A stretch of 64,000 bases of DNA from the NCBI RefSeq assembly GCF_015169395.1, contig NZ_CP063458.1:5642001-5706000 (forward strand), read 5' to 3'. Below are positions 1 to 64,000 of this stretch, piece after piece. Origin of the DNA: Humisphaera borealis. Lineage in GTDB: Bacteria; Planctomycetota; Phycisphaerae; Tepidisphaerales; Tepidisphaeraceae. The notes under the pieces were generated by a model, which was given only the letters and a program-made list of their open reading frames with translations, was not told the DNA's origin and did not search any database. The position numbers and the translations under genes were made by a program. The stretch's first letter is position 1, and each line of letters opens with the position of its first letter.

Positions 1-2
1 GC

Positions 3-3000
3 AAGGCTTCGGTCATCGCCGCCCGGCGCGTGAACATCGATAACGCGACGCTCGACGAGACCGTCGAACTGAAGTCCATCGACGCCAGCGCGATCGCGGC
101 GTTTCTCCCGCCAGCCGTCGTCCGGCAACTGTCCGGCCAGCTCAACGGCGGCGTGATCGCCAAGGTTGCCGGCGGCAAGTCGATTGAAATCCGCGGCGAC
201 ATCGGCGGGAAGCAGATCACCTTCGCCAACGCCTCTTTCGCCCCCGGTGAAGCTTACCAAACCGACGAGCTGTCGATCCTGCTGCCGCTGACCATCAGCC
301 TGCCCAAGGGGCTGGGCGACGTCGCGTCGGCCGTCGTTCGCACCGACGGTGCGATCGGGCTGAAAACGGGACAGGTCCAATTGTCCGTCGCCGTCGATGC
401 CCCGCTGGCGTCGCTGATGTCGGCGGCAAAGAACCAGACCGTCGCGCTGCCCGGAAAACTCAACCAGACGCTCGTCGTCGATCTCGTCCCGCTGGCGGCA
501 ATGCTGCCCAACACGATCGGCCTGAAGCCAGGGTCGTCGCTCAGCGGCGGACGGTTCGAGCAGACCGTCACCGCCGACCTGTCGCCGGGGCAATCCAATG
601 TCGTGGTCACGGTTGACGTCAAAGACATCGCCGGCGAGGCGCCGATCGCGGGCGCTCAGGGTCAACCCATCAAACAGCCGTTCGCCGTCGAGCCCGTTTC
701 GCTCAGCATTAACGCGATCAGTCGCGGCGGCGGATTGACCGCACCGGACGTGCGCGATCTGACACTGAACCTGACGAGTGGCTTTGCGACCGGAACCGTC
801 ACCGCGCCCACCCTCGCGAGCCTGAAGGGCTCAATCGACGCCGACCTGGCCAAGCTCAAGCAGCAGCTCGGCCAGTTCCTGTCGTTGGACGAAACGCCGC
901 TCGCCGGGAAGGTGAACATTGCCGCCGACAGCACCGGCGACCCGACCAAACCTTCGGAGCCGGCCAAGTTTTCCGTCATCGTCACCGGGACCGACATCGA
1001 TACGCTCGTCGGCGGCAAGGCGGTCAAGCAGGCGCTGGTCCGCGCCGGCATTTCCGGCACCGTGCTCCGAACCGAGACCGGCGACGTGAAGGAAGTACGC
1101 GACCTCAGCGTCTCGGCGATCGTCGGCAACCCGACATCGCCGACCGTCGATGTGCAGATTGCCGTCCCGGCAATGACCTACGTTCCGCCGACGTCCGCCG
1201 TTGCCGCCGGTCGTTATGACATCCCCGCGTTCACGATCACCAAGGTCAACGTCGCGCTGAAGCAGGCGATGGCCGACTTCGGTGCGTTCGTACCGGCGAT
1301 GAGGGAGTACGACCTCTCCGCCGGCGCGCTGAGCGTCAGCGGCACCGGTTCGATGGTCGACGGTGCGATGCGCTTCGACGGCGCGGTCGCGACGACCAAC
1401 GTCGATCTCGGCCGCTACCTGGCGCTGTCGGCCACCGGCCCGGCGGCGCGCATCCGCCAGCGGACCGAAGTTCTCGCCGGCTACTCCCTCACCGCCAACC
1501 TCGGTGCAACCTATCAGCCGCTGCCGGATGGCGGCGCGAAGCTGACCGTCGCAAAGCTTGATGTCGCCGACAACCGCAAGTGGCTCTCGCTGCGCAGCCC
1601 CGGCGAGCTGATCGTCAACCTGCCCAAGGCCGGCTCTCCGCAGGCGGCGGGCAAGCTCGCGCTCGATCTTGATCTGGCGCAAACCCACGACCTGAGCCGC
1701 CGGTTTATGGCATCAACCAAGGAAGTCATCGCCGAGGCCTCCAGCCCCGACAAACCGGTCCTGGTGAAGAAGGGCCTGCTCGTCGCGACGATCGACCTCA
1801 AGCAAAACGCCGACGGCAGCATGGTGCTGGCGCTCGACGGCGGGATCGACGCGCTCACCGTCGCCGGCAACAAGCCGGTGCTGACGGACGAGAAGCTGAC
1901 ACTAGCCGTCAAGGCATCAACCGGGCCCAAACTGGCATCGGCGGTGCTCGAACAACTGCAGCTCAAGAGCGGCTTGGCGAACGTCGATGCGAGCGGGCAG
2001 TTCGCGCTCAGCCGAGTCGTCGGCGACACCACCGAAAGCGTTCCGCCGCTGGAGGTGGTCAAGAAGATGTCGGTGAAGGTGTCGACGCCGGAGCTGGCGA
2101 AACTGCAGGCGGTTGCCGAGGCGTTCCGGGCGACGAATCGGCCGGCGGTGACCTTCGGACCGGAAAAGCCAGAGCATCGTGGAGGACAGACATCGCTTCC
2201 CGGGGGACAGACATTTTTGTCTGTCACTCGGGAGGAAACCCGGGATTCGAACGCAAAGGGCTCCTCTGCATTCGAGAACTACAATAGGTCCCGAGTGACA
2301 GGCAAGAATGCCTATCCCCCACGAGGCCTTCCGATCGAAGTCGCCGCGGCTGACGAAAAGCTTCCCGCCGGCACGCCGGTCCCGGCGACGCTTCCGGCCG
2401 CCGCTCCTTCAATGCTCGAGCAGATCGGGGAAATCCGCATCAGCGAGCTATCCGCTTCGGGCCTGGGCACGACGCTGGTTCTGAAAGAGCCGTTGGTCGC
2501 CCGCAGCCCGTCAGAGCTGATGGCCCTCTTCACGCCGCCCGCCAAAGCCGGCGCGGCCACTCAGCCCGTGGCGGCAGCACCTGCGACAACACCGCCGGCG
2601 ACCCAGCCTACGCCCACCCCGCCTGCGAAAATCGCCGGCGGCTCGGCAACGATCTCGCTCGACATCACCGGCGACGGCAAAACGCTCACCATCGTACCGG
2701 TCGTGCAAACGTCAAAGCTCGCCGTCACCGTCGGCACGGCCACCCGCGACCTAGGCGACATCAGCGTCAAATCAACCCTTGCGGTCGCCACCCGCGCCCC
2801 AAACGCCGCCGCGGTCGCTCCGGCACTGGCCGGTTCGTTTACCGTGGCCGGGCAGATCGAACCGCTGATGGAACTGTCGGCGTTTCTCGGCGGGAACAAG
2901 CCGCAGTCGCCTTACGCCGGCGCGATCAACATCACCCAGAAGCTGGCCACCGAAGGCGCGGTGATCAAGCTTCAGGGCGGCGGCACGGTCGCCGACTTCC

Positions 3001-4505
3001 TCGCCCGCGACGCCGCCGGCAAGACGACCTTCACCGAGAAGACCATCCGCATCGACGACGACCTGTCGTTCGATACCGCCGGCGTCGGAACGCTGGCTTT
3101 GTCGAAGCTCGGCGTGGTCTTCGAATCCAGCGGCGCGATGAGCCTGGGCGTGACGGGGAAGATCATCGATCTCAGCCGCACGCGCACGTTCGACAACCTC
3201 GTCGCCGATGTGTCGTACGACGCCGAGAAGCTCTGGCCGATCATCCACGGCATGATGGCCGACCCGGCCACGCCGGCAGACAAGGACCCGTACAAGGATT
3301 ACGTCATCAAGGGCAAAGCCAGCCGCAGGTTCGCGCTCGGCGGCAGCCTGCCGGCGACGGACGACAAGGGCAACGTCATCCCGACCGCCGTCGCGCTGCG
3401 CAGCCTGATCGCCCGCGGCAGTGTTGCGTTGGACCTGGTGGAGGCCGAGGGACTGACCATTCAGAAGCTCGACATCCCCGTCACGCTCGTCGGCGGTGTG
3501 ATGAAAGTGATCGACGACAGCAAACCTGAAGGCCAGCAGAAGCCGACGCCGATCGCCTGCAACAGCGGCACGATCGACCTCGGCGGCATCGCGATCGATC
3601 TCAACGGCGAGTTCCCCCTGCTGAATATCCCGGCGAATCTGCCGCTGCTGAGCAAGGTGCAGCTCAACCCGGCACTGGCCAAATCGCTCGGCGACCTGGT
3701 GAACAACCCGCTGTTCGTTCCGTCGGCCGAGACCAAGGGGATCATGGACGTCACGATCGTGGAATGCCGCGACGTGCCGCTGGGCAAGATGCTCAAGGTG
3801 AACAGCCGGGAGAACAAGGGATACGCGGTCGCGACGTTTAGCTTCAGCGGGGCGCAGTTCAAGAACACGACGGTGACCGACCTTCTCGGCTACCTGAAGG
3901 TCGACGCCGACAGCTTGCAGGGGAGCATTCGCGACGGCAAGGTCACTTATAGCCGCGGATACATCGGCCATGACATGACGTTCGTTCTCGGCGAACGACA
4001 GGAGCGGACCATCCATCTCTACGGTAGGGTCAAGATGGCCGACAGCACCCTCGAACCGCTGACGATGCTCTTCTCGGCGAGCTGGTTCGGCGGCGACATC
4101 GCGAAGTTCGTCCCCAAGGGTGTACCGCTGTCGATGACCGGCAACTTCTCCGCGCCGCGGTACAACTTCGCGACAGCCGTTCATGAGGCACTCACGCAGA
4201 ACTACCTCAGCGGCAAGCCGGAGGATATCGCTAACCTGATCGACATTTTCAGCGGAAAGAAGAAGTCGCCGGCAAGTCCCGCCACCCGCGGTAGCGTGGG
4301 GGCGAACCCGGGTGTCAATCCCGGAGTTGCCCCGGCGACCAAACCGGCCGACAAGGCGCAGGACAATCCGTTCGGAATTCTCGGCGATATTCTCGGCCAA
4401 GCCGCCAGGGACAAGGAAAAGAAGGAACAGGAGAAGAAGGAGAAAGAGCGACGCGAAAAGGAGAAACGCGACGCCAAGAAGAAGCAGTCCGGGGACGACC
4501 GGTAG
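3..4505 (+). CDS. Large AsmA/TamB-like envelope protein, 5' end outside window
   Basis: The reading frame is open from base 3, so the GTG at 30 is probably an internal Val codon and the gene starts upstream. About 1,500 residues are visible. They are dominated by alternating Val/Thr/Ala/Asp beta-strand segments with repeated phrases such as LSVSGTGSMVDGAMRFDG and ALDLDLAQ, the texture of AsmA/TamB/DUF748 proteins. Those proteins form long beta structures spanning the periplasm and act in outer-membrane lipid or protein traffic. Near the end comes a segment typical of AsmA C-terminal regions (VPLSMTGNFSAPRYNF), then a Pro-rich linker and a very basic Lys/Glu tail (KEKKEQEKKEKERREKEKR). A hairpin repeat is inserted in frame at 2202-2320 and encodes about 40 residues of unrelated composition. 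Family assignment is by resemblance only; export and a TamB-like role are inferred. Confidence 0.6.
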   Translation, partial: KASVIAARRVNIDNATLDETVELKSIDASAIAAFLPPAVVRQLSGQLNGGVIAKVAGGKSIEIRGDIGGKQITFANASFAPGEAYQTDELSILLPLTISLPKGLGDVASAVVRTDGAIGLKTGQVQLSVAVDAPLASLMSAAKNQTVALPGKLNQTLVVDLVPLAAMLPNTIGLKPGSSLSGGRFEQTVTADLSPGQSNVVVTVDVKDIAGEAPIAGAQGQPIKQPFAVEPVSLSINAISRGGGLTAPDVRDLTLNLTSGFATGTVTAPTLASLKGSIDADLAKLKQQLGQFLSLDETPLAGKVNIAADSTGDPTKPSEPAKFSVIVTGTDIDTLVGGKAVKQALVRAGISGTVLRTETGDVKEVRDLSVSAIVGNPTSPTVDVQIAVPAMTYVPPTSAVAAGRYDIPAFTITKVNVALKQAMADFGAFVPAMREYDLSAGALSVSGTGSMVDGAMRFDGAVATTNVDLGRYLALSATGPAARIRQRTEVLAGYSLTANLGATYQPLPDGGAKLTVAKLDVADNRKWLSLRSPGELIVNLPKAGSPQAAGKLALDLDLAQTHDLSRRFMASTKEVIAEASSPDKPVLVKKGLLVATIDLKQNADGSMVLALDGGIDALTVAGNKPVLTDEKLTLAVKASTGPKLASAVLEQLQLKSGLANVDASGQFALSRVVGDTTESVPPLEVVKKMSVKVSTPELAKLQAVAEAFRATNRPAVTFGPEKPEHRGGQTSLPGGQTFLSVTREETRDSNAKGSSAFENYNRSRVTGKNAYPPRGLPIEVAAADEKLPAGTPVPATLPAAAPSMLEQIGEIRISELSASGLGTTLVLKEPLVARSPSELMALFTPPAKAGAATQPVAAAPATTPPATQPTPTPPAKIAGGSATISLDITGDGKTLTIVPVVQTSKLAVTVGTATRDLGDISVKSTLAVATRAPNAAAVAPALAGSFTVAGQIEPLMELSAFLGGNKPQSPYAGAINITQKLATEGAVIKLQGGGTVADFLARDAAGKTTFTEKTIRIDDDLSFDTAGVGTLALSKLGVVFESSGAMSLGVTGKIIDLSRTRTFDNLVADVSYDAEKLWPIIHGMMADPATPADKDPYKDYVIKGKASRRFALGGSLPATDDKGNVIPTAVALRSLIARGSVALDLVEAEGLTIQKLDIPVTLVGGVMKVIDDSKPEGQQKPTPIACNSGTIDLGGIAIDLNGEFPLLNIPANLPLLSKVQLNPALAKSLGDLVNNPLFVPSAETKGIMDVTIVECRDVPLGKMLKVNSRENKGYAVATFSFSGAQFKNTTVTDLLGYLKVDADSLQGSIRDGKVTYSRGYIGHDMTFVLGERQERTIHLYGRVKMADSTLEPLTMLFSASWFGGDIAKFVPKGVPLSMTGNFSAPRYNFATAVHEALTQNYLSGKPEDIANLIDIFSGKKKSPASPATRGSVGANPGVNPGVAPATKPADKAQDNPFGILGDILGQAARDKEKKEQEKKEKERREKEKRDAKKKQSGDDR
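2202..2320. repeat. Hairpin-armed repeat element inside a coding sequence
   Basis: Two 32-base arms (2202-2233 and 2289-2320) are imperfect inverted copies of each other, about 27 of 32 bases matching. Each arm is also a hairpin itself: GACAGACATTTTTGTCTGTC in the left arm and a diverged copy in the right. They enclose about 55 bases. The element lies inside the AsmA-like gene without breaking its frame. This looks like a REP/BIME or MITE-type element. No transposase is nearby. Confidence 0.75.
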
Positions 4506-4583
4506 CAGGTCACCGGGGGACGGAGGGTCGCCGTAAGGCGCGACCCCTATCCCATCCGCGTACGACCTCTACAATGCCGGAAT

Positions 4584-6368
4584 ATGAGGATCGCCCTCTG
4601 CCAGATCAACCCGACCGTCGGCGACATCGCCGGGAACCTGACCAAGCACCTGGAATTCATCGCCGCTGCTCGCAAGGCGGGCGCCGAGCTTGCTGTCTTT
4701 CCGGAGCTTTCGCTGCTGGGGTACCCGCCTAAAGACCTGCTGCTGAAGCGGTCTTTCGTGGACGATTCACTAGCGGCGTTGGAGGAGCTCGCGGGCCAGA
4801 CCCGGGGGCTCGATGTGATCGTCGGCTACGCCGATCGCAACGCCAACCCGGTCGGCCGGCCGCTGCACAATGCGGTGGCGCTGCTGCGGGACGGGCAGGT
4901 AGCAAGCCGGCACTTCAAGACGCTGCTGCCCACCTACGACGTGTTCGACGAAAGCCGTTACTTCGAACCCGGCCGACGCGACGAGCGCGAGAACCTGGTG
5001 GAAGTCACCTCGGCCGAAGGACGCCACATCATCGGCATGAGCATCTGCGAAGATCTCTGGAACGATGAGCAACTCATCGCCCGGCGGCTGTATCACGAGA
5101 ATCCCATCGCCGATCTGATGAGCGTCGGTGCAGAGCTGCTAGTGAACGCCAGCGCCAGCCCGTTCGTGCTGGGCAAGCACGCGTTCCGGCTCGAACTGTT
5201 CGCCGCCCAGGCCCGTCGGTTCGGCAAGCCGATCGTGTACGTCAATCAGGTCGGCGGAAACGACGAGCTGGTGTTCGACGGCAACAGCGTCGTCATCGAC
5301 GGCAGCGGCAAGTTGATCGCCACCGGCAAGGCGTTCGGCGAAGACCTGCTGATCGCCGAGGTGGGCATTCCTAAGCTGCTGAAGCCGACCGAGCCGATCG
5401 GCATGCCGGCCGACTACCCACCGCCGCTGTCGGCCATGCCCGCCGCATCGGCTTATGCGGGCGAGCGGACAGACATGCGGGCCGATCGGATGCTCAGTGC
5501 GCCCGATTCCTACGAGGAAGCCGACCTGGAAGCGGTCTTCAAGGCGCTGGTGCTGGGTCTTCGCGACTACGTTCACAAGACCGGCTTCAAGTCGGTGGTG
5601 CTGGGGCTATCGGGCGGAATCGACTCGGCCCTGACGGCCGCACTGGCCGCCGAGGCGTTCGGGCCGGAAAAGGTCGTCGGCGTAGCCATGCCGAGCAAGT
5701 TCAGTTCCGATCACAGCATCGGCGATGCTCGCGACCTGGCGAAGAACCTCGGCCTCAACTTCCACACCATCCCAATCAAGGACGTTCACGCGGCGTTCGA
5801 AAGCACGCTGGCCGGCGTCTTCAAAGGTCTTGCACCAGACGTTACCGAAGAGAACCTTCAGGCTCGCAGTCGCGGCGTCATCCTGATGGCGATCTCGAAC
5901 AAGCTGAACCACCTGCTGCTCACCACCGGAAACAAGAGCGAACTGGCCGTCGGTTACTGCACGCTCTACGGCGACATGTGCGGCGGATTGGCGGTCATCT
6001 CCGACGTGCCGAAGACGCTGGTCTGGGAGTTGTCGCGGTACTACAACCGCTCCAAGGGCCGTGAGATGATTCCGCAGAGCAGTATCGACAAGGTCCCCAG
6101 CGCCGAGCTGCGACCAAACCAGACCGACCAGGATTCGCTGCCGCCTTACGAAGTGCTCGACGGAATCCTGTTCCGCTATGTGGAAGAGGAGAAGGGCCCG
6201 CGGCAGATCATCGCCGAGGGGTTCGATGAGGCGACGGTCAATCGAATGATCCGCCTGATCGACCGCAGCGAGTATAAGCGCCGCCAGGCCGCGCCGGGTC
6301 TTAAGGTGACCAGCCGAGCTTTCGGTTTCGGCCGGCGGATGCCGATCGCGCAGCGGTATTCGCCTTGA
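4584..6368 (+). CDS. nadE: Glutamine-dependent NAD+ synthetase
   Basis: 594 residues, the usual length for the two-domain enzyme that converts nicotinate adenine dinucleotide plus ATP and glutamine to NAD+. Residues about 1-270 form a nitrilase-fold glutaminase with the Glu-Lys-Cys triad visible: Glu41 (FPELSLLGYPP), Lys112 (HFKTLLPTYDVFDE) and Cys155 (GMSICEDLWND). Residues about 320-590 form the ATP-pyrophosphatase synthetase domain with its P-loop (LGLSGGIDSALTAALA near 340) and the GNKSELAVGYCTLYGD segment. The ATG at 4584 starts directly with the conserved MRIALCQINPTVGD. It lies 78 bases after the AsmA-like gene on the same strand. A second NAD module (pnuC-nadR) lies 40 kb away in this window. 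Confidence 0.96.
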   Translation: MRIALCQINPTVGDIAGNLTKHLEFIAAARKAGAELAVFPELSLLGYPPKDLLLKRSFVDDSLAALEELAGQTRGLDVIVGYADRNANPVGRPLHNAVALLRDGQVASRHFKTLLPTYDVFDESRYFEPGRRDERENLVEVTSAEGRHIIGMSICEDLWNDEQLIARRLYHENPIADLMSVGAELLVNASASPFVLGKHAFRLELFAAQARRFGKPIVYVNQVGGNDELVFDGNSVVIDGSGKLIATGKAFGEDLLIAEVGIPKLLKPTEPIGMPADYPPPLSAMPAASAYAGERTDMRADRMLSAPDSYEEADLEAVFKALVLGLRDYVHKTGFKSVVLGLSGGIDSALTAALAAEAFGPEKVVGVAMPSKFSSDHSIGDARDLAKNLGLNFHTIPIKDVHAAFESTLAGVFKGLAPDVTEENLQARSRGVILMAISNKLNHLLLTTGNKSELAVGYCTLYGDMCGGLAVISDVPKTLVWELSRYYNRSKGREMIPQSSIDKVPSAELRPNQTDQDSLPPYEVLDGILFRYVEEEKGPRQIIAEGFDEATVNRMIRLIDRSEYKRRQAAPGLKVTSRAFGFGRRMPIAQRYSP

Positions 6369-6381
6369 ACCTGCCGGGCGA

Positions 6382-6575
6382 ACGGGGAGGGGATCACCAC
6401 GGAGGCACGGAGACACTGAGGGCAACTCGGCGGACGCCGCTTTTAGCCATCCTGAAGTACTCCGAAGGACAAGTTAGTCCTGACCTGGAAGCATTTTGGT
6501 GTTCGCAGTGCCTCTGGATGACAGGTTGCGCCGTCCACCGAGTTACCCTCCGTGCCTCCGTGGTGATCCCCCCGT
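6382..6575. repeat. Long inverted repeat with CACCACGGAGGCACGGAG arms
   Basis: Left arm about 6382-6437 and right arm about 6528-6575 are inverted copies around a roughly 90-base centre. The words GGATCACCACGGAGGCACGG on the left and its reverse complement on the right match perfectly; the left arm has eight extra bases (ACACTGAG). The element fills the space between convergent nadE and the gene at 6593. ACCACGGAG-type repeats occur in many unrelated bacterial genomes; their function is unknown to me. Confidence 0.8.
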
Positions 6576-6592
6576 CTTCAAGATGCGAATCG

Positions 6593-7357
6593 TCACCGGA
6601 AGACCATCACATACACCAGTATGGCGACCGCATTAATCGCAGTCACGATCGCGACTTTTCCGATGACGTCGCGGATCTCGTCCGGAAACGGGTCGAGCGG
6701 CATCGTGATCCAGTCGATCAGCCGCGACAGTTTTCCTTCGGATTCGGGCGGCGGGGCGGCGACGATAGTTGAATCGTCCTGCGGTCCAGCGTGCGATTCA
6801 TCGTGTGACGCATCATGCGGCTCGGCGAGCGCGGCCCGTTCGTCGTGGCCGACGGCTTCGGCACTGTGAGCGGCGGCCGCCGCCGGCACGTCCGACGGTG
6901 GGGATTGCGCGTCTCCCTCGGAGAGCCGTCCGAGAAGGTCGGCCACGCCATCGGCCGAGATATCGTCCGGGTTGGCGCTGGCGGCGGGGTCGGAGGGTGG
7001 CGTTGCCGCCGTGGTGTCTCCCGTAGAAGGCTCGGGCGTCCGATCCGCGGGCGGTGCGTCTGCCGCTGCCACCTGCTGCGAAAAGACCTGATCCAGTTCC
7101 TTCGAAATCGTGTCCTGCGGCAGCGAGGGCGAAGACGTGCCATCGCCCGGCGTATCGAGCACTGCGTCCGCCGACCTGACCGGTTCGGCCGGCGCTCTGG
7201 GCGCGGGCGTCCGTTCCGGCTCGATCTCGGCATCGGCGAGCAGGCGGTTGATTTCATCCCCGGCCATCTGCGACAGCAGATCGTCCGCCCGGCCCGCGGT
7301 CGGGGCTGGGTCGGGGACTTTGAGGGCGTCGAGGGTGTCGGAGGGCGTAGCGCTCAT
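6593..7357 (-). CDS. Acidic Pro/Ala-rich protein with C-terminal membrane anchor
   Basis: About 254 residues if started at the ATG at 7357 (MSATPSDTLDAL); an ATG-less extension to 7390 is open but basic and unlike the rest. The body is low-complexity and rich in Pro, Ala, Asp and Ser. The last 25 residues (VAIVTAINAVAILVYVMVFR) form a single hydrophobic segment at the extreme C-terminus, so the protein is probably tail-anchored with its bulk in the cytoplasm. Three short amphipathic stretches recur (DEINRLLADAE, ISKELDQVF, GVADLLGRLSE). The first recalls the EIDALL peptide at the FliM/FliN N-terminus, but that may be coincidence. Function unknown. It is divergent from rsmE. Confidence 0.6.
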   Translation of the reverse strand: MSATPSDTLDALKVPDPAPTAGRADDLLSQMAGDEINRLLADAEIEPERTPAPRAPAEPVRSADAVLDTPGDGTSSPSLPQDTISKELDQVFSQQVAAADAPPADRTPEPSTGDTTAATPPSDPAASANPDDISADGVADLLGRLSEGDAQSPPSDVPAAAAAHSAEAVGHDERAALAEPHDASHDESHAGPQDDSTIVAAPPPESEGKLSRLIDWITMPLDPFPDEIRDVIGKVAIVTAINAVAILVYVMVFR

Positions 7358-7531
7358 CGTCGAACGGGTGCGCAACCGTTGCGCAGCCACTCATTATCAT
7401 GTTATCGACCCTGCGCCGAACGACTTGAGCACCGGCGAGGCCCGTGGGGTGCACATCGCCCGACCGGAAACGCGATGAAGGAGCGATCAGTATTGCCCCC
7501 GTCACGCCGGGCTCCAATAATCCCTCACCTC

Positions 7532-8266
7532 ATGCCCCGACGACTCCACATCGCCAGCCTTCATCCCGGGGTGCTCAGCCTCGACCCGATTCAGGTCCGC
7601 CACGCCCGCCAGGCACTACGGCTGATGGACGGCGACGAAGTGGAACTGTTCGACGATGCCGGCCGAACCGCGCTCGCGACGATCATCGCCGGTGCGTCCC
7701 ACGAACTGAACCTCCGCGTTGATGCGGTGCGCGAGGCGCGCGAAATCGGCTTCACCTGGACCGTTGCCGCCGCCGTGCCCAAAGGCGAGCGAGCGGACTG
7801 GCTTGTCGAGAAGCTGTCGGAACTGGGTTGTGGCGGGTTTGTTCCGCTGATCGCCGAGCGGAGCGTTGTGACTCCGAAGGGGACCGGCAAGCACGACCGG
7901 TGGGTTCGCATTGCCACCGAGTCAGCCAAGCAATGCCGGCGGCCCGGCGTAATGTGCATTGAGTCGCCGATCTCGCTGGACGAGTGCCTGCGGACGCTCG
8001 ATATCGGCGCGGGCGGTTCGGCGTGGTTCTTCGATACAGGATCGACCGCGATTCCGGTGCGAGAACTGCTGCTCAACCCCGTTGCACCGCGATCGCTGAC
8101 GGTGCTCGTCGGTCCGGAAGGGGGCTGGTCGCCGACCGAGGTGGACCGGATGCTGGACGCCCGCTTGACGGCGGTCGCGCTGACATCGACGATTCTCCGC
8201 GTTGAAACGGCCGCCGTGGCGGCGGGGGCGCTGGTGGCATCGATGTGGGCCAGCCCACGAGGATGA
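7532..8266 (+). CDS. rsmE: 16S rRNA (uracil1498-N3)-methyltransferase
   Basis: 244 residues, normal for RsmE, which uses S-adenosylmethionine to methylate U1498 of 16S rRNA. It has a small N-terminal PUA-like domain (IQVRHARQALRLMDGDEVELFDD) followed by a SPOUT methyltransferase domain. Family signatures are visible: KGERADWLVEKLSELG near residue 90, LVGPEGGWSPTEVDRM near 190 and the trefoil-knot strand-helix LTSTILRVETAAVAA near 215. The start MPRRLHIA was chosen because conservation begins there; a much longer upstream open frame is antisense to the neighbouring gene. Confidence 0.93.
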   Translation: MPRRLHIASLHPGVLSLDPIQVRHARQALRLMDGDEVELFDDAGRTALATIIAGASHELNLRVDAVREAREIGFTWTVAAAVPKGERADWLVEKLSELGCGGFVPLIAERSVVTPKGTGKHDRWVRIATESAKQCRRPGVMCIESPISLDECLRTLDIGAGGSAWFFDTGSTAIPVRELLLNPVAPRSLTVLVGPEGGWSPTEVDRMLDARLTAVALTSTILRVETAAVAAGALVASMWASPRG

Positions 8267-8312
8267 GACGGCCGAAGGCAGACATTCAACCCAACAAGAA
8301 GGCAGACCTGAC

Positions 8313-9140
8313 GTGACCCAGAACCCGTACCCGCATGCTCCATACCAGCCGTACCGCCCGCCGCCAGACCCGGCCGCGCCGGCCCGGCGCGCAGCGATCA
8401 TGATGTGGGTGATGGGCACGCTCGCCGTCATCGGCGGGCTTTGCTTTGCCGCGGTGATGCCGACGTTCATCGATTCCATGCTGAACTCCAACGTGCCCGA
8501 GGCACAGCAGCTTAGACAGCAGCTTGCGGAGCTCGAAGGCAAGGCCGGCGTCTCGGCCAAGACCCAACTGCTGGTCAGCGGAATGGTGCTGATTATCGCC
8601 GGCGGAATCCTTGGCGTGGTGGCGTTTTTCGTTCGGGGCGGCGGCAAGGGCGGCGTGATCGCCGGCATCGTCGTGGTGGGCCTGGCGATTGCGTACTTCG
8701 TGTTGAACCTGCTCGCGTCCGTGCTGATGGGCGGAAGCCCGGCGCAGTTGGCGCTAGGCGCGTGTTTTATGCTGGTCATACTCGGTGCGCTCGGCACGAC
8801 GCTGAAGTGGCTCATCGACGCGGTCAGAAATGCCTCACGGATGGGCGCACTACAGTCCCAACAGCAACAGATGTACGGGCGATACGGCCAATCCTCCCCA
8901 CAGGAGCCAAACCCGCCCGCCTGGCCGCAGCAGCCCGGCGGATACCCGCCGCCCGGCTATTCCCCACCCGGCCAGCCACCGGCCGTGCCTCCGGTCGGCC
9001 CGCCAGCGCAGGGCGGCTCGTTCGGTCCCGCGCCCTTCGGCATCCCGCCGCCGCCTGACGAGGCGGGCGGGAAGTATGGGTATGCGACAAAGCCTTCCGA
9101 TGAGACCTCTCAACCACCTCGCCACGACGGAAGCGTTTAA
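8313..9140 (+). CDS. Membrane protein with Pro/Gln/Gly-rich cytoplasmic tail
   Basis: 275 residues starting at GTG 8313 after a purine-rich stretch (AAGAAGG). A short Pro/Tyr-rich head (NPYPHAPYQPYRPPPDP) precedes four hydrophobic segments at roughly residues 30-50, 90-110, 120-140 and 150-170. The last 90 residues are Pro, Gly and Gln rich with recurring PPGYSPPGQPP-like units and no predicted fold. It starts about 45 bases after rsmE and may be cotranscribed with it. I do not recognise a family. Confidence 0.7.
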   Translation: MTQNPYPHAPYQPYRPPPDPAAPARRAAIMMWVMGTLAVIGGLCFAAVMPTFIDSMLNSNVPEAQQLRQQLAELEGKAGVSAKTQLLVSGMVLIIAGGILGVVAFFVRGGGKGGVIAGIVVVGLAIAYFVLNLLASVLMGGSPAQLALGACFMLVILGALGTTLKWLIDAVRNASRMGALQSQQQQMYGRYGQSSPQEPNPPAWPQQPGGYPPPGYSPPGQPPAVPPVGPPAQGGSFGPAPFGIPPPPDEAGGKYGYATKPSDETSQPPRHDGSV

Positions 9141-9191
9141 GAGGAGCTGCGCCTGACGCCGCCCGACCGACAACTTTCCTTTCTGCAAGCG

Positions 9192-9725
9192 GTGGAGGCT
9201 GTTGAAAGGGCTCAAGACGCAACCCGTGTAATGGGCATCGTCTTGATCGTTCTATTCTTTTGCTTCGGTTGCTGTGTGCTCGGTGTTCTTGAAAGGGACA
9301 CCCGCGGCGACCTGACCATCCCCTTGATCGTCGATGGCGGCATGCTCGTGGCGGGAGTCGCCGCTACATTGCTGGCGGGAAGCGCAAAGCGCAGGCAGCA
9401 ATGGGCCGTGATCGCGGTGTTGACCATCGCCGGTCTTGTCGCTTCTGCCGGCCCGGTCTATCTGCTCGGACGGATATACATGACAGGTTTGACGTCCGCC
9501 GACGTTATGCTGACGGCGATCTTCACCGGTCTCGAGTTTTCGGCCATCCTCTGCATCATTCGTGTGTCGCAGTCCATTGGCGTTATGCGCCAATGGGGCC
9601 AGTGGGATGATCGAACGAGAGCATTTGAGGTGGTACCCCTGGGCGGGCACTCCGTTCTAGCGCCCACCGAGCCCGGTGATCTGGAGGCAATCGACGGCTC
9701 CGACAGGTTCAGGGACGACAAGTGA
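9192..9725 (+). CDS. Small four-helix membrane protein, unknown
   Basis: About 177 residues from the GTG at 9192; no ATG or TTG alternative lies upstream in frame before the preceding stop. Four hydrophobic segments are visible (GIVLIVLFFCFGCCVLGVL; LIVDGGMLVAGVAATLLAG; VIAVLTIAGLVASAGPVYLL; DVMLTAIFTGLEFSAILCII), followed by a soluble tail of about 50 residues. It follows the previous membrane-protein gene by 51 bases on the same strand. Its stop lies two bases from the end of convergent trpS. Function unknown. Confidence 0.6.
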   Translation: MEAVERAQDATRVMGIVLIVLFFCFGCCVLGVLERDTRGDLTIPLIVDGGMLVAGVAATLLAGSAKRRQQWAVIAVLTIAGLVASAGPVYLLGRIYMTGLTSADVMLTAIFTGLEFSAILCIIRVSQSIGVMRQWGQWDDRTRAFEVVPLGGHSVLAPTEPGDLEAIDGSDRFRDDK

Positions 9726-9727
9726 AC

Positions 9728-10837
9728 TCATTCGACTTGTAGCGTCCGCACAAAGAAGTCCTGCTTCATCTTCTGCTTCGCCAGCGCAAGCGTCTCTTCT
9801 GCCACGGCGTTGGCCTTGCGGGTGCCGATCTTCAGGGCGTCCATCACATCGTCCGGGCGCTGCTCGAAGTGCTTGCGCTTCTCGCGGATCGGGTCGATCA
9901 GTGCGTTAAGGACCTCAACCAGTTTCCGTTTGACGGCGACATCGCCGACCTTGCCGTTCTGGTACATGTCACGGTGCTCGGCGACCCACGCGGCGTCGGT
10001 GTTGAACGTCTCGTGAAATGCCCAGAGCGGGTTCTTCGCCGGGTCGGTTTCGCCGGGGTCGGTCGCCTTCAGGCGTTTTGGGTCGGTGTACATCGCCATC
10101 ACCTTCTTCTGCACGACGTCGGCGTCGTCGGCGAGGAAGATCGCGTTGTTGAGCGACTTGCTCATCTTGGTCAGCGTGCCATCGGCGTTGGGAGCTCCCG
10201 TGCCGACCAGCCGTTTGACCCGGCCGAGCTTGGGTTCGATCACCGGGAAGAGCCCGCCGGCGGCGACGTTTTCCTTGTCCGGCGTCTGCGAGTTCACGCC
10301 GCAGTAGGTCTGGTTGAACTTGCGGGCGACTTCGCGCGTCAGTTCCAGGTGCGGGATCTGATCTTCGCCAACCGGCACGATCGCCGGCCGAAACGCGAGG
10401 ATGTCAGCGCACTGCCCGACGGCGTACATGGGGAAGCCGAAGGGGTACTTGTCGCCGAGGTCTTTGTCCTTGATCTCCTGCGCAAGGGTCGGGTTCCGCA
10501 TGACGCGGTTGAAGGGGATCAGCATCGCGAAGAAGAACGTGAGTTCGTCGATCGCCGGTACTTCCGACTGGATAAACATCGCCGACTTGTTCGGATCAAT
10601 CCCAACGGCAAGCCAATCGGTCGCGATATCGAGGACGGATTGCCGGATGTCGTCCGGCCGATCGGCCCGGGTGGTGAAGGCGTGCTTGTTGGCGATCAGG
10701 AAGAAGCAATCGTATTGATCCTGCAACGCGAGGCGGTTCTCGACGGAGCCCACGTAGTGGCCCAGGTGAAGCTTGCCGGTCGGCGTATCGCCGGTCAGCA
10801 GCCGCGGCTTGGCAGGGGTGGCGGTCGGGGAAGTCAT
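9728..10837 (-). CDS. trpS: Tryptophanyl-tRNA synthetase
   Basis: 369 residues. A class I aminoacyl-tRNA synthetase charging tRNA-Trp in the cytoplasm. The HIGH-type signature is LHLGHYVGS near residue 20 and the KMSKS loop is LTKMSKSLNN near 226. Other family segments are present, such as MFIQSEVPAIDELTFFFAML and FGFPMYAVGQCADILAF. The start at ATG 10837 (MTSPTATPAKPRLLTGDTPT) places the HIGH motif at the usual distance from the N-terminus; a longer frame to 10924 looks non-coding. Confidence 0.95.
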   Translation of the reverse strand: MTSPTATPAKPRLLTGDTPTGKLHLGHYVGSVENRLALQDQYDCFFLIANKHAFTTRADRPDDIRQSVLDIATDWLAVGIDPNKSAMFIQSEVPAIDELTFFFAMLIPFNRVMRNPTLAQEIKDKDLGDKYPFGFPMYAVGQCADILAFRPAIVPVGEDQIPHLELTREVARKFNQTYCGVNSQTPDKENVAAGGLFPVIEPKLGRVKRLVGTGAPNADGTLTKMSKSLNNAIFLADDADVVQKKVMAMYTDPKRLKATDPGETDPAKNPLWAFHETFNTDAAWVAEHRDMYQNGKVGDVAVKRKLVEVLNALIDPIREKRKHFEQRPDDVMDALKIGTRKANAVAEETLALAKQKMKQDFFVRTLQVE

Positions 10838-10883
10838 GGGACGATTTATACGGGGAAGGAGGCGGGAAGGCACGGGCGATGTA

Positions 10884-10906
10884 GGGGCACACGGTTTGTG
10901 CCCTGG
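10884..10906. repeat. Short palindrome upstream of trpS
   Basis: GGGCACACGGTTTGTGCCC forms a 7-base stem with a 5-base loop between divergent trpS-side sequence and the Doc toxin's 3' end. It resembles the hairpin arms of the larger repeats in this window but has no partner arm here. Confidence 0.4.
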
Positions 10907-10927
10907 ATGGCGAGCACACGCCAAACA

Positions 10928-11326
10928 TCAAGACAGCGGACGCACATGTTGTCGGATGAGCAATGTGAGTTCTTCTTTCGACATCTTCCCCGTCGCCACG
11001 GCAAGCACGCATTGCACCAGTTGTTCTTCCGTAAGCGTCAGGTCCAGATCATTGAGGAAGAGAAACTGATCGCACGCCAAAGCACCGATACGTTTATTGC
11101 CGTCGACAAAAGCGTGATTTCGCACCAAGTGGTAGAGGTAGGCCGCTGCCATCGCGGGCACATCGTCGTGAAGTCGATGACCAAAAGCGGTCTGCTGTGG
11201 CATCGCCAATGCAGATTCGAGAAGGCCAAAATCACGCACGCCGGCGCTGCCGCCGTAGCGATCGATCTGGTCTTCGTGAAGCTCAAGGACTTCGTCCGCC
11301 GTTAGGAATCGCGGCTCGGCCATCAC
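10928..11326 (-). CDS. Doc/Fic-type toxin (death-on-curing)
   Basis: About 132 residues. The Fic-fold motif reads HAFVDGNKR at residues 71-79. In classical Fic AMP-transferases the residue before the final Arg is Gly; here it is Lys, the Doc form. Doc phosphorylates and inactivates EF-Tu rather than adenylylating targets. The N-terminal LTADEVLELHEDQIDRYGG is typical of the family. Starts are GTG 11326 or ATG 11323, immediately after the antitoxin stop, so the two are translated together. Toxin activity in this host is inferred. Confidence 0.9.
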   Translation of the reverse strand: MMAEPRFLTADEVLELHEDQIDRYGGSAGVRDFGLLESALAMPQQTAFGHRLHDDVPAMAAAYLYHLVRNHAFVDGNKRIGALACDQFLFLNDLDLTLTEEQLVQCVLAVATGKMSKEELTLLIRQHVRPLS

Positions 11327-11551
11327 TCACTCCGCCAGCTTCCGGTACGCGTTGGCGTATTTCCGGTGGCTTCGCTCCACCCCTCGGAGAAACTTTTCTC
11401 GCTCGGCCTTGTCGGCTACTACCACGCGCAGTTCTTTACCGTCGAGATGAATCTTCAAGGGCGTGTCTTCATCCACACCCATGAGATCCAACAGCGGCTT
11501 AGGAATTACGAGGGCGAGCGAGTTGCCCGTTCGCGTCAGTTGCTTGACCAT
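11327..11551 (-). CDS. AbrB/MazE-type antitoxin
   Basis: 74 residues with an N-terminal SpoVT/AbrB swapped-hairpin DNA-binding domain (VKQLTRTGNSLALVIPKPLLDLMG) and a charged C-terminal tail (EREKFLRGVERSHRKYANAYRKLAE) that probably wraps the toxin. The start at ATG 11551 (MVKQLTRTGNS) fits the domain edge. It lies directly upstream of the Doc gene with no gap. The pair would be autoregulated through this domain. P1-type Doc is partnered by Phd, so this is a mixed pairing. Confidence 0.88.
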   Translation of the reverse strand: MVKQLTRTGNSLALVIPKPLLDLMGVDEDTPLKIHLDGKELRVVVADKAEREKFLRGVERSHRKYANAYRKLAE

Positions 11552-11696
11552 ATCATCGCCTTCCGTAAGCACAACGTCAGTACATCATACGTACGATTCG
11601 ACGCCGAGTCGAGCAAGCTCCAAGGCGAATGGGGAGCGATTGAGTCAATCCCGTTTCGAGGCTCGGCCTGCTGTTCGCTCATTGGGACTGCGTCAA

Positions 11697-12701
11697 TTAT
11701 GCCGCCAACACCACCCGATACCGCGCCTTGCCCGCCCGCAGGTGGTCGATCGCGGCGTTGACGTCCTTCATGGGGAATATCTCCGTCACCGGTGCGATGT
11801 CGTGGCGGCCGCAGAAGTCGAGCATCTTGCCGACCGTGTACGGGCTGCCCAGCGGCGAGCCCGACACCGACTTCTGCCCGCTGATCAGCGTAAACGCGGG
11901 CGCGGGGATCGGCTCCGGAATCACGCCGACCGTGTGGAACCGGCCCTTGGGCGCCAGCGCGCCGAACATCGCATCCCAGTCGGGGCTGGCGTTGGCGGTG
12001 TTTAGGATGAAGTCGAGCGAGCCGGCGAGTTTCTTCAACTCGCCTGCGTTCTTGGTGTTCACGACCTGATGCGCCCCAAGCTTCATCGCCTCTTCTCGCT
12101 TGCTGTCGCTGGTGGTGAACGCCGTCACTTCGCAGCCCCAGGCCTTAAGGAACTGCAACGCCAGATGCCCCAGCCCGCCGATGCCGATCACCGCGACGCG
12201 GTCGGTCGGCTGAACGCCGAACTGCACGATGGGGTTGAAAACGGTGATCCCGCCGCAAAAGAGCGGGCCGGCCTTGGCGGCATCGACGTGATCGGGCAGT
12301 TTCGTCGCCCAGACTTCGTCACACCGCACCTTGTCGGCGAATCCTCCATGCCGGCCGATGATCGTCTGCTCGGCGGTCGGGCAGAGGTTGTGATTGCCGC
12401 TCATGCACTGCGAACACTTCAAACACGAGCCCGCGTACCAGCCCAGGCCGACGGTGTCGCCGACCTTCACCCGGGTCACCAGTTCGCCGATTGCCGCTAC
12501 TTTGCCGACCACTTCATGACCGGGGACGAACGGGTACTTAGCCATTCCCCAATCATTGTCGAGCATCGACAAGTCCGAATGACAGATCCCGCAATACTGC
12601 ACTGCGATCTCGATCTGCTCCGGCTTGAGCGAACCGGGATCGTAGGAGAAAGGCTTGAGCGGTGCTTTGGCGGCTTCGGCGGCGTAGGCGTGAATCATCA
12701 A
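11697..12701 (-). CDS. Zinc-dependent NAD(P) alcohol dehydrogenase, cinnamyl-alcohol type
   Basis: 334 residues, medium-chain dehydrogenase/reductase. Catalytic zinc ligands are Cys40 (CGICHSD), His62 (PGHEVVG) and Cys149 (GPLFCGG). The structural zinc site is Cys93, Cys96, Cys99 and Cys107 (GSCLKCSQCMSGNHNLC). The dinucleotide-binding loop GIGGLGHLALQ is near residue 174. The pattern is that of the cinnamyl-alcohol/YahK/AhR subgroup, which reduces a broad range of aldehydes with NADPH. Physiological substrate unknown. It stands alone between the toxin pair and the YHYH gene. Confidence 0.9.
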   Translation of the reverse strand: MMIHAYAAEAAKAPLKPFSYDPGSLKPEQIEIAVQYCGICHSDLSMLDNDWGMAKYPFVPGHEVVGKVAAIGELVTRVKVGDTVGLGWYAGSCLKCSQCMSGNHNLCPTAEQTIIGRHGGFADKVRCDEVWATKLPDHVDAAKAGPLFCGGITVFNPIVQFGVQPTDRVAVIGIGGLGHLALQFLKAWGCEVTAFTTSDSKREEAMKLGAHQVVNTKNAGELKKLAGSLDFILNTANASPDWDAMFGALAPKGRFHTVGVIPEPIPAPAFTLISGQKSVSGSPLGSPYTVGKMLDFCGRHDIAPVTEIFPMKDVNAAIDHLRAGKARYRVVLAA

Positions 12702-12876
12702 CGGGACCTCGGTTGGCGCGGCGGGTTATTGCTACGCCCAGAGTCTAGGCCCGTGTTGAACCTCCCGACAACCAGAACGGAATGTGAAGATCTCATGAAG
12801 GCAAAGGTGATGCACTTCCGGCGTACGGCCGCCACTCGGTACCCGGCGCTGCCCCTTCACGATCCATGTTGGTCGA

Positions 12877-13866
12877 TCAATTCGTCGCAGCTTGACTCCC
12901 CGGCCGCGGCCCTCGCCCCGGACCACCCGGTCCACCGCCCGGTCCACCACCTGGCCCACGTCGTTCGAAGCTGGCATCGGGCGTTCCTCGATAGTGACGC
13001 GGAATAAACGGGAACTGATCGGTGATGACGTAGTAGTACGTCCCTTTCGGGAACTCCGGCGTGACGCCCGTTCGCCCGTTGCACTCGTCCAGGTCGCCGC
13101 TGCCTGCAACGTACTCCCAATCTCGCGTGAAGCGGCCGTCCGGCTTGCCGCCGGGCCCTTGATCGCCGGCGGGGCGATCGGTCTTCTTCAACTGCCAGCT
13201 CGACTTCAGTTCCTTGACTTCGCTGGTCGCGTCATCGGTCTTGCTGTAGGCGTTGAGGCCGTAGATCGGGAAGCCGTCCGCCGCCCAGCCGACCAGGATC
13301 ATCTTCTTCGCCTTGGATTCCCCTTTGATCCGCTCATAGATGCCGATCGGCAGGGCGTGGTAGTGATAGGTGCCCGTCGGCTGGACGTGGGCGTTGTGTT
13401 TGTCGAGGCCAAGGTTCATCGGCCCTCCGAATGCTTCCAGATTCCAGCCCAGTTGGCGCTCGCCCCAGAACTCGGCCGTCCCGGGATCGAACACCACGCC
13501 GTTGATCGCGATGCCGAACGGATGCCCGCGGGCTTCGGTCAGTTTGTCGGCCACTTTCGGCTCGGCCGGCACGCGGTACTTCTGTTGCTGCGGCTTGATG
13601 ACGTTCGGATTGCCGCGGTTGGGGAACTGCCCCGGCGCGTGATCGGGGATGCCGTTCGACGTGATCAGCCGATAGCCATCGACGATCTCGATCTTGACGT
13701 CGTTGGGCGGCAGGGCGTCCTCGGCCAGCACGGGCACCCCAGGAAGACTGGCCGAACGGGCGGGAGCCGCGGCGGGGACGTCGTCGTGCCCTGGGTGGGC
13801 CGAGGCGCTGGACACCATCGCGACCACCAACAGCCCCATGAGACTGTACTTTTGCGTGCTTTTCAT
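12877..13866 (-). CDS. Exported YHYH-domain protein
   Basis: 329 residues from ATG 13866 (MKSTQKYSLMGLLVVAMVSS), which gives a clean signal peptide ending near ASAHPGHDD; longer frames run into the icd terminator. The centre contains the signature GTYHYHALPIGI followed by ILVGWAADGFPIYGLNAY, characteristic of the YHYH domain (PF14240), a family of exported proteins without assigned activity, often beside copper or multicopper-oxidase genes. The mature N-terminus (HPGHDD) is His/Asp rich, consistent with metal binding. The last 30 residues are a Gly/Pro/Arg tail (GPGGGPGGGPGGPGRGPRP). Confidence 0.85.
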   Translation of the reverse strand: MKSTQKYSLMGLLVVAMVSSASAHPGHDDVPAAAPARSASLPGVPVLAEDALPPNDVKIEIVDGYRLITSNGIPDHAPGQFPNRGNPNVIKPQQQKYRVPAEPKVADKLTEARGHPFGIAINGVVFDPGTAEFWGERQLGWNLEAFGGPMNLGLDKHNAHVQPTGTYHYHALPIGIYERIKGESKAKKMILVGWAADGFPIYGLNAYSKTDDATSEVKELKSSWQLKKTDRPAGDQGPGGKPDGRFTRDWEYVAGSGDLDECNGRTGVTPEFPKGTYYYVITDQFPFIPRHYRGTPDASFERRGPGGGPGGGPGGPGRGPRPGSQAATN

Positions 13867-13917
13867 GAGTACTCCGTGCTGCCTAAGAATCAGAGTCTGA
13901 CTGTACCTGTAAAACGC

Positions 13918-13952
13918 GAGCGAGGCGTTCGGGTACACCGAACGCCTCGCTC
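13918..13952 (-). terminator. Hairpin terminator after icd
   Basis: A perfect 15-base stem (GAGCGAGGCGTTCGG with its complement) and 5-base loop, about 58 bases beyond the icd stop. On the minus strand it is followed by GCGTTTTAC. It fits as the icd terminator and separates icd from the YHYH gene. Confidence 0.75.
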
Positions 13953-14009
13953 ACCAATGTCGCGGAATGGCCGCAGATTCGCCGAGTTCCTCGTCGGACA
14001 AGCCGCCGC

Positions 14010-15332
14010 TCACCCCATGTGCTTGATCATCTCGTCCGCGAACTCCGAGCACTTCACCTTCTTTGCGCCCTGCATCTGACGCTCGAAATCATACGTCACC
14101 GTCTTGGCGGCGATCGCGGCTTCGAGGCTCTTGAGGATCAGGTCCGCCGCCGTCTGCCAGCCCAGGTGCTCGAGCATCATCACGGCCGACAGGATGACCG
14201 AGCCGGGGTTGACCACGTCCTGGTCGGCGTACTTCGGGGCCGTGCCGTGGGTGGCTTCGAAGATCGCATGGCCGGTGACGTAGTTGATGTTGCCGCCGGG
14301 GGCAATGCCAATCCCGCCGACCTGTGCCGCCAGGGCGTCGGACAGGTAATCGCCGTTGAGGTTCAGCGTCGCAATGACGTCGAAGTCTTCCGGGCGGGTC
14401 AGGATCTGCTGCAGGGTGATGTCGGCGATCGCGTCCTTGATGACGAGGCCGGCGCCGGGCTTGCCTTCGGGAATCTTGCACCAGGGGCCGCCGTCGATCT
14501 CGACCGCGCGGAACACCTGCTTGGCCAGCTCGTAACCCCAGTCGCGGAAGCCGCCTTCCGTGAACTTCATGATGTTGCCTTTGTGCACCAGCGTCACGCT
14601 CTTGCGCTTGTGCTTGATGGCGTACTCGATCGCGGAGTAGATCAGCCGCTGCGAGCCCTGCTTGCTGACCGGCTTAATGCCGATGCCCACTTGCAAGGTC
14701 TGGTCGCTGCCGTGGCCGAGTTGCTTGTGCCAGGCTTCGGCCTTGGCGGTGCTGCCGAAGCGCACCTTGCCGAAGCTCTTGGCATCGGTCTTCTCAAGGT
14801 AGTCGAGCAGGCCCTTGGCCTCGGGCGTGCCGGCGGCGTATTCGATGCCGGCGTAAATGTCTTCCGTGTTCTCGCGGAAGATGACCATGTTCACCTTCTC
14901 GGGGTGCTTCACCGGGCTGGGGACGCCCTTGAAGTACTGCACCGGGCGAAGGCAGACGTAGAGGTCGAGCATCTGCCGCAGCGCGACGTTCAGCGAGCGA
15001 ATGCCGCCACCGACGGGGGTCGTCAGCGGGCCCTTGATGCCGACCAGGTATTCCTGAAACGCCGGCACGGTGTCGTCATGCAGCCAGGTGCCGTTCAGGT
15101 CGAACGACTTCTGCCCGGCGAGGACTTCCATCCAGGCGATCTTCTTCTTACCGCCAAACGCCTTGGCGACGGCGGCGTCGATCACGCGAACGCTGGCCTT
15201 CCAGATGTCGCGACCGGTGCCGTCGCCTTCGATGAAGGGGATGATCGGCTGGTCGGGCACATTCAGCTTGCCATCGACGATGGTGATTTTCTGACCGTTG
15301 GCGGGAACCTTGGCGTCTTTGAAAGTCGGCAT
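14010..15332 (-). CDS. icd: Isocitrate dehydrogenase, NADP-type
   Basis: 440 residues. Oxidative decarboxylation of isocitrate to 2-oxoglutarate in the TCA cycle. Family segments: [13 protein letters not shown] near residue 25, the substrate Ser region [21 protein letters not shown] near 115, [14 protein letters not shown] near 150, and [19 protein letters not shown] near 385. The start at ATG 15332 ([14 protein letters not shown]) follows AAGGATT at good distance. 2-oxoglutarate is the signal sensed by the P-II protein encoded later in this window. Confidence 0.96.
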
Positions 15333-15428
15333 GAGCGGGAATCCTTGAAAGAAAATGGGAGTCGGGAAGCTAGCGGTGGGGGTGAGGCGTGTCAATCGGC
15401 GAACTCAAGTTGGCCAGAAGCCAGTAAG

Positions 15429-15974
15429 ATGCAGCCGATGCCGCACGAGCCCCTCACCTTCATCGTCCGTCCCGCCATGCCCGATGACGCGGAGCGGCTG
15501 ATCTCCCATGTGCTGGCCATGACGATCGAAGGCGCCCGCTGGCTGCCGATGCAGCCGGACGAGTTTCCACTGACGCTCGAACAGGAACGCCAGTTTCTGG
15601 CCGAAGTGGGCAAATCGGATAACAGCTTGTTTCTGCTGGCCGAAACGGCCGGGGAATCGCCGGCGGAGATCGTCGGACTGCTGAACTACGCCGGCGGCAA
15701 ACGCCGGGCGATGCGCCACGTCGCTACGCTCGGCATCTCGGTTCGGCTGGCGTGGCAGGGGCGTGGCGTGGGCACCGCGCTGATGTCCGAGGCGATACGC
15801 CGGGCCAAGACATCCGGCACCCTGCGGCGACTGGACCTGACCGTTTATGCCGACAATCACCAAGCCATTCGGCTGTACGAGCGGATGGGATTCGTCGTCG
15901 AAGGCGTTCGCCGTCGGGCGATTCTGCGGGACGGGGAGTTCATCGACGAGCAGACGATGGCGATGGTGTGGTGA
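15429..15974 (+). CDS. GNAT-family N-acetyltransferase
   Basis: 181 residues. The acetyl-CoA pyrophosphate-binding motif is QGRGVGTA at about 110-117, followed by the motif-B region LDLTVYADNHQAIRLYERMGFVVEG. The architecture fits RimI/PhnO-like acetyltransferases acting on an amine of a small molecule or protein N-terminus; substrate unknown. ATGs at 15429 and 15438 are both possible; the first is listed. It is divergent from icd, with about 96 bases between starts. Confidence 0.88.
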   Translation: MQPMPHEPLTFIVRPAMPDDAERLISHVLAMTIEGARWLPMQPDEFPLTLEQERQFLAEVGKSDNSLFLLAETAGESPAEIVGLLNYAGGKRRAMRHVATLGISVRLAWQGRGVGTALMSEAIRRAKTSGTLRRLDLTVYADNHQAIRLYERMGFVVEGVRRRAILRDGEFIDEQTMAMVW

Positions 15975-16021
15975 CGGTCAACAGATTGAATCGAGACGCC
16001 AAATCCGGGCTGGTGGGCCAC

Positions 16022-16210
16022 TCAGAATCTGTACCCGTTCTTCTCGGACGACGACGGACCGGCGAACAACAGGAGTACGACACCGGCCACCCAGCCCCAA
16101 ATCCAGATCGTCCCTGCGAAGAAAATCACTGTCGAGATGGCGATCAGCAACAGCGCGACGCCGTAGCGAAGCCAAGGACTTTGATCCGCCCACCAACCAA
16201 AGAAGTTCAT
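16022..16210 (-). CDS. Small membrane protein, 62 residues
   Basis: Started at ATG 16210 (MNFFGWWADQSPWLRYGVAL) because GGGAGG lies at ideal spacing upstream. Two hydrophobic helices (YGVALLLIAISTVIFFAGTI and WIWGWVAGVVLLLFAG) are separated by a couple of residues, with a charged C-terminal tail (SSSEKNGYRF). It is a helical hairpin protein of unknown function, divergent in direction from the acetyltransferase it faces. Confidence 0.7.
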   Translation of the reverse strand: MNFFGWWADQSPWLRYGVALLLIAISTVIFFAGTIWIWGWVAGVVLLLFAGPSSSEKNGYRF

Positions 16211-16290
16211 ACTGAGGCCTCCCAATACCCGGTCGATTCGGGGCCCATGCTCCGGCACCCGCAGGCTACAGTAACCGACTCGACACGCAG

Positions 16291-16329
16291 GGTCACTATC
16301 CGCGACCGGTTTCGTTCGCGGATGTGACC
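16291..16329. other. Imperfect intergenic hairpin
   Basis: GGTCACtATCCGCGA pairs with TCGCGGATgTGACC around a 10-base loop between the VOC gene stop and the small membrane-protein gene. No T-run follows on the minus strand, so it is either a weak terminator or a short palindromic repeat. Confidence 0.4.
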
Positions 16330-16355
16330 AAAAGTGCGTCGCCGTCAACAGTAAT

Positions 16356-16727
16356 TCACTTCATCGAGTGGATTCCAAACATGTTGCCATCCGGATCGAA
16401 CGCCAGCACGATAAAGCCGTACGGGCCGATGGACATCTTGTCTTTAAAGATGCGGCCGCCGGCGGCGGGGATTCGGGCGGCTTCTACGGCGCAATCGTCG
16501 CTACCGAAGTAAATGATCGTGCTGTTTCCGCCGGAGGGACACCCTTCCATCTTCACCAGGGCACCGGAAGCGCCGGCTTTCTCCATGTGCATCGGGAAGG
16601 CCCACATTTCCAGGTCCGGACTGGTGAGCTGCTCAAGCTTGACCAAAAACACGGCTTCGTAAAATGCCTTGGCGCGGTGCATGTCCTGAACGTAGATCTC
16701 GAACCACCGAACGGGATTGGCTGACAT
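16356..16727 (-). CDS. VOC-family (glyoxalase-like) protein
   Basis: 123 residues from ATG 16727, preceded by the strong site AAAGGAGG. Vicinal-oxygen-chelate fold: VRWFEIYVQDMHRAKAFYEAVF at the N-terminus and GPYGFIVLAFDPDGNMFGIHS at the end, the usual beta-alpha-beta-beta-beta pattern carrying the metal-ligand Glu position near MHMEKAG. It is similar to uncharacterised VOC proteins next to resistance or detoxification genes. Substrate unknown. Confidence 0.88.
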   Translation of the reverse strand: MSANPVRWFEIYVQDMHRAKAFYEAVFLVKLEQLTSPDLEMWAFPMHMEKAGASGALVKMEGCPSGGNSTIIYFGSDDCAVEAARIPAAGGRIFKDKMSIGPYGFIVLAFDPDGNMFGIHSMK

Positions 16728-16959
16728 GCTTGACCTCCTTTGATGAACGAATTGTCCGGCCTCCAGTTGCATCTCGCGCCGCCTGATCAGCGCTCGCACC
16801 GCGGGTGCTCGATTGCCGAGAGAGCCTCCGGCGCATCCGCGAGTCTGAACGCGGTACGCGATCAGGAGCGGCGTGTCGTTGCTCAGAAGAGGTGCACCTT
16901 CGGTGCGACCGCTAAACAGGAGCGCTGACACGCCACCGCTCGATGGGGAAGCCCCGCGG

Positions 16960-19900
16960 TCATGCCACCGGCGTGATGTCGATGTAGCTCAGCCGGGTGG
17001 CCTTGTCGACGGTTCCGCCGAACTCCAGCGTCAGCGTGCCGTCGGTGACGGTCACCGTGAGCGTGCGAGAGACAAACTGGTTCGCAGCGGCTTTGACGTA
17101 CTGCATCGTCCAGTTGCCTTCGACCCAGACGTTGTTGGTGCTGGCCGCCGACGGATCGCCGGCGAGTACGGTCACCGAGTACTTGCCGTTGGCGACGGCC
17201 AGGTTCCACTTCGAGCCCTTCTTCACCGCGAGAACGGTATCCAGCCGCTGGTCGGAATTGACGTTGCGGTCGAAGACCGAGTCGGTGTGGCTGACCGTCC
17301 AGCCGTAGGTCAGGCCATTGCCCCGGCTGCCGTAGGTCAAACCGCTGTCGACCACATACCCCGAGACTGTCGGTGCGGCGGCAGGCTGGAAGTCGATCCG
17401 CCGCGTCGTGCCGCCCGTGGGGGGCGGCGGGGGAGGCGGGGGCGGAACGGTCGGCGGAGAAGTCGCCGGACGGGCCACATCCAGATGCGTGATGCGGGTC
17501 AACTGGCTCACCGCCGAGCCGTTGGCGATCGTCAACTTGCCGTCGGACACGGTGACGGAAATCGAACGGGTCGAGAAGTTGTTCCCCGGGATCACGACGT
17601 AGTTGTAAAGCTGTACACCCTCCACCCAGATGTTGGCCGTCGACTCGCCAGCGGCGTCGCCAACGCCGACCGTCACAATGTAGGTACCGTTCGTAACGGC
17701 CATCTCCCACCTGGCGGGCATCTTCATCAGCAGCGTGGTATCGACGAGTTGATCGGCGTTCACGTCGCGATCGAAGACGCTGTCGGCGTGATTCGTCGTC
17801 CAGCCATAGGTGAACCCGTTGCCGCGGGCCGCATAGGTCTGCCCCGAATCTCTGAGGTATCCGGCGGCCAGCGCGCCCGTGGCGGTGGTGAAGTCGATCT
17901 TCGCGACGGAGGTCGTGCTGCCCGGTGCCTGTGCGGTCAGAGTGGCGGTTCCGACGACCGTTCCGCTCGTCGCCTGGACAACGGCCGATCCGCCGCCGGT
18001 CGTGGGTGCCGTGTAAAGCCCGGTGGCCGAGACCGACCCCACGCCCGATGCCAGCGACCAGGTGATCGCGGGGAGCGTCATCGCTGCGTTAAACTGGTCG
18101 GTCGCGGTGGCGGCATACTGCTGCTGCGCGCCGGCGGCGACGACAACGGTGGCAGGCGTTACAACCAGGGTCTTGAGCCTCTGATCGACGACAACATCCA
18201 CCGTGCGGGTCAGGCTTGAAGTACCGTCCGACGCCAATACTTGCAGCGTATATGCACCGGCGGCAGCAAACGTGGCTGTTGAAGCGCTCGAGGCCGAACC
18301 GTTGACGGAGAACGTCGTTCCCGCCGGGCCGCTTAGCACACTCCAAGTGTACGTGACGCCTGTCCCCAGGACGCCGGTGACGGAAAGATCGGCCGTCACG
18401 CCGGTAGCACCCAGCGTCCCGACCGCACTGACGGCCGGCTGGGCGGCGACGGCAAACGCGAACGGCTGCGAAGTGCCGTTGGTTCCCGAAACCTCCGCCC
18501 GGAACGTACCGCCCGTCGCACCCAGCCTGGCGCTGACGACGATCTGCGTCGCCGACCGGCTGACGATGGAAATATCGGTCAATGCTTGCCCGGTCCCCTG
18601 ATCGCGAAGAACAACCGACGCGTCGGCGGCGAAGTTCTCGCCGACGATCACGAGTTGCTGCCTGAAGACTGACCCCGAAACGGGTATCGGACCGACATCG
18701 GAAATCGTCGGCGCCACTGGCAGAATCTGCACGTCGTCGATGAACGAAGTCTGATCGCCGCCGGCGGTGTTCAGGCCCCGGAACGCGAACGTGTGGGCTC
18801 CCGCCGTGAGGTTGAATGATGCGGTCGAGTAGGTGTCGTAATTGGCGCTTGTCGGCTGGAAGGTTCCGACAACCGTTCCGTCAACAACGACCTCAAAGTC
18901 GTGGACGTTGAGGCCGATGTTCGCCCGCTGTGCGGCCTTGAAGGACAAGGTGTAGGACCCGCCGGCAAAACCGTCAATGGTCTGCGACATCCGCCCGATC
19001 GTCTGCAGGAACGCGACCTGGTCACCCTGCGGCGCCGCAGAATTGCCGGAGGTGAAGCCGCTGCCATTGCCGCTCAGACCGGCGCCATTCACAAAAACCC
19101 AGGCACTGCCGGATGGGCCGTACTGGAACTGCCCCGCGCCCATCGCCGGGCTTTCGAACCCCAGGTCAGGCCTGACCGCATTGGACAGAACATCGAACGA
19201 CACGGCCGCTCCAACAGCCAGGGCGTTCCCCGCGTTGTCGCTGATACCGCCGGGTGCCACGATTGACAGGCGGTAGCTACCGACCGGCGCTGTCAACGAT
19301 AGCAGGCCATTCACAGTGTAAACGTTGCCGCTGCCGGAGATCGTCACACCGGCCATCGCGACCGGCTGGTCATTGCGGGTGAGGACCAGGTCCGAAGGGT
19401 CAAAGCCGACGACGTTTTCGCTGAAGGTCACCCCGATCGAATCGACGGGCGTGTCGCGCGGCGTGGCGATCGTCGAAAACGCAACGGTGGGCGGCGTGGT
19501 TTCGACGGCCACGCTGAACGACCCGACGATTCCAGCAGGAGCCGCGTTGCCCAGTGGATCGAGGACCTGTGACGACTGAAGGACGATGGAATAGGTGCCG
19601 TTGTGGCTGCTCTTCCAGCCGCCGGCGGGGGCGGCTAGGGAATAGGTGGCAGTTCGGCTGCCGGTCGTTCCGGTGGAAGAGACGAACGTTACGCTGCTAC
19701 TGAACCCGTTGGGCCCGGTGACGAGCAAATCGCCGTTGTCGAAGGTTGAGGCGTTGACGTCGGTGTTGTCGGTATAGAGGACGCCGATCGTGACGGCCGA
19801 GGTGCCGGCATCGAGCACGTTCGCTGCAGTCGCCGCCGCCTGCGGGGGGGTGGAGTCTGTCGTCCATGACACCGCCGCGCCCACCGTCAACGCGTTACCT

Positions 19901-22900
19901 GCCAGGTCGACAATACCGGAACCGCTCGCCGTGAGGGTCAGGACGTAATTGCCCGAAGCGGCCGTCTGCGTGGTGATCCCGGAGAGGGTGTAGGTCAGGC
20001 CATCGGTCGTGGAAACCGATGCGCCCGCCAGCGATACACCCACACCGTTGCGGGTCAGGCTCAGGTCTGCCAGGTCCAATCCGGCAACGGCCTCGCTGAA
20101 CGTCGCCGAAACGGACGCTACTGACGAACCTCGAGGATTCGGCGAAACGCTCGCGAGCGACACTGTTGGCGGGGTGGTTTCCAACGCGACTGAGAAGCTG
20201 CCGATCGTGCCCGTATCGGCAAAGTTACCAGCGGTGTCGGCGACCTGTCCGGACTGAAGAACGATTGAATAGTTGCCGTTGAACGACGATTTCCATCCGC
20301 CGCTCGGCGCGGCCAGGCTGTAGACCGCCGTCCTGTTTCCGGCCGATCCGCCGACGGAAACCAGGGACGCCGCTGCGCTGAAGCCGTTCGGTCCGGTCAC
20401 CCGCACGTCGCTCCCGTCGAGCGTCGACGTGTTCACGTCGAGGTTGTCGGAATAGCTGACGCTGATAGTCAAAGCGGCTGACGTCGGTGCAGTAACTGAA
20501 GACGCCGACGCGACGGCCGTCGGCTTTGAAACGTCGGTCGTCCAGGAAACGGTAGAACCGCTGGCCAGAGCGTTGCCGGCATCATCAATGATCCCTGCTC
20601 CGGCGGCATTGACGGTCAGCGTGTAAGCCCCGCCGGACGTCGTTACGCTCGACAGGTTTCCGATCGTAAAGCTGATGTTCCCGGTGGTCGAAATCGTCGC
20701 CCCTGCGAGCGAGACCGGCACTCCGTTGCGCGTCAGGGAGATATCGGAAAGATCAAACCCGCTCACCAGCTCGGAGAAGTTGACGGTAATCGAACCGACT
20801 GACGTGTTGCGCGGGTTCGGCGAAACGGCACCAATCGTGACGGTCGGTACCACCTTCTCAATATTGACGTCGAACGTTTCGATCACGGTCGGCGTCGTGA
20901 CAGCGTTTCCGACGTTGTCAAAGACCTGGTTGGGCTGCACGACGATGCTGTAGGTCCCGTTGTGGCGGCTCTGCCACTTGCCGGGAGCGACGAGCGTGTA
21001 ATCGGCATAGGCAGCGGTTGAGTCGCTGGCCGAGCGTACGAACGTCACGGGTGAATCGAACCCGTTGGGACCGACCACGCGCAGATCCCCTTCATTCAGA
21101 GTTCCGCCGACGACGCCGCTCGCATCCACATAGCTGACACCGATCGACTTAACACCGGTCGTGGGGAGCAAGATGTCGTCTTCGAGTGCGACCGCCAGCG
21201 GTGGTGTGGTATCCACGGCGACGCGGAACGAATCGATCGCACCGGGGGCGAGCACATTGCCGTCGGCGTCGACGACCTGATTGGACTGCGCGGTGATCCA
21301 GTAGGTGCCATTGACGACCGAGCTCCAGCCGGCGGCAGGGGCATTCACGGTGTAGGTCGCGACGAGGGGCGAAGCCGTCGTGCCGACGCCGGTGGCGGAT
21401 ACCAGCGTCGCGGGCTGGTTGAATCCGCCGGGGCCCGTCACTCGGAGGTCATTGGAATCGAGGCTCGCAGGCAGGGCGGTGCCGGGGTTGTCGTCGGTGT
21501 ACCGGACAACAAATGTCTGCGCCTGGGTGGATGCGGCGACCACATCGGCAGCCGAGACGGACGCAACGATCGGTGCGGCAACACCGACGGCAACGGTTCC
21601 GATTTTGCCCGCCGGAACCTTCGCGCCACTCGTGGTGCTGACCTGTTGCGACACGACATTCACAGCCAGGGTGCTTGACGTCGAAGCCCAACCACCGGCC
21701 GGCGCGGCGAAGGTATAGACGACCACGCGCTGGTTTCCATCGGTGGTGTCAGCGAGAACGGATGTCGGTGCGGCCGAGAAGCCCGCCGAGCCCGTCAACC
21801 GGATGTCCGCGGTGTCAAAGCTAGCCGCCGACATCTGTTGGAGGATGGGTGCCGTCACCCCGGTGATCTGGATGTCATCGACAAGGGAGGTCTGATCTCC
21901 GCCCAGTGTGTTAAGGCCCCGGAACTCGACGGTGTGATCTCCGGCGGCGACGGTGACGGAAGCCGTTGCGTACGGCTGGTAGTCGATGCCGCCCGGCTGG
22001 AACGTGCCTACAACCACGCCGTCAACCAGCACCTGGAAATCGTGTGCCGATACGCCGTTGTTGGCGCGTTGCGCGGCCTTGAAGCTGAGCGTGTAAGTGC
22101 CGCTCTGCCAGCCGGTGACGTTTTGACTCATCGTTCCGGTGGCCTGAATGAACGCCACCTGTGCGCCCTGAGGGGCGACTGTATTTGCAGAGGTGAAGGC
22201 CGACGCGTCGGCGGCGATTCCCGCGCCGTTGGCGAAAGTCCATCCGCCGCCCTCGGGCGCGTATAGGAAGGCACCGGGCTGACCGGCGACGTTCGGCGTT
22301 TCAAAGCCGGCATTGACGGGGGCGACACTGGTCGGAAGCCCCGGCGTGGTCGCGCCGGTGTAGGTGACGGTGACCGTCGCCGCGGAGTTGTCGGAGATAA
22401 TCGCCGGAGCGGTTGCCACGGCCGACGGGACAGCGGGGTCGAGCGAAACGGAGAACGAACCGATGGGGTCTGCAGGGGCACTGCGACCTGCTGCATCCAG
22501 AACTTGCCCGGTCTCAAGGGCGATGGAGTAAAGGCCGTTGGCAGTTGGTGCCCAGGCGCCTCCAGGGGCGGAGATCCGGTAGGTGGCGGTCCGCTTGCGG
22601 CCGTCCGCCGGGCCCGTGGAGCTGACCAGCGTGCCCACGGCAGAGAAACCACCGGGGCCGGTGACGCGAATATCGCCGTCGCCGAGGCTGGCAAGATCAA
22701 TCTTGTTGTCGTCAGACAAAGTGACGGTGATGGTCTGGCTTGCCCCGCCGGCGACGGTGATGTTCTCGGCCGAGGCGGTGGCGGTGGGAGGGGCGGCATC
22801 GATCCGGCCGCCGGCGTATCCGGCGCGGATCCAGTCGTTGACCGGGTCGGCCGTATAAGCGGTCCGCCAGAATGAGCGACTCTGGCGCATCGCCTGCCTG

Positions 22901-24642
22901 ATGAACTCGTCGGTGGAATTGGTCGACCCGAGGGAAGCGTTGTACCCGCCAGCCGTGCGCCCGGCGTCGGGAAACAGTCCGGTCACCCGCTGTGCGGTGG
23001 GCTCGACCTGCGCCTGCCACTGCGCGAGCGTCTTCTTCACGCCACCGATCTTGAACAGTTGCGCGTTCGGATCGAGATTCAGGCTGTCGTAGCGATTGCC
23101 GGACCAGCTCTGGTGGCTGGCGACAAACGAGCCATTGATGTCGGCAATCGTGCTGCTTGCGACGATCTTCTGGAAGTCGTTCTGCCGGACAACCAGCCCC
23201 GAGAGCGTCCGGGTCACTTCATAACTGCTGTGGATGCTGATGCCGGAGAACCACGAGTAGACGATATTCTGCTCGATCAGCAGGTCGTTAATGCCCACGT
23301 CGGGGACCGTGGTATTGGACTGGTCGAGTTTGATTGCCGGCCCGTTATTCTGGTTGTCGTTGGCAAAGACGTTGTTTCGAATGACGGTGCCGCCACCCTG
23401 GCTGGCTGGCTTGAGATTGGTCAACTCGATGCCCCAACCCCGGGGGCTCAGGAAGATCGATGACGATCCCACGACCACGTTGTCGCTGATTTCGCCATAA
23501 ACCCCGCCTGCTTTGACGGCGCCGTTCACCAGACCGAAGCTCATTGCGATCGGGTTGCGCAGGAACAGGTTCCCCTTCACAATGCCGCCTGCACGCATCT
23601 GCAGACCGTGGCTTGCGCTGTCGGCGATGATGTTGTTCGTTACCGACACATTGCTGTTGCCGGTGTTCAGATAAAGGTTGTGGCTGAAGATGTTCTGCCG
23701 CGCGAACAACGCATTGTTATCGACCCAGCCGTTGTGAGAGAAGATGTTGCCGTCGATCGTGAGCCCATTCACCGTGTCGGTGTAGATGCCGTTGGCAGCG
23801 CTACCCGATTGGAGGGCGTTTCCTGCGGCATCAACATTCACCGCCCAGGAGTCGGCGATGATGCTCCGACGAAGCTGAATGTTGGTCGGATTGCTCTGGA
23901 AGACGACGCCCATCTTGTAGTACTGGAACGAGCAGTCTTCGACCAGGATGTTATTCAGCGCGTTCGAGCCGTTCAACCCGTAGGTTGCGGTCGAACCGTC
24001 ACCGTTCCAGTCGGAGGTGAAGTTGCTCGGCGGATCCCGGAAGTCACGCCGGTTCGCCTCGAACGCCAGTCCCATGATGTACACATGGCTGGACGCTGCG
24101 GTCGCCCTGAGCGAAAAACCGAACCCGGTCGCGATGCCGGTGTTGAGTTGCGGCCGAGCGGTTGAAGGGGCGGCAGGATCGGTGTACGCACCAACGACAA
24201 AGGGCTCACTGGCGCTTCGGCCGGAGATATCCCAGCTGTCAAAACGTTGGCTGAACGTGTCGCCCCGGCGCAGCAGCAGCCAGTCCGGAGAGTTGGGACG
24301 AACGAGTGTGCGAGCCTTGGTGATCGATGCGACCGGAGTAGCCGGTGAAAGGCCGTCATTGGCGTCGCTGCCGTTGGCGGCAACGTAGACCACCCGCGTG
24401 TCGACGCTGGGGGTGACGACCGTCCAGCCTTGCGAATCGGTGGAGACCGACATCAACGTGCGATTTTCCAGCCCTTCAATCCAAGTCGGCCGCGACGCAA
24501 GCTGCTCAATAAGCACCGGCGCGCTGCTCCATGCGGCCCGCGTCAGGGGGGAAGTCGTGGCAGTATCGGTCGGCTGGGACTGCCGGCTCCGCTTTGATTG
24601 GGAAACCGACTTGTCACATCCGGGGGAAAAACGGTCTCTCAC
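16960..24642 (-). CDS. Giant exported beta-helix / Ig-like repeat protein
   Basis: 2,560 residues; the GTG at 24642 follows GGAGG closely. The Ser/Thr/Arg-rich N-terminus ends in LENRTLMS (residues 58-65), matching the LEPR-type motif of giant planctomycete exported proteins. Residues about 78-610 read as a right-handed parallel beta-helix of pectate-lyase type (VVYVAANGSDANDGLSPATP, then Asn-ladder repeats NNIIADS, RNNVFAND). Residues about 615-1820 hold alternating Ig-like repeats of about 100 residues: type A contains VTGPNGFSA and GGWKSSFNGNYSIVLQSGQV; type B contains FSEAVAGLDLADLSLTRNG. Two related carbohydrate-binding-like modules (FETPNV..., LGFESPAM...) lie near 775-925 and 1825-1970; the first interrupts a type A repeat. 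An IPT/TIG domain, a PKD-like region, then two C-terminal malectin-like modules joined by a poly-Pro linker follow. Likely a cell-surface polysaccharide-binding or degrading protein; activity unproven. Confidence 0.85.
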   Translation of the reverse strand: MRDRFSPGCDKSVSQSKRSRQSQPTDTATTSPLTRAAWSSAPVLIEQLASRPTWIEGLENRTLMSVSTDSQGWTVVTPSVDTRVVYVAANGSDANDGLSPATPVASITKARTLVRPNSPDWLLLRRGDTFSQRFDSWDISGRSASEPFVVGAYTDPAAPSTARPQLNTGIATGFGFSLRATAASSHVYIMGLAFEANRRDFRDPPSNFTSDWNGDGSTATYGLNGSNALNNILVEDCSFQYYKMGVVFQSNPTNIQLRRSIIADSWAVNVDAAGNALQSGSAANGIYTDTVNGLTIDGNIFSHNGWVDNNALFARQNIFSHNLYLNTGNSNVSVTNNIIADSASHGLQMRAGGIVKGNLFLRNPIAMSFGLVNGAVKAGGVYGEISDNVVVGSSSIFLSPRGWGIELTNLKPASQGGGTVIRNNVFANDNQNNGPAIKLDQSNTTVPDVGINDLLIEQNIVYSWFSGISIHSSYEVTRTLSGLVVRQNDFQKIVASSTIADINGSFVASHQSWSGNRYDSLNLDPNAQLFKIGGVKKTLAQWQAQVEPTAQRVTGLFPDAGRTAGGYNASLGSTNSTDEFIRQAMRQSRSFWRTAYTADPVNDWIRAGYAGGRIDAAPPTATASAENITVAGGASQTITVTLSDDNKIDLASLGDGDIRVTGPGGFSAVGTLVSSTGPADGRKRTATYRISAPGGAWAPTANGLYSIALETGQVLDAAGRSAPADPIGSFSVSLDPAVPSAVATAPAIISDNSAATVTVTYTGATTPGLPTSVAPVNAGFETPNVAGQPGAFLYAPEGGGWTFANGAGIAADASAFTSANTVAPQGAQVAFIQATGTMSQNVTGWQSGTYTLSFKAAQRANNGVSAHDFQVLVDGVVVGTFQPGGIDYQPYATASVTVAAGDHTVEFRGLNTLGGDQTSLVDDIQITGVTAPILQQMSAASFDTADIRLTGSAGFSAAPTSVLADTTDGNQRVVVYTFAAPAGGWASTSSTLAVNVVSQQVSTTSGAKVPAGKIGTVAVGVAAPIVASVSAADVVAASTQAQTFVVRYTDDNPGTALPASLDSNDLRVTGPGGFNQPATLVSATGVGTTASPLVATYTVNAPAAGWSSVVNGTYWITAQSNQVVDADGNVLAPGAIDSFRVAVDTTPPLAVALEDDILLPTTGVKSIGVSYVDASGVVGGTLNEGDLRVVGPNGFDSPVTFVRSASDSTAAYADYTLVAPGKWQSRHNGTYSIVVQPNQVFDNVGNAVTTPTVIETFDVNIEKVVPTVTIGAVSPNPRNTSVGSITVNFSELVSGFDLSDISLTRNGVPVSLAGATISTTGNISFTIGNLSSVTTSGGAYTLTVNAAGAGIIDDAGNALASGSTVSWTTDVSKPTAVASASSVTAPTSAALTISVSYSDNLDVNTSTLDGSDVRVTGPNGFSAAASLVSVGGSAGNRTAVYSLAAPSGGWKSSFNGNYSIVLQSGQVADTAGNFADTGTIGSFSVALETTPPTVSLASVSPNPRGSSVASVSATFSEAVAGLDLADLSLTRNGVGVSLAGASVSTTDGLTYTLSGITTQTAASGNYVLTLTASGSGIVDLAGNALTVGAAVSWTTDSTPPQAAATAANVLDAGTSAVTIGVLYTDNTDVNASTFDNGDLLVTGPNGFSSSVTFVSSTGTTGSRTATYSLAAPAGGWKSSHNGTYSIVLQSSQVLDPLGNAAPAGIVGSFSVAVETTPPTVAFSTIATPRDTPVDSIGVTFSENVVGFDPSDLVLTRNDQPVAMAGVTISGSGNVYTVNGLLSLTAPVGSYRLSIVAPGGISDNAGNALAVGAAVSFDVLSNAVRPDLGFESPAMGAGQFQYGPSGSAWVFVNGAGLSGNGSGFTSGNSAAPQGDQVAFLQTIGRMSQTIDGFAGGSYTLSFKAAQRANIGLNVHDFEVVVDGTVVGTFQPTSANYDTYSTASFNLTAGAHTFAFRGLNTAGGDQTSFIDDVQILPVAPTISDVGPIPVSGSVFRQQLVIVGENFAADASVVLRDQGTGQALTDISIVSRSATQIVVSARLGATGGTFRAEVSGTNGTSQPFAFAVAAQPAVSAVGTLGATGVTADLSVTGVLGTGVTYTWSVLSGPAGTTFSVNGSASSASTATFAAAGAYTLQVLASDGTSSLTRTVDVVVDQRLKTLVVTPATVVVAAGAQQQYAATATDQFNAAMTLPAITWSLASGVGSVSATGLYTAPTTGGGSAVVQATSGTVVGTATLTAQAPGSTTSVAKIDFTTATGALAAGYLRDSGQTYAARGNGFTYGWTTNHADSVFDRDVNADQLVDTTLLMKMPARWEMAVTNGTYIVTVGVGDAAGESTANIWVEGVQLYNYVVIPGNNFSTRSISVTVSDGKLTIANGSAVSQLTRITHLDVARPATSPPTVPPPPPPPPPTGGTTRRIDFQPAAAPTVSGYVVDSGLTYGSRGNGLTYGWTVSHTDSVFDRNVNSDQRLDTVLAVKKGSKWNLAVANGKYSVTVLAGDPSAASTNNVWVEGNWTMQYVKAAANQFVSRTLTVTVTDGTLTLEFGGTVDKATRLSYIDITPVA

Positions 24643-25123
24643 GCCACCTCCAACAACTACTGCCCCAGGAACACCTTACGCATTGACTTGCACAAACAAG
24701 CGACTTACCGACTGATCACGAATTCGGCAAATCAAAGCCACTCAACGATCAGCCGAGATTCATTGCTCGTTACGTCCGCCGCGATCCATCGGTTCTGCTC
24801 GTCCGCAGTCATCACCATGGGCCCGACGAACGCCTCGAGCGAACAGCAGGGATGCCGAAACGGAACCTCAGTCGATTGCAAACCGCGCGGCAAACTTAGA
24901 CGCGGCGGCATCGTGCTCAGGGGATCGTGTGGCCCTCTATTGTGAATGACGTCCACCTCCAAAGCCATCGAAATGCGGGGAGTTTTCTATCAATCTGACG
25001 GGACATCTGCGCCGACTGTCGGTCGTCGACTTTCGAAGATGGCTGCAGGGGCAAGTCAATGCATAAGGGGTTCACCTGATATTCCTGCGGCTCGGCAACC
25101 TCAATGGGCGCACTCCAATACAA
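24643..25123. other. Intergenic region upstream of the giant protein gene
   Basis: About 480 bases with no gene I can support. Several short open frames exist on both strands but lack ribosome sites and conserved features. It must hold the promoter of the giant gene; I cannot place it with confidence. Confidence 0.5.
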
Positions 25124-25154
25124 ACGGTCATCGCTGGAAACCAGCGATGACCGT
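25124..25154 (-). terminator. Hairpin terminator of the oxidoreductase gene
   Basis: A perfect 14-base stem (ACGGTCATCGCTGG and complement) with a 3-base loop, about 40 bases past the oxidoreductase stop. On the minus strand it is followed by TTTGTATT. Confidence 0.85.
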
Positions 25155-25193
25155 TGAAACTTCATTTGAATGCCGGTCCTGCCGTCTTCCAGG

Positions 25194-26597
25194 TCAGCCG
25201 ATGTCCGGCAGCGCGAAACCTTCCCGGCGGGGGCGCGTCAGCCACTCATTCTGCTTTGCGTCGGCGAAGGTCCAGGTCTTGGGGTCCCACTTCATGGGCT
25301 GGCGGTTCCAGTAGGCCAGGTTCACCAGGTGGCACGCCGTCACGCTGCCGGCACCAACGACGATGTTGGCAACCGGCAGTTCTCGCGAGCGAATGCACTT
25401 GAGCCACTGCTCGCGGTGCGGGCCGGTGTTGGGAAGCTTCTTGTCCCCTTCCGACAGCGGCTCGGCGAGAATGTTCGCCGGCTCACTCACCTTCACGCTT
25501 CGGCTGACGAAGATCCGACCCTTCTCACCCACGAACATGATCCCGTTCTTTTGAGCCTTCGTCTTGCCCGGGTTCTTGTCGTCGGGAGCGTCGGTGATCG
25601 ATTCAACATGATGAACGACGATTTCGTCGCCGGCGGGCGAACCGCGATAGATCAGCTTCACGCCGTAGTTGTCACCCTCCTTGGCGGGGGGGAGGATCTC
25701 GGAGGGACCCGAGCCGTCCATCTGGAGTGCCCATTGGGTGATGTCGATGTGGTGGGCACCCCAGTCGGTGACATAGCCGCCGGAGAACTCCTTGAACTCG
25801 CGCCAGCCGGGATTAAACGGATAGGCATTGGGAAGTTCGCCGGCGTGGGCGAGGCGCTTGGCGTACGGGCGCTCGGCGGCCTGGCCGAGCCAACGGTTCC
25901 AGTCGATCTCGCTTGCGGGCTCTTCCTTCGGAAGGTCACAGGGAATGCTGTGTGTCCCACCCAGCGCGACAAAGACTTCTTTGATCTTGCCGAGCTTGCC
26001 GTTGCGGATGTAGTCAACCACATCGCGGAACGGTCCTTCGGACCGCTGCTGGCTGCCGGTTTGCATGACCACCTTGTGCTTCTGGACGGCTTCGATCGCC
26101 GCCTTGGCCTCGGCGATGGTCAGCGTCAGCGGCTTTTCGCAGTAGATGTCCTTCCCGGCCTTGGCGGCTTCGATCAGGATCGTGGTGTGCCAGTGGTCGG
26201 GCGTGCCGATGACAACTGCGTCGATGTCCTTGCGGGCCAGGAGTTCCTTGTAGTCCACATAACCCTGACAGGGCTTGGCATTGGCTCGCTTGAGTTCCTT
26301 GTACTTGTCGTCAACAAACTTCACGAAGTGTTCGCGGCGGGTCTTGTCCACGTCGCAAATCGCCAGCACTTCGGTATCCGGCCGGCCCGTGTGATAGCCG
26401 AGGTGACCGCTGCTCATCTTGCCCACACCAATGAAACCCAGCGTGATGCGCTTGGCCGGTGCGGCCGCAGCGGGGGCTTCGCCGAAAGCCGTCGACGTCA
26501 CGACCGTCGGAAACGCCATCGCCGCACCTGCAACTGCGGCAGACTTAACGACATCGCGGCGCGACAGCGCGGCGGAACCGATTCGATTCTTCGACAT
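25194..26597 (-). CDS. Tat-exported Gfo/Idh/MocA-family oxidoreductase
   Basis: 467 residues from ATG 26597, with GGAGG upstream. Twin-arginine signal SRRDVVK (residues 12-18) with a following Ala-rich h-region. The NAD(P)-binding Rossmann segment is LGFIGVGKM near 52-60, followed by AICDVDKT. The catalytic-site EKP is in DIYCEKPLTLT near 164. The C-terminal domain contains the GGYVTDWGAHHIDITQWAL segment usual in planctomycete/Bacteroidetes members, which act on glycosides or inositols. Exported members usually carry tightly bound NAD(P). Substrate unknown. It neighbours the giant sugar-binding-type protein, which fits polysaccharide use. Confidence 0.92.
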   Translation of the reverse strand: MSKNRIGSAALSRRDVVKSAAVAGAAMAFPTVVTSTAFGEAPAAAAPAKRITLGFIGVGKMSSGHLGYHTGRPDTEVLAICDVDKTRREHFVKFVDDKYKELKRANAKPCQGYVDYKELLARKDIDAVVIGTPDHWHTTILIEAAKAGKDIYCEKPLTLTIAEAKAAIEAVQKHKVVMQTGSQQRSEGPFRDVVDYIRNGKLGKIKEVFVALGGTHSIPCDLPKEEPASEIDWNRWLGQAAERPYAKRLAHAGELPNAYPFNPGWREFKEFSGGYVTDWGAHHIDITQWALQMDGSGPSEILPPAKEGDNYGVKLIYRGSPAGDEIVVHHVESITDAPDDKNPGKTKAQKNGIMFVGEKGRIFVSRSVKVSEPANILAEPLSEGDKKLPNTGPHREQWLKCIRSRELPVANIVVGAGSVTACHLVNLAYWNRQPMKWDPKTWTFADAKQNEWLTRPRREGFALPDIG

Positions 26598-26805
26598 GGA
26601 AATCCTCCGGGACGGTTAATCAGCGTGCGGGGCGAAGACGACGCACAGCGTCGACCGTAAGCCTCCTGCGTCTTGTTGCGGATCAGTATACCGGTTGCGC
26701 CCGGTCATTAAAGCGTTAACTGGCCAAGCCAAACATCGTGCCCGTGGCGAGATGATGTCCCGCGCATATGATGTCGCCGTCCCCTGTCCTTCCCCAGACT
26801 TTGAT

Positions 26806-29800
26806 ATGACGTCTTCTGTTGCTCATGCATCCCCGCGGTTGCCCTTGGAGGCAGTACTCAGGACGGTTGAGCCCGACCTCGTCCTTACGCCTCCATGGCT
26901 GTTGCAGGCCGTCATTGCCCACGAACTGAACATTCTACCGGCCGGCCTGGCCGTACCCGACGAGCAGTTGCTTGTTATCGGTCGTGCGCGTCTCGACCAG
27001 TTCATCCGCGATCGCGATCTTCCCATGCCCGATGGCCTTGAAGGCGATGCCGTCGGCCAAGGGGACACCACCCTGATCCTGCTCGAACGGCCGGAGGCCG
27101 ATCAACTCGATTCTCCAGCCGCTCCGAAAACGCTGCTCGAATATTGGCGACTTCTGGCGCGTGCCAAGGTCGAAGCGTTGGTGCGAAGAGCGATCGACGA
27201 CGGGGTATCGACCGTGCAGAGCAGGATCGATGCGGTCGGGCAGGACGTGTTCAATGAGGCCCGGCAGGTCCTGACTCGGGAACGCCGACTGCTCGCCTCT
27301 GCCGAAGCGGTCGATGTTTACGCCAAGTTTGCCGCCGCATTCATCGAGACCCGGGAGTTCACCCCCCGATTGATGCCGCACGTATTCCCGTCGATCGAAG
27401 ACGCGGACCGAGTGGCGGCGATTATCGAGGGTGATCTTCCGAAGGAACTGGTCCAGAGTCTTCGTCCTCCGGGGGCTCCTGATCCCTGGCACGCCCCGTA
27501 CCAGCTTCTCGACTCCGGCCGTCGGCCCGGCGTCTGGTCGCGTGTCCTGGGCTGGTTCGGCTCCGGTCGCCGGGACCGCACCGAGCGCACAAAGGACAAG
27601 CGCGAGGCCAAGGCCAGGCGGGATTCCCAGATCGCCGCCGCCGACGTGGCAGCAAGCCGGGGAAACGACGTTCGAGCAGCAATCCTTCGGGCGCAGGCCT
27701 ATCGCGGCAAGGGCGGACTGCGCTCGGTGCCGACGGCAGCGCTGCCGGACCTCAAGCGCCTGGCCGCCCGGCTCAACGCCGCATTGGGGCTCGATGAAGC
27801 GACGACGTCCGACTGGCAGGAGGCCTTGCGTCCACTTCTGGCCGCAGCATCCAGCGGCTGGTGGAACGCCGAGGGACGACTGCTCTACGACCTTCAGCGG
27901 GTCTGTATCGATCACGAGAAGGAAATCTACACAGTCAATGTCGTCGAGTGGGTCATGGAACTGGGCCGCCGGCCGCTATACCGGCCGCTGCCGCAGCAGC
28001 GGCTGGCGCTGGCGGCACGACGGTTGCGGATTGCAGCCCATCGCCTGACGCGATGTCGCTTGTCGACCGTTCAACGAGAGCGCCTGGAGCACCTCCTTCA
28101 CGATGCGTTTCACAGCGCCGAGCACCAGCTTCGACACGATCTGACTCCGCTGGTGGACAAGGCCTTGGACGATGTCGACCTACGCCCGCAGAACACCGTC
28201 GAAACGGTGGGTCGAGCGCGAATGACGCAGGAGCTGATCGATGCCGTCGTTCACGACGGCTACCTCACGTTCAGCGGCGTACGTGACGCGATCTCGCGCA
28301 ATTCCGTCCGCTGCCACGATCTGCGCACGGTCGGCGAGTGGGTCGGCTATGACCAGCTGATGAAACTGGACCACAGGCTGGGCAACGCGCTCGATGGCGT
28401 CTACCGACGGGGCGAGATTTACCGCTATCTGTTCCAGAAGCTCTCTTCCATCCTGTTCGCCAATCCCGTCGGCCGACTGCTGACGCTGACGATCATTCTG
28501 CCGCTCGCCGGGGCGTACCTGCTGCTGGAGGCGTTGCAGCACACGGTCGGAACGCTGCTGACCAAGGTCTTCCATATCCATACGCACATGCTGCCGGTCT
28601 GGAAGACGCCGGACCCCATCGAAGATCCCACCGGTGCAGCCGCCGTCGCCCAGAACTTCAATCCCGCGACGGTCTACACAAACCCGTGGATGTTCGCGCC
28701 CCTGGTGGCTACCACGCTGTTCCTCTTTTTGATCATCAACTGGCCGGCCTTCAGGCGGGCGGTCGGCACCGCTACAGGCCAGTTCTTCCGCAGTCTGGGC
28801 TGGCTGTTTTTCGAACTGCCGGACCGATTGTTCAAGCTTCCTTTCGTGCAGAGGGTGCTGAGAAGCCGCAAGCTGCGCGTGGCATTCCGTTACGGATTCA
28901 AGCCGCTGGTGCTGGTGCTGATCGCGTGGTGGATCCTGCCGCACGATGCGACAGCCGTCGTGCAGGTCGTAACGTTCGCGGCGATCTTCCTCCTGGTCAA
29001 TCTGGTCGTGAACTCCCCGCCGGGCCGGGCGGCGGAGGAAAGTTTCTACCATGCGCTACGGATCGGCTGGGTGAGATTCACCGCCGACAAGATCATGGCG
29101 TTCTTCCGGGGCATCCTGCGATTTTTCGAGCGGATGATGGAAGGGATCAACCGCATGCTCTATGCGGTCGACGAATGGCTTCGCTTTCGAGACGGCGGGG
29201 GACGCTCGTCGCTGGTGATCAAGGCGGTTCTGGGCGTGATCTGGTTCTATGTCGCTTACGTATTCCGCTTCGCGCTTACGCTGCTCGTCGAGCCACAGGT
29301 CAACCCGATCAAGCACTTTCCCGTCGTTACCGTCTCGCACAAGCTGCTGCTGCCGCTGGCGATTCCCGGCGGCACAGAGCCGTCGCCATTGGGGGGAATC
29401 ATCGTCTGGCTATTCGGTGCCAGCAAAGCCACCGCCGACGCGACCGCGGCGACGATCGTCTGGGGCATCCCCGGCATCTTCGGCTTTCTCGCCTGGGAGC
29501 TGCGCGAGAACTGGAAGCTCTACCGGGCCAACCGCCCCACAACACTCCAGCCGGCCCGCTTCGGCAGTCACGGTGAATCCGTTGCGCAATTGCTTCGCCC
29601 CGGATTTCACTCCGGCACGCTCCCCAAGGCGTTCGCGAAGCTCCGCAAGGCGCACCGCAGCGCCGACTCGGCCGAACGGATCGAGGGAGCCGAGTTCCCC
29701 TTGCCCGTGCACAAGCACCTGGAAGCGATAGAGCACGTCGATGAGGCCGTACGGCAGTTCGTCGATCGTTACTTCCTTGCACTGGTCAATCGGCATCGCT

Positions 29801-30375
29801 GTTTCCGCGACAATCCTGTCGAACTGGCCGGAACCAAGCTCGGCGTTACGCGCATCGTGCTTTTGCTCGAACGCCCGATCGCGACGAGCGGTGCTGCAAC
29901 GCCTTCGAGCGGCGAGCTCGTGCGGATCGAGTTCGAGCAGGTCGGCGGCTGGGTCATCGCGGAGATACCGGATCGAGGCTGGATCAGCGATCTCTCACCC
30001 GAAGCGGCGCGAGTTTTCGAGCAGATGCTGGAGGGGTTCTATCGAATGTCGGCGGTGGATCTTGTCCGCGAAGAGGTCGACAAGCTGCTCCGGGATCACG
30101 CCGTCGCATGGGACATCCGACCCAAGCAGCTCGTTGTTCGGACGGCAAAGCAACCTGCCAGTGAAGCGGCGTATGAGCTGTACGAGAGCCGAATGGAGCC
30201 ACATCGCCGCAAGGACGCCGATGTGAGCGACCTGCCGGTCCTCCATCGGAAGGATCTCCTTTTCCGCGAGCAGGCAATCGAGTGGGATCGATGGGTGGCA
30301 ATTTGGGAGCAGCCGGCTTCGGCAACGCCGCCGGTCGATCGTCTGTCGGCGGGCAATACCCAGGCAGTTGCGTGA
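26806..30375 (+). CDS. Large multi-pass membrane protein, unknown family
   Basis: About 1,189 residues from ATG 26806 (MTSSVAHASPRLPLEAVLRT); an upstream extension to 26695 is open but has no support. The first 540 residues are soluble, charged and largely helical (QSRIDAVGQDVFNEARQVLT, RDSQIAAADVAASRGNDVRA). About six hydrophobic segments follow between residues 555 and 890 (LTLTIILPLAGAYLLLEAL; PLVATTLFLFLIINWP; PLVLVLIAWWIL; TFAAIFLLVNLVV; AVLGVIWFYVAYVFRFALTL; IVWGIPGIFGFLAW). A soluble C-terminal domain of about 280 residues closes the protein. The DUF3754 gene starts 17 bases after its stop, so the two are probably cotranscribed and work together. I do not recognise the family. Confidence 0.8.
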   Translation: MTSSVAHASPRLPLEAVLRTVEPDLVLTPPWLLQAVIAHELNILPAGLAVPDEQLLVIGRARLDQFIRDRDLPMPDGLEGDAVGQGDTTLILLERPEADQLDSPAAPKTLLEYWRLLARAKVEALVRRAIDDGVSTVQSRIDAVGQDVFNEARQVLTRERRLLASAEAVDVYAKFAAAFIETREFTPRLMPHVFPSIEDADRVAAIIEGDLPKELVQSLRPPGAPDPWHAPYQLLDSGRRPGVWSRVLGWFGSGRRDRTERTKDKREAKARRDSQIAAADVAASRGNDVRAAILRAQAYRGKGGLRSVPTAALPDLKRLAARLNAALGLDEATTSDWQEALRPLLAAASSGWWNAEGRLLYDLQRVCIDHEKEIYTVNVVEWVMELGRRPLYRPLPQQRLALAARRLRIAAHRLTRCRLSTVQRERLEHLLHDAFHSAEHQLRHDLTPLVDKALDDVDLRPQNTVETVGRARMTQELIDAVVHDGYLTFSGVRDAISRNSVRCHDLRTVGEWVGYDQLMKLDHRLGNALDGVYRRGEIYRYLFQKLSSILFANPVGRLLTLTIILPLAGAYLLLEALQHTVGTLLTKVFHIHTHMLPVWKTPDPIEDPTGAAAVAQNFNPATVYTNPWMFAPLVATTLFLFLIINWPAFRRAVGTATGQFFRSLGWLFFELPDRLFKLPFVQRVLRSRKLRVAFRYGFKPLVLVLIAWWILPHDATAVVQVVTFAAIFLLVNLVVNSPPGRAAEESFYHALRIGWVRFTADKIMAFFRGILRFFERMMEGINRMLYAVDEWLRFRDGGGRSSLVIKAVLGVIWFYVAYVFRFALTLLVEPQVNPIKHFPVVTVSHKLLLPLAIPGGTEPSPLGGIIVWLFGASKATADATAATIVWGIPGIFGFLAWELRENWKLYRANRPTTLQPARFGSHGESVAQLLRPGFHSGTLPKAFAKLRKAHRSADSAERIEGAEFPLPVHKHLEAIEHVDEAVRQFVDRYFLALVNRHRCFRDNPVELAGTKLGVTRIVLLLERPIATSGAATPSSGELVRIEFEQVGGWVIAEIPDRGWISDLSPEAARVFEQMLEGFYRMSAVDLVREEVDKLLRDHAVAWDIRPKQLVVRTAKQPASEAAYELYESRMEPHRRKDADVSDLPVLHRKDLLFREQAIEWDRWVAIWEQPASATPPVDRLSAGNTQAVA

Positions 30376-30391
30376 CGGGGAGATTCGAGCC

Positions 30392-31657
30392 ATGCCCACG
30401 AAAAAGGACACCGCCCAGGCAACGCCCACGAAGGTTCCGCGCGAACACTTCATTCCGATCCGCCGGGTCGACCTCCTCCAGAAGGCGTGCGATCAGATCT
30501 CAGAATCCGCCGCAAACGAGCTCCGCAAAGTCGAAGAGATGCTGGTCTCCACCCTGCACTTCGAATACCACCGCGAGTTGGAGCGATTGAAGATCGCCTA
30601 TGGCCCGTTCGATCCTGACGCCGACACGCGCAAGGTCACGGCGCTCGATGCCGAAAGAAAGGATGAACTGCTCGATGAGCTAGTCGCGCGGCTTTCCGCG
30701 CTGATGTGCCGGGCCAACTTCACCAAGCTCACGCGAGCGGACCTTGAGTCCGCGATGCAGCAGGCGAGTCACTGGGGCATCAATCTCTCGGTCGACTTCG
30801 ACCTCTTCGACCGCCTTGAGGTCTACTACCGCGGCGAACAGACACGATTGAAGCGTACGCCGCGCAGATGGTTCGGCCTGCGGAAGGGCATTAAGGTTCC
30901 GGTCGAGCTCTATACCCGCCTGGTCGTGCTGCTGCGAATCAAGACCGGCGAACTTGTGCCGGAAGACGTCGATACCAACACCGTCCACATCAAGGCGTTC
31001 AAGGACATTCCCAAGCTCGACCTGGAGATGCTCCTGCCTGGCACGCGGGTCAACATGTCGCTTTTCGACCGGATTAAGCTGGGCTTTTCGCTCAGCACCG
31101 GGATCGGAATGACGGGCTACAAAATGGCCGGGCCGCTGGTCGGGCTGATCGCGGGAGCGACGAGCACGTCGGCGATGATCGGCATCGCCACCGGCGCGGT
31201 CGGGTATAGCGTCCGTTCGTTCTACGGGTACATGCAGACCAAGCAGAAGTACATGCTGACGCTCGCCCAGAATCTGTACTTCCTCAATCTGGACAACAAC
31301 GCCGGCGTATTCTTCAGGATCCTGGATGAGGCCGAAGAGCAGGAGTGTCGCGAAACGCTGCTGAGCTACTACCTGCTCGCCCACCACGCGCCGGCCGGCG
31401 GATGGACCGTGGACGAACTCGACGCAGCGGCGGAAGCATGGCTGAAGCAGCACTTCGGGATCGACGTGGACTTCGAGGCCGATGATGCCGTCGCGAAGCT
31501 TAAGCGATTTCAACTGCTCGCCTGCAACGAATCCGACCGGCTCGTCGCTGCTTCGCCAATGGAGGCACTACGCCGGATGGACAAGGTCTGGGACGAGCAG
31601 TTCGATTACAACCAGAAGACCGAGTCGCCCTGTCCCGAGCCGACGTCGCCCCGTTGA
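30392..31657 (+). CDS. DUF3754 / TMEM143-type protein
   Basis: 421 residues from ATG 30392 (MPTKKDTAQATPTKVPREHF), which follows GGGGAGA. Segments typical of the DUF3754 family (also in eukaryotic TMEM143, a mitochondrial membrane protein): FIPIRRVDLLQKACDQI at the start, NFTKLTRADLESAMQQASHW, LEVYYRGEQTRLKRTPRRWF, then VHIKAFKDIPKLDLEMLLPG followed by RVNMSLFDRIKLGFSLSTG. One or two hydrophobic segments (MAGPLVGLIAGATSTSAMIG; ATGAVGYSVRSFYGYM) sit mid-protein. Function is unknown for the family. Pairing with the upstream 1,189-residue membrane protein suggests a complex. Confidence 0.85.
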   Translation: MPTKKDTAQATPTKVPREHFIPIRRVDLLQKACDQISESAANELRKVEEMLVSTLHFEYHRELERLKIAYGPFDPDADTRKVTALDAERKDELLDELVARLSALMCRANFTKLTRADLESAMQQASHWGINLSVDFDLFDRLEVYYRGEQTRLKRTPRRWFGLRKGIKVPVELYTRLVVLLRIKTGELVPEDVDTNTVHIKAFKDIPKLDLEMLLPGTRVNMSLFDRIKLGFSLSTGIGMTGYKMAGPLVGLIAGATSTSAMIGIATGAVGYSVRSFYGYMQTKQKYMLTLAQNLYFLNLDNNAGVFFRILDEAEEQECRETLLSYYLLAHHAPAGGWTVDELDAAAEAWLKQHFGIDVDFEADDAVAKLKRFQLLACNESDRLVAASPMEALRRMDKVWDEQFDYNQKTESPCPEPTSPR

Positions 31658-31672
31658 CGATCATCAAAGACA

Positions 31673-31706
31673 ACGGCCACGCCACGAGACGTCGTGGCGT
31701 GGCCGT
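31673..31706. terminator. Hairpin between convergent genes
   Basis: A 15-base stem (ACGGCCACGCCACGA and complement) with a 3- to 4-base loop sits between the stops of the DUF3754 gene (31657) and the lipoprotein gene (31731). On the minus strand TTGTCTTTG follows. It could serve both genes. Confidence 0.7.
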
Positions 31707-31730
31707 ATAGCATTGCTGCGCGATTCCGGT

Positions 31731-32273
31731 TTACTCGGTCACGCCCGGGATCTTGATCGCGCCGGCCTTCTTGGCCTGCTCCAGCGTCGCCTTGAGCGTA
31801 TCGACTTTGCTTTGCCACTCCGGGGAGAGCTGGCCTTTGATCTTGTCGAGGTTCGCGACGGCCGAATCCGCCGCGCTGAAATCCTTCTTCTTGATGGCTT
31901 CCATCGCCTGGTCGTAGTACTTGGTGGCTTCCTCCTGGACCTTGGCCATCAGGCCCTTGTCGGCAGTCCCTTCGGTGGTCCCCTTTACGGCGTCCTTGAT
32001 ATCGCCGCCGACTTTCTCTGCGCCTTCCTTGGTCTTATCCAGGGCCTTCTCGGTTCCTTCCTTGACCTTCTCGGCACCTTCCTTGGCCTTGTCGCCGAGC
32101 GCTGCCGCACCTTCCTTGGCCTTCTCGGCGGCCTTGGCGGCGTCGTCCTTCAGCTTGTCAGCCATCGAAGGCTGGTTGGTTGCCGCAGTGGTCGGGCTGA
32201 CCTTGGGTTCTTCCTTGCAACCGACGAACGAGCCTGCAGCAAGGGCAACGGCAGTGACGAGCACGAATCGCAT
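31731..32273 (-). CDS. LEA-like repeat lipoprotein
   Basis: 180 residues. Lipoprotein signal peptide with lipobox ending at Cys19 (AAGSFVGCKEE). Residues about 35-110 consist of Lys/Glu/Ala-rich 11-residue repeats (EKAKEGAAALGDKAKEGAEK...) like group 3 LEA proteins, which are disordered when hydrated and helical when dry and protect membranes or proteins under desiccation. The C-terminal third (ATKYYDQAMEAIKKKDFSAA) looks like a short helical-hairpin domain. It probably sits in the outer membrane facing the periplasm. Upstream on the minus strand, AAGGAGATCG precedes the ATG. Confidence 0.8.
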   Translation of the reverse strand: MRFVLVTAVALAAGSFVGCKEEPKVSPTTAATNQPSMADKLKDDAAKAAEKAKEGAAALGDKAKEGAEKVKEGTEKALDKTKEGAEKVGGDIKDAVKGTTEGTADKGLMAKVQEEATKYYDQAMEAIKKKDFSAADSAVANLDKIKGQLSPEWQSKVDTLKATLEQAKKAGAIKIPGVTE

Positions 32274-32416
32274 GAGCGATCTCCTTCCAAAGAGTTGATG
32301 GGTATCCCTGAACCGCTACGAGTGTAGAACTGTCAGGCAGTTGCGGTCAATGGTGGTCAACCGCTTTACCGCCCAAGCAATCCCCGCGCCACTTGTTGCG
32401 TGGCGTTTTCGTCAAC

Positions 32417-32932
32417 TCAGGGAACTTTTCGGATCACCGCGCAATCTCGAAGGACGACATCGGTCGTCAAGCCCTCGCAACGCCCCCGAATGGTGACGGT
32501 CTCGCCTCTCTCCAGGTCGGCCAACTGGAAATAGTTCGCCTCCTTCAAGACGCACCGGACCCCGGCAAAACGCTGGACTCCGCCCTCGAGCGCGATTGCC
32601 CGCGTGCCGTCGAGATTTCCGTCCAGTTTCGCGCTGATCGAGCCCGTTACGTCGACGACTTTGCCGTTGTACTTTGCCTCGGCCTCTTCCTGCTTGTCTT
32701 TGAAGAGATTGATGAGTGCGGTTGCGTCGGCTTCGATCGCAGGCCCGTCAAGAACGACAGCGACTGGCTTGGCGGGCTCTGACGGCTGCGTTGCGACGGG
32801 CGCGGGCTTGTTCAGCATCATCATCCAGATGACGCCCGCGCCGGCGATGACCAGCACGCCAATTGCCACCCCGATCAACAACGCGGACGACTTCGGGCGA
32901 CCGCCGGGCGCAGGCAGGTGCGTTTGCGACAT
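32417..32932 (-). CDS. Membrane-anchored OB-fold (tRNA_anti-like) protein
   Basis: 171 residues. Two ATGs lie 6 bases apart; the downstream one at 32932 (MSQTHLPAPGG) has AGGAGG at 7 bases, while the upstream one would be too close. One N-terminal transmembrane helix (LLIGVAIGVLVIAGAGVIWM) is followed by a Pro/Ala linker. The C-terminal domain (ALINLFKDKQEEAEAKYNGK, VVDVTGSISAKLDG, GETVTIRGRCEG, DVVLRDCAVIR) matches the tRNA_anti-like OB fold (PF12869), found in many secreted or membrane bacterial proteins without known ligands. Confidence 0.8.
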   Translation of the reverse strand: MSQTHLPAPGGRPKSSALLIGVAIGVLVIAGAGVIWMMMLNKPAPVATQPSEPAKPVAVVLDGPAIEADATALINLFKDKQEEAEAKYNGKVVDVTGSISAKLDGNLDGTRAIALEGGVQRFAGVRCVLKEANYFQLADLERGETVTIRGRCEGLTTDVVLRDCAVIRKVP

Positions 32933-33075
32933 GTTCATTCCTCCTTCACGTTCAAAATTGAATGGCCTGATGCGTCATTCTGCGTCAAGGCGATTTTGGT
33001 GCAAGAGAACAGCTGCCGGCAGTTTGCGTCCGTCCCGCCAGTCCGCTAGGTTCGACGACAAAAGGAGATCCAGCC

Positions 33076-33597
33076 ATGAAGCAGTGGATTGTAACGGCGG
33101 TCGGGCCCGATCGTCCGGGCCTGGTGGGAGAACTGACGGGACATCTGCACGCGGGAAAGGCCAACCTGCTGGATTCGCGAATGGTCAACCTCAGGGGCCA
33201 GTTCGCAATCGTGCTCTTGTTGGAAGCCGCCGAAACCGACGGAGCGGCTCTCGCAGACAGCCTCCCCCAATCTGCAGAGTCGATGGGGCTCAAGCTTTTC
33301 ATCGCTCCCCAGTACGGGCAGGCGAGGACGGCCGGCGGCGTGCCGTATCGGCTCAAGACTTACTCGTCGGACCAACCCGGCATCGTTCATCGCGTGACCG
33401 ACCTGCTGCGGTCGCACGGCGTGAACATCGAGGACCTCTCGACCCGCCAGGAATCCGCCGCCTTCGCCGGCACGCCTCTGTTCACGATGGACTTGCTGAT
33501 CACGCTCCCCGCCGGCGTTCCCGTTCGCAAGATCCGGGCGGATCTGGAGGCGCTCTGCGATCAGATCAACTGTGATGTGGACCTGGAACCGGCATAG
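33076..33597 (+). CDS. Double-ACT-domain protein, GcvR-like
   Basis: 173 residues with AAAAGGAG upstream of the ATG. Two ACT domains: residues about 4-75 (WIVTAVGPDRPGLVGELTGH) and about 92-168 (YRLKTYSSDQPGIVHRVTDL, NIEDLSTRQES). The tandem arrangement and GPDRPGLV start are those of GcvR, the glycine-cleavage repressor partner, and of related amino-acid-sensing regulators. A gcv gene cluster is not visible here, so the exact role is open. The hairpin repeats begin 12 bases after its stop. Confidence 0.85.
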   Translation: MKQWIVTAVGPDRPGLVGELTGHLHAGKANLLDSRMVNLRGQFAIVLLLEAAETDGAALADSLPQSAESMGLKLFIAPQYGQARTAGGVPYRLKTYSSDQPGIVHRVTDLLRSHGVNIEDLSTRQESAAFAGTPLFTMDLLITLPAGVPVRKIRADLEALCDQINCDVDLEPA

Positions 33598-33608
33598 CCA
33601 AAGAAAAG

Positions 33609-33756
33609 TAGGGTCCGCCTTGGCGGTCGCGGCAGGGTCCCCTTGCCAGGCGCGACAGGATCGACGTGCCGGATGCAGTAGGGTCCGCCTTGGCGGACGC
33701 GGGGCCTCGACAGAAGCAGTCGTTCGGTATCTCCGCGTCCGCCAAGGCGGACCCTA
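33609..33756. repeat. REP-like cluster, GGGTCCGCCTTGGCGGACGC family
   Basis: Three related units lie between convergent genes. A 24-base perfect inverted pair (33679-33702 and 33733-33756), each itself palindromic around CCGCCTTGGCGG, encloses 30 bases. An additional slightly altered direct copy is at 33609-33632, and a degenerate one follows at 33633-33656. The right arm's end supplies the TAG stop of the sulfotransferase gene. A second copy of the family lies at 34683-34754. Confidence 0.85.
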
Positions 33757-34653
33757 CACGTGCGATCCCTGGGAGAGCCAACGTGCACATTCCGCCCCCA
33801 GTTCTTCAACCGCCTTCGCTTCATACTTGCGCGACTCAGCCTCGGGTAACACGTCCGCCCACCGGCGGTTTTCGCCCTTATTGATAAACACCTCTGCACC
33901 GGCATCCCAGAACGCACCGCCCAGTGGAACGCTCTTGGTCGCGTTCTGCTTCATCCAGTTGAACGAACAGTATTCACGGATTTCGGGAAAACGGTCTTCG
34001 TTGACGGGAATGTTCAGGAAGGCGGCGATCTTCCGCATCTGCCCGGCCATGTCGCGTTTCAGATCGGAAAAGTGAACGAGCAGCACATTCGGAAGTTCGC
34101 GGATCTCCCACCACGTTCTGATGTTCTCCCAGAACGGCCAGAACGGGTGCCCGTCCTTCGCCATCCAGTCGCGCCAGTACTGAACGATATCCGCCGGCGG
34201 TCGCTCGATCGGCGGGCCGACGCGGCCGGGAGTCAGGTTCAGCGCGTCGTACCACATCTGGTTGGCGTTGGCGTGGTGGTTGTACATGCTCCAGACGACG
34301 TCGCGCCCGTCACGGCCGATGTAGATGTACTTGGCCTTCGGCGAGAAGACCAGCGCGTCGACCGGCAGGTGCGTCTTGAGGAAACGCCGATGCGTCTGCG
34401 CCTCGATCATCGGCAGTTTTACTTCCTTCGGCGGGACGCGAAGGTCCACCCACGGCGACATGTCCGCGACGGCCAGCTCGGGATCAGGGCCGAGCAGCAT
34501 CTGGGCGATGATCTGCTGCATCCAGGTCGTGCCGCTCTTGGCATACGTGCCGATGACGATGTCGTCGTTGCGAAACTTCAGGTCGTTCCAGATCGTGGAA
34601 TCGAAATGGTGGTTGTGGAGCTCGCGGGACTTCCGCGGAAGGGCGGCGGGCAT
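33754..34653 (-). CDS. Sulfotransferase, PAPS-dependent
   Basis: 299 residues. The PAPS 5'-phosphosulfate loop is YAKSGTTWMQQI (residues 37-48), with the likely catalytic His95 in FLKTHLP and the 3'-phosphate-binding stretch GRDGRDVVWSMYNH near 113-126. The C-terminal KGENRRWADVL corresponds to the KGxxGxW motif of cytosolic aryl/alcohol sulfotransferases, with Gly replaced by Arg. It transfers sulfate from PAPS to a hydroxyl of an unknown acceptor. The stop codon TAG is the first three bases of a REP-like arm, so the last residues may have been set by repeat insertion. It is flanked on both sides by the same repeat family. Confidence 0.9.
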   Translation of the reverse strand: MPAALPRKSRELHNHHFDSTIWNDLKFRNDDIVIGTYAKSGTTWMQQIIAQMLLGPDPELAVADMSPWVDLRVPPKEVKLPMIEAQTHRRFLKTHLPVDALVFSPKAKYIYIGRDGRDVVWSMYNHHANANQMWYDALNLTPGRVGPPIERPPADIVQYWRDWMAKDGHPFWPFWENIRTWWEIRELPNVLLVHFSDLKRDMAGQMRKIAAFLNIPVNEDRFPEIREYCSFNWMKQNATKSVPLGGAFWDAGAEVFINKGENRRWADVLPEAESRKYEAKAVEELGAECARWLSQGSHV

Positions 34654-34682
34654 GTGAATCGCTCCGGTTGGGATGTGGGATG

Positions 34683-34754
34683 CAGGGCCCGCCTTGGCGA
34701 ACGCGCCACAGCTTCAGTCGCGTCACACCTTTGCGTCCGCCAAGGCGGACCCTA
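34683..34754. repeat. Second copy of the GGGTCCGCC repeat
   Basis: Left arm about 34683-34705 (GGGCCCGCCTTGGCGAACGC, two changes from the consensus) and right arm 34733-34754 (GCGTCCGCCAAGGCGGACCC) enclose about 27 bases, between the sulfotransferase start and the DJ-1 gene stop. Confidence 0.8.
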
Positions 34755-34771
34755 CACATCAGCGCTTTGCC

Positions 34772-35338
34772 TCAGATCGCTGCTTTTAACATCTTGATGA
34801 ACTGCTTCATCAGTTCCGTGTTGTCGTGCCAGGTTCGGCCGCTGACCATGTTGCCGTCGATCACGATCGGATCGCCCCGGTAGGTTCCGCCAAAGCTCGT
34901 GATGTCGAGCGCGCACTTGGCGACCGTCGTCGACGTGCGACCCTTCAGACAACCGGCGGCGGCGGCGATTTCAACGCCGTGACAGACGATCGCGACGGGT
35001 TTGTTCTTCTCGAAGAAGTGCCGGGTGATTCGCAGCAGGTCCTGATCGTAGCGAAGGTATTCCGGGGCGCGCCCGCCGGAGATGAACAGCCCCGCGTAAT
35101 CGGCGGGGTTCACATCGCGGAACGCGACGCTCGCCTTGACGTGGTAGGCAGGCTGTTCTCGGGTGATATCCCAGGGGATGTTTTCGCCCGGCGGAATCTC
35201 GTGCATCACGCCGTGGTACTGCCGCGCCTCGGGCCCCGCGATGATCGCCTCAAATCCGTCCTCCGGCAGGCGGTAGTAGGGATAGAGGGTGTCGAGCACT
35301 TCGGTGGCATCCCCGATGGGAATCAGTACTTTGGGCAC
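34772..35338 (-). CDS. DJ-1/PfpI-family protein
   Basis: 188 residues from GTG 35338, preceded by AAGGAG. The nucleophile elbow is AIVCHGVEIAAA with Cys119 and the following His, and the family segment LFISGGRAPEYLR is near 84-96. DJ-1/PfpI members include proteases, chaperones and glyoxalase III-type deglycases; this one resembles the general type-1 glutamine-amidotransferase-like stress proteins. Activity cannot be decided from sequence. It is separated from the downstream sulfotransferase by a repeat element. Confidence 0.88.
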   Translation of the reverse strand: MPKVLIPIGDATEVLDTLYPYYRLPEDGFEAIIAGPEARQYHGVMHEIPPGENIPWDITREQPAYHVKASVAFRDVNPADYAGLFISGGRAPEYLRYDQDLLRITRHFFEKNKPVAIVCHGVEIAAAAGCLKGRTSTTVAKCALDITSFGGTYRGDPIVIDGNMVSGRTWHDNTELMKQFIKMLKAAI

Positions 35339-35578
35339 GGTAACTCCTTGTCTTCAATATGGTTCGGGATGGCGGGCTGGCGACCAACCGTGATCCGCCA
35401 GAGAGCTTACCCTATGCCCGTTACAACCGGCAAACTTGAGCGAAGTAACAGGCGCACCACGCAATGGGCCGCCGGGCCAACGAAATCCGTTCTTCCAATA
35501 GGCATGGAGAAGCTACACTGGTGGCCCTCGCCCGGGGTCATTGATATGCCCCATCCGCGCGGTCCAACTTGAGTGAAC

Positions 35579-36403
35579 ATGATGACCCGAAGCAGACTCT
35601 CGTTCCTGTTCGTCGCCACCCTGTCGACATTCGTCGTCGCAGGCCCGGATTGCCAGGGCGCACTGGCGTTGCAGGCCGGAATCTCGAGGCCGCGCTACAC
35701 CGCGCGACTGTCGAGCAATAAGGTGGTCCGAAGGCAGCAACTGATCATCGACCCTGAAGGCATCCTCGGGGGGTCCGCCAGCGTTGCGTATGATCCGAGC
35801 TTGGTGACCCTCGTCTCCGCCATCGATCCGGGCGATTTCATGATTACGGGTGGCCTTGTTGGCATCCGCTCCGAGACAGGGGGGCTTGCGATCGACCTGA
35901 TCCCGATCGACTCCTTCCTCGGAATCACTTCCGGCACGCCGACCGGCGTTCCGTTCCGCGAGGACGGTTTCGTCCAGATTTTCTTCGATCGTCGAGACGT
36001 GCCGTCTTCGCTGGGCAGCCCATCGCCGGGTGCGGGCGGCGGGAGCGTCATTGCGAACCTGCCCGGATACATCACGGTCGCCGAGGACGGCAAGACCAGC
36101 ATCAACGACACCCACGCGCTCGTGTTCGAATACAAGCAAGGCGTGCCGGCAAGCGCCCAGGCCGCCTACACCGTTTACGCGACCCCTCCAAGGGACAAAA
36201 CTGTCCCCGACGAGATCATCCCCGAGGACGACCCGACACGCCCGATTCCGTACACACAACTGGGCAACGCAAGGGTCTCCGGTTCGCTGGTCTATGACGA
36301 TCCAAAAGCCGTTCCGCTGCCTTCGATGGCACTCGCGACAGGACTGACACTGGGGTTCGTCGCCTTTCGGCAGGCCAGGGGCGGCAAATCGGTCAGGACG
36401 TGA
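35579..36403 (+). CDS. Exported protein with PEP-CTERM-like tail
   Basis: About 274 residues; the start is at ATG 35579 or 35582. Signal peptide (SRLSFLFVATLSTFVVAG). The mature part is beta-rich with a cohesin/PEP-CTERM exported-protein texture (SASVAYDPSLVTLVSAID). The C-terminus reads VPLPSMALATGLTLGFVAFR then basic residues: a PLP version of the PEP motif, a hydrophobic helix and a positive end, as in proteins sorted by exosortase. No exosortase gene is in the window. Ligand unknown. Confidence 0.7.
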   Translation: MMTRSRLSFLFVATLSTFVVAGPDCQGALALQAGISRPRYTARLSSNKVVRRQQLIIDPEGILGGSASVAYDPSLVTLVSAIDPGDFMITGGLVGIRSETGGLAIDLIPIDSFLGITSGTPTGVPFREDGFVQIFFDRRDVPSSLGSPSPGAGGGSVIANLPGYITVAEDGKTSINDTHALVFEYKQGVPASAQAAYTVYATPPRDKTVPDEIIPEDDPTRPIPYTQLGNARVSGSLVYDDPKAVPLPSMALATGLTLGFVAFRQARGGKSVRT

Positions 36404-36637
36404 CCCCAACCGTGGCCGGCAACGGTGGTTGGCCACCATCTTGCGATATGTTGCCCGCTGCAATCGTCGTCGAAATCCACCGCCTTGGTGGACGCACCAC
36501 CATTAATGGGGTACTTGTTAAGCTGCGTTGCCCGCGCCTGCAGGCCACGCGCTGTGCCCTGTCGGGCGGCGTCGGAGGAACCGCCCGCAACTGTGTTTCC
36601 CGTCTTAAGCGCCGTCGGTGCGGTCCGGAGTGTCTGC

Positions 36638-37681
36638 GTGCATCTATCACCGTTGCGACTCGGCTGGTGGCTATCAACGGCCGTCATCGCTCTGGCGAGC
36701 CATGCCGTCGACGCGGGCACCATTCGCGACGACCGCGACCCGGCCCTCTACACGAGCCTGGCATCCGATCCCGCCTATCAATCCGTCGGCCTCCTCCAAG
36801 TCAGCGTTTTTGAAGAAGGCCAGCCCGCTGTCGGCTCGGCAACCCTCGTCGCTCCGGATTGGGTGCTTACCGCCGCCCATGTCGTTGAAGGGGGCCGCGC
36901 AATCAACTTTACCGTCGGCGGTCAGACCTACGTGGCCAACCGATGGGTGAGCCACCCCAAGTACACCGGCAACCTGATCACGGGCTACGACCTGGCGCTG
37001 GTGCAGTTGTCGCAAGCGGTCTCCGATGTGGTCCCCGCCCAGATCTACCGTAAGCGGAAGGAACGCACGTCGCTCGCCACGTTCGTCGGCTTCGGCCGCA
37101 CCGGCAACGGGCTGACGGGCGACATCACCGACGACCGGCTCAAGCGGGCAGGCACCAACATCGTCGATGGTCAGCTCAAGCGCGACAACAAGGGCTTTCT
37201 AAAAGTCATCGAGAAACTGCCGTCCACCGCGCGAACCTTCGCCGTTGATTTCGACTCCCCTTCGAATCCGCTGGAAAGCCGAATGGGATCCGAGCTTCCG
37301 ACCGACCTGGAGTACCTGATATCCCGCGGCGACAGCGGCGGGGGCGTGTTCATCGACGATCCCAACGACCTGTCCGGTCCACTACTTGCCGGCATCCATT
37401 CCTTCGGCGAAATCTTCGACGAACGCGACGACTCCGACTACGGCGATCTCACCGGACACACCCGTGTTTCCAGCTACAAAGGTTGGATCGACAAAACCAT
37501 CACGCAGGCGGGATTCCAGCGAAAGCTCAACTTCATCACCCCGACCGTGAGCACACCGTCGGCGTTCAGCGACCCGACGGCAAGGTCACTCCCGGCGACG
37601 GCGATTCCGGAGCCGGCAGCGACCTTGTCCCTTCTGGCCTCGGCGACAATACTCGCACTCCGCCGCCGGCAACGGGCGTGA
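36638..37681 (+). CDS. Exported trypsin-like serine protease with PEP-CTERM
   Basis: 347 residues from GTG 36638 (MHLSPLRLGWWLSTAVIALA), chosen because GGAG lies upstream and a signal peptide follows. The S1 catalytic triad is intact: His81 (LTAAHVV), Asp118 (GYDLALVQL), Ser233 (RGDSGGGVF). The C-terminus is AIPEPAATLSLLASATILAL followed by RRRQRA, a canonical PEP-CTERM sorting tail. It is probably anchored or processed at the cell surface. The TGA stop overlaps the left end of a hairpin repeat (37678-37776). It lies downstream of another PEP-CTERM-like gene on the same strand. Confidence 0.9.
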   Translation: MHLSPLRLGWWLSTAVIALASHAVDAGTIRDDRDPALYTSLASDPAYQSVGLLQVSVFEEGQPAVGSATLVAPDWVLTAAHVVEGGRAINFTVGGQTYVANRWVSHPKYTGNLITGYDLALVQLSQAVSDVVPAQIYRKRKERTSLATFVGFGRTGNGLTGDITDDRLKRAGTNIVDGQLKRDNKGFLKVIEKLPSTARTFAVDFDSPSNPLESRMGSELPTDLEYLISRGDSGGGVFIDDPNDLSGPLLAGIHSFGEIFDERDDSDYGDLTGHTRVSSYKGWIDKTITQAGFQRKLNFITPTVSTPSAFSDPTARSLPATAIPEPAATLSLLASATILALRRRQRA

Positions 37682-37776
37682 CCATTTTTCCGGGCGGTAT
37701 GGAACAAACGATGTTTGTGCAGCGGAAATGCAGGCTGAAAGCCCGCACCAAAATGGCCGCCCGGAAGAATGGCCAC
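37678..37776. repeat. Hairpin-armed repeat, ATTCTTCCGGGCGG family
   Basis: Arms 37678-37697 (GTGACCATTTTTCCGGGCGG) and 37757-37776 match as inverted copies at 18 of 20 bases. Between them lies a second palindrome, GCAGGCTGAAAGCCCGC. The left arm begins within the protease stop codon. Confidence 0.75.
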
Positions 37777-37825
37777 ACCCGCCGGCAACGACGCCAAACT
37801 TCCTGATTGTGTCGGATCGAGTCCG

Positions 37826-38677
37826 ATGCGACACTCTTCGCCCATGCCGAACCGTCGCATGCTTTCGCTTCCCGTCGCCTTGATTCTGGCCTGGGCGTCT
37901 CAAACGCTTTCTGCGGACCTCAAAAGCGAGGAGCGTCTTCAACCTTCTGGCAATCCGGCGACAAGGTCGGCAACTGGGCCGGCAAAATCACCCGAGGTCA
38001 CCGAGCCGCCGCCACGCGACCAGATTCTTATTCTGCCGCTTCACATGCACGTCCTGTCAGACAAGGACCGCCCGGACCTGGATTGCAAACTGACCGACGC
38101 CGATCTCGCTCGCATCCTGGGAAAGGTGAACAAGGTTTGGCGGATGGCGGGAGTGCAGTTTCACGTGCAACCCATCCACCGAGAATCACCGTTCGAGGTT
38201 GAGAAGTTCGACAAGGTCCGGGCAAAAGCCCTCGGAGGGAGCCTCGGGCTGTACCGGATGATCGCAAACCCGACGACGCGGGATCTGCCGGGAATCCACG
38301 TCTACTACGTCCACGAGTTGCCGCCAAACGGGGTTTATATTGGGCAGAACCTCTGCTTCGTGAAAGAGACGGCGTCGCTCCGGAAGGTGGAAGGGGGCAT
38401 TGACGAGCCGATCCCGCGTGTGACATCCCACGAGATCGGCCACGCCCTGGGTTTGCCGCACCGTCAGGATCGCACCAACCTTCTCGCCTCGGGAACGACG
38501 GGAACGACCTTCAACGAAGCCGAAGTCAAAATCGCCAGGGCGACCGCGTTGAAGAACAAAGGCGTCATGTCGATCGCCGAAGCCGAGGCCAAGTCTAAAG
38601 CCGGCAATGGCTCGGAGTCGGAATCGCTCAAGAAGCTGCTGAAGTCGATCGATCCGCCGGCAAGCGCTACTCCATGA
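37826..38677 (+). CDS. Exported zinc metalloprotease-like protein
   Basis: About 283 residues from ATG 37826; ATGs at 37844 and 37859 are alternatives. An upstream start at 37769 would fall in the repeat arm and is rejected. Signal peptide: MLSLPVALILAWASQTLSA. The zinc site HEIGHALGLPH (first His near residue 202) is the metzincin HExxHxxGxxH. A Met-turn is not obvious; NLLASG occupies its place. Upstream strands (HVYYVHELPPNGVYIGQN) fit the metzincin edge-strand region. Substrate unknown. Its 3' end overlaps the convergent pilin gene by 11 bases. Confidence 0.8.
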   Translation: MRHSSPMPNRRMLSLPVALILAWASQTLSADLKSEERLQPSGNPATRSATGPAKSPEVTEPPPRDQILILPLHMHVLSDKDRPDLDCKLTDADLARILGKVNKVWRMAGVQFHVQPIHRESPFEVEKFDKVRAKALGGSLGLYRMIANPTTRDLPGIHVYYVHELPPNGVYIGQNLCFVKETASLRKVEGGIDEPIPRVTSHEIGHALGLPHRQDRTNLLASGTTGTTFNEAEVKIARATALKNKGVMSIAEAEAKSKAGNGSESESLKKLLKSIDPPASATP

Positions 38678-39158
38678 GCACGTACATATAGCCGTTGGTT
38701 CGTTGGCGGAAAGCACCGGTGGTCAGGTCGCCGTCGTCGATCATGCGATCGATCTCCAGCATTTGTGCGGGGGTTCGGTCTGGTAGCTCGACACTCACGC
38801 CGGCGATGACGCCGAAAACACCTGCGTCATAGTCCCACTTCCCGCCGATGGGCGTACCTTTCATCCAGTCGCCGGGGTCGATTTTTCCCGCCATCTCGGG
38901 TGGGAAAACACCGGGCGTCTGGTCGACGGGCCAATGGCCACTCTGATGCTGCTGGACGACGATCAGCCGCGCGATGAGCTTGAGGTCGTGGACGAAAGTC
39001 GCGTTTGAGGAATCTCCCGATGCCTTGGCGAACTGCGGGATGACGATGCTCGCCAGAATCCCGAGGATGATGACGACGATGAGGATTTCGATCAGCGTGA
39101 AGCCGCAACGCTGAAGAGACCGCCTGGATCGAGCCGCCATGAACGAGCCGTGACGCAT
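38667..39158 (-). CDS. Type IV pilin / type II secretion pseudopilin-like protein
   Basis: 163 residues from ATG 39158; ATG 39140 is also possible. Prepilin cleavage motif: CG|FTLIEILIVVIILGIL, with Gly19, Phe20 and Glu at mature position 5, followed by the usual N-terminal helix ending near FAKASGD. The globular part is short and resembles planctomycete prepilin-type N-methylation proteins. No other pilus or secretion gene is adjacent, so which machine uses it is unknown. Confidence 0.88.
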   Translation of the reverse strand: MRHGSFMAARSRRSLQRCGFTLIEILIVVIILGILASIVIPQFAKASGDSSNATFVHDLKLIARLIVVQQHQSGHWPVDQTPGVFPPEMAGKIDPGDWMKGTPIGGKWDYDAGVFGVIAGVSVELPDRTPAQMLEIDRMIDDGDLTTGAFRQRTNGYMYVLME

Positions 39159-39478
39159 GGAACACCTGTCATGAAGGGCCTGGGAAAGGGCCTTCGGTTG
39201 AAGGAACTGGCACACGGTCGAAAGTGAGTTTCCGATTCGTCGGCAGCGCGGGCAAAGCGTTATCGGGGTGAATTGGGGCGATCGGCAGAAAGCGATAACG
39301 AATATGCCGACGGAATTGCCTGAACGGTCTTCGCAGCCGGCGCGGCCGGATGGAGTCGATTGGCAGGCTTGCCAGCACGGGCGCAATAAAGCGTCCCCCT
39401 GCACAGTCCTCGAACTCTGCAGGGCTCCGCCGGCTGCGGAAGACGCCGAAGATTACCGACACCTGGAAGGCCCTGGTC
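39159..39478. other. Intergenic region between pilin-like gene and glgP
   Basis: 320 bases without a supported gene. A weak hairpin (CCCTGCA pairing with TGCAGGG, 39397-39424, 14-base loop) about 55 bases past the glgP stop may act as its terminator. The rest must hold the pilin-gene promoter, which I cannot place. Confidence 0.4.
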
Positions 39479-42034
39479 CTAACGAACGTCCACCGGCACG
39501 GCGTTCCAGATCTCCTCGGCGTACTGCTTGATAACGCGGTCACTGGAGAACTTGCCCATCCGCGCGACATTTAGAATCGAGCGCTTGGTCCACTCGTGGG
39601 GGTCACGATACATCTGCGAAACACGCTGCTGGCACTCGATATAAGACGCATAGTCGGCCAGGAGCAGGTACCGGTCGCCGCCGTAAAGAAGCGAGTCAAC
39701 AATTGGCGCGAACACCGTCGCGTCGCCGCCGCTGAAATAGCCGCTGCCGATCATGTCGAGGACGCGCTTGAGCTGCCCGTTGCTGTTGTAGTAATCCCAG
39801 GGGTTGTAGTGCTGCTTGACTTCGTTCACCTGCTCGGCGGTGAGGCCGAAGATGAAAATGTTGTCGTCGCCGACCTCTTCGCGAATCTCGATGTTGGCAC
39901 CGTCCATCGTGCCGATGGTCAGCGCGCCGTTGAGCGCGAACTTCATGTTACCGGTGCCCGACGCTTCGGTGCCGGCGGTTGAGATTTGCTCCGAGAGGTC
40001 CGACGCCGGGAAGATGACCTCGGCGAGCGACACTCGGTAGTCCGGCATGAACGCGACCTTCAAGCGGTCGCCCACCACGGGATCGTTGTTCACGACATCG
40101 CCCACGGCGTTGATCAGTCGGATGATGAGCTTCGCGGTGTAGTAGCCCGGGGCGGCCTTGCCGCCGAAAATCACCGTGCGGGGCGTGTGGTCTGCGTTGG
40201 GATTGTCCTTGATCTGGTTGTAGAGCGTGATGACGTGAAGCACATTGAGCAGTTGCCGCTTGTACTCGTGCATTCGCTTGACCTGGCAATCGAACAGCGA
40301 GTCCGGGTTGAGCGTGATCTGCTTTCCTTGCTTGCGGTACTTGGACTGAATCAGCCGGGCGAGCAGGAGCTTGTTCACGCGCTTCACCGCCCGCCACTTC
40401 TCCTGGAATGCGGGGTCTTCGGCGAGCGGTTCGAGCTTGCGAAGCTCAAAGAGGTCGGTAATCCAACCCCGACCGGCGACGCCGGAGATCAGATTTGCCA
40501 AACCCGGGTTGCACTTGAGCAGCCACCGCCGCTGGGTCACGCCGTTGGTCTTATTGCTGAACTTGTCCGGCCACATTTCATAGAAATCGCGGAATAGTTC
40601 GGCCTTGAGGATGTCGGTGTGCAAGGCGGCGACGCCATTGACGCTGTGGCTGCCGACCATCGCCAGCGTGGCCATACGGACGCGCTGCTCGGAGCCTTCC
40701 TCGATGATCGACATGCGGCTCAGACGCGCGTCATCGCCCGGGAACCGCTCGCGGACCAGGGCCAGGAACCTCGAATTGATTTCCAGGATGATTTGCAGGT
40801 GCCTGGGAAGCAGGTACGCCATCATCGCCACGGGCCAGCGCTCAAGCGCTTCCGGCATGACGGTGTGATTGGTATAGGCAAAGGTGTTGGTGGTGATGTC
40901 CCACGCCTCTTCCCAGCCCAGCCCTTCGAGGTCGATCAGGATCCGCATCAACTCGGGGATGGCCAGCGCCGGATGTGTGTCGTTGAGCTGGATCGCGGTT
41001 TTTTCAGCGAAGCGGTCGAAGGTCTTGAGGCCGCGCGGCTCGTCATACATGTGATATCGCTTCTTGTAACGCCGAATGACGTCCTGGAGCGTGGCGGCGC
41101 AGAAGAAATACTCCTGGGCCAGCCGCAGTTCCTTGCCGCGCAGGGTGTTGTCATTGGGGTAAAGCACCCGGCTGATGCTCTCGGACTGCGCCCGCTTCTC
41201 GACCGAGCGGACGTAGTCCCCCTCATTGAAGTCCTCGAAGTTGAAGTCGTTGACGGCCTTGGCGCTCCAGAGCCGAAGCGTGTTGACGGTCTTCCCGCCA
41301 AAGCCGGGGATCGGCGTGTCGTAGGGTGTCGCCAGAACGGCGCGTGTGTCGACCCATTCGTTGGTCAGTTTGCCGTTACCATCGACATAGGTGTTGACCC
41401 GGCCGTTGAAGTTGACGGTGAACTTGTCGCCGGAACGGGCGATCTCCCAGGGGTTGCCGTAGCGGAGCCAGGCGTCGGGCGTCTCGACCTGCTGGCCGTT
41501 GACAATCCGCTGGTGGAAGATGCCGTAGTCATAGCGGATGCCATAGCCGTAGGACGGATATCCCATCGTCGCCATGGAATCCAGAAAGCACGCCGCAAGC
41601 CTGCCAAGGCCGCCGTTGCCAAGGCCGGCATCCCACTCGGCGTCGCGGAGTTCCTCCAGCTTGTAGCCCAGCTGATGCAGCGCCTTGGTGGTCTGGTCCA
41701 GCAGCCCCATGTTCACCAGGCTGTTACCCATGGTGCGGCCCATCAGGAACTCCAGGGACATGTAATACACACGCTTGGCGTCCTGTTCGTAGTACGCGTC
41801 CTGTGTCTTGATCCAGCGCTCGATCATGCGATCCCGCACCGCCAGCACGAGCGCCACGTAGGGCTCCCACTCGCTGTCAATGTGCTTGGGGAGCTCGGCG
41901 AGGGTGTATTGCAGGTGATCGATGAAACTTTCCTGCAGCGCCAGGGCATCGTTACCGAGCGGCAGGGGAACGCGCATGGGGGTTGACGGGAGCTGGAACT
42001 CTTTCTCAGCGGTACGTTGTTGCATGACAGTCAT
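39479..42034 (-). CDS. glgP: Glycogen/starch/alpha-glucan phosphorylase
   Basis: 851 residues, close to the usual GlgP/MalP length. It releases glucose-1-phosphate from alpha-1,4-glucans using pyridoxal phosphate. The PLP-binding Lys is in EASGTGNMKFALNGALTIGT (Lys near residue 698), followed by the active-site TMDGANIEI. Other signatures: YMSLEFLMGRTMGNSLVNMG, DAGLGNGGLGRLAACFLDSM near the N-terminus and NGVTQRRWLLKCNPGLANLI mid-protein. ATG 42034 and ATG 42025 (MQQRTAEKEF) are both possible starts. No other glycogen gene is visible. Confidence 0.97.
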   Translation of the reverse strand: MTVMQQRTAEKEFQLPSTPMRVPLPLGNDALALQESFIDHLQYTLAELPKHIDSEWEPYVALVLAVRDRMIERWIKTQDAYYEQDAKRVYYMSLEFLMGRTMGNSLVNMGLLDQTTKALHQLGYKLEELRDAEWDAGLGNGGLGRLAACFLDSMATMGYPSYGYGIRYDYGIFHQRIVNGQQVETPDAWLRYGNPWEIARSGDKFTVNFNGRVNTYVDGNGKLTNEWVDTRAVLATPYDTPIPGFGGKTVNTLRLWSAKAVNDFNFEDFNEGDYVRSVEKRAQSESISRVLYPNDNTLRGKELRLAQEYFFCAATLQDVIRRYKKRYHMYDEPRGLKTFDRFAEKTAIQLNDTHPALAIPELMRILIDLEGLGWEEAWDITTNTFAYTNHTVMPEALERWPVAMMAYLLPRHLQIILEINSRFLALVRERFPGDDARLSRMSIIEEGSEQRVRMATLAMVGSHSVNGVAALHTDILKAELFRDFYEMWPDKFSNKTNGVTQRRWLLKCNPGLANLISGVAGRGWITDLFELRKLEPLAEDPAFQEKWRAVKRVNKLLLARLIQSKYRKQGKQITLNPDSLFDCQVKRMHEYKRQLLNVLHVITLYNQIKDNPNADHTPRTVIFGGKAAPGYYTAKLIIRLINAVGDVVNNDPVVGDRLKVAFMPDYRVSLAEVIFPASDLSEQISTAGTEASGTGNMKFALNGALTIGTMDGANIEIREEVGDDNIFIFGLTAEQVNEVKQHYNPWDYYNSNGQLKRVLDMIGSGYFSGGDATVFAPIVDSLLYGGDRYLLLADYASYIECQQRVSQMYRDPHEWTKRSILNVARMGKFSSDRVIKQYAEEIWNAVPVDVR

Positions 42035-42188
42035 CCTGAGGCGCAGGCAGGTTGGCCGAAGGATAACCGGATTCCCTCAGCTGTCGCCAAAAGATGTAGC
42101 AAAATCATTCAGGCGGGGTTTAGATAGACATGAAGACCCGCGCTCGTCGCACCCATGATTCAAAACAAAGCCCGTTGAGGAATCTGCC

Positions 42189-42404
42189 ATGCTTGCATCC
42201 TCCGATGTTGAACGTTTTCTCAAGGAATTGGCCGAGGTCTGCGCCCGGCATGGCGTTACCGTGATTGGGGGGTTCGACGGAAGAACAGCTGCCATCATGC
42301 GCGGCCAGCCGATCGACCTCGCCGATGGCCGGCTGGACCGTCTGATCGAAGAGGCACTGCGATCGTCCGACCCGGGGGTCGCTTCGCCGGAAACCTTCTT
42401 CTGA
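42189..42404 (+). CDS. Small conserved-looking hypothetical protein, 71 residues
   Basis: ATG 42189 with GAGGAAT upstream. The sequence (SSDVERFLKELAEVCARHGV, then TVIGGFDGRTAAIMRG) reads as a helix then a strand-loop, soluble and acidic. Divergent from glgP and 118 bases before the ESCRT-III-like cluster. No family recognised; coding is plausible but unproven. Confidence 0.5.
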   Translation: MLASSDVERFLKELAEVCARHGVTVIGGFDGRTAAIMRGQPIDLADGRLDRLIEEALRSSDPGVASPETFF

Positions 42405-42521
42405 ATCCCGCTAGGGCGGCAGAGATCGCCGTTACAATCCTTCGTGCGACTGCTAAGGGCATGAATCCTGCGAACGTCCGGGACGTTGTGTATACTTTGC
42501 TTTCGGACAAAGCCTTACACC

Positions 42522-43997
42522 ATGCGCGACACTCCCGATCCCAGCGTCCACCGCCAGCGACAGCAGCAGTTCGTCGCCCGAGCCCAGAAGATCCTGGAGG
42601 ACGAGCGATGCACCCTTGATACCAATGCCGGCCGTAAGTCGGTCGTCGGTTACTACCGCGACGTCACGCCCGGCGACAATGCGATCGGCGTCAAGCAGAA
42701 AATGATCGAGTTGGGCCTGTTCGACCGGGAGCTGCAGCGGAAAATGCCATCGGGGATGACGCTCGACATCACATTGTCGAGCAAAACGATCTTTGGCGGT
42801 AAACAGGCGGCGGGGCGGATGCGGGTGGTGACCTTGTCGCCGAACGAATCCCTTCTCAAAGGTGAGCCCGCCCGCCCCCTGAACCGCGACGAAGTCGCCA
42901 GGGCGTTGCAGTCGATGCCGCCTTCGTTGGGTGGCGTGCCGCAGACGGTCGTGCTGGTGAGTACTAGTGGCTTTGCCGGCGATGCCCTTGGCCTGGCCGA
43001 ACGCCGACCCGGCGGGCCTGTCATCCTTGCCGAGATCAACGACGCCGGCGGCTGGACCATCCATGCCCCACCCGGCTACGAGGACCTCGCCAGCCAGCTC
43101 GACCCCGAAACACTCAGTCAGAAGCAGGAACGCGTCCGACAGGAGATTGACGCCGGGGCAGACCTTTTCACCGGCGGCGTGTCAGCCGAGAAGGTGTCCG
43201 AGCGGTTACATCTTCCCCAGACTCTGGTGGAAGAGGTGCTCCGCGAACATGCCCAGAAGAACCCGGGCTTGGCGACGGGCACCTTTGAAGGCAAACTGGT
43301 GCTATACCGAGCGGGAATGTCGGCCCCGGCCGACGCCATTGGAGAGAACATGCCGTTCTGGGAAAAAGTCAAAGGCATCTTCGGTCGCGGCGAGGAAAGC
43401 CGTGATAAGAAGGTCACCCGCCTGGCACAGGAAAAAGCCCTGCTCGGCCAGCAGCGCGACAAGGCGTACACCGAGATCGAGCTGGTCGAGAAGAAGGAGC
43501 AGGAGCTGACCAAGCAGTTCCCCGAGGCCACGCCACTGGCACAGAAGCGCATCGCGACCGAAATCAGCCAGCTCCGCAAGCGTGTCGAACGAATACAGCA
43601 GCTCGTCTCGACGATCGACAAGAAGATCAACATCATCGAAACCGGTGTGCACAACCTGGAGATGGAATCGCACCTCTCCAAGGAGAAGCTGGAATCGCTG
43701 GAAAGCGTGGCGACGGCGTCGGAAGAAGTCGATGTCGGCATGGCGACGCTCGACCAGCTCAACGAGCAGGCCGATTCCGTGAGCGTGGTCGGCTCGGAAC
43801 TGAGCATGGGCGCGAATGACGTCCTGGCGGAGCTGCAGGCCAAGTTCGCCGAGAAACCCGCCGCCGCGGCACAACCCGGCGAACGGACCACCACCGGCCC
43901 GACCAAGTCGCCGGCAACCGCCGAGCGGGCCACGAACACGCCCCCGCCCATCCCCGCCGAAAGGCGGAAGATGCCAGGTGCCGCCGAGCCGGGATGA
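42522..43997 (+). CDS. Winged-helix plus ESCRT-III-like coiled-coil protein
   Basis: 491 residues from ATG 42522 (MRDTPDPSVHRQRQQQFVAR). Three regions are visible. Residues about 1-175 are mixed alpha/beta (MPSGMTLDITLSSKTIFGG; PQTVVLVSTSGFAGDALGL). Residues about 205-270 read as a winged helix: ITE-type helices VSAEKVSERLHLP and TLVEEVLREHAQK followed by the hairpin ATGTFEGKLVLYR. Residues about 290-455 form long charged helices (RDKAYTEIELVEKKEQELTK; KRIATEISQLRKRVERIQQL; SLESVATASEEVDVGMATLD) with a basic first hairpin and acidic later helices, the ESCRT-III layout. The tail is Pro-rich (TNTPPPIPAERRKMPG). Winged helix followed by ESCRT-III is the CHMP7 order. First of three related genes. 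Family call is inference. Confidence 0.65.
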   Translation: MRDTPDPSVHRQRQQQFVARAQKILEDERCTLDTNAGRKSVVGYYRDVTPGDNAIGVKQKMIELGLFDRELQRKMPSGMTLDITLSSKTIFGGKQAAGRMRVVTLSPNESLLKGEPARPLNRDEVARALQSMPPSLGGVPQTVVLVSTSGFAGDALGLAERRPGGPVILAEINDAGGWTIHAPPGYEDLASQLDPETLSQKQERVRQEIDAGADLFTGGVSAEKVSERLHLPQTLVEEVLREHAQKNPGLATGTFEGKLVLYRAGMSAPADAIGENMPFWEKVKGIFGRGEESRDKKVTRLAQEKALLGQQRDKAYTEIELVEKKEQELTKQFPEATPLAQKRIATEISQLRKRVERIQQLVSTIDKKINIIETGVHNLEMESHLSKEKLESLESVATASEEVDVGMATLDQLNEQADSVSVVGSELSMGANDVLAELQAKFAEKPAAAAQPGERTTTGPTKSPATAERATNTPPPIPAERRKMPGAAEPG

Positions 43998-44074
43998 ACT
44001 TGCTGATTCGGATCTGCCGAGTGCCGAGCGGTCAACTAACCGCCAAAGTGTTTTTCCCAGCGTCTTCTCTGCGC

Positions 44075-44095
44075 ACTGCTTACTGCTTACTGCCT
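44075..44095 (+). repeat. Three tandem heptamers ahead of the second ESCRT-III-like gene
   Basis: ACTGCTT ACTGCTT ACTGCCT, ending 7 bases before the ATG at 44103, in the place of a ribosome-binding site. No purine-rich site is present. Such a tandem unit could change length by slippage and alter spacing. Confidence 0.6.
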
Positions 44096-44102
44096 ACTTT
44101 TT

Positions 44103-44717
44103 ATGGCCCTTCTCGACAAGATCTTCGGCAAGAAGGAAAAGACGCTCAGCGAGCTGTCCGCCGCCGAGCTTCGGCGGGAAGAGATCATGATCACGCGCGA
44201 GCGTGACAAGCTGTTCAAGAAGATCGAAGGCCTCGCCAAGGAAAAGCAGCACATCTTCCAACAGGGTGCCCAGCAGAAATCGCCGGAGCTGCGCAAGGCC
44301 CTGGCGATGCAGTTTGAACTCAAGACGCAGGAGCAGTTGCAGGTCGGCCGGCAACTGAACGTGCGAAGCAAAGAGCTTCTGACCGTAAGCCGGGTACGTA
44401 TTCTGAAGGAGAACGCCCCCAAGGTCAGCGGGGCGATGGGCCGGCTGAACCTCACGGAGAAGGACGTCGCGAAGATCAGCTCGCTGATCGAGGACGACGC
44501 CGTCACCGAAGACATGTACATGGAGCGGCTCAACGAGATGCTCGATCTCGGTGCCCAATCCGACAAGGACGCGCTGGGCCGCCAAGGCTTGACCTCTGCC
44601 GGCAACGAGCTGATGAGCATCTGGAACGACATGGACAAAGGCGACGTCGAAGAGAAGCAGGGGTTCGAGGAAGCCGACAAGGCCGTCAGAAACAAGCAGG
44701 CTTCGGCCGAGCCTTGA
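44103..44717 (+). CDS. ESCRT-III-like small helical protein
   Basis: 204 residues, entirely helical and charged. It begins MALLDKIFGKKEKTLSELSA, a short amphipathic/basic N-terminus like the membrane-binding start of Snf7/CHMP proteins. Long basic helices follow (RERDKLFKKIEGLAKEKQHI; SPELRKALAMQFELKTQEQL), then SGAMGRLNLTEKDVAKISSL and DMYMERLNEMLDLGAQ, which occupy the place of helix 4 in Vps2/Snf7 (NMDIDKV...). The C-terminus is acidic (DMDKGDVEEKQGFEEADK). Size (about 200) and N-basic/C-acidic polarity match ESCRT-III. It lies 105 bases after the winged-helix gene. It is not PspA/Vipp1 by obvious motif. Inference, needs profile search. Confidence 0.65.
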   Translation: MALLDKIFGKKEKTLSELSAAELRREEIMITRERDKLFKKIEGLAKEKQHIFQQGAQQKSPELRKALAMQFELKTQEQLQVGRQLNVRSKELLTVSRVRILKENAPKVSGAMGRLNLTEKDVAKISSLIEDDAVTEDMYMERLNEMLDLGAQSDKDALGRQGLTSAGNELMSIWNDMDKGDVEEKQGFEEADKAVRNKQASAEP

Positions 44718-44729
44718 AGACGTTTTCAA

Positions 44730-45012
44730 CCACGAAGGATCACGAAGCAGTTTTCCACGAATGGACACGAATGGGCACGAATGAAGAGAGGATTGAGCCG
44801 ACAAAACGCCATGAATGCCAGCACCGAAACAACGCGGCCGAGTGGGTCATGTTGGTACTGATCGCACCCTTCGTAGTCGCTGTCCGCTCGTGGATCTGGC
44901 TGAGCACGACTCTCAAACGAGCCTTTTCATAGTTCGGTCTGATTCGTGACTATTCGTGTTCATTCGTGGACAACCTATTCCTTCGTGAACCTTCGTGCTC
45001 CTTCGTGGTGAA
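44730..45012. repeat. Long inverted repeat with CACGAATG / CACGAAGG words
   Basis: Left arm about 44730-44785 (ACCACGAAGGATCACGAAG, then CCACGAATGGACACGAATG) and right arm about 44940-45012, whose reverse complement reads CACCACGAAGGAGCACGAAG and then CCACGAATGAACACGAATAG. Arms enclose about 155 bases. It fills the space between the second and third ESCRT-III-like genes. A 72-residue open frame crossing it is not supported. Confidence 0.8.
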
Positions 45013-45040
45013 CAACCGCCTTCTTCGACAAGGGTGACTT

Positions 45041-45640
45041 ATGGGCCTCTTCAAGAGCAAAGAAGAACGCAAGATCGAGCGCGAGATGAAGATCCGCGCG
45101 GGGATGCGGGCGATCGAGAAGTCGATCCGTCAGCAGGAGAAGTTCTCCGCCGACTTCGTCAAAAACGCCCAGCACGCCAAGAAGATCGGCGACGAGGGGC
45201 AGTACGTGTTCATCCGCAACGCACTCAAGAAGACCGCATCGGTCAAGAAGATGCTCGAGCGGCAGTTGCTGTCGATCAAAAACGCCATGCTCATCCAGCA
45301 GCAGGCGGCGGCGGGGGCGGAATTCGCCCAGTCGATGAACCTGATGGCCCAGGAGATCGGCCGCACGTTCGGCGAAATGGACCTGACCAAGACGCAGGTT
45401 CAGTGGGAGAAAGCCGTCGCCCAGGCCAGCAGCATGGAAGAGCGGATGGAAGTGTTCATCGACAGCATGGAGCAGACCGCGGGACAGACCACGTCATCGA
45501 GCGAAGCCGTCACCGACAGCGAGATCGACCGCATGATCATGGCCGACGTCTTGGCCGCCGAAAGCCAGGAGATGAGCAAGCTGGACGAGTTGGAAAGTGA
45601 AATCGCGAAGGAGCTGGGGGCGGTGAAGCAGAAGGATTGA
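45041..45640 (+). CDS. ESCRT-III-like protein, Vps2/CHMP pattern
   Basis: 199 residues with AAGGGTG upstream of the ATG. It starts MGLFKSKEERKIEREMKIRA, very like the MGLFG... start of CHMP3/Vps24. The N-terminal half is basic helices (MRAIEKSIRQQEKFSADFVK; IRNALKKTASVKKMLERQLL). Then AQSMNLMAQEIGRTFGEMDL, TQVQWEKAVAQASSMEERME and VFIDSMEQ follow the order of helices 3-4 in CHMP2/3 (a Met/Gln-rich region, then a helix ending in xxMEDxM). The C-terminus has EAVTDSEIDRMIMADVL, like the acidic EIDRIL segment of CHMP3, then LDELESEIAKELG, which loosely resembles an MIT-interacting motif. These are similarities I recall, not alignments run. Vps4-type ATPase not seen in the window. Confidence 0.7.
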   Translation: MGLFKSKEERKIEREMKIRAGMRAIEKSIRQQEKFSADFVKNAQHAKKIGDEGQYVFIRNALKKTASVKKMLERQLLSIKNAMLIQQQAAAGAEFAQSMNLMAQEIGRTFGEMDLTKTQVQWEKAVAQASSMEERMEVFIDSMEQTAGQTTSSSEAVTDSEIDRMIMADVLAAESQEMSKLDELESEIAKELGAVKQKD

Positions 45641-45679
45641 GGCAGCGGGGGCGGCAAGTCGAAGGGGTAACAGCAACAC

Positions 45680-46240
45680 ATGCCAGAAATCTACGTCAGC
45701 ACCGACTGCGAAACCGACGGCCCGATCCCCGGGCCCAACTCGATGCTCTCCTTCGCCTCGGCCGCCTTCACCGCCGACAAGAAACTCGTCAGCACGTTCT
45801 CGGCCAATCTTGACCTGCTACCCGGTGCCACCGGCGATCCGAAGACGATGGAGTTCTGGCGGTCGCAACCGAAGGCTTGGGAAGCGTGCCGCACCGATAC
45901 ACGCCCGCCCGAAGTCGTCATGACCGAGTACGTCGCCTGGCTCAGAAGCCTGCCGGGCAAACCGGTGTTTGTCGGGTATCCCGTCGCGTTCGATTTCCTG
46001 TTCGTCTACTGGTACCTCATCCGCTTCGCCGGCGAGAGCCCTTTCAGCCATTCGGCGCTGGACATCAAGACGATGGCGATGGTCATGCTCGGCAAGCCGT
46101 ACCGCGACGCGACCAAGCGCAACATGCCCAGCCGCTGGTTCGACGAAACGCCGCACACGCATGTCGCCCTCGACGATGCGATTGGGCAGGGGCAACTCTT
46201 TTGCAACATGCTGGCGGAGCTGCGTTCGGTCAAGAGGTGA
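45680..46240 (+). CDS. DEDD-family 3'-5' exonuclease
   Basis: 186 residues. Exonuclease fold with acidic metal ligands Asp9 and Glu11 (STDCETDGP), Asp105 ([10 protein letters not shown]) and the ExoIII motif His161-x-x-x-Asp165 ([11 protein letters not shown]), making a DEDDh enzyme of the DnaQ/RNase T superfamily. DNA or RNA substrate cannot be told. It starts 40 bases after the third ESCRT-III-like gene on the same strand and may be cotranscribed. Its stop lies 5 bases from the convergent nadR stop. Confidence 0.85.
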
Positions 46241-46245
46241 GAGCT

Positions 46246-47232
46246 TCAGAGATCGAACGGCGTCTTCAGTAACGATTCGACCGCTATTGCGGCCTCTTCC
46301 AGACGCCGTTCAAGGGGCCCGGTGAGCAGGACCACCGCTGTCCGCCGCGATGCAATCTGGTCAACGAATCGGCGGTGCATCCAGTCGCGAATGTGTTCGC
46401 CGTCGCGAAATCCGTCCTGCACGAACGGAAAATCGGGTATCGGTAACAGGTAGAGATCCACGCGATCGCGGTTCCCGATGGCGTCCACCTCCGAATCGCG
46501 ATGGCCGACATACCGCTCGTGCCAGGTGCCCGTCGCAAAAGCATTGGTATCGCAGAAGAGAACCTTGTTCGCCGCCCGAGCGGCATCGTTTTCCCGCCGC
46601 TGTTGTTCGCCGGCGATCTGGGCAAACTCATCGCTGGTCCAGCCGGGCAACTCTCCATCCATCGACAGGCCGGCAACCTTCTTCTGCCAGTACTCGCGGC
46701 CGTACTCGGGCACCCATAGCGTGTCGAACCGATCCGCCAGCCGAGCGGCCAACGTCGTCTTGCCTGTCGATTCGGCACCTATCAGCACCACCCGCCGAAC
46801 AAAATGAGCCCGGACGCACGGCTCCAACCTATCGAGGTAATCCAGCGGCGATCGCCGAACCCGGGTACCAGAAATCGGCACGGCCTCTCGCGGCTGATCG
46901 ACCATCACGTGTCGCGACCCCATCAGGCTCGCGAAGACCGGGCCGTAGCTCTCGCTGCTGAAGACCACGTCCGGTGACCGCCCGAGGTAGCGAACCGTAA
47001 AGTCCGCCCACTGCCGGCTGTCATCTTCGAGTTCGTCAGGGACAAGGTGAATCTGGCAGTCAGGGTGAATCTCGCGAAGCCAGTCACGACGCAACTCACC
47101 GGGGATCTTCTGGCTCGGATGATGGCAGAGCATCACGATCAGTTCATCAACCTGTCGCCGCGCGATGTCAATCAGATACTTGTGGCCGCGATGTGGCGGA
47201 TAGAACTTGCCGACGACAAAACCGAGCGTCAT
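46246..47232 (-). CDS. nadR: NadR-type NMN adenylyltransferase / ribosylnicotinamide kinase
   Basis: 328 residues, two enzyme domains, no N-terminal DNA-binding domain. The nucleotidyltransferase domain has VVGKFYPPHRGHKYL (residues 7-20) and PISGTRVRRSP near 119-129. The kinase domain has the P-loop GAESTGKTT (152-160) and a lid/Asp region FCDTNAFATGTWH. Together they turn nicotinamide riboside into NMN and then NAD. Its ATG overlaps the pnuC stop by four bases (ATGA), giving translational coupling with the transporter that supplies its substrate. Confidence 0.95.
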   Translation of the reverse strand: MTLGFVVGKFYPPHRGHKYLIDIARRQVDELIVMLCHHPSQKIPGELRRDWLREIHPDCQIHLVPDELEDDSRQWADFTVRYLGRSPDVVFSSESYGPVFASLMGSRHVMVDQPREAVPISGTRVRRSPLDYLDRLEPCVRAHFVRRVVLIGAESTGKTTLAARLADRFDTLWVPEYGREYWQKKVAGLSMDGELPGWTSDEFAQIAGEQQRRENDAARAANKVLFCDTNAFATGTWHERYVGHRDSEVDAIGNRDRVDLYLLPIPDFPFVQDGFRDGEHIRDWMHRRFVDQIASRRTAVVLLTGPLERRLEEAAIAVESLLKTPFDL

Positions 47233-47981
47233 ATCGCCGCCTCGGCCGAGGCTTGCGGCGGGGGAGCGCTACGGTCGGTCGTCGCCCGTAAGAGTGCCCG
47301 AGAGCGAGCCCTCCACTGCAGAAAGCCCATCGTGGCCATGCAAAGAAAGATGGCGTACAGCAACGATGTCAGACGCAGGTCCTTGTAGAGGTAGAGTGGA
47401 ATGTAAATCAGATCGACAGCGATCCAGCAATACCAACTTTCGAGTCGCTTTCGATTGAGCAACCACTGCGCACAAAGACTGAGCGAGGTGGTGAGGGCAT
47501 CCCAAAACGACGCCGAACCACCCAAAAGATGGAGCGTCTGCCAAAGCAGTATCGTCAGGGCAATGCCGACGATCGTGACGACGATCGCCTCCTGTCGTGA
47601 AACCCTGCTGATGGTGAGCGCCGTTCGACGCTGGCCGCCGTAAAGCCAGAGGTACCACCCGATCACGCCGAGCACGAAATACACGATCTGCAACCCGGCA
47701 TCGCCGTAGAGGCCAACGCGAAAAAACACGACGGCGAAGACGGCGACGTTGAGGAGCCCGATTGGGAAGTTCCAGACATTCTCTCGGACCGTCAGCCAGA
47801 CGCATACCGCGCCGGAGATGAACGCGACCGCCTCGAGCCATCCCGCCAGTCCGCCGAGGTACATCGTCGCTGCCAGCACGCTCGCCGCGACCGTGAGGGT
47901 GGCCAATACCAAGCCGTCGCGGCCGATTCGCAAAGTCGGCGGGGCGGTAGGGGTTGAATCGTTCTGGGGCGACAGATCCAT
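47229..47981 (-). CDS. pnuC: Nicotinamide riboside transporter
   Basis: 250 residues, inner-membrane, seven or so hydrophobic segments. Family signatures: NVWNFPIGLLNVAVFAVVFF and GLYGDAGLQIVYFVLGVIGW, then LLNRKRLESWYCWIAVDLIY and IPLYLYKDLRLTSLLYAIFL, which carry the Trp/Tyr/Asn riboside-binding positions of PnuC. It imports nicotinamide riboside by facilitated diffusion driven by NadR phosphorylation. The start shares one base with the acpS stop (TAATG); the end overlaps nadR by four. Confidence 0.95.
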   Translation of the reverse strand: MDLSPQNDSTPTAPPTLRIGRDGLVLATLTVAASVLAATMYLGGLAGWLEAVAFISGAVCVWLTVRENVWNFPIGLLNVAVFAVVFFRVGLYGDAGLQIVYFVLGVIGWYLWLYGGQRRTALTISRVSRQEAIVVTIVGIALTILLWQTLHLLGGSASFWDALTTSLSLCAQWLLNRKRLESWYCWIAVDLIYIPLYLYKDLRLTSLLYAIFLCMATMGFLQWRARSRALLRATTDRSAPPPQASAEAAI

Positions 47982-48373
47982 TACGCCTCCGCGCGCAAAC
48001 CGATCGCGCTCGCCGTCGCGTGCGTTTCGATGTGACTGATGCTCAGGTGCCAGCGACTGATGCCCATTTCCGTCGCGATCCGCAGGCTTTCCCCGGTCAG
48101 CTTGATCTTGGGTTGCCCGCTGAGTTCCTTCACCACTTCGATGTCCGTCCAGGCGATGCCGCCACGCCAGCCGGTGCCGATGACTTTCAGCACCGCTTCC
48201 TTCGCGGCGAAGCGGCCGGCGAGGTGTTCGAAGTAGCGTTTGGGGTTCTTGTTGCAGTAGGCCTGTTCGGCCGGGGTGAAGACGCGGTCGAGGAAGTGCT
48301 CGCCGTGGTTTTCGACGAGCTTCTTGATGCGTGACGTTTCGACGATATCGATGCCGTGGCCAAGGATGGGCAT
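47981..48373 (-). CDS. acpS: Holo-[acyl-carrier-protein] synthase
   Basis: 130 residues. Transfers 4'-phosphopantetheine from CoA to acyl carrier protein. The Mg-binding site is in GHGIDIVETSRI near the start and the conserved helix is RFAAKEAVLKVIGTGWRGGI; the C-terminal HLSISHIETHATASAIG is typical. ATG 48373 fits the conserved N-terminus exactly. First gene of a tight acpS-pnuC-nadR operon; the link to NAD salvage may be only CoA/NAD cofactor housekeeping. Confidence 0.95.
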   Translation of the reverse strand: MPILGHGIDIVETSRIKKLVENHGEHFLDRVFTPAEQAYCNKNPKRYFEHLAGRFAAKEAVLKVIGTGWRGGIAWTDIEVVKELSGQPKIKLTGESLRIATEMGISRWHLSISHIETHATASAIGLRAEA

Positions 48374-48447
48374 GGCATCAGTGTAGTGGGGCTGTAGGGT
48401 ATTCGGGTAGTGGCGTGGCGGTGTAGTGGCGGGGCGGTTGTAACGAT

Positions 48448-48525
48448 TGTGGCATGGGCAAGTACGCTTGCCCGTGTCGGCCGATGGGACCGAAGACACG
48501 GGCATGCGTGCATGCCCATGCCACA
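48448..48525. repeat. Hairpin-armed repeat, TGTGGCATGGGC family
   Basis: Arms 48448-48478 and 48495-48525 are 31-base inverted copies with 28 matches. Each is itself palindromic (GGGCAAGTACGCTTGCCC in the left, GGGCATGCGTGCATGCCC in the right). It lies between the acpS start side and the amidohydrolase stop. Confidence 0.85.
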
Positions 48526-48538
48526 AGATTCGGCTGCA

Positions 48539-50200
48539 TCACTTCGTTGGCTTGGCTCCGGGCCCGAGCACCGGACGCCCGGGAAGTTTTCCGGTCATCT
48601 GGCCGTCCCGAAGCACCGGCACGCCATTGACGATCACGTCGGTGATCCCGAGCGAATACTGGTGTGGCTTTTCGAACGTCGCGGCATCGATCACGGTCGC
48701 CGGGTCGAAGATCGCCAGGTCGGCGACAAATCCCTCCTTGATGGTCCCTCGGTCGGCAAACCGGAATGTGGCGGCGGGGAGCGAGGTCATCTTTCGCACC
48801 GCCTCTTCGATCGTGAACAGCTTCTTCTCCCGGGCGTATCGACCGAGCACACGGGCGTTGGTGCCATAGCCACGCGGGTGCGGCACGCCGACGCCGAACT
48901 GCCGCAGCCCGGAATCCGAAGCGATCGCGACCGTCGGATCGGCCATGATGCGTTCGACCTCGGCATCGTCCATCGTGTGGAATACGCAACTGGCGTTATC
49001 GCTCTTGAAGACGTCCAGCACCGCGCGGCACTGATCTTCGAACGTCACCTCGGGGAGCGGCTTGGTCACATCGCGAAGCAGTTCGACGTTGGTTCCCTTC
49101 TGATGACTGCGAATCCACTCGGCGATCTGCACCATGTTCTTGCCGTTGTACTGCGGCGACGACTCGGCATATGCCACCACTACGTACGAGAGGCTCGTCC
49201 GCCCCTGCTTCTTGCCGTGATGCTCCAACATCGCCTTGAGAACCTCTTCGTACGTCTTGGGGTCCTTCAGGCCGGACCGGGCATTGGCGATGCCCTGTTC
49301 GAGATAGGCGTCCGGAATCAGCGTGGAAATGGATGTGCTCGAGGCCGTGTAGGGATACTGGTCGATGCCGATTTCCAGACCGGTCTTCCGCGCTTCGTTC
49401 ACGCGACCGAGGGTGGCGTCGGCACCGCCGACTTTCTTCGCCGCCGAGCTGGGTAGTTTGAAGTGCGAGATCTGCACCGGCACCTTTGCCTCGCGGCCGA
49501 CGCGGACGGCTTCGTCGATCGCGCCAAGAATCCCGCCACTCTCGTTGCGCATGTGCGATGCGTAGATACCGCCGGCCTCTCCCGCGACGGCGGCAAGTGC
49601 GATGATTTCTTCGGTCGAACTGAACTGGCCCGGGTTGTAGATCAGCCCGGTGGACAGCCCGACGGCGCCGTCTCTCATCGCCTGCCGGACAAGCTCTTTG
49701 GCGCTGGCCAACTGCTCGGGGCTCAGTTCGCCCTTGCGATCTCCTTTGACCGTTCTCAGCACCGTATTGTGGCCGTAGAGCGTGGCGACGTTGAGCCCGG
49801 TGCCTCGTTTGGAAATCCGGTCGAAGTACGCGGCGACGTCTTTGACGCTGCCGCCGCAGTTGCCGCTGACGATGGTCGTCACGCCATCGCGGACGAAGTG
49901 TTCGGCGGCCGGGGCGTCGTGGATGTCGCCGTCAACGTGGGTATGAACGTCAATAAACCCCGGTGCGACGATTTTCCCAGTCGCGTCGATTGACACGGGG
50001 GCAGCGTCTTCGGGGAACGCACCGATTGCGGCAATTCGCCCGCCTCTGATCGCGACATCCGCCCGGTAGGCAGGTTTGCCCGAACCATCCGCGATCCGGC
50101 CGTTGCGGACGATAAGGTCGTACCGATCGGTGGATGCCTGGCATCCTGCGATGACAGCAATCAAACCCGCCAGACACGCCCAAGCCAGTAGATGCGGCAT
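48539..50200 (-). CDS. D-aminoacylase / N-acyl-D-amino-acid deacylase-type lipoprotein
   Basis: 553 residues. Lipobox LIAVIAGC with Cys20, so membrane-anchored outside the cytoplasm. Amidohydrolase fold: metal-binding PGFIDVHTHVDGDIH near residue 80, GNCGGS near 113, AVGLSTGLIYNPGQFSSTEE and YASHMRNESGG (the bridging region), and the final HPRGYGTNARVLGRYAREK stretch typical of D-aminoacylases (DAN family). It probably deacylates N-acyl-D-amino acids or peptidoglycan-type fragments; exact substrate unknown. Confidence 0.88.
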   Translation of the reverse strand: MPHLLAWACLAGLIAVIAGCQASTDRYDLIVRNGRIADGSGKPAYRADVAIRGGRIAAIGAFPEDAAPVSIDATGKIVAPGFIDVHTHVDGDIHDAPAAEHFVRDGVTTIVSGNCGGSVKDVAAYFDRISKRGTGLNVATLYGHNTVLRTVKGDRKGELSPEQLASAKELVRQAMRDGAVGLSTGLIYNPGQFSSTEEIIALAAVAGEAGGIYASHMRNESGGILGAIDEAVRVGREAKVPVQISHFKLPSSAAKKVGGADATLGRVNEARKTGLEIGIDQYPYTASSTSISTLIPDAYLEQGIANARSGLKDPKTYEEVLKAMLEHHGKKQGRTSLSYVVVAYAESSPQYNGKNMVQIAEWIRSHQKGTNVELLRDVTKPLPEVTFEDQCRAVLDVFKSDNASCVFHTMDDAEVERIMADPTVAIASDSGLRQFGVGVPHPRGYGTNARVLGRYAREKKLFTIEEAVRKMTSLPAATFRFADRGTIKEGFVADLAIFDPATVIDAATFEKPHQYSLGITDVIVNGVPVLRDGQMTGKLPGRPVLGPGAKPTK

Positions 50201-50389
50201 ACCGGGAAGGTAGCATCACCGCAAAGATGCAGAAAGCAGGCCGGAGGACCGCGGTTGGAACAAACTGGCCCATCGGGCGGGAATCGGGGGCGGCCTGCAT
50301 CGATGCCAGGTCATGGACGTCCTTTACCACCACTGCCGCCGCGGATAGCATCGATATTCCGATCTAACCGCTCTTGGGAGAACCCCCGC

Positions 50390-51802
50390 ATGACGCCGCG
50401 CGATGTGTTGAAGATGATCGAGCAGAAGAAGGTCCAGTTCATCGATCTTCGTTTCATGGATTTCCCCGGACTCTGGCAGCACCTGACGCTGCCGGTCTCG
50501 GAACTGACGCTCGAGAGCTTCAACCACGGCTTTGGTTTCGACGGTTCGTCGATCCGCGGCTGGCAGGCGATCAATGAGTCGGACATGCTGCTCGTGCCGG
50601 TGGCCGATACGGCGCGAATCGACCCGTTCATGCAGCATACGACGCTGTCGATGATCAGCGACGTGCGCGACCCGATCACGAAGAAGGAATACAGCCGCGA
50701 CCCGCGATCGATCGCACGCAAGGCGGTCTCGTTCCTGCAGAAAACGAAGATCGCCGACCGCGCAATGTTCGGCCCTGAGCTTGAGTTCTTCATCTTCGAT
50801 TACGCCTGGTACGACCAGGGCATCAACTACGCCAAGTATCAGGTCGGCAGCCGCGAAGGCATCTGGACGCGAGGGGACGAAGACGTCACCAATCTGGGGC
50901 AGAAGATCCGGTTAAAGGAAGGGTACTTCCCCTGTCCGCCGATCGACACGATGCACAACATCCGGTCGGAGATGGTCTCGGAACTGATCAACCTCGGCAT
51001 CCCGGTCGAAGCCCACCACCACGAAGTCGCCACCGGCGGGCAGTGCGAAATCGACATGCGGTACCAGGATCTGCTGAAGATGGCAGATAACGTGATGATC
51101 TATAAGTACGTCGCCAAGAACGTGGCGGCGCGCCACGGCAAGGTGGCGACGTTCATGCCCAAGCCGTTGTTCCAGGACAATGGAAGCGGCATGCACATCC
51201 ACTTTTCGCTCTGGAAGGGCGATAAGCCCCTGTTCGCCGGCAACAAGTACGCCGGGCTCAGCCAACTCGGCCTCTGGGCGATTGGCGGAATCCTGAAGCA
51301 CGCGCGGGCTTTGTGTGCGCTGTGTAACCCGACGACCAACAGCTACAAGCGACTTGTGCCCGGCTACGAAGCCCCGGTGAACCTGGTTTACAGCAGCCGC
51401 AACCGCTCGGCGGCCATCCGTATTCCGATGTACAGCGAGAAGGTGCAGACCAAGCGCATCGAGTTCCGCTGCCCCGACAGCTCCTGCAACCCGTATCTCG
51501 CGTTCAGCGCCATGACGATGGCCGCGATCGACGGCATTCAGAACAAGATCGATCCCGGCGACCCGCTCGACAAAGACATCTATCGCCTGACCAGTGCCGA
51601 ATACGAGAAACTGCAGTCGGCACCGATCAACCTCGAAGAAGCGCTCGACGCGCTGGAGAATGACCACGACTTCCTGCTCTCGGGTGACGTGTTCACGGCG
51701 GACGTGATCCACTACTGGATCAAGTACAAGCGCGAGAACGAAGTCGAAGCGATCCGCGTGCGGCCACACCCGTACGAGTTCTGCATGTATTTCGATATCT
51801 GA
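50390..51802 (+). CDS. glnA: Glutamine synthetase, type I
   Basis: 470 residues from ATG 50390 with GGGAG upstream. Catalyses ATP-dependent amidation of glutamate. GSI signatures: HHHEVATGGQCEIDMRYQDL (metal site), KPLFQDNGSGMHIHFSLWKG, the ATP-binding PTTNSYKRLVPGYEAPVNLV and the C-terminal loop DKDIYRLTSAEYEKLQ, where Tyr sits at the adenylylation position of the GSI-beta type. It therefore could be controlled by an adenylyltransferase; no glnE is in the window. Upstream 189 bases (50201-50389) hold no gene. Confidence 0.97.
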   Translation: MTPRDVLKMIEQKKVQFIDLRFMDFPGLWQHLTLPVSELTLESFNHGFGFDGSSIRGWQAINESDMLLVPVADTARIDPFMQHTTLSMISDVRDPITKKEYSRDPRSIARKAVSFLQKTKIADRAMFGPELEFFIFDYAWYDQGINYAKYQVGSREGIWTRGDEDVTNLGQKIRLKEGYFPCPPIDTMHNIRSEMVSELINLGIPVEAHHHEVATGGQCEIDMRYQDLLKMADNVMIYKYVAKNVAARHGKVATFMPKPLFQDNGSGMHIHFSLWKGDKPLFAGNKYAGLSQLGLWAIGGILKHARALCALCNPTTNSYKRLVPGYEAPVNLVYSSRNRSAAIRIPMYSEKVQTKRIEFRCPDSSCNPYLAFSAMTMAAIDGIQNKIDPGDPLDKDIYRLTSAEYEKLQSAPINLEEALDALENDHDFLLSGDVFTADVIHYWIKYKRENEVEAIRVRPHPYEFCMYFDI

Positions 51803-51880
51803 TCGCTTTGATCCCCGGGAATAATCGATAGCGCTCGGACCGTAGTCGCGTACGGGGCGTCCCCTTCTTTGGAGACCCGC

Positions 51881-52678
51881 GTGACCATACGGCTACTGCT
51901 ATTGAGTGGTTTGACGTTACTGACATTGGCCTGCTCCGTCATCTTCACCAACGGATTGCGAGCGGCTCCTTCCGGACAGCCGGCGACGGCACCAGCCGCG
52001 GGGCAGTTCCCCGGAATCGCGGTGCTGGAGCTCTTCACGTCAGAGGGATGTTCAAGCTGCCCCCCGGCAGATCAGGTCCTTAACGACTGGGTCGGCAAAG
52101 CGGCCCAGCAGCAATCGCCGGTCTATCCACTTGCGTTCCATGTCGACTACTGGGATCGGCTGGGCTGGAAGGACCGATTTTCGTCGGCGGAGTCCACCGC
52201 ACGTCAGCGCGCCTACGCCGCGGCGATGAACACCAGGCAACTCTACACGCCACAGTTGGTCGTCAATGGTTCCTCGGAGTTCGTAGGCTCGGATGCCCGC
52301 GAGGCATCGAGGCAGGTCGCTACGGCGCTCAGCCGTCCGGCGCTCGTCGGCGTGTCGATAAAGCCCGAGAAGGGTAAAAAGTCCTCGATCCAGGTTGGCT
52401 ACGAAGTCGCAGGTTCAATCGAGGGGGCCGTTATCAACGTCGCGGTTGTTGAGCGTGGCTTGACTTCCGTCGTGACCCGCGGCGAGAACGCCAGGCGTTC
52501 GTTGACTCACGACACCGTCCGCGGGTTTCTGACCGCGCCCCTTGATGCCAGCAAGGGCCGGGTCGAAGTCTCGTTTCCTGCCGATATGAACCCGCGCAAC
52601 GCGAAGGTGATCGGTTACGTCCAGAATGGCCGAACGCTGGCCGTGCTCGGCGCGACAGAGACGCCATTTCCTCCATGA
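51881..52678 (+). CDS. Exported DUF1223 thioredoxin-like protein
   Basis: 265 residues from GTG 51881, which has GGAG at 7 bases. A TTG 12 bases upstream is in frame but less likely. Signal peptide MTIRLLLLSGLTLLTLACSV. Thioredoxin-like fold with VLELFTSEGCSSCPPADQVL (Cys57, Cys60), then HVDYWDRLGWKDRFS and the strongly conserved TRQLYTPQLVVNG. This is the DUF1223 pattern, a periplasmic family of unknown redox role. It follows glnA by 78 bases. Confidence 0.88.
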   Translation: MTIRLLLLSGLTLLTLACSVIFTNGLRAAPSGQPATAPAAGQFPGIAVLELFTSEGCSSCPPADQVLNDWVGKAAQQQSPVYPLAFHVDYWDRLGWKDRFSSAESTARQRAYAAAMNTRQLYTPQLVVNGSSEFVGSDAREASRQVATALSRPALVGVSIKPEKGKKSSIQVGYEVAGSIEGAVINVAVVERGLTSVVTRGENARRSLTHDTVRGFLTAPLDASKGRVEVSFPADMNPRNAKVIGYVQNGRTLAVLGATETPFPP

Positions 52679-52713
52679 CTTACCGGCTTGGTTCCGCGTA
52701 GCCGCTCCGCATC

Positions 52714-54168
52714 TCACCGCTCGGCTTTGTACTTGACCTCGCGCACTTTTCCGCTGTCATTTCGAACGGTGAGCGTGATCTCGTCCCCTGGCTCGAACTT
52801 CTTGCGGAACCAAACCAGGAACTCGCCGGGCTGCATGTTCCGGGTCTCGCCGTTTACGGACGTGACAATATCCGTCGCGCGAAGGCCGGCGACATAGGCC
52901 GGGCCGGTGACTTGCTTCGGCCCGATGTACGGTTTGATCGCCATGGTGTCGGCGGGAAGTTCAAGACGCTGCCGCATCACTCCGGCGTCGTTGGCCCAGA
53001 AACCCGGGAAAGCGCCGATGTTCCCGCCGACAACACTCGCGCGCCAGGTCAGGTCGGTCGCACGCCAATCGCCGTCGAGGACCAGCGTACCGGACATCAC
53101 CTTCCCATCACGAAGCCAATGGAGATTGATCTGGGTCGGTCCGGTCTTGGCCGCGCGATGGAGGACGGCACGGAAATCGGCCTGGCTGAAGAGTCGGCGG
53201 CCGTCGGCGGCGGCAAGGACGTCGCCAGGCTTAAGTGCGATTCGGGCGGCGGGGGAGGGGTCGATCACCTTGGTCAGCTTCAGGCCGTCGTCGCGATCCA
53301 CAACTGCGCCAATGTTTTCGGGGAATGGCCAGATTCCCAGGTCGCGATTCTTGTCGAACTGACCCAGGTCGATCTCACCCTGCCGCATGATCTCCGACGC
53401 CTGATGGCAATGGACGCACCCCTGCGTCTTGTAGCCCTCGGCGTTCCCACGGTGTTTGAGCCAGTTGTCGAAACCAGGTAGTGTCACCGGCGTCACTCGT
53501 TTGCTCGCAAGATCGGGCAGGGTGCCATCAACATCCCACCCCATCCGACGCGGGTCGTAGTGATGCGCCAGCACGCGGTTCATCGTCATGATGAGGGACT
53601 GCTTGCTGGTTCTGCCCTGGTCACCAGACTTATCCCGCCCGCCGAAGACACCGTAGATTTTGCCCTCGGGGGACAGGAACCAGCTCCACCAGGAGACGTC
53701 CATGTCCTGGAACTCGGACATCCTGAGGATGCGCAGATCGACATCCTGCGTGCCTGTCAGACGCAGGGTGACAAACTGCTGGAACAGTGGATTGAGGTCG
53801 GGACCACCTTCCAGAACGGTCTTGTCGAACTCAGAACAACTCTTGCAGGGCAGGCAACGGAAGGTCACAAAGATCGGGCGGTTCTCAGCTTTCGCAATGC
53901 GCATCGCCTCGGCGAGATCGGTTTCCCACTTGATCGAGGTTCTGGCCACTTCCTTTCGAAGGGTGGGAAGCTCGATGGTTGTTTCCAGGCCTTTGCGGGG
54001 TGGCGGTAGCGTTCCTTGGGAGGGCCCCAGAATCTGGTCCCAAGGCTTCTGCTGGTTCGGACCCGCCGCCGCACCGGTAGTCGTTGCCGCATTCAGAGCG
54101 GCGATCACGACAAGAGTGGCGCAAACGAGAACGACAACCGCCGACGTTTTTGCGATGGGTGCGCGCAC
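52714..54168 (-). CDS. Exported thioredoxin / cytochrome-like / PDZ protein
   Basis: 484 residues from GTG 54168, where GGAGG is at good distance; the earlier GTG at 54207 lacks a site. One N-terminal helix or signal (TSAVVVLVCATLVVIAALNA). The thioredoxin-like domain has FVTFRCLPCKSCSEFD (Cys105, Cys108, Cys111). A single CVHCH (251-255) could bind one covalent haem c or act as a metal site. Two PDZ domains follow (SPAARIALKPGDVLAAADGR near 325; GPAYVAGLRATDIVTSVNGE near 430). The arrangement fits the planctomycete Trx7/PDZ family, of which some members are selenoproteins; here all positions are Cys. Role likely periplasmic thiol or electron chemistry. Confidence 0.82.
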   Translation of the reverse strand: MRAPIAKTSAVVVLVCATLVVIAALNAATTTGAAAGPNQQKPWDQILGPSQGTLPPPRKGLETTIELPTLRKEVARTSIKWETDLAEAMRIAKAENRPIFVTFRCLPCKSCSEFDKTVLEGGPDLNPLFQQFVTLRLTGTQDVDLRILRMSEFQDMDVSWWSWFLSPEGKIYGVFGGRDKSGDQGRTSKQSLIMTMNRVLAHHYDPRRMGWDVDGTLPDLASKRVTPVTLPGFDNWLKHRGNAEGYKTQGCVHCHQASEIMRQGEIDLGQFDKNRDLGIWPFPENIGAVVDRDDGLKLTKVIDPSPAARIALKPGDVLAAADGRRLFSQADFRAVLHRAAKTGPTQINLHWLRDGKVMSGTLVLDGDWRATDLTWRASVVGGNIGAFPGFWANDAGVMRQRLELPADTMAIKPYIGPKQVTGPAYVAGLRATDIVTSVNGETRNMQPGEFLVWFRKKFEPGDEITLTVRNDSGKVREVKYKAER

Positions 54169-54387
54169 GAAGGTCCTCCGTTCGAGAAATGAGTCGGGCG
54201 TCGGCACGATGTCTCGCGCCGACGCCCGGAATCTTCACTGAAGGAGGCGACCCTGTAAACCAGAGCGCAACAGTACAGCATGTGCCCGGCGCCATCAGAG
54301 CGCCAATGGGCGGCCGAGAAAACGGTGCCATCTCCGAAGCGGATGAGGCAGTTCCCGGCTATGGACGGAACACAGGATATCGCGAAC

Positions 54388-54726
54388 TTACAGAGCGATT
54401 TCGCCCTCTTCGCCCGTGCGGATACGGAATGCCTGGGCGATGGGGTACACGAAGATCTTGCCGTCGCCGACAGCGCCGCTGCGGGCGGCGGTCTGGATGG
54501 CCTCGACCGCCGGCGCCACATCAGCAGCTTTCACGGCGATCTTGAGCAGGATTTTTGGAACGAAGCCGACGTCCATCTTGCCGCCCCGATAGCGTTCGGT
54601 ATGACCCAACTGCCGACCGAAGCCTTTACATTCGACAGCCGTCATCCCAAGAATGCCCAACTGTGCAAGAGCCGTCTTAACCGCATCAAGCTTGTTGGGC
54701 TTGATCACCGCTTCAATCATCTGCAT
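54388..54726 (-). CDS. glnB: P-II nitrogen regulatory protein
   Basis: 112 residues, standard length. It senses 2-oxoglutarate and ATP/ADP and regulates glutamine synthetase and ammonium transporters. MQMIEAVIKPNKLDAVKTAL aligns without gaps to GlnB. The T-loop reads GFGRQLGHTERYRGGKMDVG: Tyr46 is kept but position 51, the uridylylated Tyr of proteobacterial GlnB, is Met. The C-terminal signature GDGKIFVYPIAQAFRIRTGE is intact. The start at ATG 54726 was chosen for the MQMIEAV alignment. It lies 2.5 kb from glnA and 5 kb from the amt genes. Confidence 0.95.
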   Translation of the reverse strand: MQMIEAVIKPNKLDAVKTALAQLGILGMTAVECKGFGRQLGHTERYRGGKMDVGFVPKILLKIAVKAADVAPAVEAIQTAARSGAVGDGKIFVYPIAQAFRIRTGEEGEIAL

Positions 54727-55031
54727 GGCCATCCTCGGAAAAACTCGTCCTTGCATCCCCGTGCGACTGCGCACGGCACTTATCCTGGTAAGCGAGTATA
54801 GGACAATAACTCTCTGCTTTATACTTCACAAACCACATGCCAACGGGCACGTACATGCCTGCCGGATCGGATTCGAACGCGAAATGACCGACATTTTCCA
54901 GGGGTCCGAACTAGGCGGCAAACGGCATGTGCCGAAAAATTGTGCAATAACAGACGGCGCTGCGTTCGCTGCGCCGCAACAGTGCAGCGTCATGCGCCTC
55001 GTACACCCACCCAAGGGCTCACTGTTTCCCG

Positions 55032-55781
55032 CTAAGTCGGCACCGCGGTTTGGTCCATCTGGTATTGCATCGCGTATCGAATCAGTTCGTTACCGCTCCC
55101 CAGACCCAACTTCGCCTTGATGTTCTCACGATGCGCTTCGACGGTTTTGACGCTTAGACCCAGCTTTTCGGCGATCGCGCGGGGGCCAATGCCCTGGCCG
55201 ATCAAGGTAAACACCTGAAACTCGCGGTCGCTAAGTCGCTCGATCGGCGACGACGATCCGAGCGAGGCATTGCCCGCCAACTTGCCCAGCAATTTGCTGC
55301 TCATCCGATCGCTGAGGTAGATGTGCCCGGCAAGGACCTGCCGGATTGCGGTGATGATCGTCCCCGTCGCTTCCTGCTTCATGACGTAGCCGCGAGCCCC
55401 AGCCCTTAATGCCCGCTCCGCCTGGACGGTTTCATCGTGCATCGAAAGCATCAGGACCGGCAGATTCCCGTGCTTCAGCTTGATCTCCTTGAGGAGGTCA
55501 AGGCCGCTAAGGCCCGACATCGACAGATCGGCGACGACCAGATCGGGGGACACCTCGGCCGTCAGCCTGAGTGCGCCGGGTACGTCTTCAGCCTGCCCCA
55601 CGACGTCCAGGTCGGGCTCTCCGGACAGCATCAGCGCCAGGCCCTGCCGGACGATCGGATGGTCGTCCACCAGCAGGAGCCGGGCCTTTCGGCCGACAGC
55701 AGGGGAGGCCGTGGTGGACGCGCCCAGCAGTTCGGTTGACGTGTCGGGCGTGTCAGTTTTGTTCGTATTGGATACCGTCAT
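55032..55781 (-). CDS. NarL/FixJ-family response regulator
   Basis: 249 residues. A Ser/Thr-rich 30-residue head precedes the receiver domain with Asp39/Asp40 (LLLVDDHPIV), phospho-acceptor Asp85 (LVVADLSMSGLSG) and the conserved Lys in GYVMKQEA. The C-terminal LuxR helix-turn-helix is LSDREFQVFTLIGQGIGPRA followed by EKLGLSVKTVEAHRENIKAK. Start overlaps the kinase stop by four bases, so they are cotranslated. Targets unknown; the neighbouring nitrogen genes are candidates only by position. Confidence 0.94.
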   Translation of the reverse strand: MTVSNTNKTDTPDTSTELLGASTTASPAVGRKARLLLVDDHPIVRQGLALMLSGEPDLDVVGQAEDVPGALRLTAEVSPDLVVADLSMSGLSGLDLLKEIKLKHGNLPVLMLSMHDETVQAERALRAGARGYVMKQEATGTIITAIRQVLAGHIYLSDRMSSKLLGKLAGNASLGSSSPIERLSDREFQVFTLIGQGIGPRAIAEKLGLSVKTVEAHRENIKAKLGLGSGNELIRYAMQYQMDQTAVPT

Positions 55782-56929
55782 GCGGTGTTTTCCTCTAGCG
55801 CGGATGGTCGCTGCATGCGAAGGGGGCCACCACTCGAAGCAAACCGGCCCTGGCCGCTTGTGGTCGGCCCAACCAGGCTGCCAACTCCGCGAACTGCTGT
55901 TTCACTGCCGGCCAGCCGGCATCTTACGATCGTACCTTTATCCGGGGAGGATTCTATCTCCAGCTTGCCGCCGATCACACCGGCCCGGTAGCGCATCACG
56001 AGCAAGCCCATCCCACTGATCGCGGTCCCGGCACTATCGCGTCGAACATGCTGTTTCCCGGGCAAGTACTCGAAGCCAACGCCATCGTCCTGAATCGAAA
56101 GCACCAGATCCTGGTCCACTTCCAGGTCGATGGTCACATGACGCGCTTTGCCATGCTTAACGCCGTTGCTGACGGCCTCCTGGGCGACGCGGTAGAGGTT
56201 GAGGGCGACGGCGTCGTCGGCGACTTCGACCTGCTCAACACCCTCGTAAGCACACTCGACGTTAAACATGCGCGAGGTTTTGCGGGCAAGTTCCCGCAGC
56301 GACTCGGGCAGGCATGTACGGTCGAGGTCCATGGGTGCCAGACCCCTGGCCAGGTCTCGCGTCCATCGGATCGATTCGTTCACCAGGTCGTTGATCGTCG
56401 CGGCCTCGGCCGCTTCAGGACGGCGGTCCAAGTGCAACTTCTGCTGCAATGCTTTACTCAGGAACGCGACCCCGGTCAGGTGCTGCCCCAGCCCGTCGTG
56501 CAGATCCTGGCCGATCCGACGTTGTTCGGCTTCGGAAATCTCCTCGACCGTTCGCTCGAGCTCCCTCGCTTCGGCGGCGCTCTTCTCAGCACGCATTCGC
56601 GCAGAGTGCAACTGTCCGCACAACGCGCTGGTGATCGTCCCTTCGAAAAGAAAGATCGCCAGACGCAGTAGCCGCCAGGTGTCGGCTTCAAGTAAGCCCG
56701 GCGGATTCATCTGCTCCATGAAGAACGCGCTCACGACGATCGCCGACATGAATGTTGCGAAAATCGCAGGCCTGAAGCCGCCGTACCAACCCGACGCCAT
56801 CACGGCTGCGAAAAACAGCAGGAAAGGCGCTTCGGTCTCAATGATCGGCCGCATCATCAGCCGAAGCATTCCGGCGATGGCGACGGCAATGAGTGCGACC
56901 GCATAACGCCGACCACCATGTCCGGCCAT
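55778..56929 (-). CDS. Histidine kinase, NarX/UhpB-type
   Basis: 383 residues. N-terminal membrane region of about four helices with APFLLFFAAVMASGWYGGFR, which is the KdpD-like DUF4118 sensor pattern. It is followed by a coiled linker and the HisKA_3 box AEQRRIGQDLHDGLGQHLTG with phospho-acceptor His144. ATP-binding motifs: VAQEAVSNGVKHGKARHVTI (N box) and LSIQDDGVGF (G1). It would sense at or within the membrane and phosphorylate the overlapping NarL-type regulator. The last 40 residues are low-complexity. Confidence 0.93.
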   Translation of the reverse strand: MAGHGGRRYAVALIAVAIAGMLRLMMRPIIETEAPFLLFFAAVMASGWYGGFRPAIFATFMSAIVVSAFFMEQMNPPGLLEADTWRLLRLAIFLFEGTITSALCGQLHSARMRAEKSAAEARELERTVEEISEAEQRRIGQDLHDGLGQHLTGVAFLSKALQQKLHLDRRPEAAEAATINDLVNESIRWTRDLARGLAPMDLDRTCLPESLRELARKTSRMFNVECAYEGVEQVEVADDAVALNLYRVAQEAVSNGVKHGKARHVTIDLEVDQDLVLSIQDDGVGFEYLPGKQHVRRDSAGTAISGMGLLVMRYRAGVIGGKLEIESSPDKGTIVRCRLAGSETAVRGVGSLVGPTTSGQGRFASSGGPLRMQRPSALEENTA

Positions 56930-57160
56930 TGCGAAGCTCCAACAGGTATCGTTCCAAGGTGGGCCAAGGACGACTGGGTCCTTGCTTTAGCGTACCTTTA
57001 AGCGTGGCGAATGGATATGTCCTGTCAATATTTTGAGTCGCGCGTGGGCGTGGTGCGCGAAAGCGTTGATCCCTCAGCCGTTGCCGGCAGGTCAGTTCCC
57101 CTGTCTTCACGGTCAACTTCGAACGGTCGCTCGGGGCAAGCCGTCCGCCACTGGCACAAC

Positions 57161-57200
57161 GGTTAAGGCTGCGCCTCGATGGTTAAGGCTGCGCCTCGAT
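57161..57200. repeat. Exact 20-base tandem duplication at a gene's 3' end
   Basis: GGTTAAGGCTGCGCCTCGAT occurs twice back to back (57161-57180 and 57181-57200). The inner copy spans the last codons and TAA stop of the 77-residue gene; the outer copy repeats them, giving a second in-frame stop. Confidence 0.9.
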
Positions 57201-57416
57201 CGCGATATCCGCCTTGTGATTGGTGACGTAAATTTTGAAATCGCGAAACAGCAGCGTTTTGAAAACGCTGTCCCAGGGGAATGCGCCGTTGTGGAACACT
57301 CGAATTCGGTATCCGCCCATCAGAGGCTGAAGACCTCCGGTGTCCCCGATCAGGTCGGCCAGCAGTTTGCCCAGGTCGACAGTAGGGTCGATGATCAGAG
57401 GATTGTTACTTGGCAT
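57183..57416 (-). CDS. Small hypothetical protein, 77 residues
   Basis: Begins MPSNNPLIIDPTVDLGKLLA and continues with GGYRIRVFHNGAFPWDSVFK and FRDFKIYVTNHKADIAIEA, a helix followed by beta strands. No membrane segment or known motif. Its last six codons, stop included, are tandemly duplicated downstream. Downstream of the ion transporter on the same strand, separated by about 87 bases. Coding is plausible from its composition, not proven. Confidence 0.5.
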   Translation of the reverse strand: MPSNNPLIIDPTVDLGKLLADLIGDTGGLQPLMGGYRIRVFHNGAFPWDSVFKTLLFRDFKIYVTNHKADIAIEAQP

Positions 57417-57503
57417 AGGTCACGTGGCGGAATGAACGGTCTGCGGGCGAACACACGAACACGATTTCCAGACTCCGTCGTTCGCCTTTCAGCGAACTTG
57501 TCC

Positions 57504-59117
57504 TTAATGGCTGACACTCGGCCCGGACGTGGGCGGTGGAAGCAACGGTGTCGTGAACCAGTGCGTCTGCACGCCCAGAAGTACTGTCGCGATGGCCATC
57601 GAAACAATACTCACAATGAACCCGATCTTAAACCATTCCCCGAACCGGATGGTGCCGTGCCCGCGCTTCTCCAGCACGCCCACGGCAATAATGTTCGCGG
57701 TGCTCCCGATCACCGTCATATTGCCCATGAATGTACCACCAAACAGCATCATCCAGTAGATCGCTTCTGGATACCCGGTGGCACCGGGGTTGCCACTGGC
57801 CCAGCTCAGCCGTACGTCATGTACCACCGGCATGAAGGTCGCCACCGCCAGCACGTTGTCCAGGAACGCGCTCAACCAACCAGTCGCCCATCCGACAATA
57901 TTGATCAGCAGGAGCTGGTTGCCACCAGTGCTCTCGATGAGCCTGTCGGCGATCACCTTCGTTACGCCCGTGTGCTGCAGGGTTCCGACCGACGCGAACA
58001 GCATCATGAAGAACGACAGGGTCCACCAGTCCACCCGGCGTTCGACAAGCTCACGGGCTTTCTCACGGCGGAGGAACAGCACAACCGAGCCCATCGCCAG
58101 CGACACACCGATCAACATGCTGCCTTCCTTGATGTGGAGCAGCTTCTCGGTCAGGCCGTGGGTCACGAGCCCCAGGATCGTCAATCCGAACACCAGCCAG
58201 GAGATCTGGAGCTGTCGCAATGCCTCCGGGTCGTGGTCGAACGAGGGTTCGACGTCCTCGGCAAATGCCTCGTCGTCAATGAACTCCTCAGGATCGACCG
58301 GACCTGACGCACTTCCGCCACCCGACATCGCCAGCGCACCGCCACCGGAGACGAGCGCCGCCGACGCCGCAAGGCGCGCGGCCTTTTTTGCCTGTAACGC
58401 CTCGTGCTCGGCTTGCACGGCGTCGGCGAACGCTTTGAACGCGTCGGCATACCACCAGCGGCAGATCAGATAGGTCGCGACATTCACCACCAAAGCAATC
58501 GGGGCGCTCCATCGGAGAAACTCAACAAACGAAAATCCGGCGTTCAGCGCGATCATCACACCGATCGGATTACCGATGCTGCTGGCCGCCGAACCAATAT
58601 TCGTCGCGAACACGAGCATGATGATGAAAGGAGCCGGCTTAAGCTTGTACTTGGTGGTCAGGTGGAGCATCGTGCCGGTCATGAACAGGATGCTGGTGAC
58701 TTCGTCCACCAGTGCGGCCGAAACGGTCGCCATGATCATCAGCACCAGCAGCAACGACTTTGGGCGCGGCCCCACCCGCGCGACGATCCAGGCCACGATG
58801 TGTTCGAAGAACTGGTTCTCCTCGAGATACCCGATGACCAGGAACATCCCGATGAGAAAGATGATCACCTTGAGATTTGCCGCTTCGGTGAACCCCTGCA
58901 CGGTCACCAGATCCAGCCCAAGCAGCAGTGCGATGCCCGCGAATGCGAATGCGAGACGGAACTCCCCAAAGAGCAGCGTTCCATAAATGAAGCAGGAGAA
59001 GATCGCGACGCTCTGGATCTGCTGTGCGTTGAACTCCAGAAACCCTGTCTTGCTGCAGAGAAGCAAAACCAGGACGGTTCCAGCCAGCAACGCCCCGAAC
59101 TGAATGACCTTCTTCAT
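57504..59117 (-). CDS. NhaD/ArsB-like (ion transporter superfamily) permease
   Basis: 537 residues from ATG 59117 (MKKVIQFGALLAGTVLVLLL), which has GGAG upstream; an ATG nine codons earlier lacks a site. About eleven transmembrane helices. Family landmarks: FIYGTLLFGEFRLAFAFAGI, SAALVDEVTSILFMTGTM, FATNIGSAASSIGNPIGVMI in the first half and GWLSAFLDNVLAVATFMPVV plus FMGNMTVIGSTANIIAVGVL in the second, the paired hairpins of the IT superfamily. A 100-residue cytoplasmic loop rich in Ala, Gly, Ser and acids (SGGGALAMSGGGSASG; EEFIDDEAFAEDVEPSFD) separates the halves. Substrate (sodium/proton, citrate or arsenite) not decidable. Confidence 0.82.
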   Translation of the reverse strand: MKKVIQFGALLAGTVLVLLLCSKTGFLEFNAQQIQSVAIFSCFIYGTLLFGEFRLAFAFAGIALLLGLDLVTVQGFTEAANLKVIIFLIGMFLVIGYLEENQFFEHIVAWIVARVGPRPKSLLLVLMIMATVSAALVDEVTSILFMTGTMLHLTTKYKLKPAPFIIMLVFATNIGSAASSIGNPIGVMIALNAGFSFVEFLRWSAPIALVVNVATYLICRWWYADAFKAFADAVQAEHEALQAKKAARLAASAALVSGGGALAMSGGGSASGPVDPEEFIDDEAFAEDVEPSFDHDPEALRQLQISWLVFGLTILGLVTHGLTEKLLHIKEGSMLIGVSLAMGSVVLFLRREKARELVERRVDWWTLSFFMMLFASVGTLQHTGVTKVIADRLIESTGGNQLLLINIVGWATGWLSAFLDNVLAVATFMPVVHDVRLSWASGNPGATGYPEAIYWMMLFGGTFMGNMTVIGSTANIIAVGVLEKRGHGTIRFGEWFKIGFIVSIVSMAIATVLLGVQTHWFTTPLLPPPTSGPSVSH

Positions 59118-59350
59118 CAACCTACTCCACGCGGATTCCTGCAAGATTTCGATCGGGAGGCCGAACCACCATCATTTAGCGGACTGGCAACCCTCCGCTC
59201 ACGCATTCGATGGGAAAGCTCTATTTCAGAAGCTGCAAGCCAGACCAAGGCACCCAGATTTTGGGCATTGATGCGCGCACAATCCTCATCTGCCGGTTCC
59301 TAGCACATCGCGTGCCGCGAAGCCGCGCGGCCGTGACCGGCAGAAGAAAA

Positions 59351-59382
59351 GGGCGCTCCGAACCTTTCGATTCGGAGCGCCC
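59351..59382 (-). terminator. Terminator of the first amt gene
   Basis: A perfect 12-base stem (GGGCGCTCCGAA and complement) with an 8-base loop, 30 bases past the stop at 59412. On the minus strand CTTTTCTTCTG follows directly. Confidence 0.9.
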
Positions 59383-59411
59383 GATGCTGAGCTCGAAAAC
59401 CGCACGAGGCG

Positions 59412-61199
59412 TCAGACGATCAGAACGCCCTTGCGAACGTCCGCGACCTGCTGAGGCGTGATGCTCTCGGGCAGAACCGGGGTGAGGAACTCGGGGTAGG
59501 CCACCGCACCCATCTCGGGAATGTCCATGCCGGCAATTTCGACTTCGGCAGAGACGCGGTTTCCAACAAGCTTACCGACGAGCCAGAAGGCGATGCCGCC
59601 GACGATGAAGTTCCAGGCGACGCAGACAACGACTTCGATGATCTGCGCGATGATCTGCTTGGAGTCACCATAGAGCAGGCCCGTCACGCCCTGACCGGCG
59701 ACGCCCATGTATTCCTTCCAGCCGACGTTGTTCCAGCCGTTGCCATAGGTGCCGTCGGCGAAGATACCGACGCAGAGGACGCCGAACGCGCCGCAGACAC
59801 CGTGGACGCTGCTGGCACCGACCGGGTCGTCGATGCGAATCTTGTCGAAGAAGTTGACCGACCAGATGACCAACACACCGGCAATGGCACCGATGACAAA
59901 CGCGGCCCAGGGGGCGACGAAGGCACACGGGGCGGTGATTGCCACCAGGCCCGCGAGCATGCTGTTGCACATCATCGCCGGGTCAGGCTTACCCGTCGTG
60001 ACCCACATGTAGATGATGCCGGTCACGGTCGCGGCCATACCCGCGATCATGGTGTTGACGGCGACCATGCCGATACGGCCGTCGGAGGCAGCCAGCGTGC
60101 TGCCGGCGTTGAAGCCGAACCAGCCGAACGCCAGGATGAACGTGCCGAGCTGCACCATCGGAATGTGGTGCGGCTTGACCGGGTTGACCTTGCCGTCGGC
60201 CGTGTATCGACCGATGCGGGGCCCGATGAGCAGCGAGGTGATGATGGCCAAAGCGCCACCCTGAAGATGCACGACGCCCGAGCCAGCGAAGTCGACCACG
60301 CCGTGGCCGAGTCCTGCGCGATACCCGAGCTGAGCCAGCCAGCCGCCACCCCAAACCCAGCAGGCAAAGACCGGGTAGATGAACGCGCCGATGATGATGC
60401 TGTAGATGCAGAATGCCTTGTAACTCCAGCGTTCGGCACAGGCACCGGTCACGATCGTGGCCGTGGTGTCCATGAATGCCATCATGTACAGGAACATGAC
60501 GACCACGGCACCGTCATAAGCAGCGCCGGTGAGGCAGAAGCCCTTCATGCCGAAGAGGCCCCAGCCGCTGTCGCCGGCGACAGACGAGCCGACGGTGAAC
60601 ATGGAGTTCATCGTGGGAAGGCCGCCGAGCATGCCCGGGCCGCCGATCGCCGTGCCGTTCCAACCGCCGCACATGATCGCAAAGCCGCAGACGAAGAAGC
60701 CGAACATGCCCAGCGCGTACACCGCGAAGTTCATGCTCATCGTGTGGGCCGCGTTCTTGGCGCGGATCAGGCCCGTTTCGACCAGTGCGAAGCCGGCCTG
60801 CATGAAAATCACCAGGAAGCCGGAGATCAGCACCCAGACGAAGTTCATCGAGTAGTAGAGCTTGGCCGTGTGCTGGCCGAGTTCTTCAACGGTCGGCTTG
60901 TCGCCGGCCCAGGGCTTGAACGTGCCGCCGGAGTCGGCGTCAAGGTTCTTGTCGGCGCTGCCGGTGACCCAGCCGGTGAGATAGCTGTTGGGGTTGAGCA
61001 GAGGGTTGGTCGGACCGCCGTTAAAGCCGATGGGGTCTGGTGCAGCAACCACCGGGGCTGCTGCCGCGGCAGCGGCTGGCTCGGTCGACGGCTTGGTCGC
61101 GGGCTCGTCGGCGCCAAAAGCGCTCACCGATCCGGCCAGGACGGCGGCCAACAAGGTACAGGCACGAAGCCAGGGACTGAATCGCCCGATATCTCTCAT
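59412..61199 (-). CDS. amt: Ammonium transporter, extended N-terminus
   Basis: 595 residues from ATG 61199, which follows AGGTGAG. Signal peptide RACTLLAAVLAGSVSAFGAD, then a 90-residue Ala/Pro-rich and Gly/Asn-rich segment before the eleven-helix Amt domain begins near residue 115. Amt landmarks: LVIFMQAGFALVETGLIRAK, the first pore His in SGVVHLQGGALA, FNAGSTLAAS, and the second in SSVHGVCGAFGVLCVG. It conducts ammonium across the inner membrane and is a usual target of P-II. The C-terminal tail (EMGAVAYPEFLTPVLPESIT) is short. Signal peptide plus linker suggests the N-terminal part lies outside the membrane. Confidence 0.93.
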   Translation of the reverse strand: MRDIGRFSPWLRACTLLAAVLAGSVSAFGADEPATKPSTEPAAAAAAAPVVAAPDPIGFNGGPTNPLLNPNSYLTGWVTGSADKNLDADSGGTFKPWAGDKPTVEELGQHTAKLYYSMNFVWVLISGFLVIFMQAGFALVETGLIRAKNAAHTMSMNFAVYALGMFGFFVCGFAIMCGGWNGTAIGGPGMLGGLPTMNSMFTVGSSVAGDSGWGLFGMKGFCLTGAAYDGAVVVMFLYMMAFMDTTATIVTGACAERWSYKAFCIYSIIIGAFIYPVFACWVWGGGWLAQLGYRAGLGHGVVDFAGSGVVHLQGGALAIITSLLIGPRIGRYTADGKVNPVKPHHIPMVQLGTFILAFGWFGFNAGSTLAASDGRIGMVAVNTMIAGMAATVTGIIYMWVTTGKPDPAMMCNSMLAGLVAITAPCAFVAPWAAFVIGAIAGVLVIWSVNFFDKIRIDDPVGASSVHGVCGAFGVLCVGIFADGTYGNGWNNVGWKEYMGVAGQGVTGLLYGDSKQIIAQIIEVVVCVAWNFIVGGIAFWLVGKLVGNRVSAEVEIAGMDIPEMGAVAYPEFLTPVLPESITPQQVADVRKGVLIV

Positions 61200-61362
61200 A
61201 CGCTCACCTGAATCTAGATAGACAAGAACCATCGCGCGGCTGAACCATCAACCGCGCCTGCGTTTGGCTAGTTTGTGAAGGACGAACGGGTCGTTTAGAA
61301 CACAGGCCCGGAATCACCCGAGAGTCGGCTGTGCCCGGTGCCTTGCGGCACAATCATCTCAG

Positions 61363-61581
61363 TTAGAACCTTGGCTCGAGCGGAAGGCCCGACCGACGAC
61401 GCTGAACATAGGCACGAAGCCGCACTGCCCAGACGGCACCAATCACGGCACTAAGCTGCATGACCAGGAAAAAGACCGAAGCGACAAAAATGGACTGACC
61501 GAAGAACAGGTAGATGCTCGCCGTCACGACGCCGATCATGATCTGCATTCCGGCGAACGTGTTACGGTAGTGTTCCCACAT
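61363..61581 (-). CDS. Small two-helix membrane protein between amt genes
   Basis: 72 residues from ATG 61581, with GAGG upstream. Starts MWEHYRNTFAGMQIMIGVVT, with two hydrophobic helices (GMQIMIGVVTASIYLFFG; FVASVFFLVMQLSAVIGAVW) and a basic tail (RLRAYVQRRRSGLPLEPRF). Transcribed in the same direction as both amt genes and located between them, it might be an accessory or regulatory subunit; no family recognised. Confidence 0.7.
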   Translation of the reverse strand: MWEHYRNTFAGMQIMIGVVTASIYLFFGQSIFVASVFFLVMQLSAVIGAVWAVRLRAYVQRRRSGLPLEPRF

Positions 61582-61940
61582 CGCGACCTCTGTAGTTAAG
61601 ACTTCGCAGTCAGCATGCCAGGGCACCAACAACCAACACTGCCCTGCATCAACATTCCACTACGATTTGGCCGATGAGTGTCGGCCCGTCGCCAAGTCGT
61701 GGTGCTCCAGTAGCCTTGAGGCGGTAGAGTCCGACGCCACACAGCCACGGGAAACGCTTAACAAATACGATGCCGCGATTGAGCGGTGGAAAAATGGAAG
61801 TGAGTCGATTCTTGTCTCAGCAAAATCAATGCACGAGTTATAGGACCCGTGCACATTTATAGCGCAGGCGTCACTACCGAATCGGGTGATCGCCACCGAA
61901 TGAGGCAGGTGAACAGCAATCCCGCAGTTGAAAAACGAAA
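61582..61940. other. Intergenic region between small membrane gene and amt2
   Basis: About 360 bases, no supported gene. A 78-residue open frame on the minus strand (61660-61896) has no ribosome site or recognisable feature. Promoter of the small membrane-protein gene is expected here but not placed. Confidence 0.4.
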
Positions 61941-61971
61941 AGGGCCGCGTGAAGAAGTTTCACGCGGCCCT
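61941..61971 (-). terminator. Terminator of the second amt gene
   Basis: A 13-base stem (AGGGCCGCGTGAA and complement) with a short loop, about 33 bases past the stop at 62004. On the minus strand CTTTTCGTTTTT follows: a good intrinsic terminator. Confidence 0.92.
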
Positions 61972-62003
61972 ATATGCCCTCAGCAGATCTCTTAGGGGAA
62001 TTC

Positions 62004-63526
62004 TCAGGCCGTCGCCAGCGTTCCCTTGGCCGTTCCCGGAGCCAGCGTGTGGTCCTTTTCGCCGGCAGTGTCCAGGGCGAATCCCGGGTAACCTTCCATG
62101 CCGTGCTCACCCACGTCGAGGCCTTCGATTTCCTCGGTCGCACTGACGCGAACGCCGATCGTCACCTTCAGAATCACCCATGTGATCAGCGACGCGACCA
62201 GCACCGTCGCACCGACGGCGCCGATACCGATGAGCTGCGCGATCAGCTGCGTCGCGCCGCCACCGAAGAACAGGCCCGGCTTCACGTAGACGTCCGTGAC
62301 CTGAAGCGGAATGATCTCGGGGTTGGCGAACAGTCCGACGCAAATCGTCCCGAAGACGCCGCACACCAGGTGAACGCTGAGCGCACCCACCGGATCGTCG
62401 AGCTTGAGCTTGTCAAAGAACAGCACGCTGAAGACGACCAGTCCGCCGGCGATGGTGCCGATGATGGCCGCACTGGCGACGCTGACCACGGCACAGGAGG
62501 CGGTAATCCCGACAAGACCGGCGAGACCGCCGTTGAGGATCATGCCGAAGTCGGGCTTGCCCAGGACCACCCACGCGACGATCGTCGCGGTGACGGCGCC
62601 GAACGCGGCAGCGGTGTTGGTGGTGACGGCAATGTGACCAATCATCAGATTCGCGGTCATGGTCGAACCGGGATTGAACCCGAACCAACCGAGCCACAGG
62701 ATCAGGCAGCCGAGTGCCGCCAGGCCCATGTTGTGACCAGGAATCGTGTTGGCCTTGCCCTCGGCAGTGTACTTGCCGATACGCGGTCCGATGATGATGA
62801 CACCCGCCAGTGCGGCCCAGCCACCGACGCTGTGTACCACAGTGGAACCCGCGAAATCGTGGAACGGCGCGGAGCTGAGATTGGCCAGCCAGCCATTGCC
62901 CCAGATCCAATGACCGGTGATCGGATAGATCAACGCGACCAGGACGAAGCTGAAGATCATGAACGCGTTGAACTTCGTCCGTTCAGCAACGGCACCCGAC
63001 ACGATGGTCGCGGCGGTACCTGCGAATACGAGCTGGAAGAAGAACTTCACGCCTTCAGGAACATTGGTCCAGGACAATGCCGGATAGTTCGCGCCATCGC
63101 CGGTCAGACCGGGGAACATCGGGGCCCAGCCGAGGAACCCGGCGAATGCCGCGCCGCCGCCGTCCGGCGTCTTGCCGCCGATGACGCTCGCGCCGAACAT
63201 CATGCCGAAGCCGGCCACCCAGAACGCGATCGAGCTGACCGCGAACACGATGAAGTTCTTGGCCAGGATGTGGACCGAGTTCTTCCTGCGGCACAGGCCC
63301 GCTTCGAGCGTCGCGAAGCCGGCGTTCATCCAGAACACGAGCATGCCGCAGATCAGCGTCCAGACCGTGTTGGCGACCTGCTGCAGGTCCGCCGACTTCT
63401 TGATCGCGTCATCGATCGTTGGGGGGCCGCGGGGGGAGTCTGCCCGTACGCAGAATCCGGCGTCAGCGCCATACATGCCACCAGAATCACGCCGGCCCAG
63501 GCAGCCAGCCGTGCAAACTTCCTCAT
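62004..63526 (-). pseudogene. amt: Second ammonium transporter with apparent frameshift after signal peptide
   Basis: From ATG 63526 (GGAG at 7 bases) the frame encodes a signal peptide MRKFARLAAWAGVILVACMA, then LTPDSAYGQTPPAAP, and then leaves the Amt frame. The Amt frame resumes at PTIDDAIKKSADLQQVANTV. One extra C in the run near 63421-63436 (two runs of six on the minus strand) would join them into QTPPAAPPTIDD. The Amt domain itself is whole, about 475 residues: FWMNAGFATLEAGLCRRKNS, DFAGSTVVHSVGGWAALAG (pore His) and LSVHLVCGVFGTICVG (second His). Either a sequencing error, a slipped-strand on/off switch or -1 ribosomal frameshifting. Listed as pseudogene only because of that break; it may be functional. 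Confidence 0.8.
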
Positions 63527-63563
63527 AGTCAGTCTCCGAAAACGTGGTGTTACTGCTGATCAC

Positions 63564-63924
63564 CGGCCATGCGGTGTCTCAAGAAAGAATCACGATTGAG
63601 CCAGTCGGCGGCAGCCCGTCAGGAAGTCTGCAAACCGCTGAATGTCTTTCCCGGGTGACGCGGATAGAGATGCCTGATAAGGTCGGCCTCCGGCTGACTC
63701 GTGCAGGGGACGTAACAAATCCGATGCCGCGTCCGACAAAACCCCCTAGGATGGCACTTCAAAACCCCTACTGCGATTTTGCAACTTCCACTAAGGCATT
63801 CCCCGCTGCGTAGAAAACGCGCAAAGGAATATAACGGCATCATGAATTGCCGAGCGATCATGCAACCAGCAGGGCCGTGCACCCCCGGGTTTTCCGTAGG
63901 TCGATCGGGTAGGATCTCCCCATC
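63564..63924. other. Divergent promoter region of amt2 and the right-edge gene
   Basis: About 360 bases with no supported gene. An open minus-strand frame (63619-63882) has no support. I looked for sigma-54 GG-N10-GC elements ahead of amt2 and found only weak matches. Confidence 0.4.
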
Positions 63925-64000
63925 ATGCCGAAGACACCCGCCAACCCGCCGATGACCACCTGGGAGCTCTACAAGAAGTCCCTTCCGCGGACCCAGATCT
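63925..64000 (+). CDS. Start of a gene running off the right edge
   Basis: ATG 63925 opens an uninterrupted frame beginning MPKTPANPPMTTWELYKKSL, with AGGATCTCC upstream. Only 25 codons are visible; the family cannot be named. Alternative start at the internal Met (MTTWELYKK). Confidence 0.5.
   Translation, partial: MPKTPANPPMTTWELYKKSLPRTQI

Follow-up and report, generated by a model that had tools for sequence, protein, structure and literature searches.

An apparent ESCRT-III/Vps4 system in the planctomycete Humisphaera borealis

Three adjacent genes in a 64,000-nucleotide stretch of the Humisphaera borealis genome (contig NZ_CP063458.1, positions 5,642,001 to 5,706,000; hereafter the window) appear to belong to a bacterial ESCRT-III/Vps4 system, whose function we infer. 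Judged from family profiles and a predicted structure, gene 3 encodes a true Snf7-type ESCRT-III protein of the CHMP2/CHMP3 type, and the cluster probably forms the filament part of the system, with the products of genes 1 and 2 as partners and a Vps4-like ATPase encoded separately (Table 1). ESCRT-III proteins of this type sever membranes in eukaryotes and archaea. A conserved pairing of ESCRT-III and Vps4-like ATPase genes is found in this planctomycete and many of its relatives, a pairing reported to be absent from bacteria; a 2024 survey restricts ESCRT-III/Vps4 systems to archaea and eukaryotes, and our literature search (bioRxiv preprints lay outside its scope) returned no paper matching a planctomycete ESCRT-III/Vps4 cluster.

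Table 1. Coordinates of the gene cluster, its domains and the own-genome ATPase (window positions unless a contig is given)
Feature	Position	Strand	Description and basis
Gene 1 (P0001, 491 aa)	42522..43997	+	Alpha/beta domain at the N-terminus, then a winged helix, a C-terminal helical domain resembling ESCRT-III and a disordered tail rich in Pro; AF2 model and conserved order
Winged-helix domain of gene 1, about residues 192-263	43095..43310	+	AF2: H198-211, H222-229, H233-246, E250-255, E258-263
ESCRT-III-like helical domain of gene 1	43350..43874	+	AF2: alpha0 MPFWEKVKGIF, hairpin 294-335/338-388, then 393-426 and 431-443
Gene 2 (P0002, 204 aa)	44103..44717	+	Helical protein, MALLDKIFG N-terminus, related to gene 1 C-terminal domain
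Interrupted inverted repeat, gene 2-gene 3 gap	44722..45016	.	No link to the system as far as shown
Gene 3 (P0003, 199 aa)	45041..45640	+	Snf7-type ESCRT-III protein, CHMP2/CHMP3-like
Conserved C-terminal acidic/leucine-rich helix of gene 3	45506..45619	+	V-x-D-x-E-I-D-R-M-I ... L-x-x-L-x-x-E-I-x-x-E-L; column conservation; model helix H159-198
Vps4-like AAA ATPase of the same genome (P0008, 393 aa)	G000:C1:799722-800900		Locus separate from the gene cluster

The three tandem same-strand genes named in a preliminary description of this DNA were all found as open reading frames, and the motifs cited there (MALLDKIFG, MGLFKSKEE, ALKKTASVKKMLERQLLSIK, SSMEERMEVFIDSMEQ and SEIDRMIMADVL) are all present. 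The helical pattern that it attributed to all three proteins does not describe gene 1 as a whole, but it holds for the last ~170 ordered residues, which lie behind the alpha/beta domain and the winged helix. The order gene 1-gene 2-gene 3 is conserved in all 12 loci whose flanks are long enough to show it (L001, L003-L006 and L068-L074). These are genes rather than chance open frames, because the gene 3 protein retains 63-84% identity across its family, is present in 53 of 198 genomes of the class and 56 of 392 of the phylum, and is encoded by a full-length open frame in nearly all matches. One Gemmatimonadaceae match (L007), with 73% identity to gene 3, occupies a single 3.2-kb contig, which is probably misbinned.

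The identity of gene 3 emerged from family profiles, which alone were informative; PDB and Pfam searches with single proteins were nearly silent. A profile built from 56 relatives was compared with 177,635 PDB sequences, and all eight matches up to E = 10 are ESCRT-III proteins (CHMP3, Snf7 and CHMP2A). As a control, a matched 18-sequence subset of the family was searched forward, giving ESCRT-III chains in 8 of 9 PDB matches, and the same subset reversed, giving zero ESCRT-III matches in the PDB. Snf7 (PF03357) is the leading Pfam family, matched by 29 of the 56 members at E < 1 (best 2.7e-6), and in distant members the alignment covers nearly the whole model; the best score among the matches listed is 26.7 bits against a curated cut-off of 27.3, and P0003 by itself scores 7.5 bits. 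A HAUS1 match was dismissed, being seen in 1 of 56 members. We likewise dropped a PspA identity for gene 3, since Snf7 leads in Pfam and PspA_IM30 (PF04012) has no match in the H. borealis genome; nor is PspA_IM30 among the Pfam matches listed for the gene 3 family. The earlier suggestions that this protein is distinct from PspA/Vipp1 and resembles CHMP2/CHMP3 are therefore borne out, the latter also by the top Foldseek match, CHMP2A.

The AF2 model of gene 3 contains helices at residues 7-49, 52-112, 115-147 and 159-198, with pLDDT values of 90-96 in the core and 46-77 in the arm, and has the alpha1-alpha2 hairpin and alpha3-alpha5 arm of ESCRT-III. Foldseek places ESCRT-III superfamily structures at ranks 1-22, the leading matches being CHMP2A, Loki CHMP4-7, CHMP1B and CHMP3, and zero matches pass E 0.001. 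The model superposes on Snf7 at 2.2 Å over 104; in structural alignment, its long helical hairpin also draws many unrelated matches (SerRS, bMERB). The C-terminal helix is a candidate Vps4-binding tail whose motif is conserved, but its spacing differs from that of MIM1. Hydrophobic moments of the N-termini were no better than those of shuffles, so we do not call the N-termini amphipathic helices on this measure.

Gene 1 combines two recognizable parts. Its winged helix matches that of RPC39 in Foldseek (prob 0.99) and Zalpha domains in VIA (Z 8), together with a weak Pfam wHTH match. The helical hairpin behind it fits Snf7 (5fd7, 1.0 Å over 82 residues), CHMP1B (6tz9, 1.5 Å over 95) and CHMP3 in VIA, yet bMERB, BAR and other non-ESCRT hairpins score equally. 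The winged-helix and helical parts are encoded as separate genes in distant classes, and an N-terminal M-x-L-x-x-[RK]-[IL]-[RK] motif plus hairpin plan recurs in all loci. Comparison of gene 2 with the gene 1 family by hhalign (prob 93.6, E 2.1e-7) shows that the two proteins share a related helical domain. Against the PDB, however, profiles of gene 2 and of the gene 1 C-terminal domain match designed or generic coiled coils only, Snf7 is absent among the Pfam matches listed for them, and hhalign gives no link from either family to gene 3; gene 2 itself has no Pfam match and no informative PDB match. Matches of gene 1 to SMC and Rad50 in NCBIfam were set aside as coiled-coil noise. Because sequence profiles find generic coiled coils only, ESCRT-III membership of genes 1 and 2 is unproven despite the likeness of the hairpin. 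Of the original proposal of three ESCRT-III members, what survives for these two is their mutual relatedness and, in gene 1, a plausible alpha0 and hairpin.

A search of the H. borealis genome for the Vps4 ATPase expected of such a system was positive. The Vps4-like protein found, P0008, matches Vps4_C at 13.8 bits, below the cut-off of 21.3, and its MIT signal is weak, the best natural profile match being 2mpk (E 0.095), which we take to be an MIT domain; Pfam MIT finds nothing in this genome. A TPR-AAA protein of the same genome (5168553-5169392) was excluded, its N-terminus being TPR and not MIT-like. Among the 198 genomes of the class, 49 carry both the ATPase and gene 3, 6 carry one alone and 143 neither (49/4/2/143; Fisher 4e-39, kinship ignored). 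In 26 genomes, a Vps4-like ATPase gene lies immediately downstream of gene 3 on the same strand, separated by 28-2200 bp, and P0007, an ATPase of this downstream type, reaches 26.0 bits for Vps4_C, over the cut-off. Distant classes encode a second AAA protein upstream of gene 3 (P0004/P0006 family), which combines an AAA match (E 5e-34) with an N-terminus that matches MIT domains over their full length (VPS4B, 2cpt, E 4.1e-4 over 7-83; also VPS4A and SKD1), the MIT-plus-AAA architecture of Vps4. Across the phylum, co-occurrence of this MIT-AAA paralogue with gene 3 is 42/14/2/334 (Fisher 8e-42, kinship again ignored). Co-occurrence and adjacency of the genes support the partnership of ATPase and gene 3.

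These data bear unequally on other readings of the cluster. One that we hold to be possible, at somewhat below an even chance, keeps gene 3 as the sole ESCRT-III member and makes genes 1 and 2 unrelated coiled-coil accessories, adaptors or a CdvA-like scaffold, that cooperate with it; the generic coiled-coil matches and missing hhalign link speak for this, whereas the predicted alpha0, long hairpin and trailing arm of gene 1, the fit of that hairpin to Snf7 and CHMP1B, and the N-terminal motif and hairpin plan common to all loci speak against it. A divergent PspA/Vipp1-type envelope-stress system, in which oligomers repair membranes and no AAA remodeller takes part, is improbable: the superfamily fold is common to PspA and Vipp1, both structures are among the Foldseek matches, and in a genome without PspA_IM30 that role may be filled by something else, but the gene 3 family matches Snf7 in Pfam, has only CHMP3, Snf7 and CHMP2A as PDB profile matches, and is tightly linked to a Vps4-like ATPase. 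That all three are ordinary coiled-coil proteins whose ESCRT-III likeness is compositional we regard as very improbable indeed. The sequences are helix-rich and charged, and many unrelated helical hairpins score in structural alignment; however, the reversed-sequence control, the profile matches of gene 3 solely to ESCRT-III in the PDB and its linkage to MIT-AAA genes are at odds with such an explanation.

Within the ESCRT-III reading, we consider it unlikely that the system is a Cdv-like replacement for FtsZ in cell division. Archaeal ESCRT-III/Vps4 carries out cell division, and the H. borealis genome has no tubulin/FtsZ match, as is the case for 190 of the 198 class genomes. On the other hand, division genes are absent beside the cluster here, and we reject ESCRT-III as a general FtsZ replacement, since the absence of FtsZ extends over the class regardless of the ESCRT-III gene, which 53 of 198 genomes carry.

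In the ESCRT-III/Vps4 system that we favor, the gene 3 protein would polymerize through its alpha1-alpha2 hairpin on the cytoplasmic face of the membrane, while the related helical products of genes 1 and 2 would probably co-assemble with it or nucleate it. The winged helix of gene 1 may have a recruiting role like that in CHMP7/ESCRT-II, and the Vps4-like ATPase would extract subunits from the filament. Planctomycetes are known for internal membranes and for division without FtsZ, and a likely role would be ATP-driven membrane constriction or scission, in division or in the shaping of internal membranes. We lean toward the broader view that Planctomycetota possess a complete, vertically maintained ESCRT-III/Vps4 machine whose filament has several subunits, whose recruiter carries a winged helix and whose motors are one or two MIT-AAA proteins; the full ESCRT core would then extend beyond archaea and eukaryotes, and either predate their split or have crossed early between domains. 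A bacterial cluster of Snf7-type ESCRT-III and MIT-AAA genes would redraw the map of where ESCRT machinery occurs, and it offers a direct test of membrane remodeling by FtsZ-less planctomycetes and of exchange of the ESCRT core between domains.

PspA and Vipp1 (IM30) represent the ESCRT-III superfamily in bacteria and share its general fold (PMC8281802); gene 3 differs from them in its Pfam family, and they are not known to have a comparable MIT-AAA gene as partner. Ravi et al. 2024 (PMC11237479) reported that bacteria occasionally carry Snf7-clade genes close to PspA or AAA ATPases, and that Vps4-like ATPases occur in bacteria, including transferred Vps4 without an adjoining snf7; the main text has no MIT-AAA/ESCRT-III cluster of the present make-up, and the string "planctomycet" is absent from it. 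Gene 3 resembles eukaryotic CHMP2A/CHMP3 (Vps2/Vps24) and Snf7/CHMP4 in its profile matches, which cover the core (positions 13-167 of 202 against CHMP3), its MGLF-type start, its predicted hairpin-and-arm fold and its conserved C-terminal helix; unlike them, it is bacterial, falls below the Pfam Snf7 cut-off and has a tail that is a candidate MIM only. Gene 1 recalls CHMP7, a tandem winged helix plus ESCRT-III protein, in coupling a winged helix with an ESCRT-III-like helical domain, but it has one winged helix and an alpha/beta domain, and its helical part is unconfirmed as ESCRT-III by sequence. Compared with archaeal Cdv and Asgard ESCRT-III/Vps4 systems, this one differs in that its ESCRT-III gene is flanked in distant classes by AAA genes of two different kinds, the ATPase gene no longer adjoins the cluster in the family to which the window belongs, and gene 1 fuses the winged helix to the helical domain. 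The resemblance lies in relatives, where a single locus brings together more than one gene of the filament type, a component with a winged helix and a Vps4-like ATPase.

Sequence and predicted fold agree for gene 3 (P0003), and its assignment as an ESCRT-III protein is therefore well supported. Taken as a single sequence, P0003 matched Pfam Snf7 (PF03357) only at E = 4; a profile built from 56 relatives across the entire phylum Planctomycetota, searched against all PDB sequences, gave eight matches up to E = 10, all eight of them ESCRT-III (best E values: CHMP3, 5.5e-4; Snf7, 0.007; CHMP2A, 0.14). In a control using an 18-sequence subset, the forward search matched eight ESCRT-III chains plus a single late FtsA hit, and the same sequences reversed returned no ESCRT-III chains from the PDB. 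Snf7 was matched by 29 of the 56 family members (best 2.7e-6), and distant members aligned to nearly the whole Snf7 model at 20.6-26.7 bits, slightly below the 27.3 cut-off. The AlphaFold2 model of gene 3 contains helices at residues 7-49, 52-112, 115-147, and 159-198, with a confident hairpin. Foldseek placed ESCRT-III superfamily members at ranks 1-22, led by CHMP2A, Loki CHMP4-7, and CHMP1B, with no E value below 0.001; a slower structure aligner superposed gene 3 on Snf7 at 2.2 Å over 104 residues, with similar Z for other helical hairpins. A 73% identical homologue lies on a lone 3.2-kb contig (L007) of a MAG labelled Gemmatimonadaceae, probably a misbinned planctomycete contig.

The preliminary description had read all three genes as ESCRT-III-like; genes 1 (P0001) and 2 (P0002) are best called ESCRT-III-like partners of unproven membership. 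In the predicted gene 1 protein, an alpha/beta domain comes first; a winged helix follows at ~198-263, then a short helix at 279-288 and, at 294-443, a hairpin with an arm. Its Foldseek matches are winged helices (RPC39, prob 0.99), with CHMP1B, Vipp1, and Asgard ESCRT-IIIB at lower rank; its hairpin superposes on Snf7 at 1.0 Å over 82 residues, with unrelated hairpins ranking alongside. Gene 2 is related to the gene 1 helical domain (hhalign prob 93.6, E 2e-7), a counterpart of which is encoded by a separate gene in distant classes of the phylum; some loci carry two gene-2 paralogues. Profile and hhalign searches found no sequence link of either to gene 3 or known ESCRT-III.

The source genome is a single 7.19-Mb contig, of which the window is 5642001-5706000, and its nearest relatives are Phycisphaerales MAGs. 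Each of the 12 loci whose flanks are long enough keeps the gene order 1-2-3, both within the same family and in other families of the class Phycisphaerae. Between genes 2 and 3, the intergenic space is filled by a large interrupted inverted repeat with TTCGTG-rich arms of 33 and 26 nt, whose core pattern occurs five times in the window, always at this place; the repeat resembles a MITE- or REP-type element.

Features of the cluster, its neighborhood, and related loci
Feature	Position	Strand	Remarks
Possible small gene	42190-42404		between glycogen phosphorylase and gene 1; by eye; ORF ~71 aa, MLASSDVERFLKELAEVC...
Gene 1 (P0001)	42522-43997	same as genes 2, 3	491 aa
Gene 2 (P0002)	44103-44717	same as genes 1, 3	204 aa
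Inverted repeat	44722-45016		
Gene 3 (P0003)	45041-45640	same as genes 1, 2	199 aa
Glycogen phosphorylase	upstream of cluster	opposite	named by reading sequence
Exonuclease-like gene	downstream of cluster		named by reading sequence
Downstream-type ATPase	799722-800900 (genome)		393 aa; far from window cluster
TPR-AAA gene (L089)	G000:C1:5168553-5169392		own genome
Large gene, distant class	L078:12508-14463	-	near cluster
Large gene, distant class	L076:6245-8254	+	near cluster

In distant classes, AAA ATPases flank the gene-3 homologue. A profile of the upstream-type N-terminal domain matched the VPS4B, VPS4A, and SKD1 MIT domains full length (E 4e-4), in a list that also has designed TPR repeats, repeatedly on one short stretch only; one downstream-type member passed the Vps4_C cut-off. 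The window genome's own downstream-type ATPase is 48% identical to that adjoining gene 3 in locus L086, and its MIT and Vps4_C signals are both sub-threshold. Elsewhere in this genome, the L089 gene encodes TPR repeats ahead of a Vps4/Cdc48-like AAA domain; within the AAA part, its product shares 41% identity with the ESCRT-linked ATPase. The large genes tabulated from distant classes encode a coiled coil together with repeats that, by eye, look like a beta-propeller.

Among 198 class genomes, gene 3 occurs in 53 and a high-scoring ATPase orthologue in 51 (E below 1e-100; 49 of these 51 matches cover the ATPase almost from end to end, N-terminal domain included). Both occur in 49, one only in 4 and 2, and neither in 143 (Fisher 4e-39), and across the 392 phylum genomes upstream-type ATPase versus gene 3 gives 42/14/2/334 (Fisher 8e-42), P values that overstate independence because the tests ignore shared ancestry. 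The six class genomes with one partner have estimated completeness of 58, 60, 79, 86, 88, and 94%. In 26 genomes, gene 3 is followed on the same strand by the ATPase gene, 28-2200 bp further downstream; this close arrangement provides direct evidence for a functional link.

The system may serve division, internal-membrane shaping, or repair. Neither FtsZ nor PspA was detectable in the window genome; 190 of the 198 class genomes lack a tubulin/FtsZ-family match, and gene 3 occurs in only 53, which rules out a general FtsZ substitute. The other eight, which belong to families f16, f20, and f22, have such matches (E 1e-8 to 1e-12); no gene 3 was seen in these families.

Occasional Snf7-clade genes in bacteria, and Vps4 transfers without snf7, are mentioned by Ravi et al. 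2024 (PMC11237479). Our search of a collection of published papers found no description of this planctomycete cluster, so prior knowledge elsewhere, for instance in preprints, is possible. If it behaves like its archaeal and eukaryotic ESCRT-III counterparts, gene 3 would polymerize on a membrane and the ATPase would extract its subunits from the polymer; the winged helix of gene 1 is the point of likeness to CHMP7 and suggests that gene 1 may, like CHMP7, act in recruitment.
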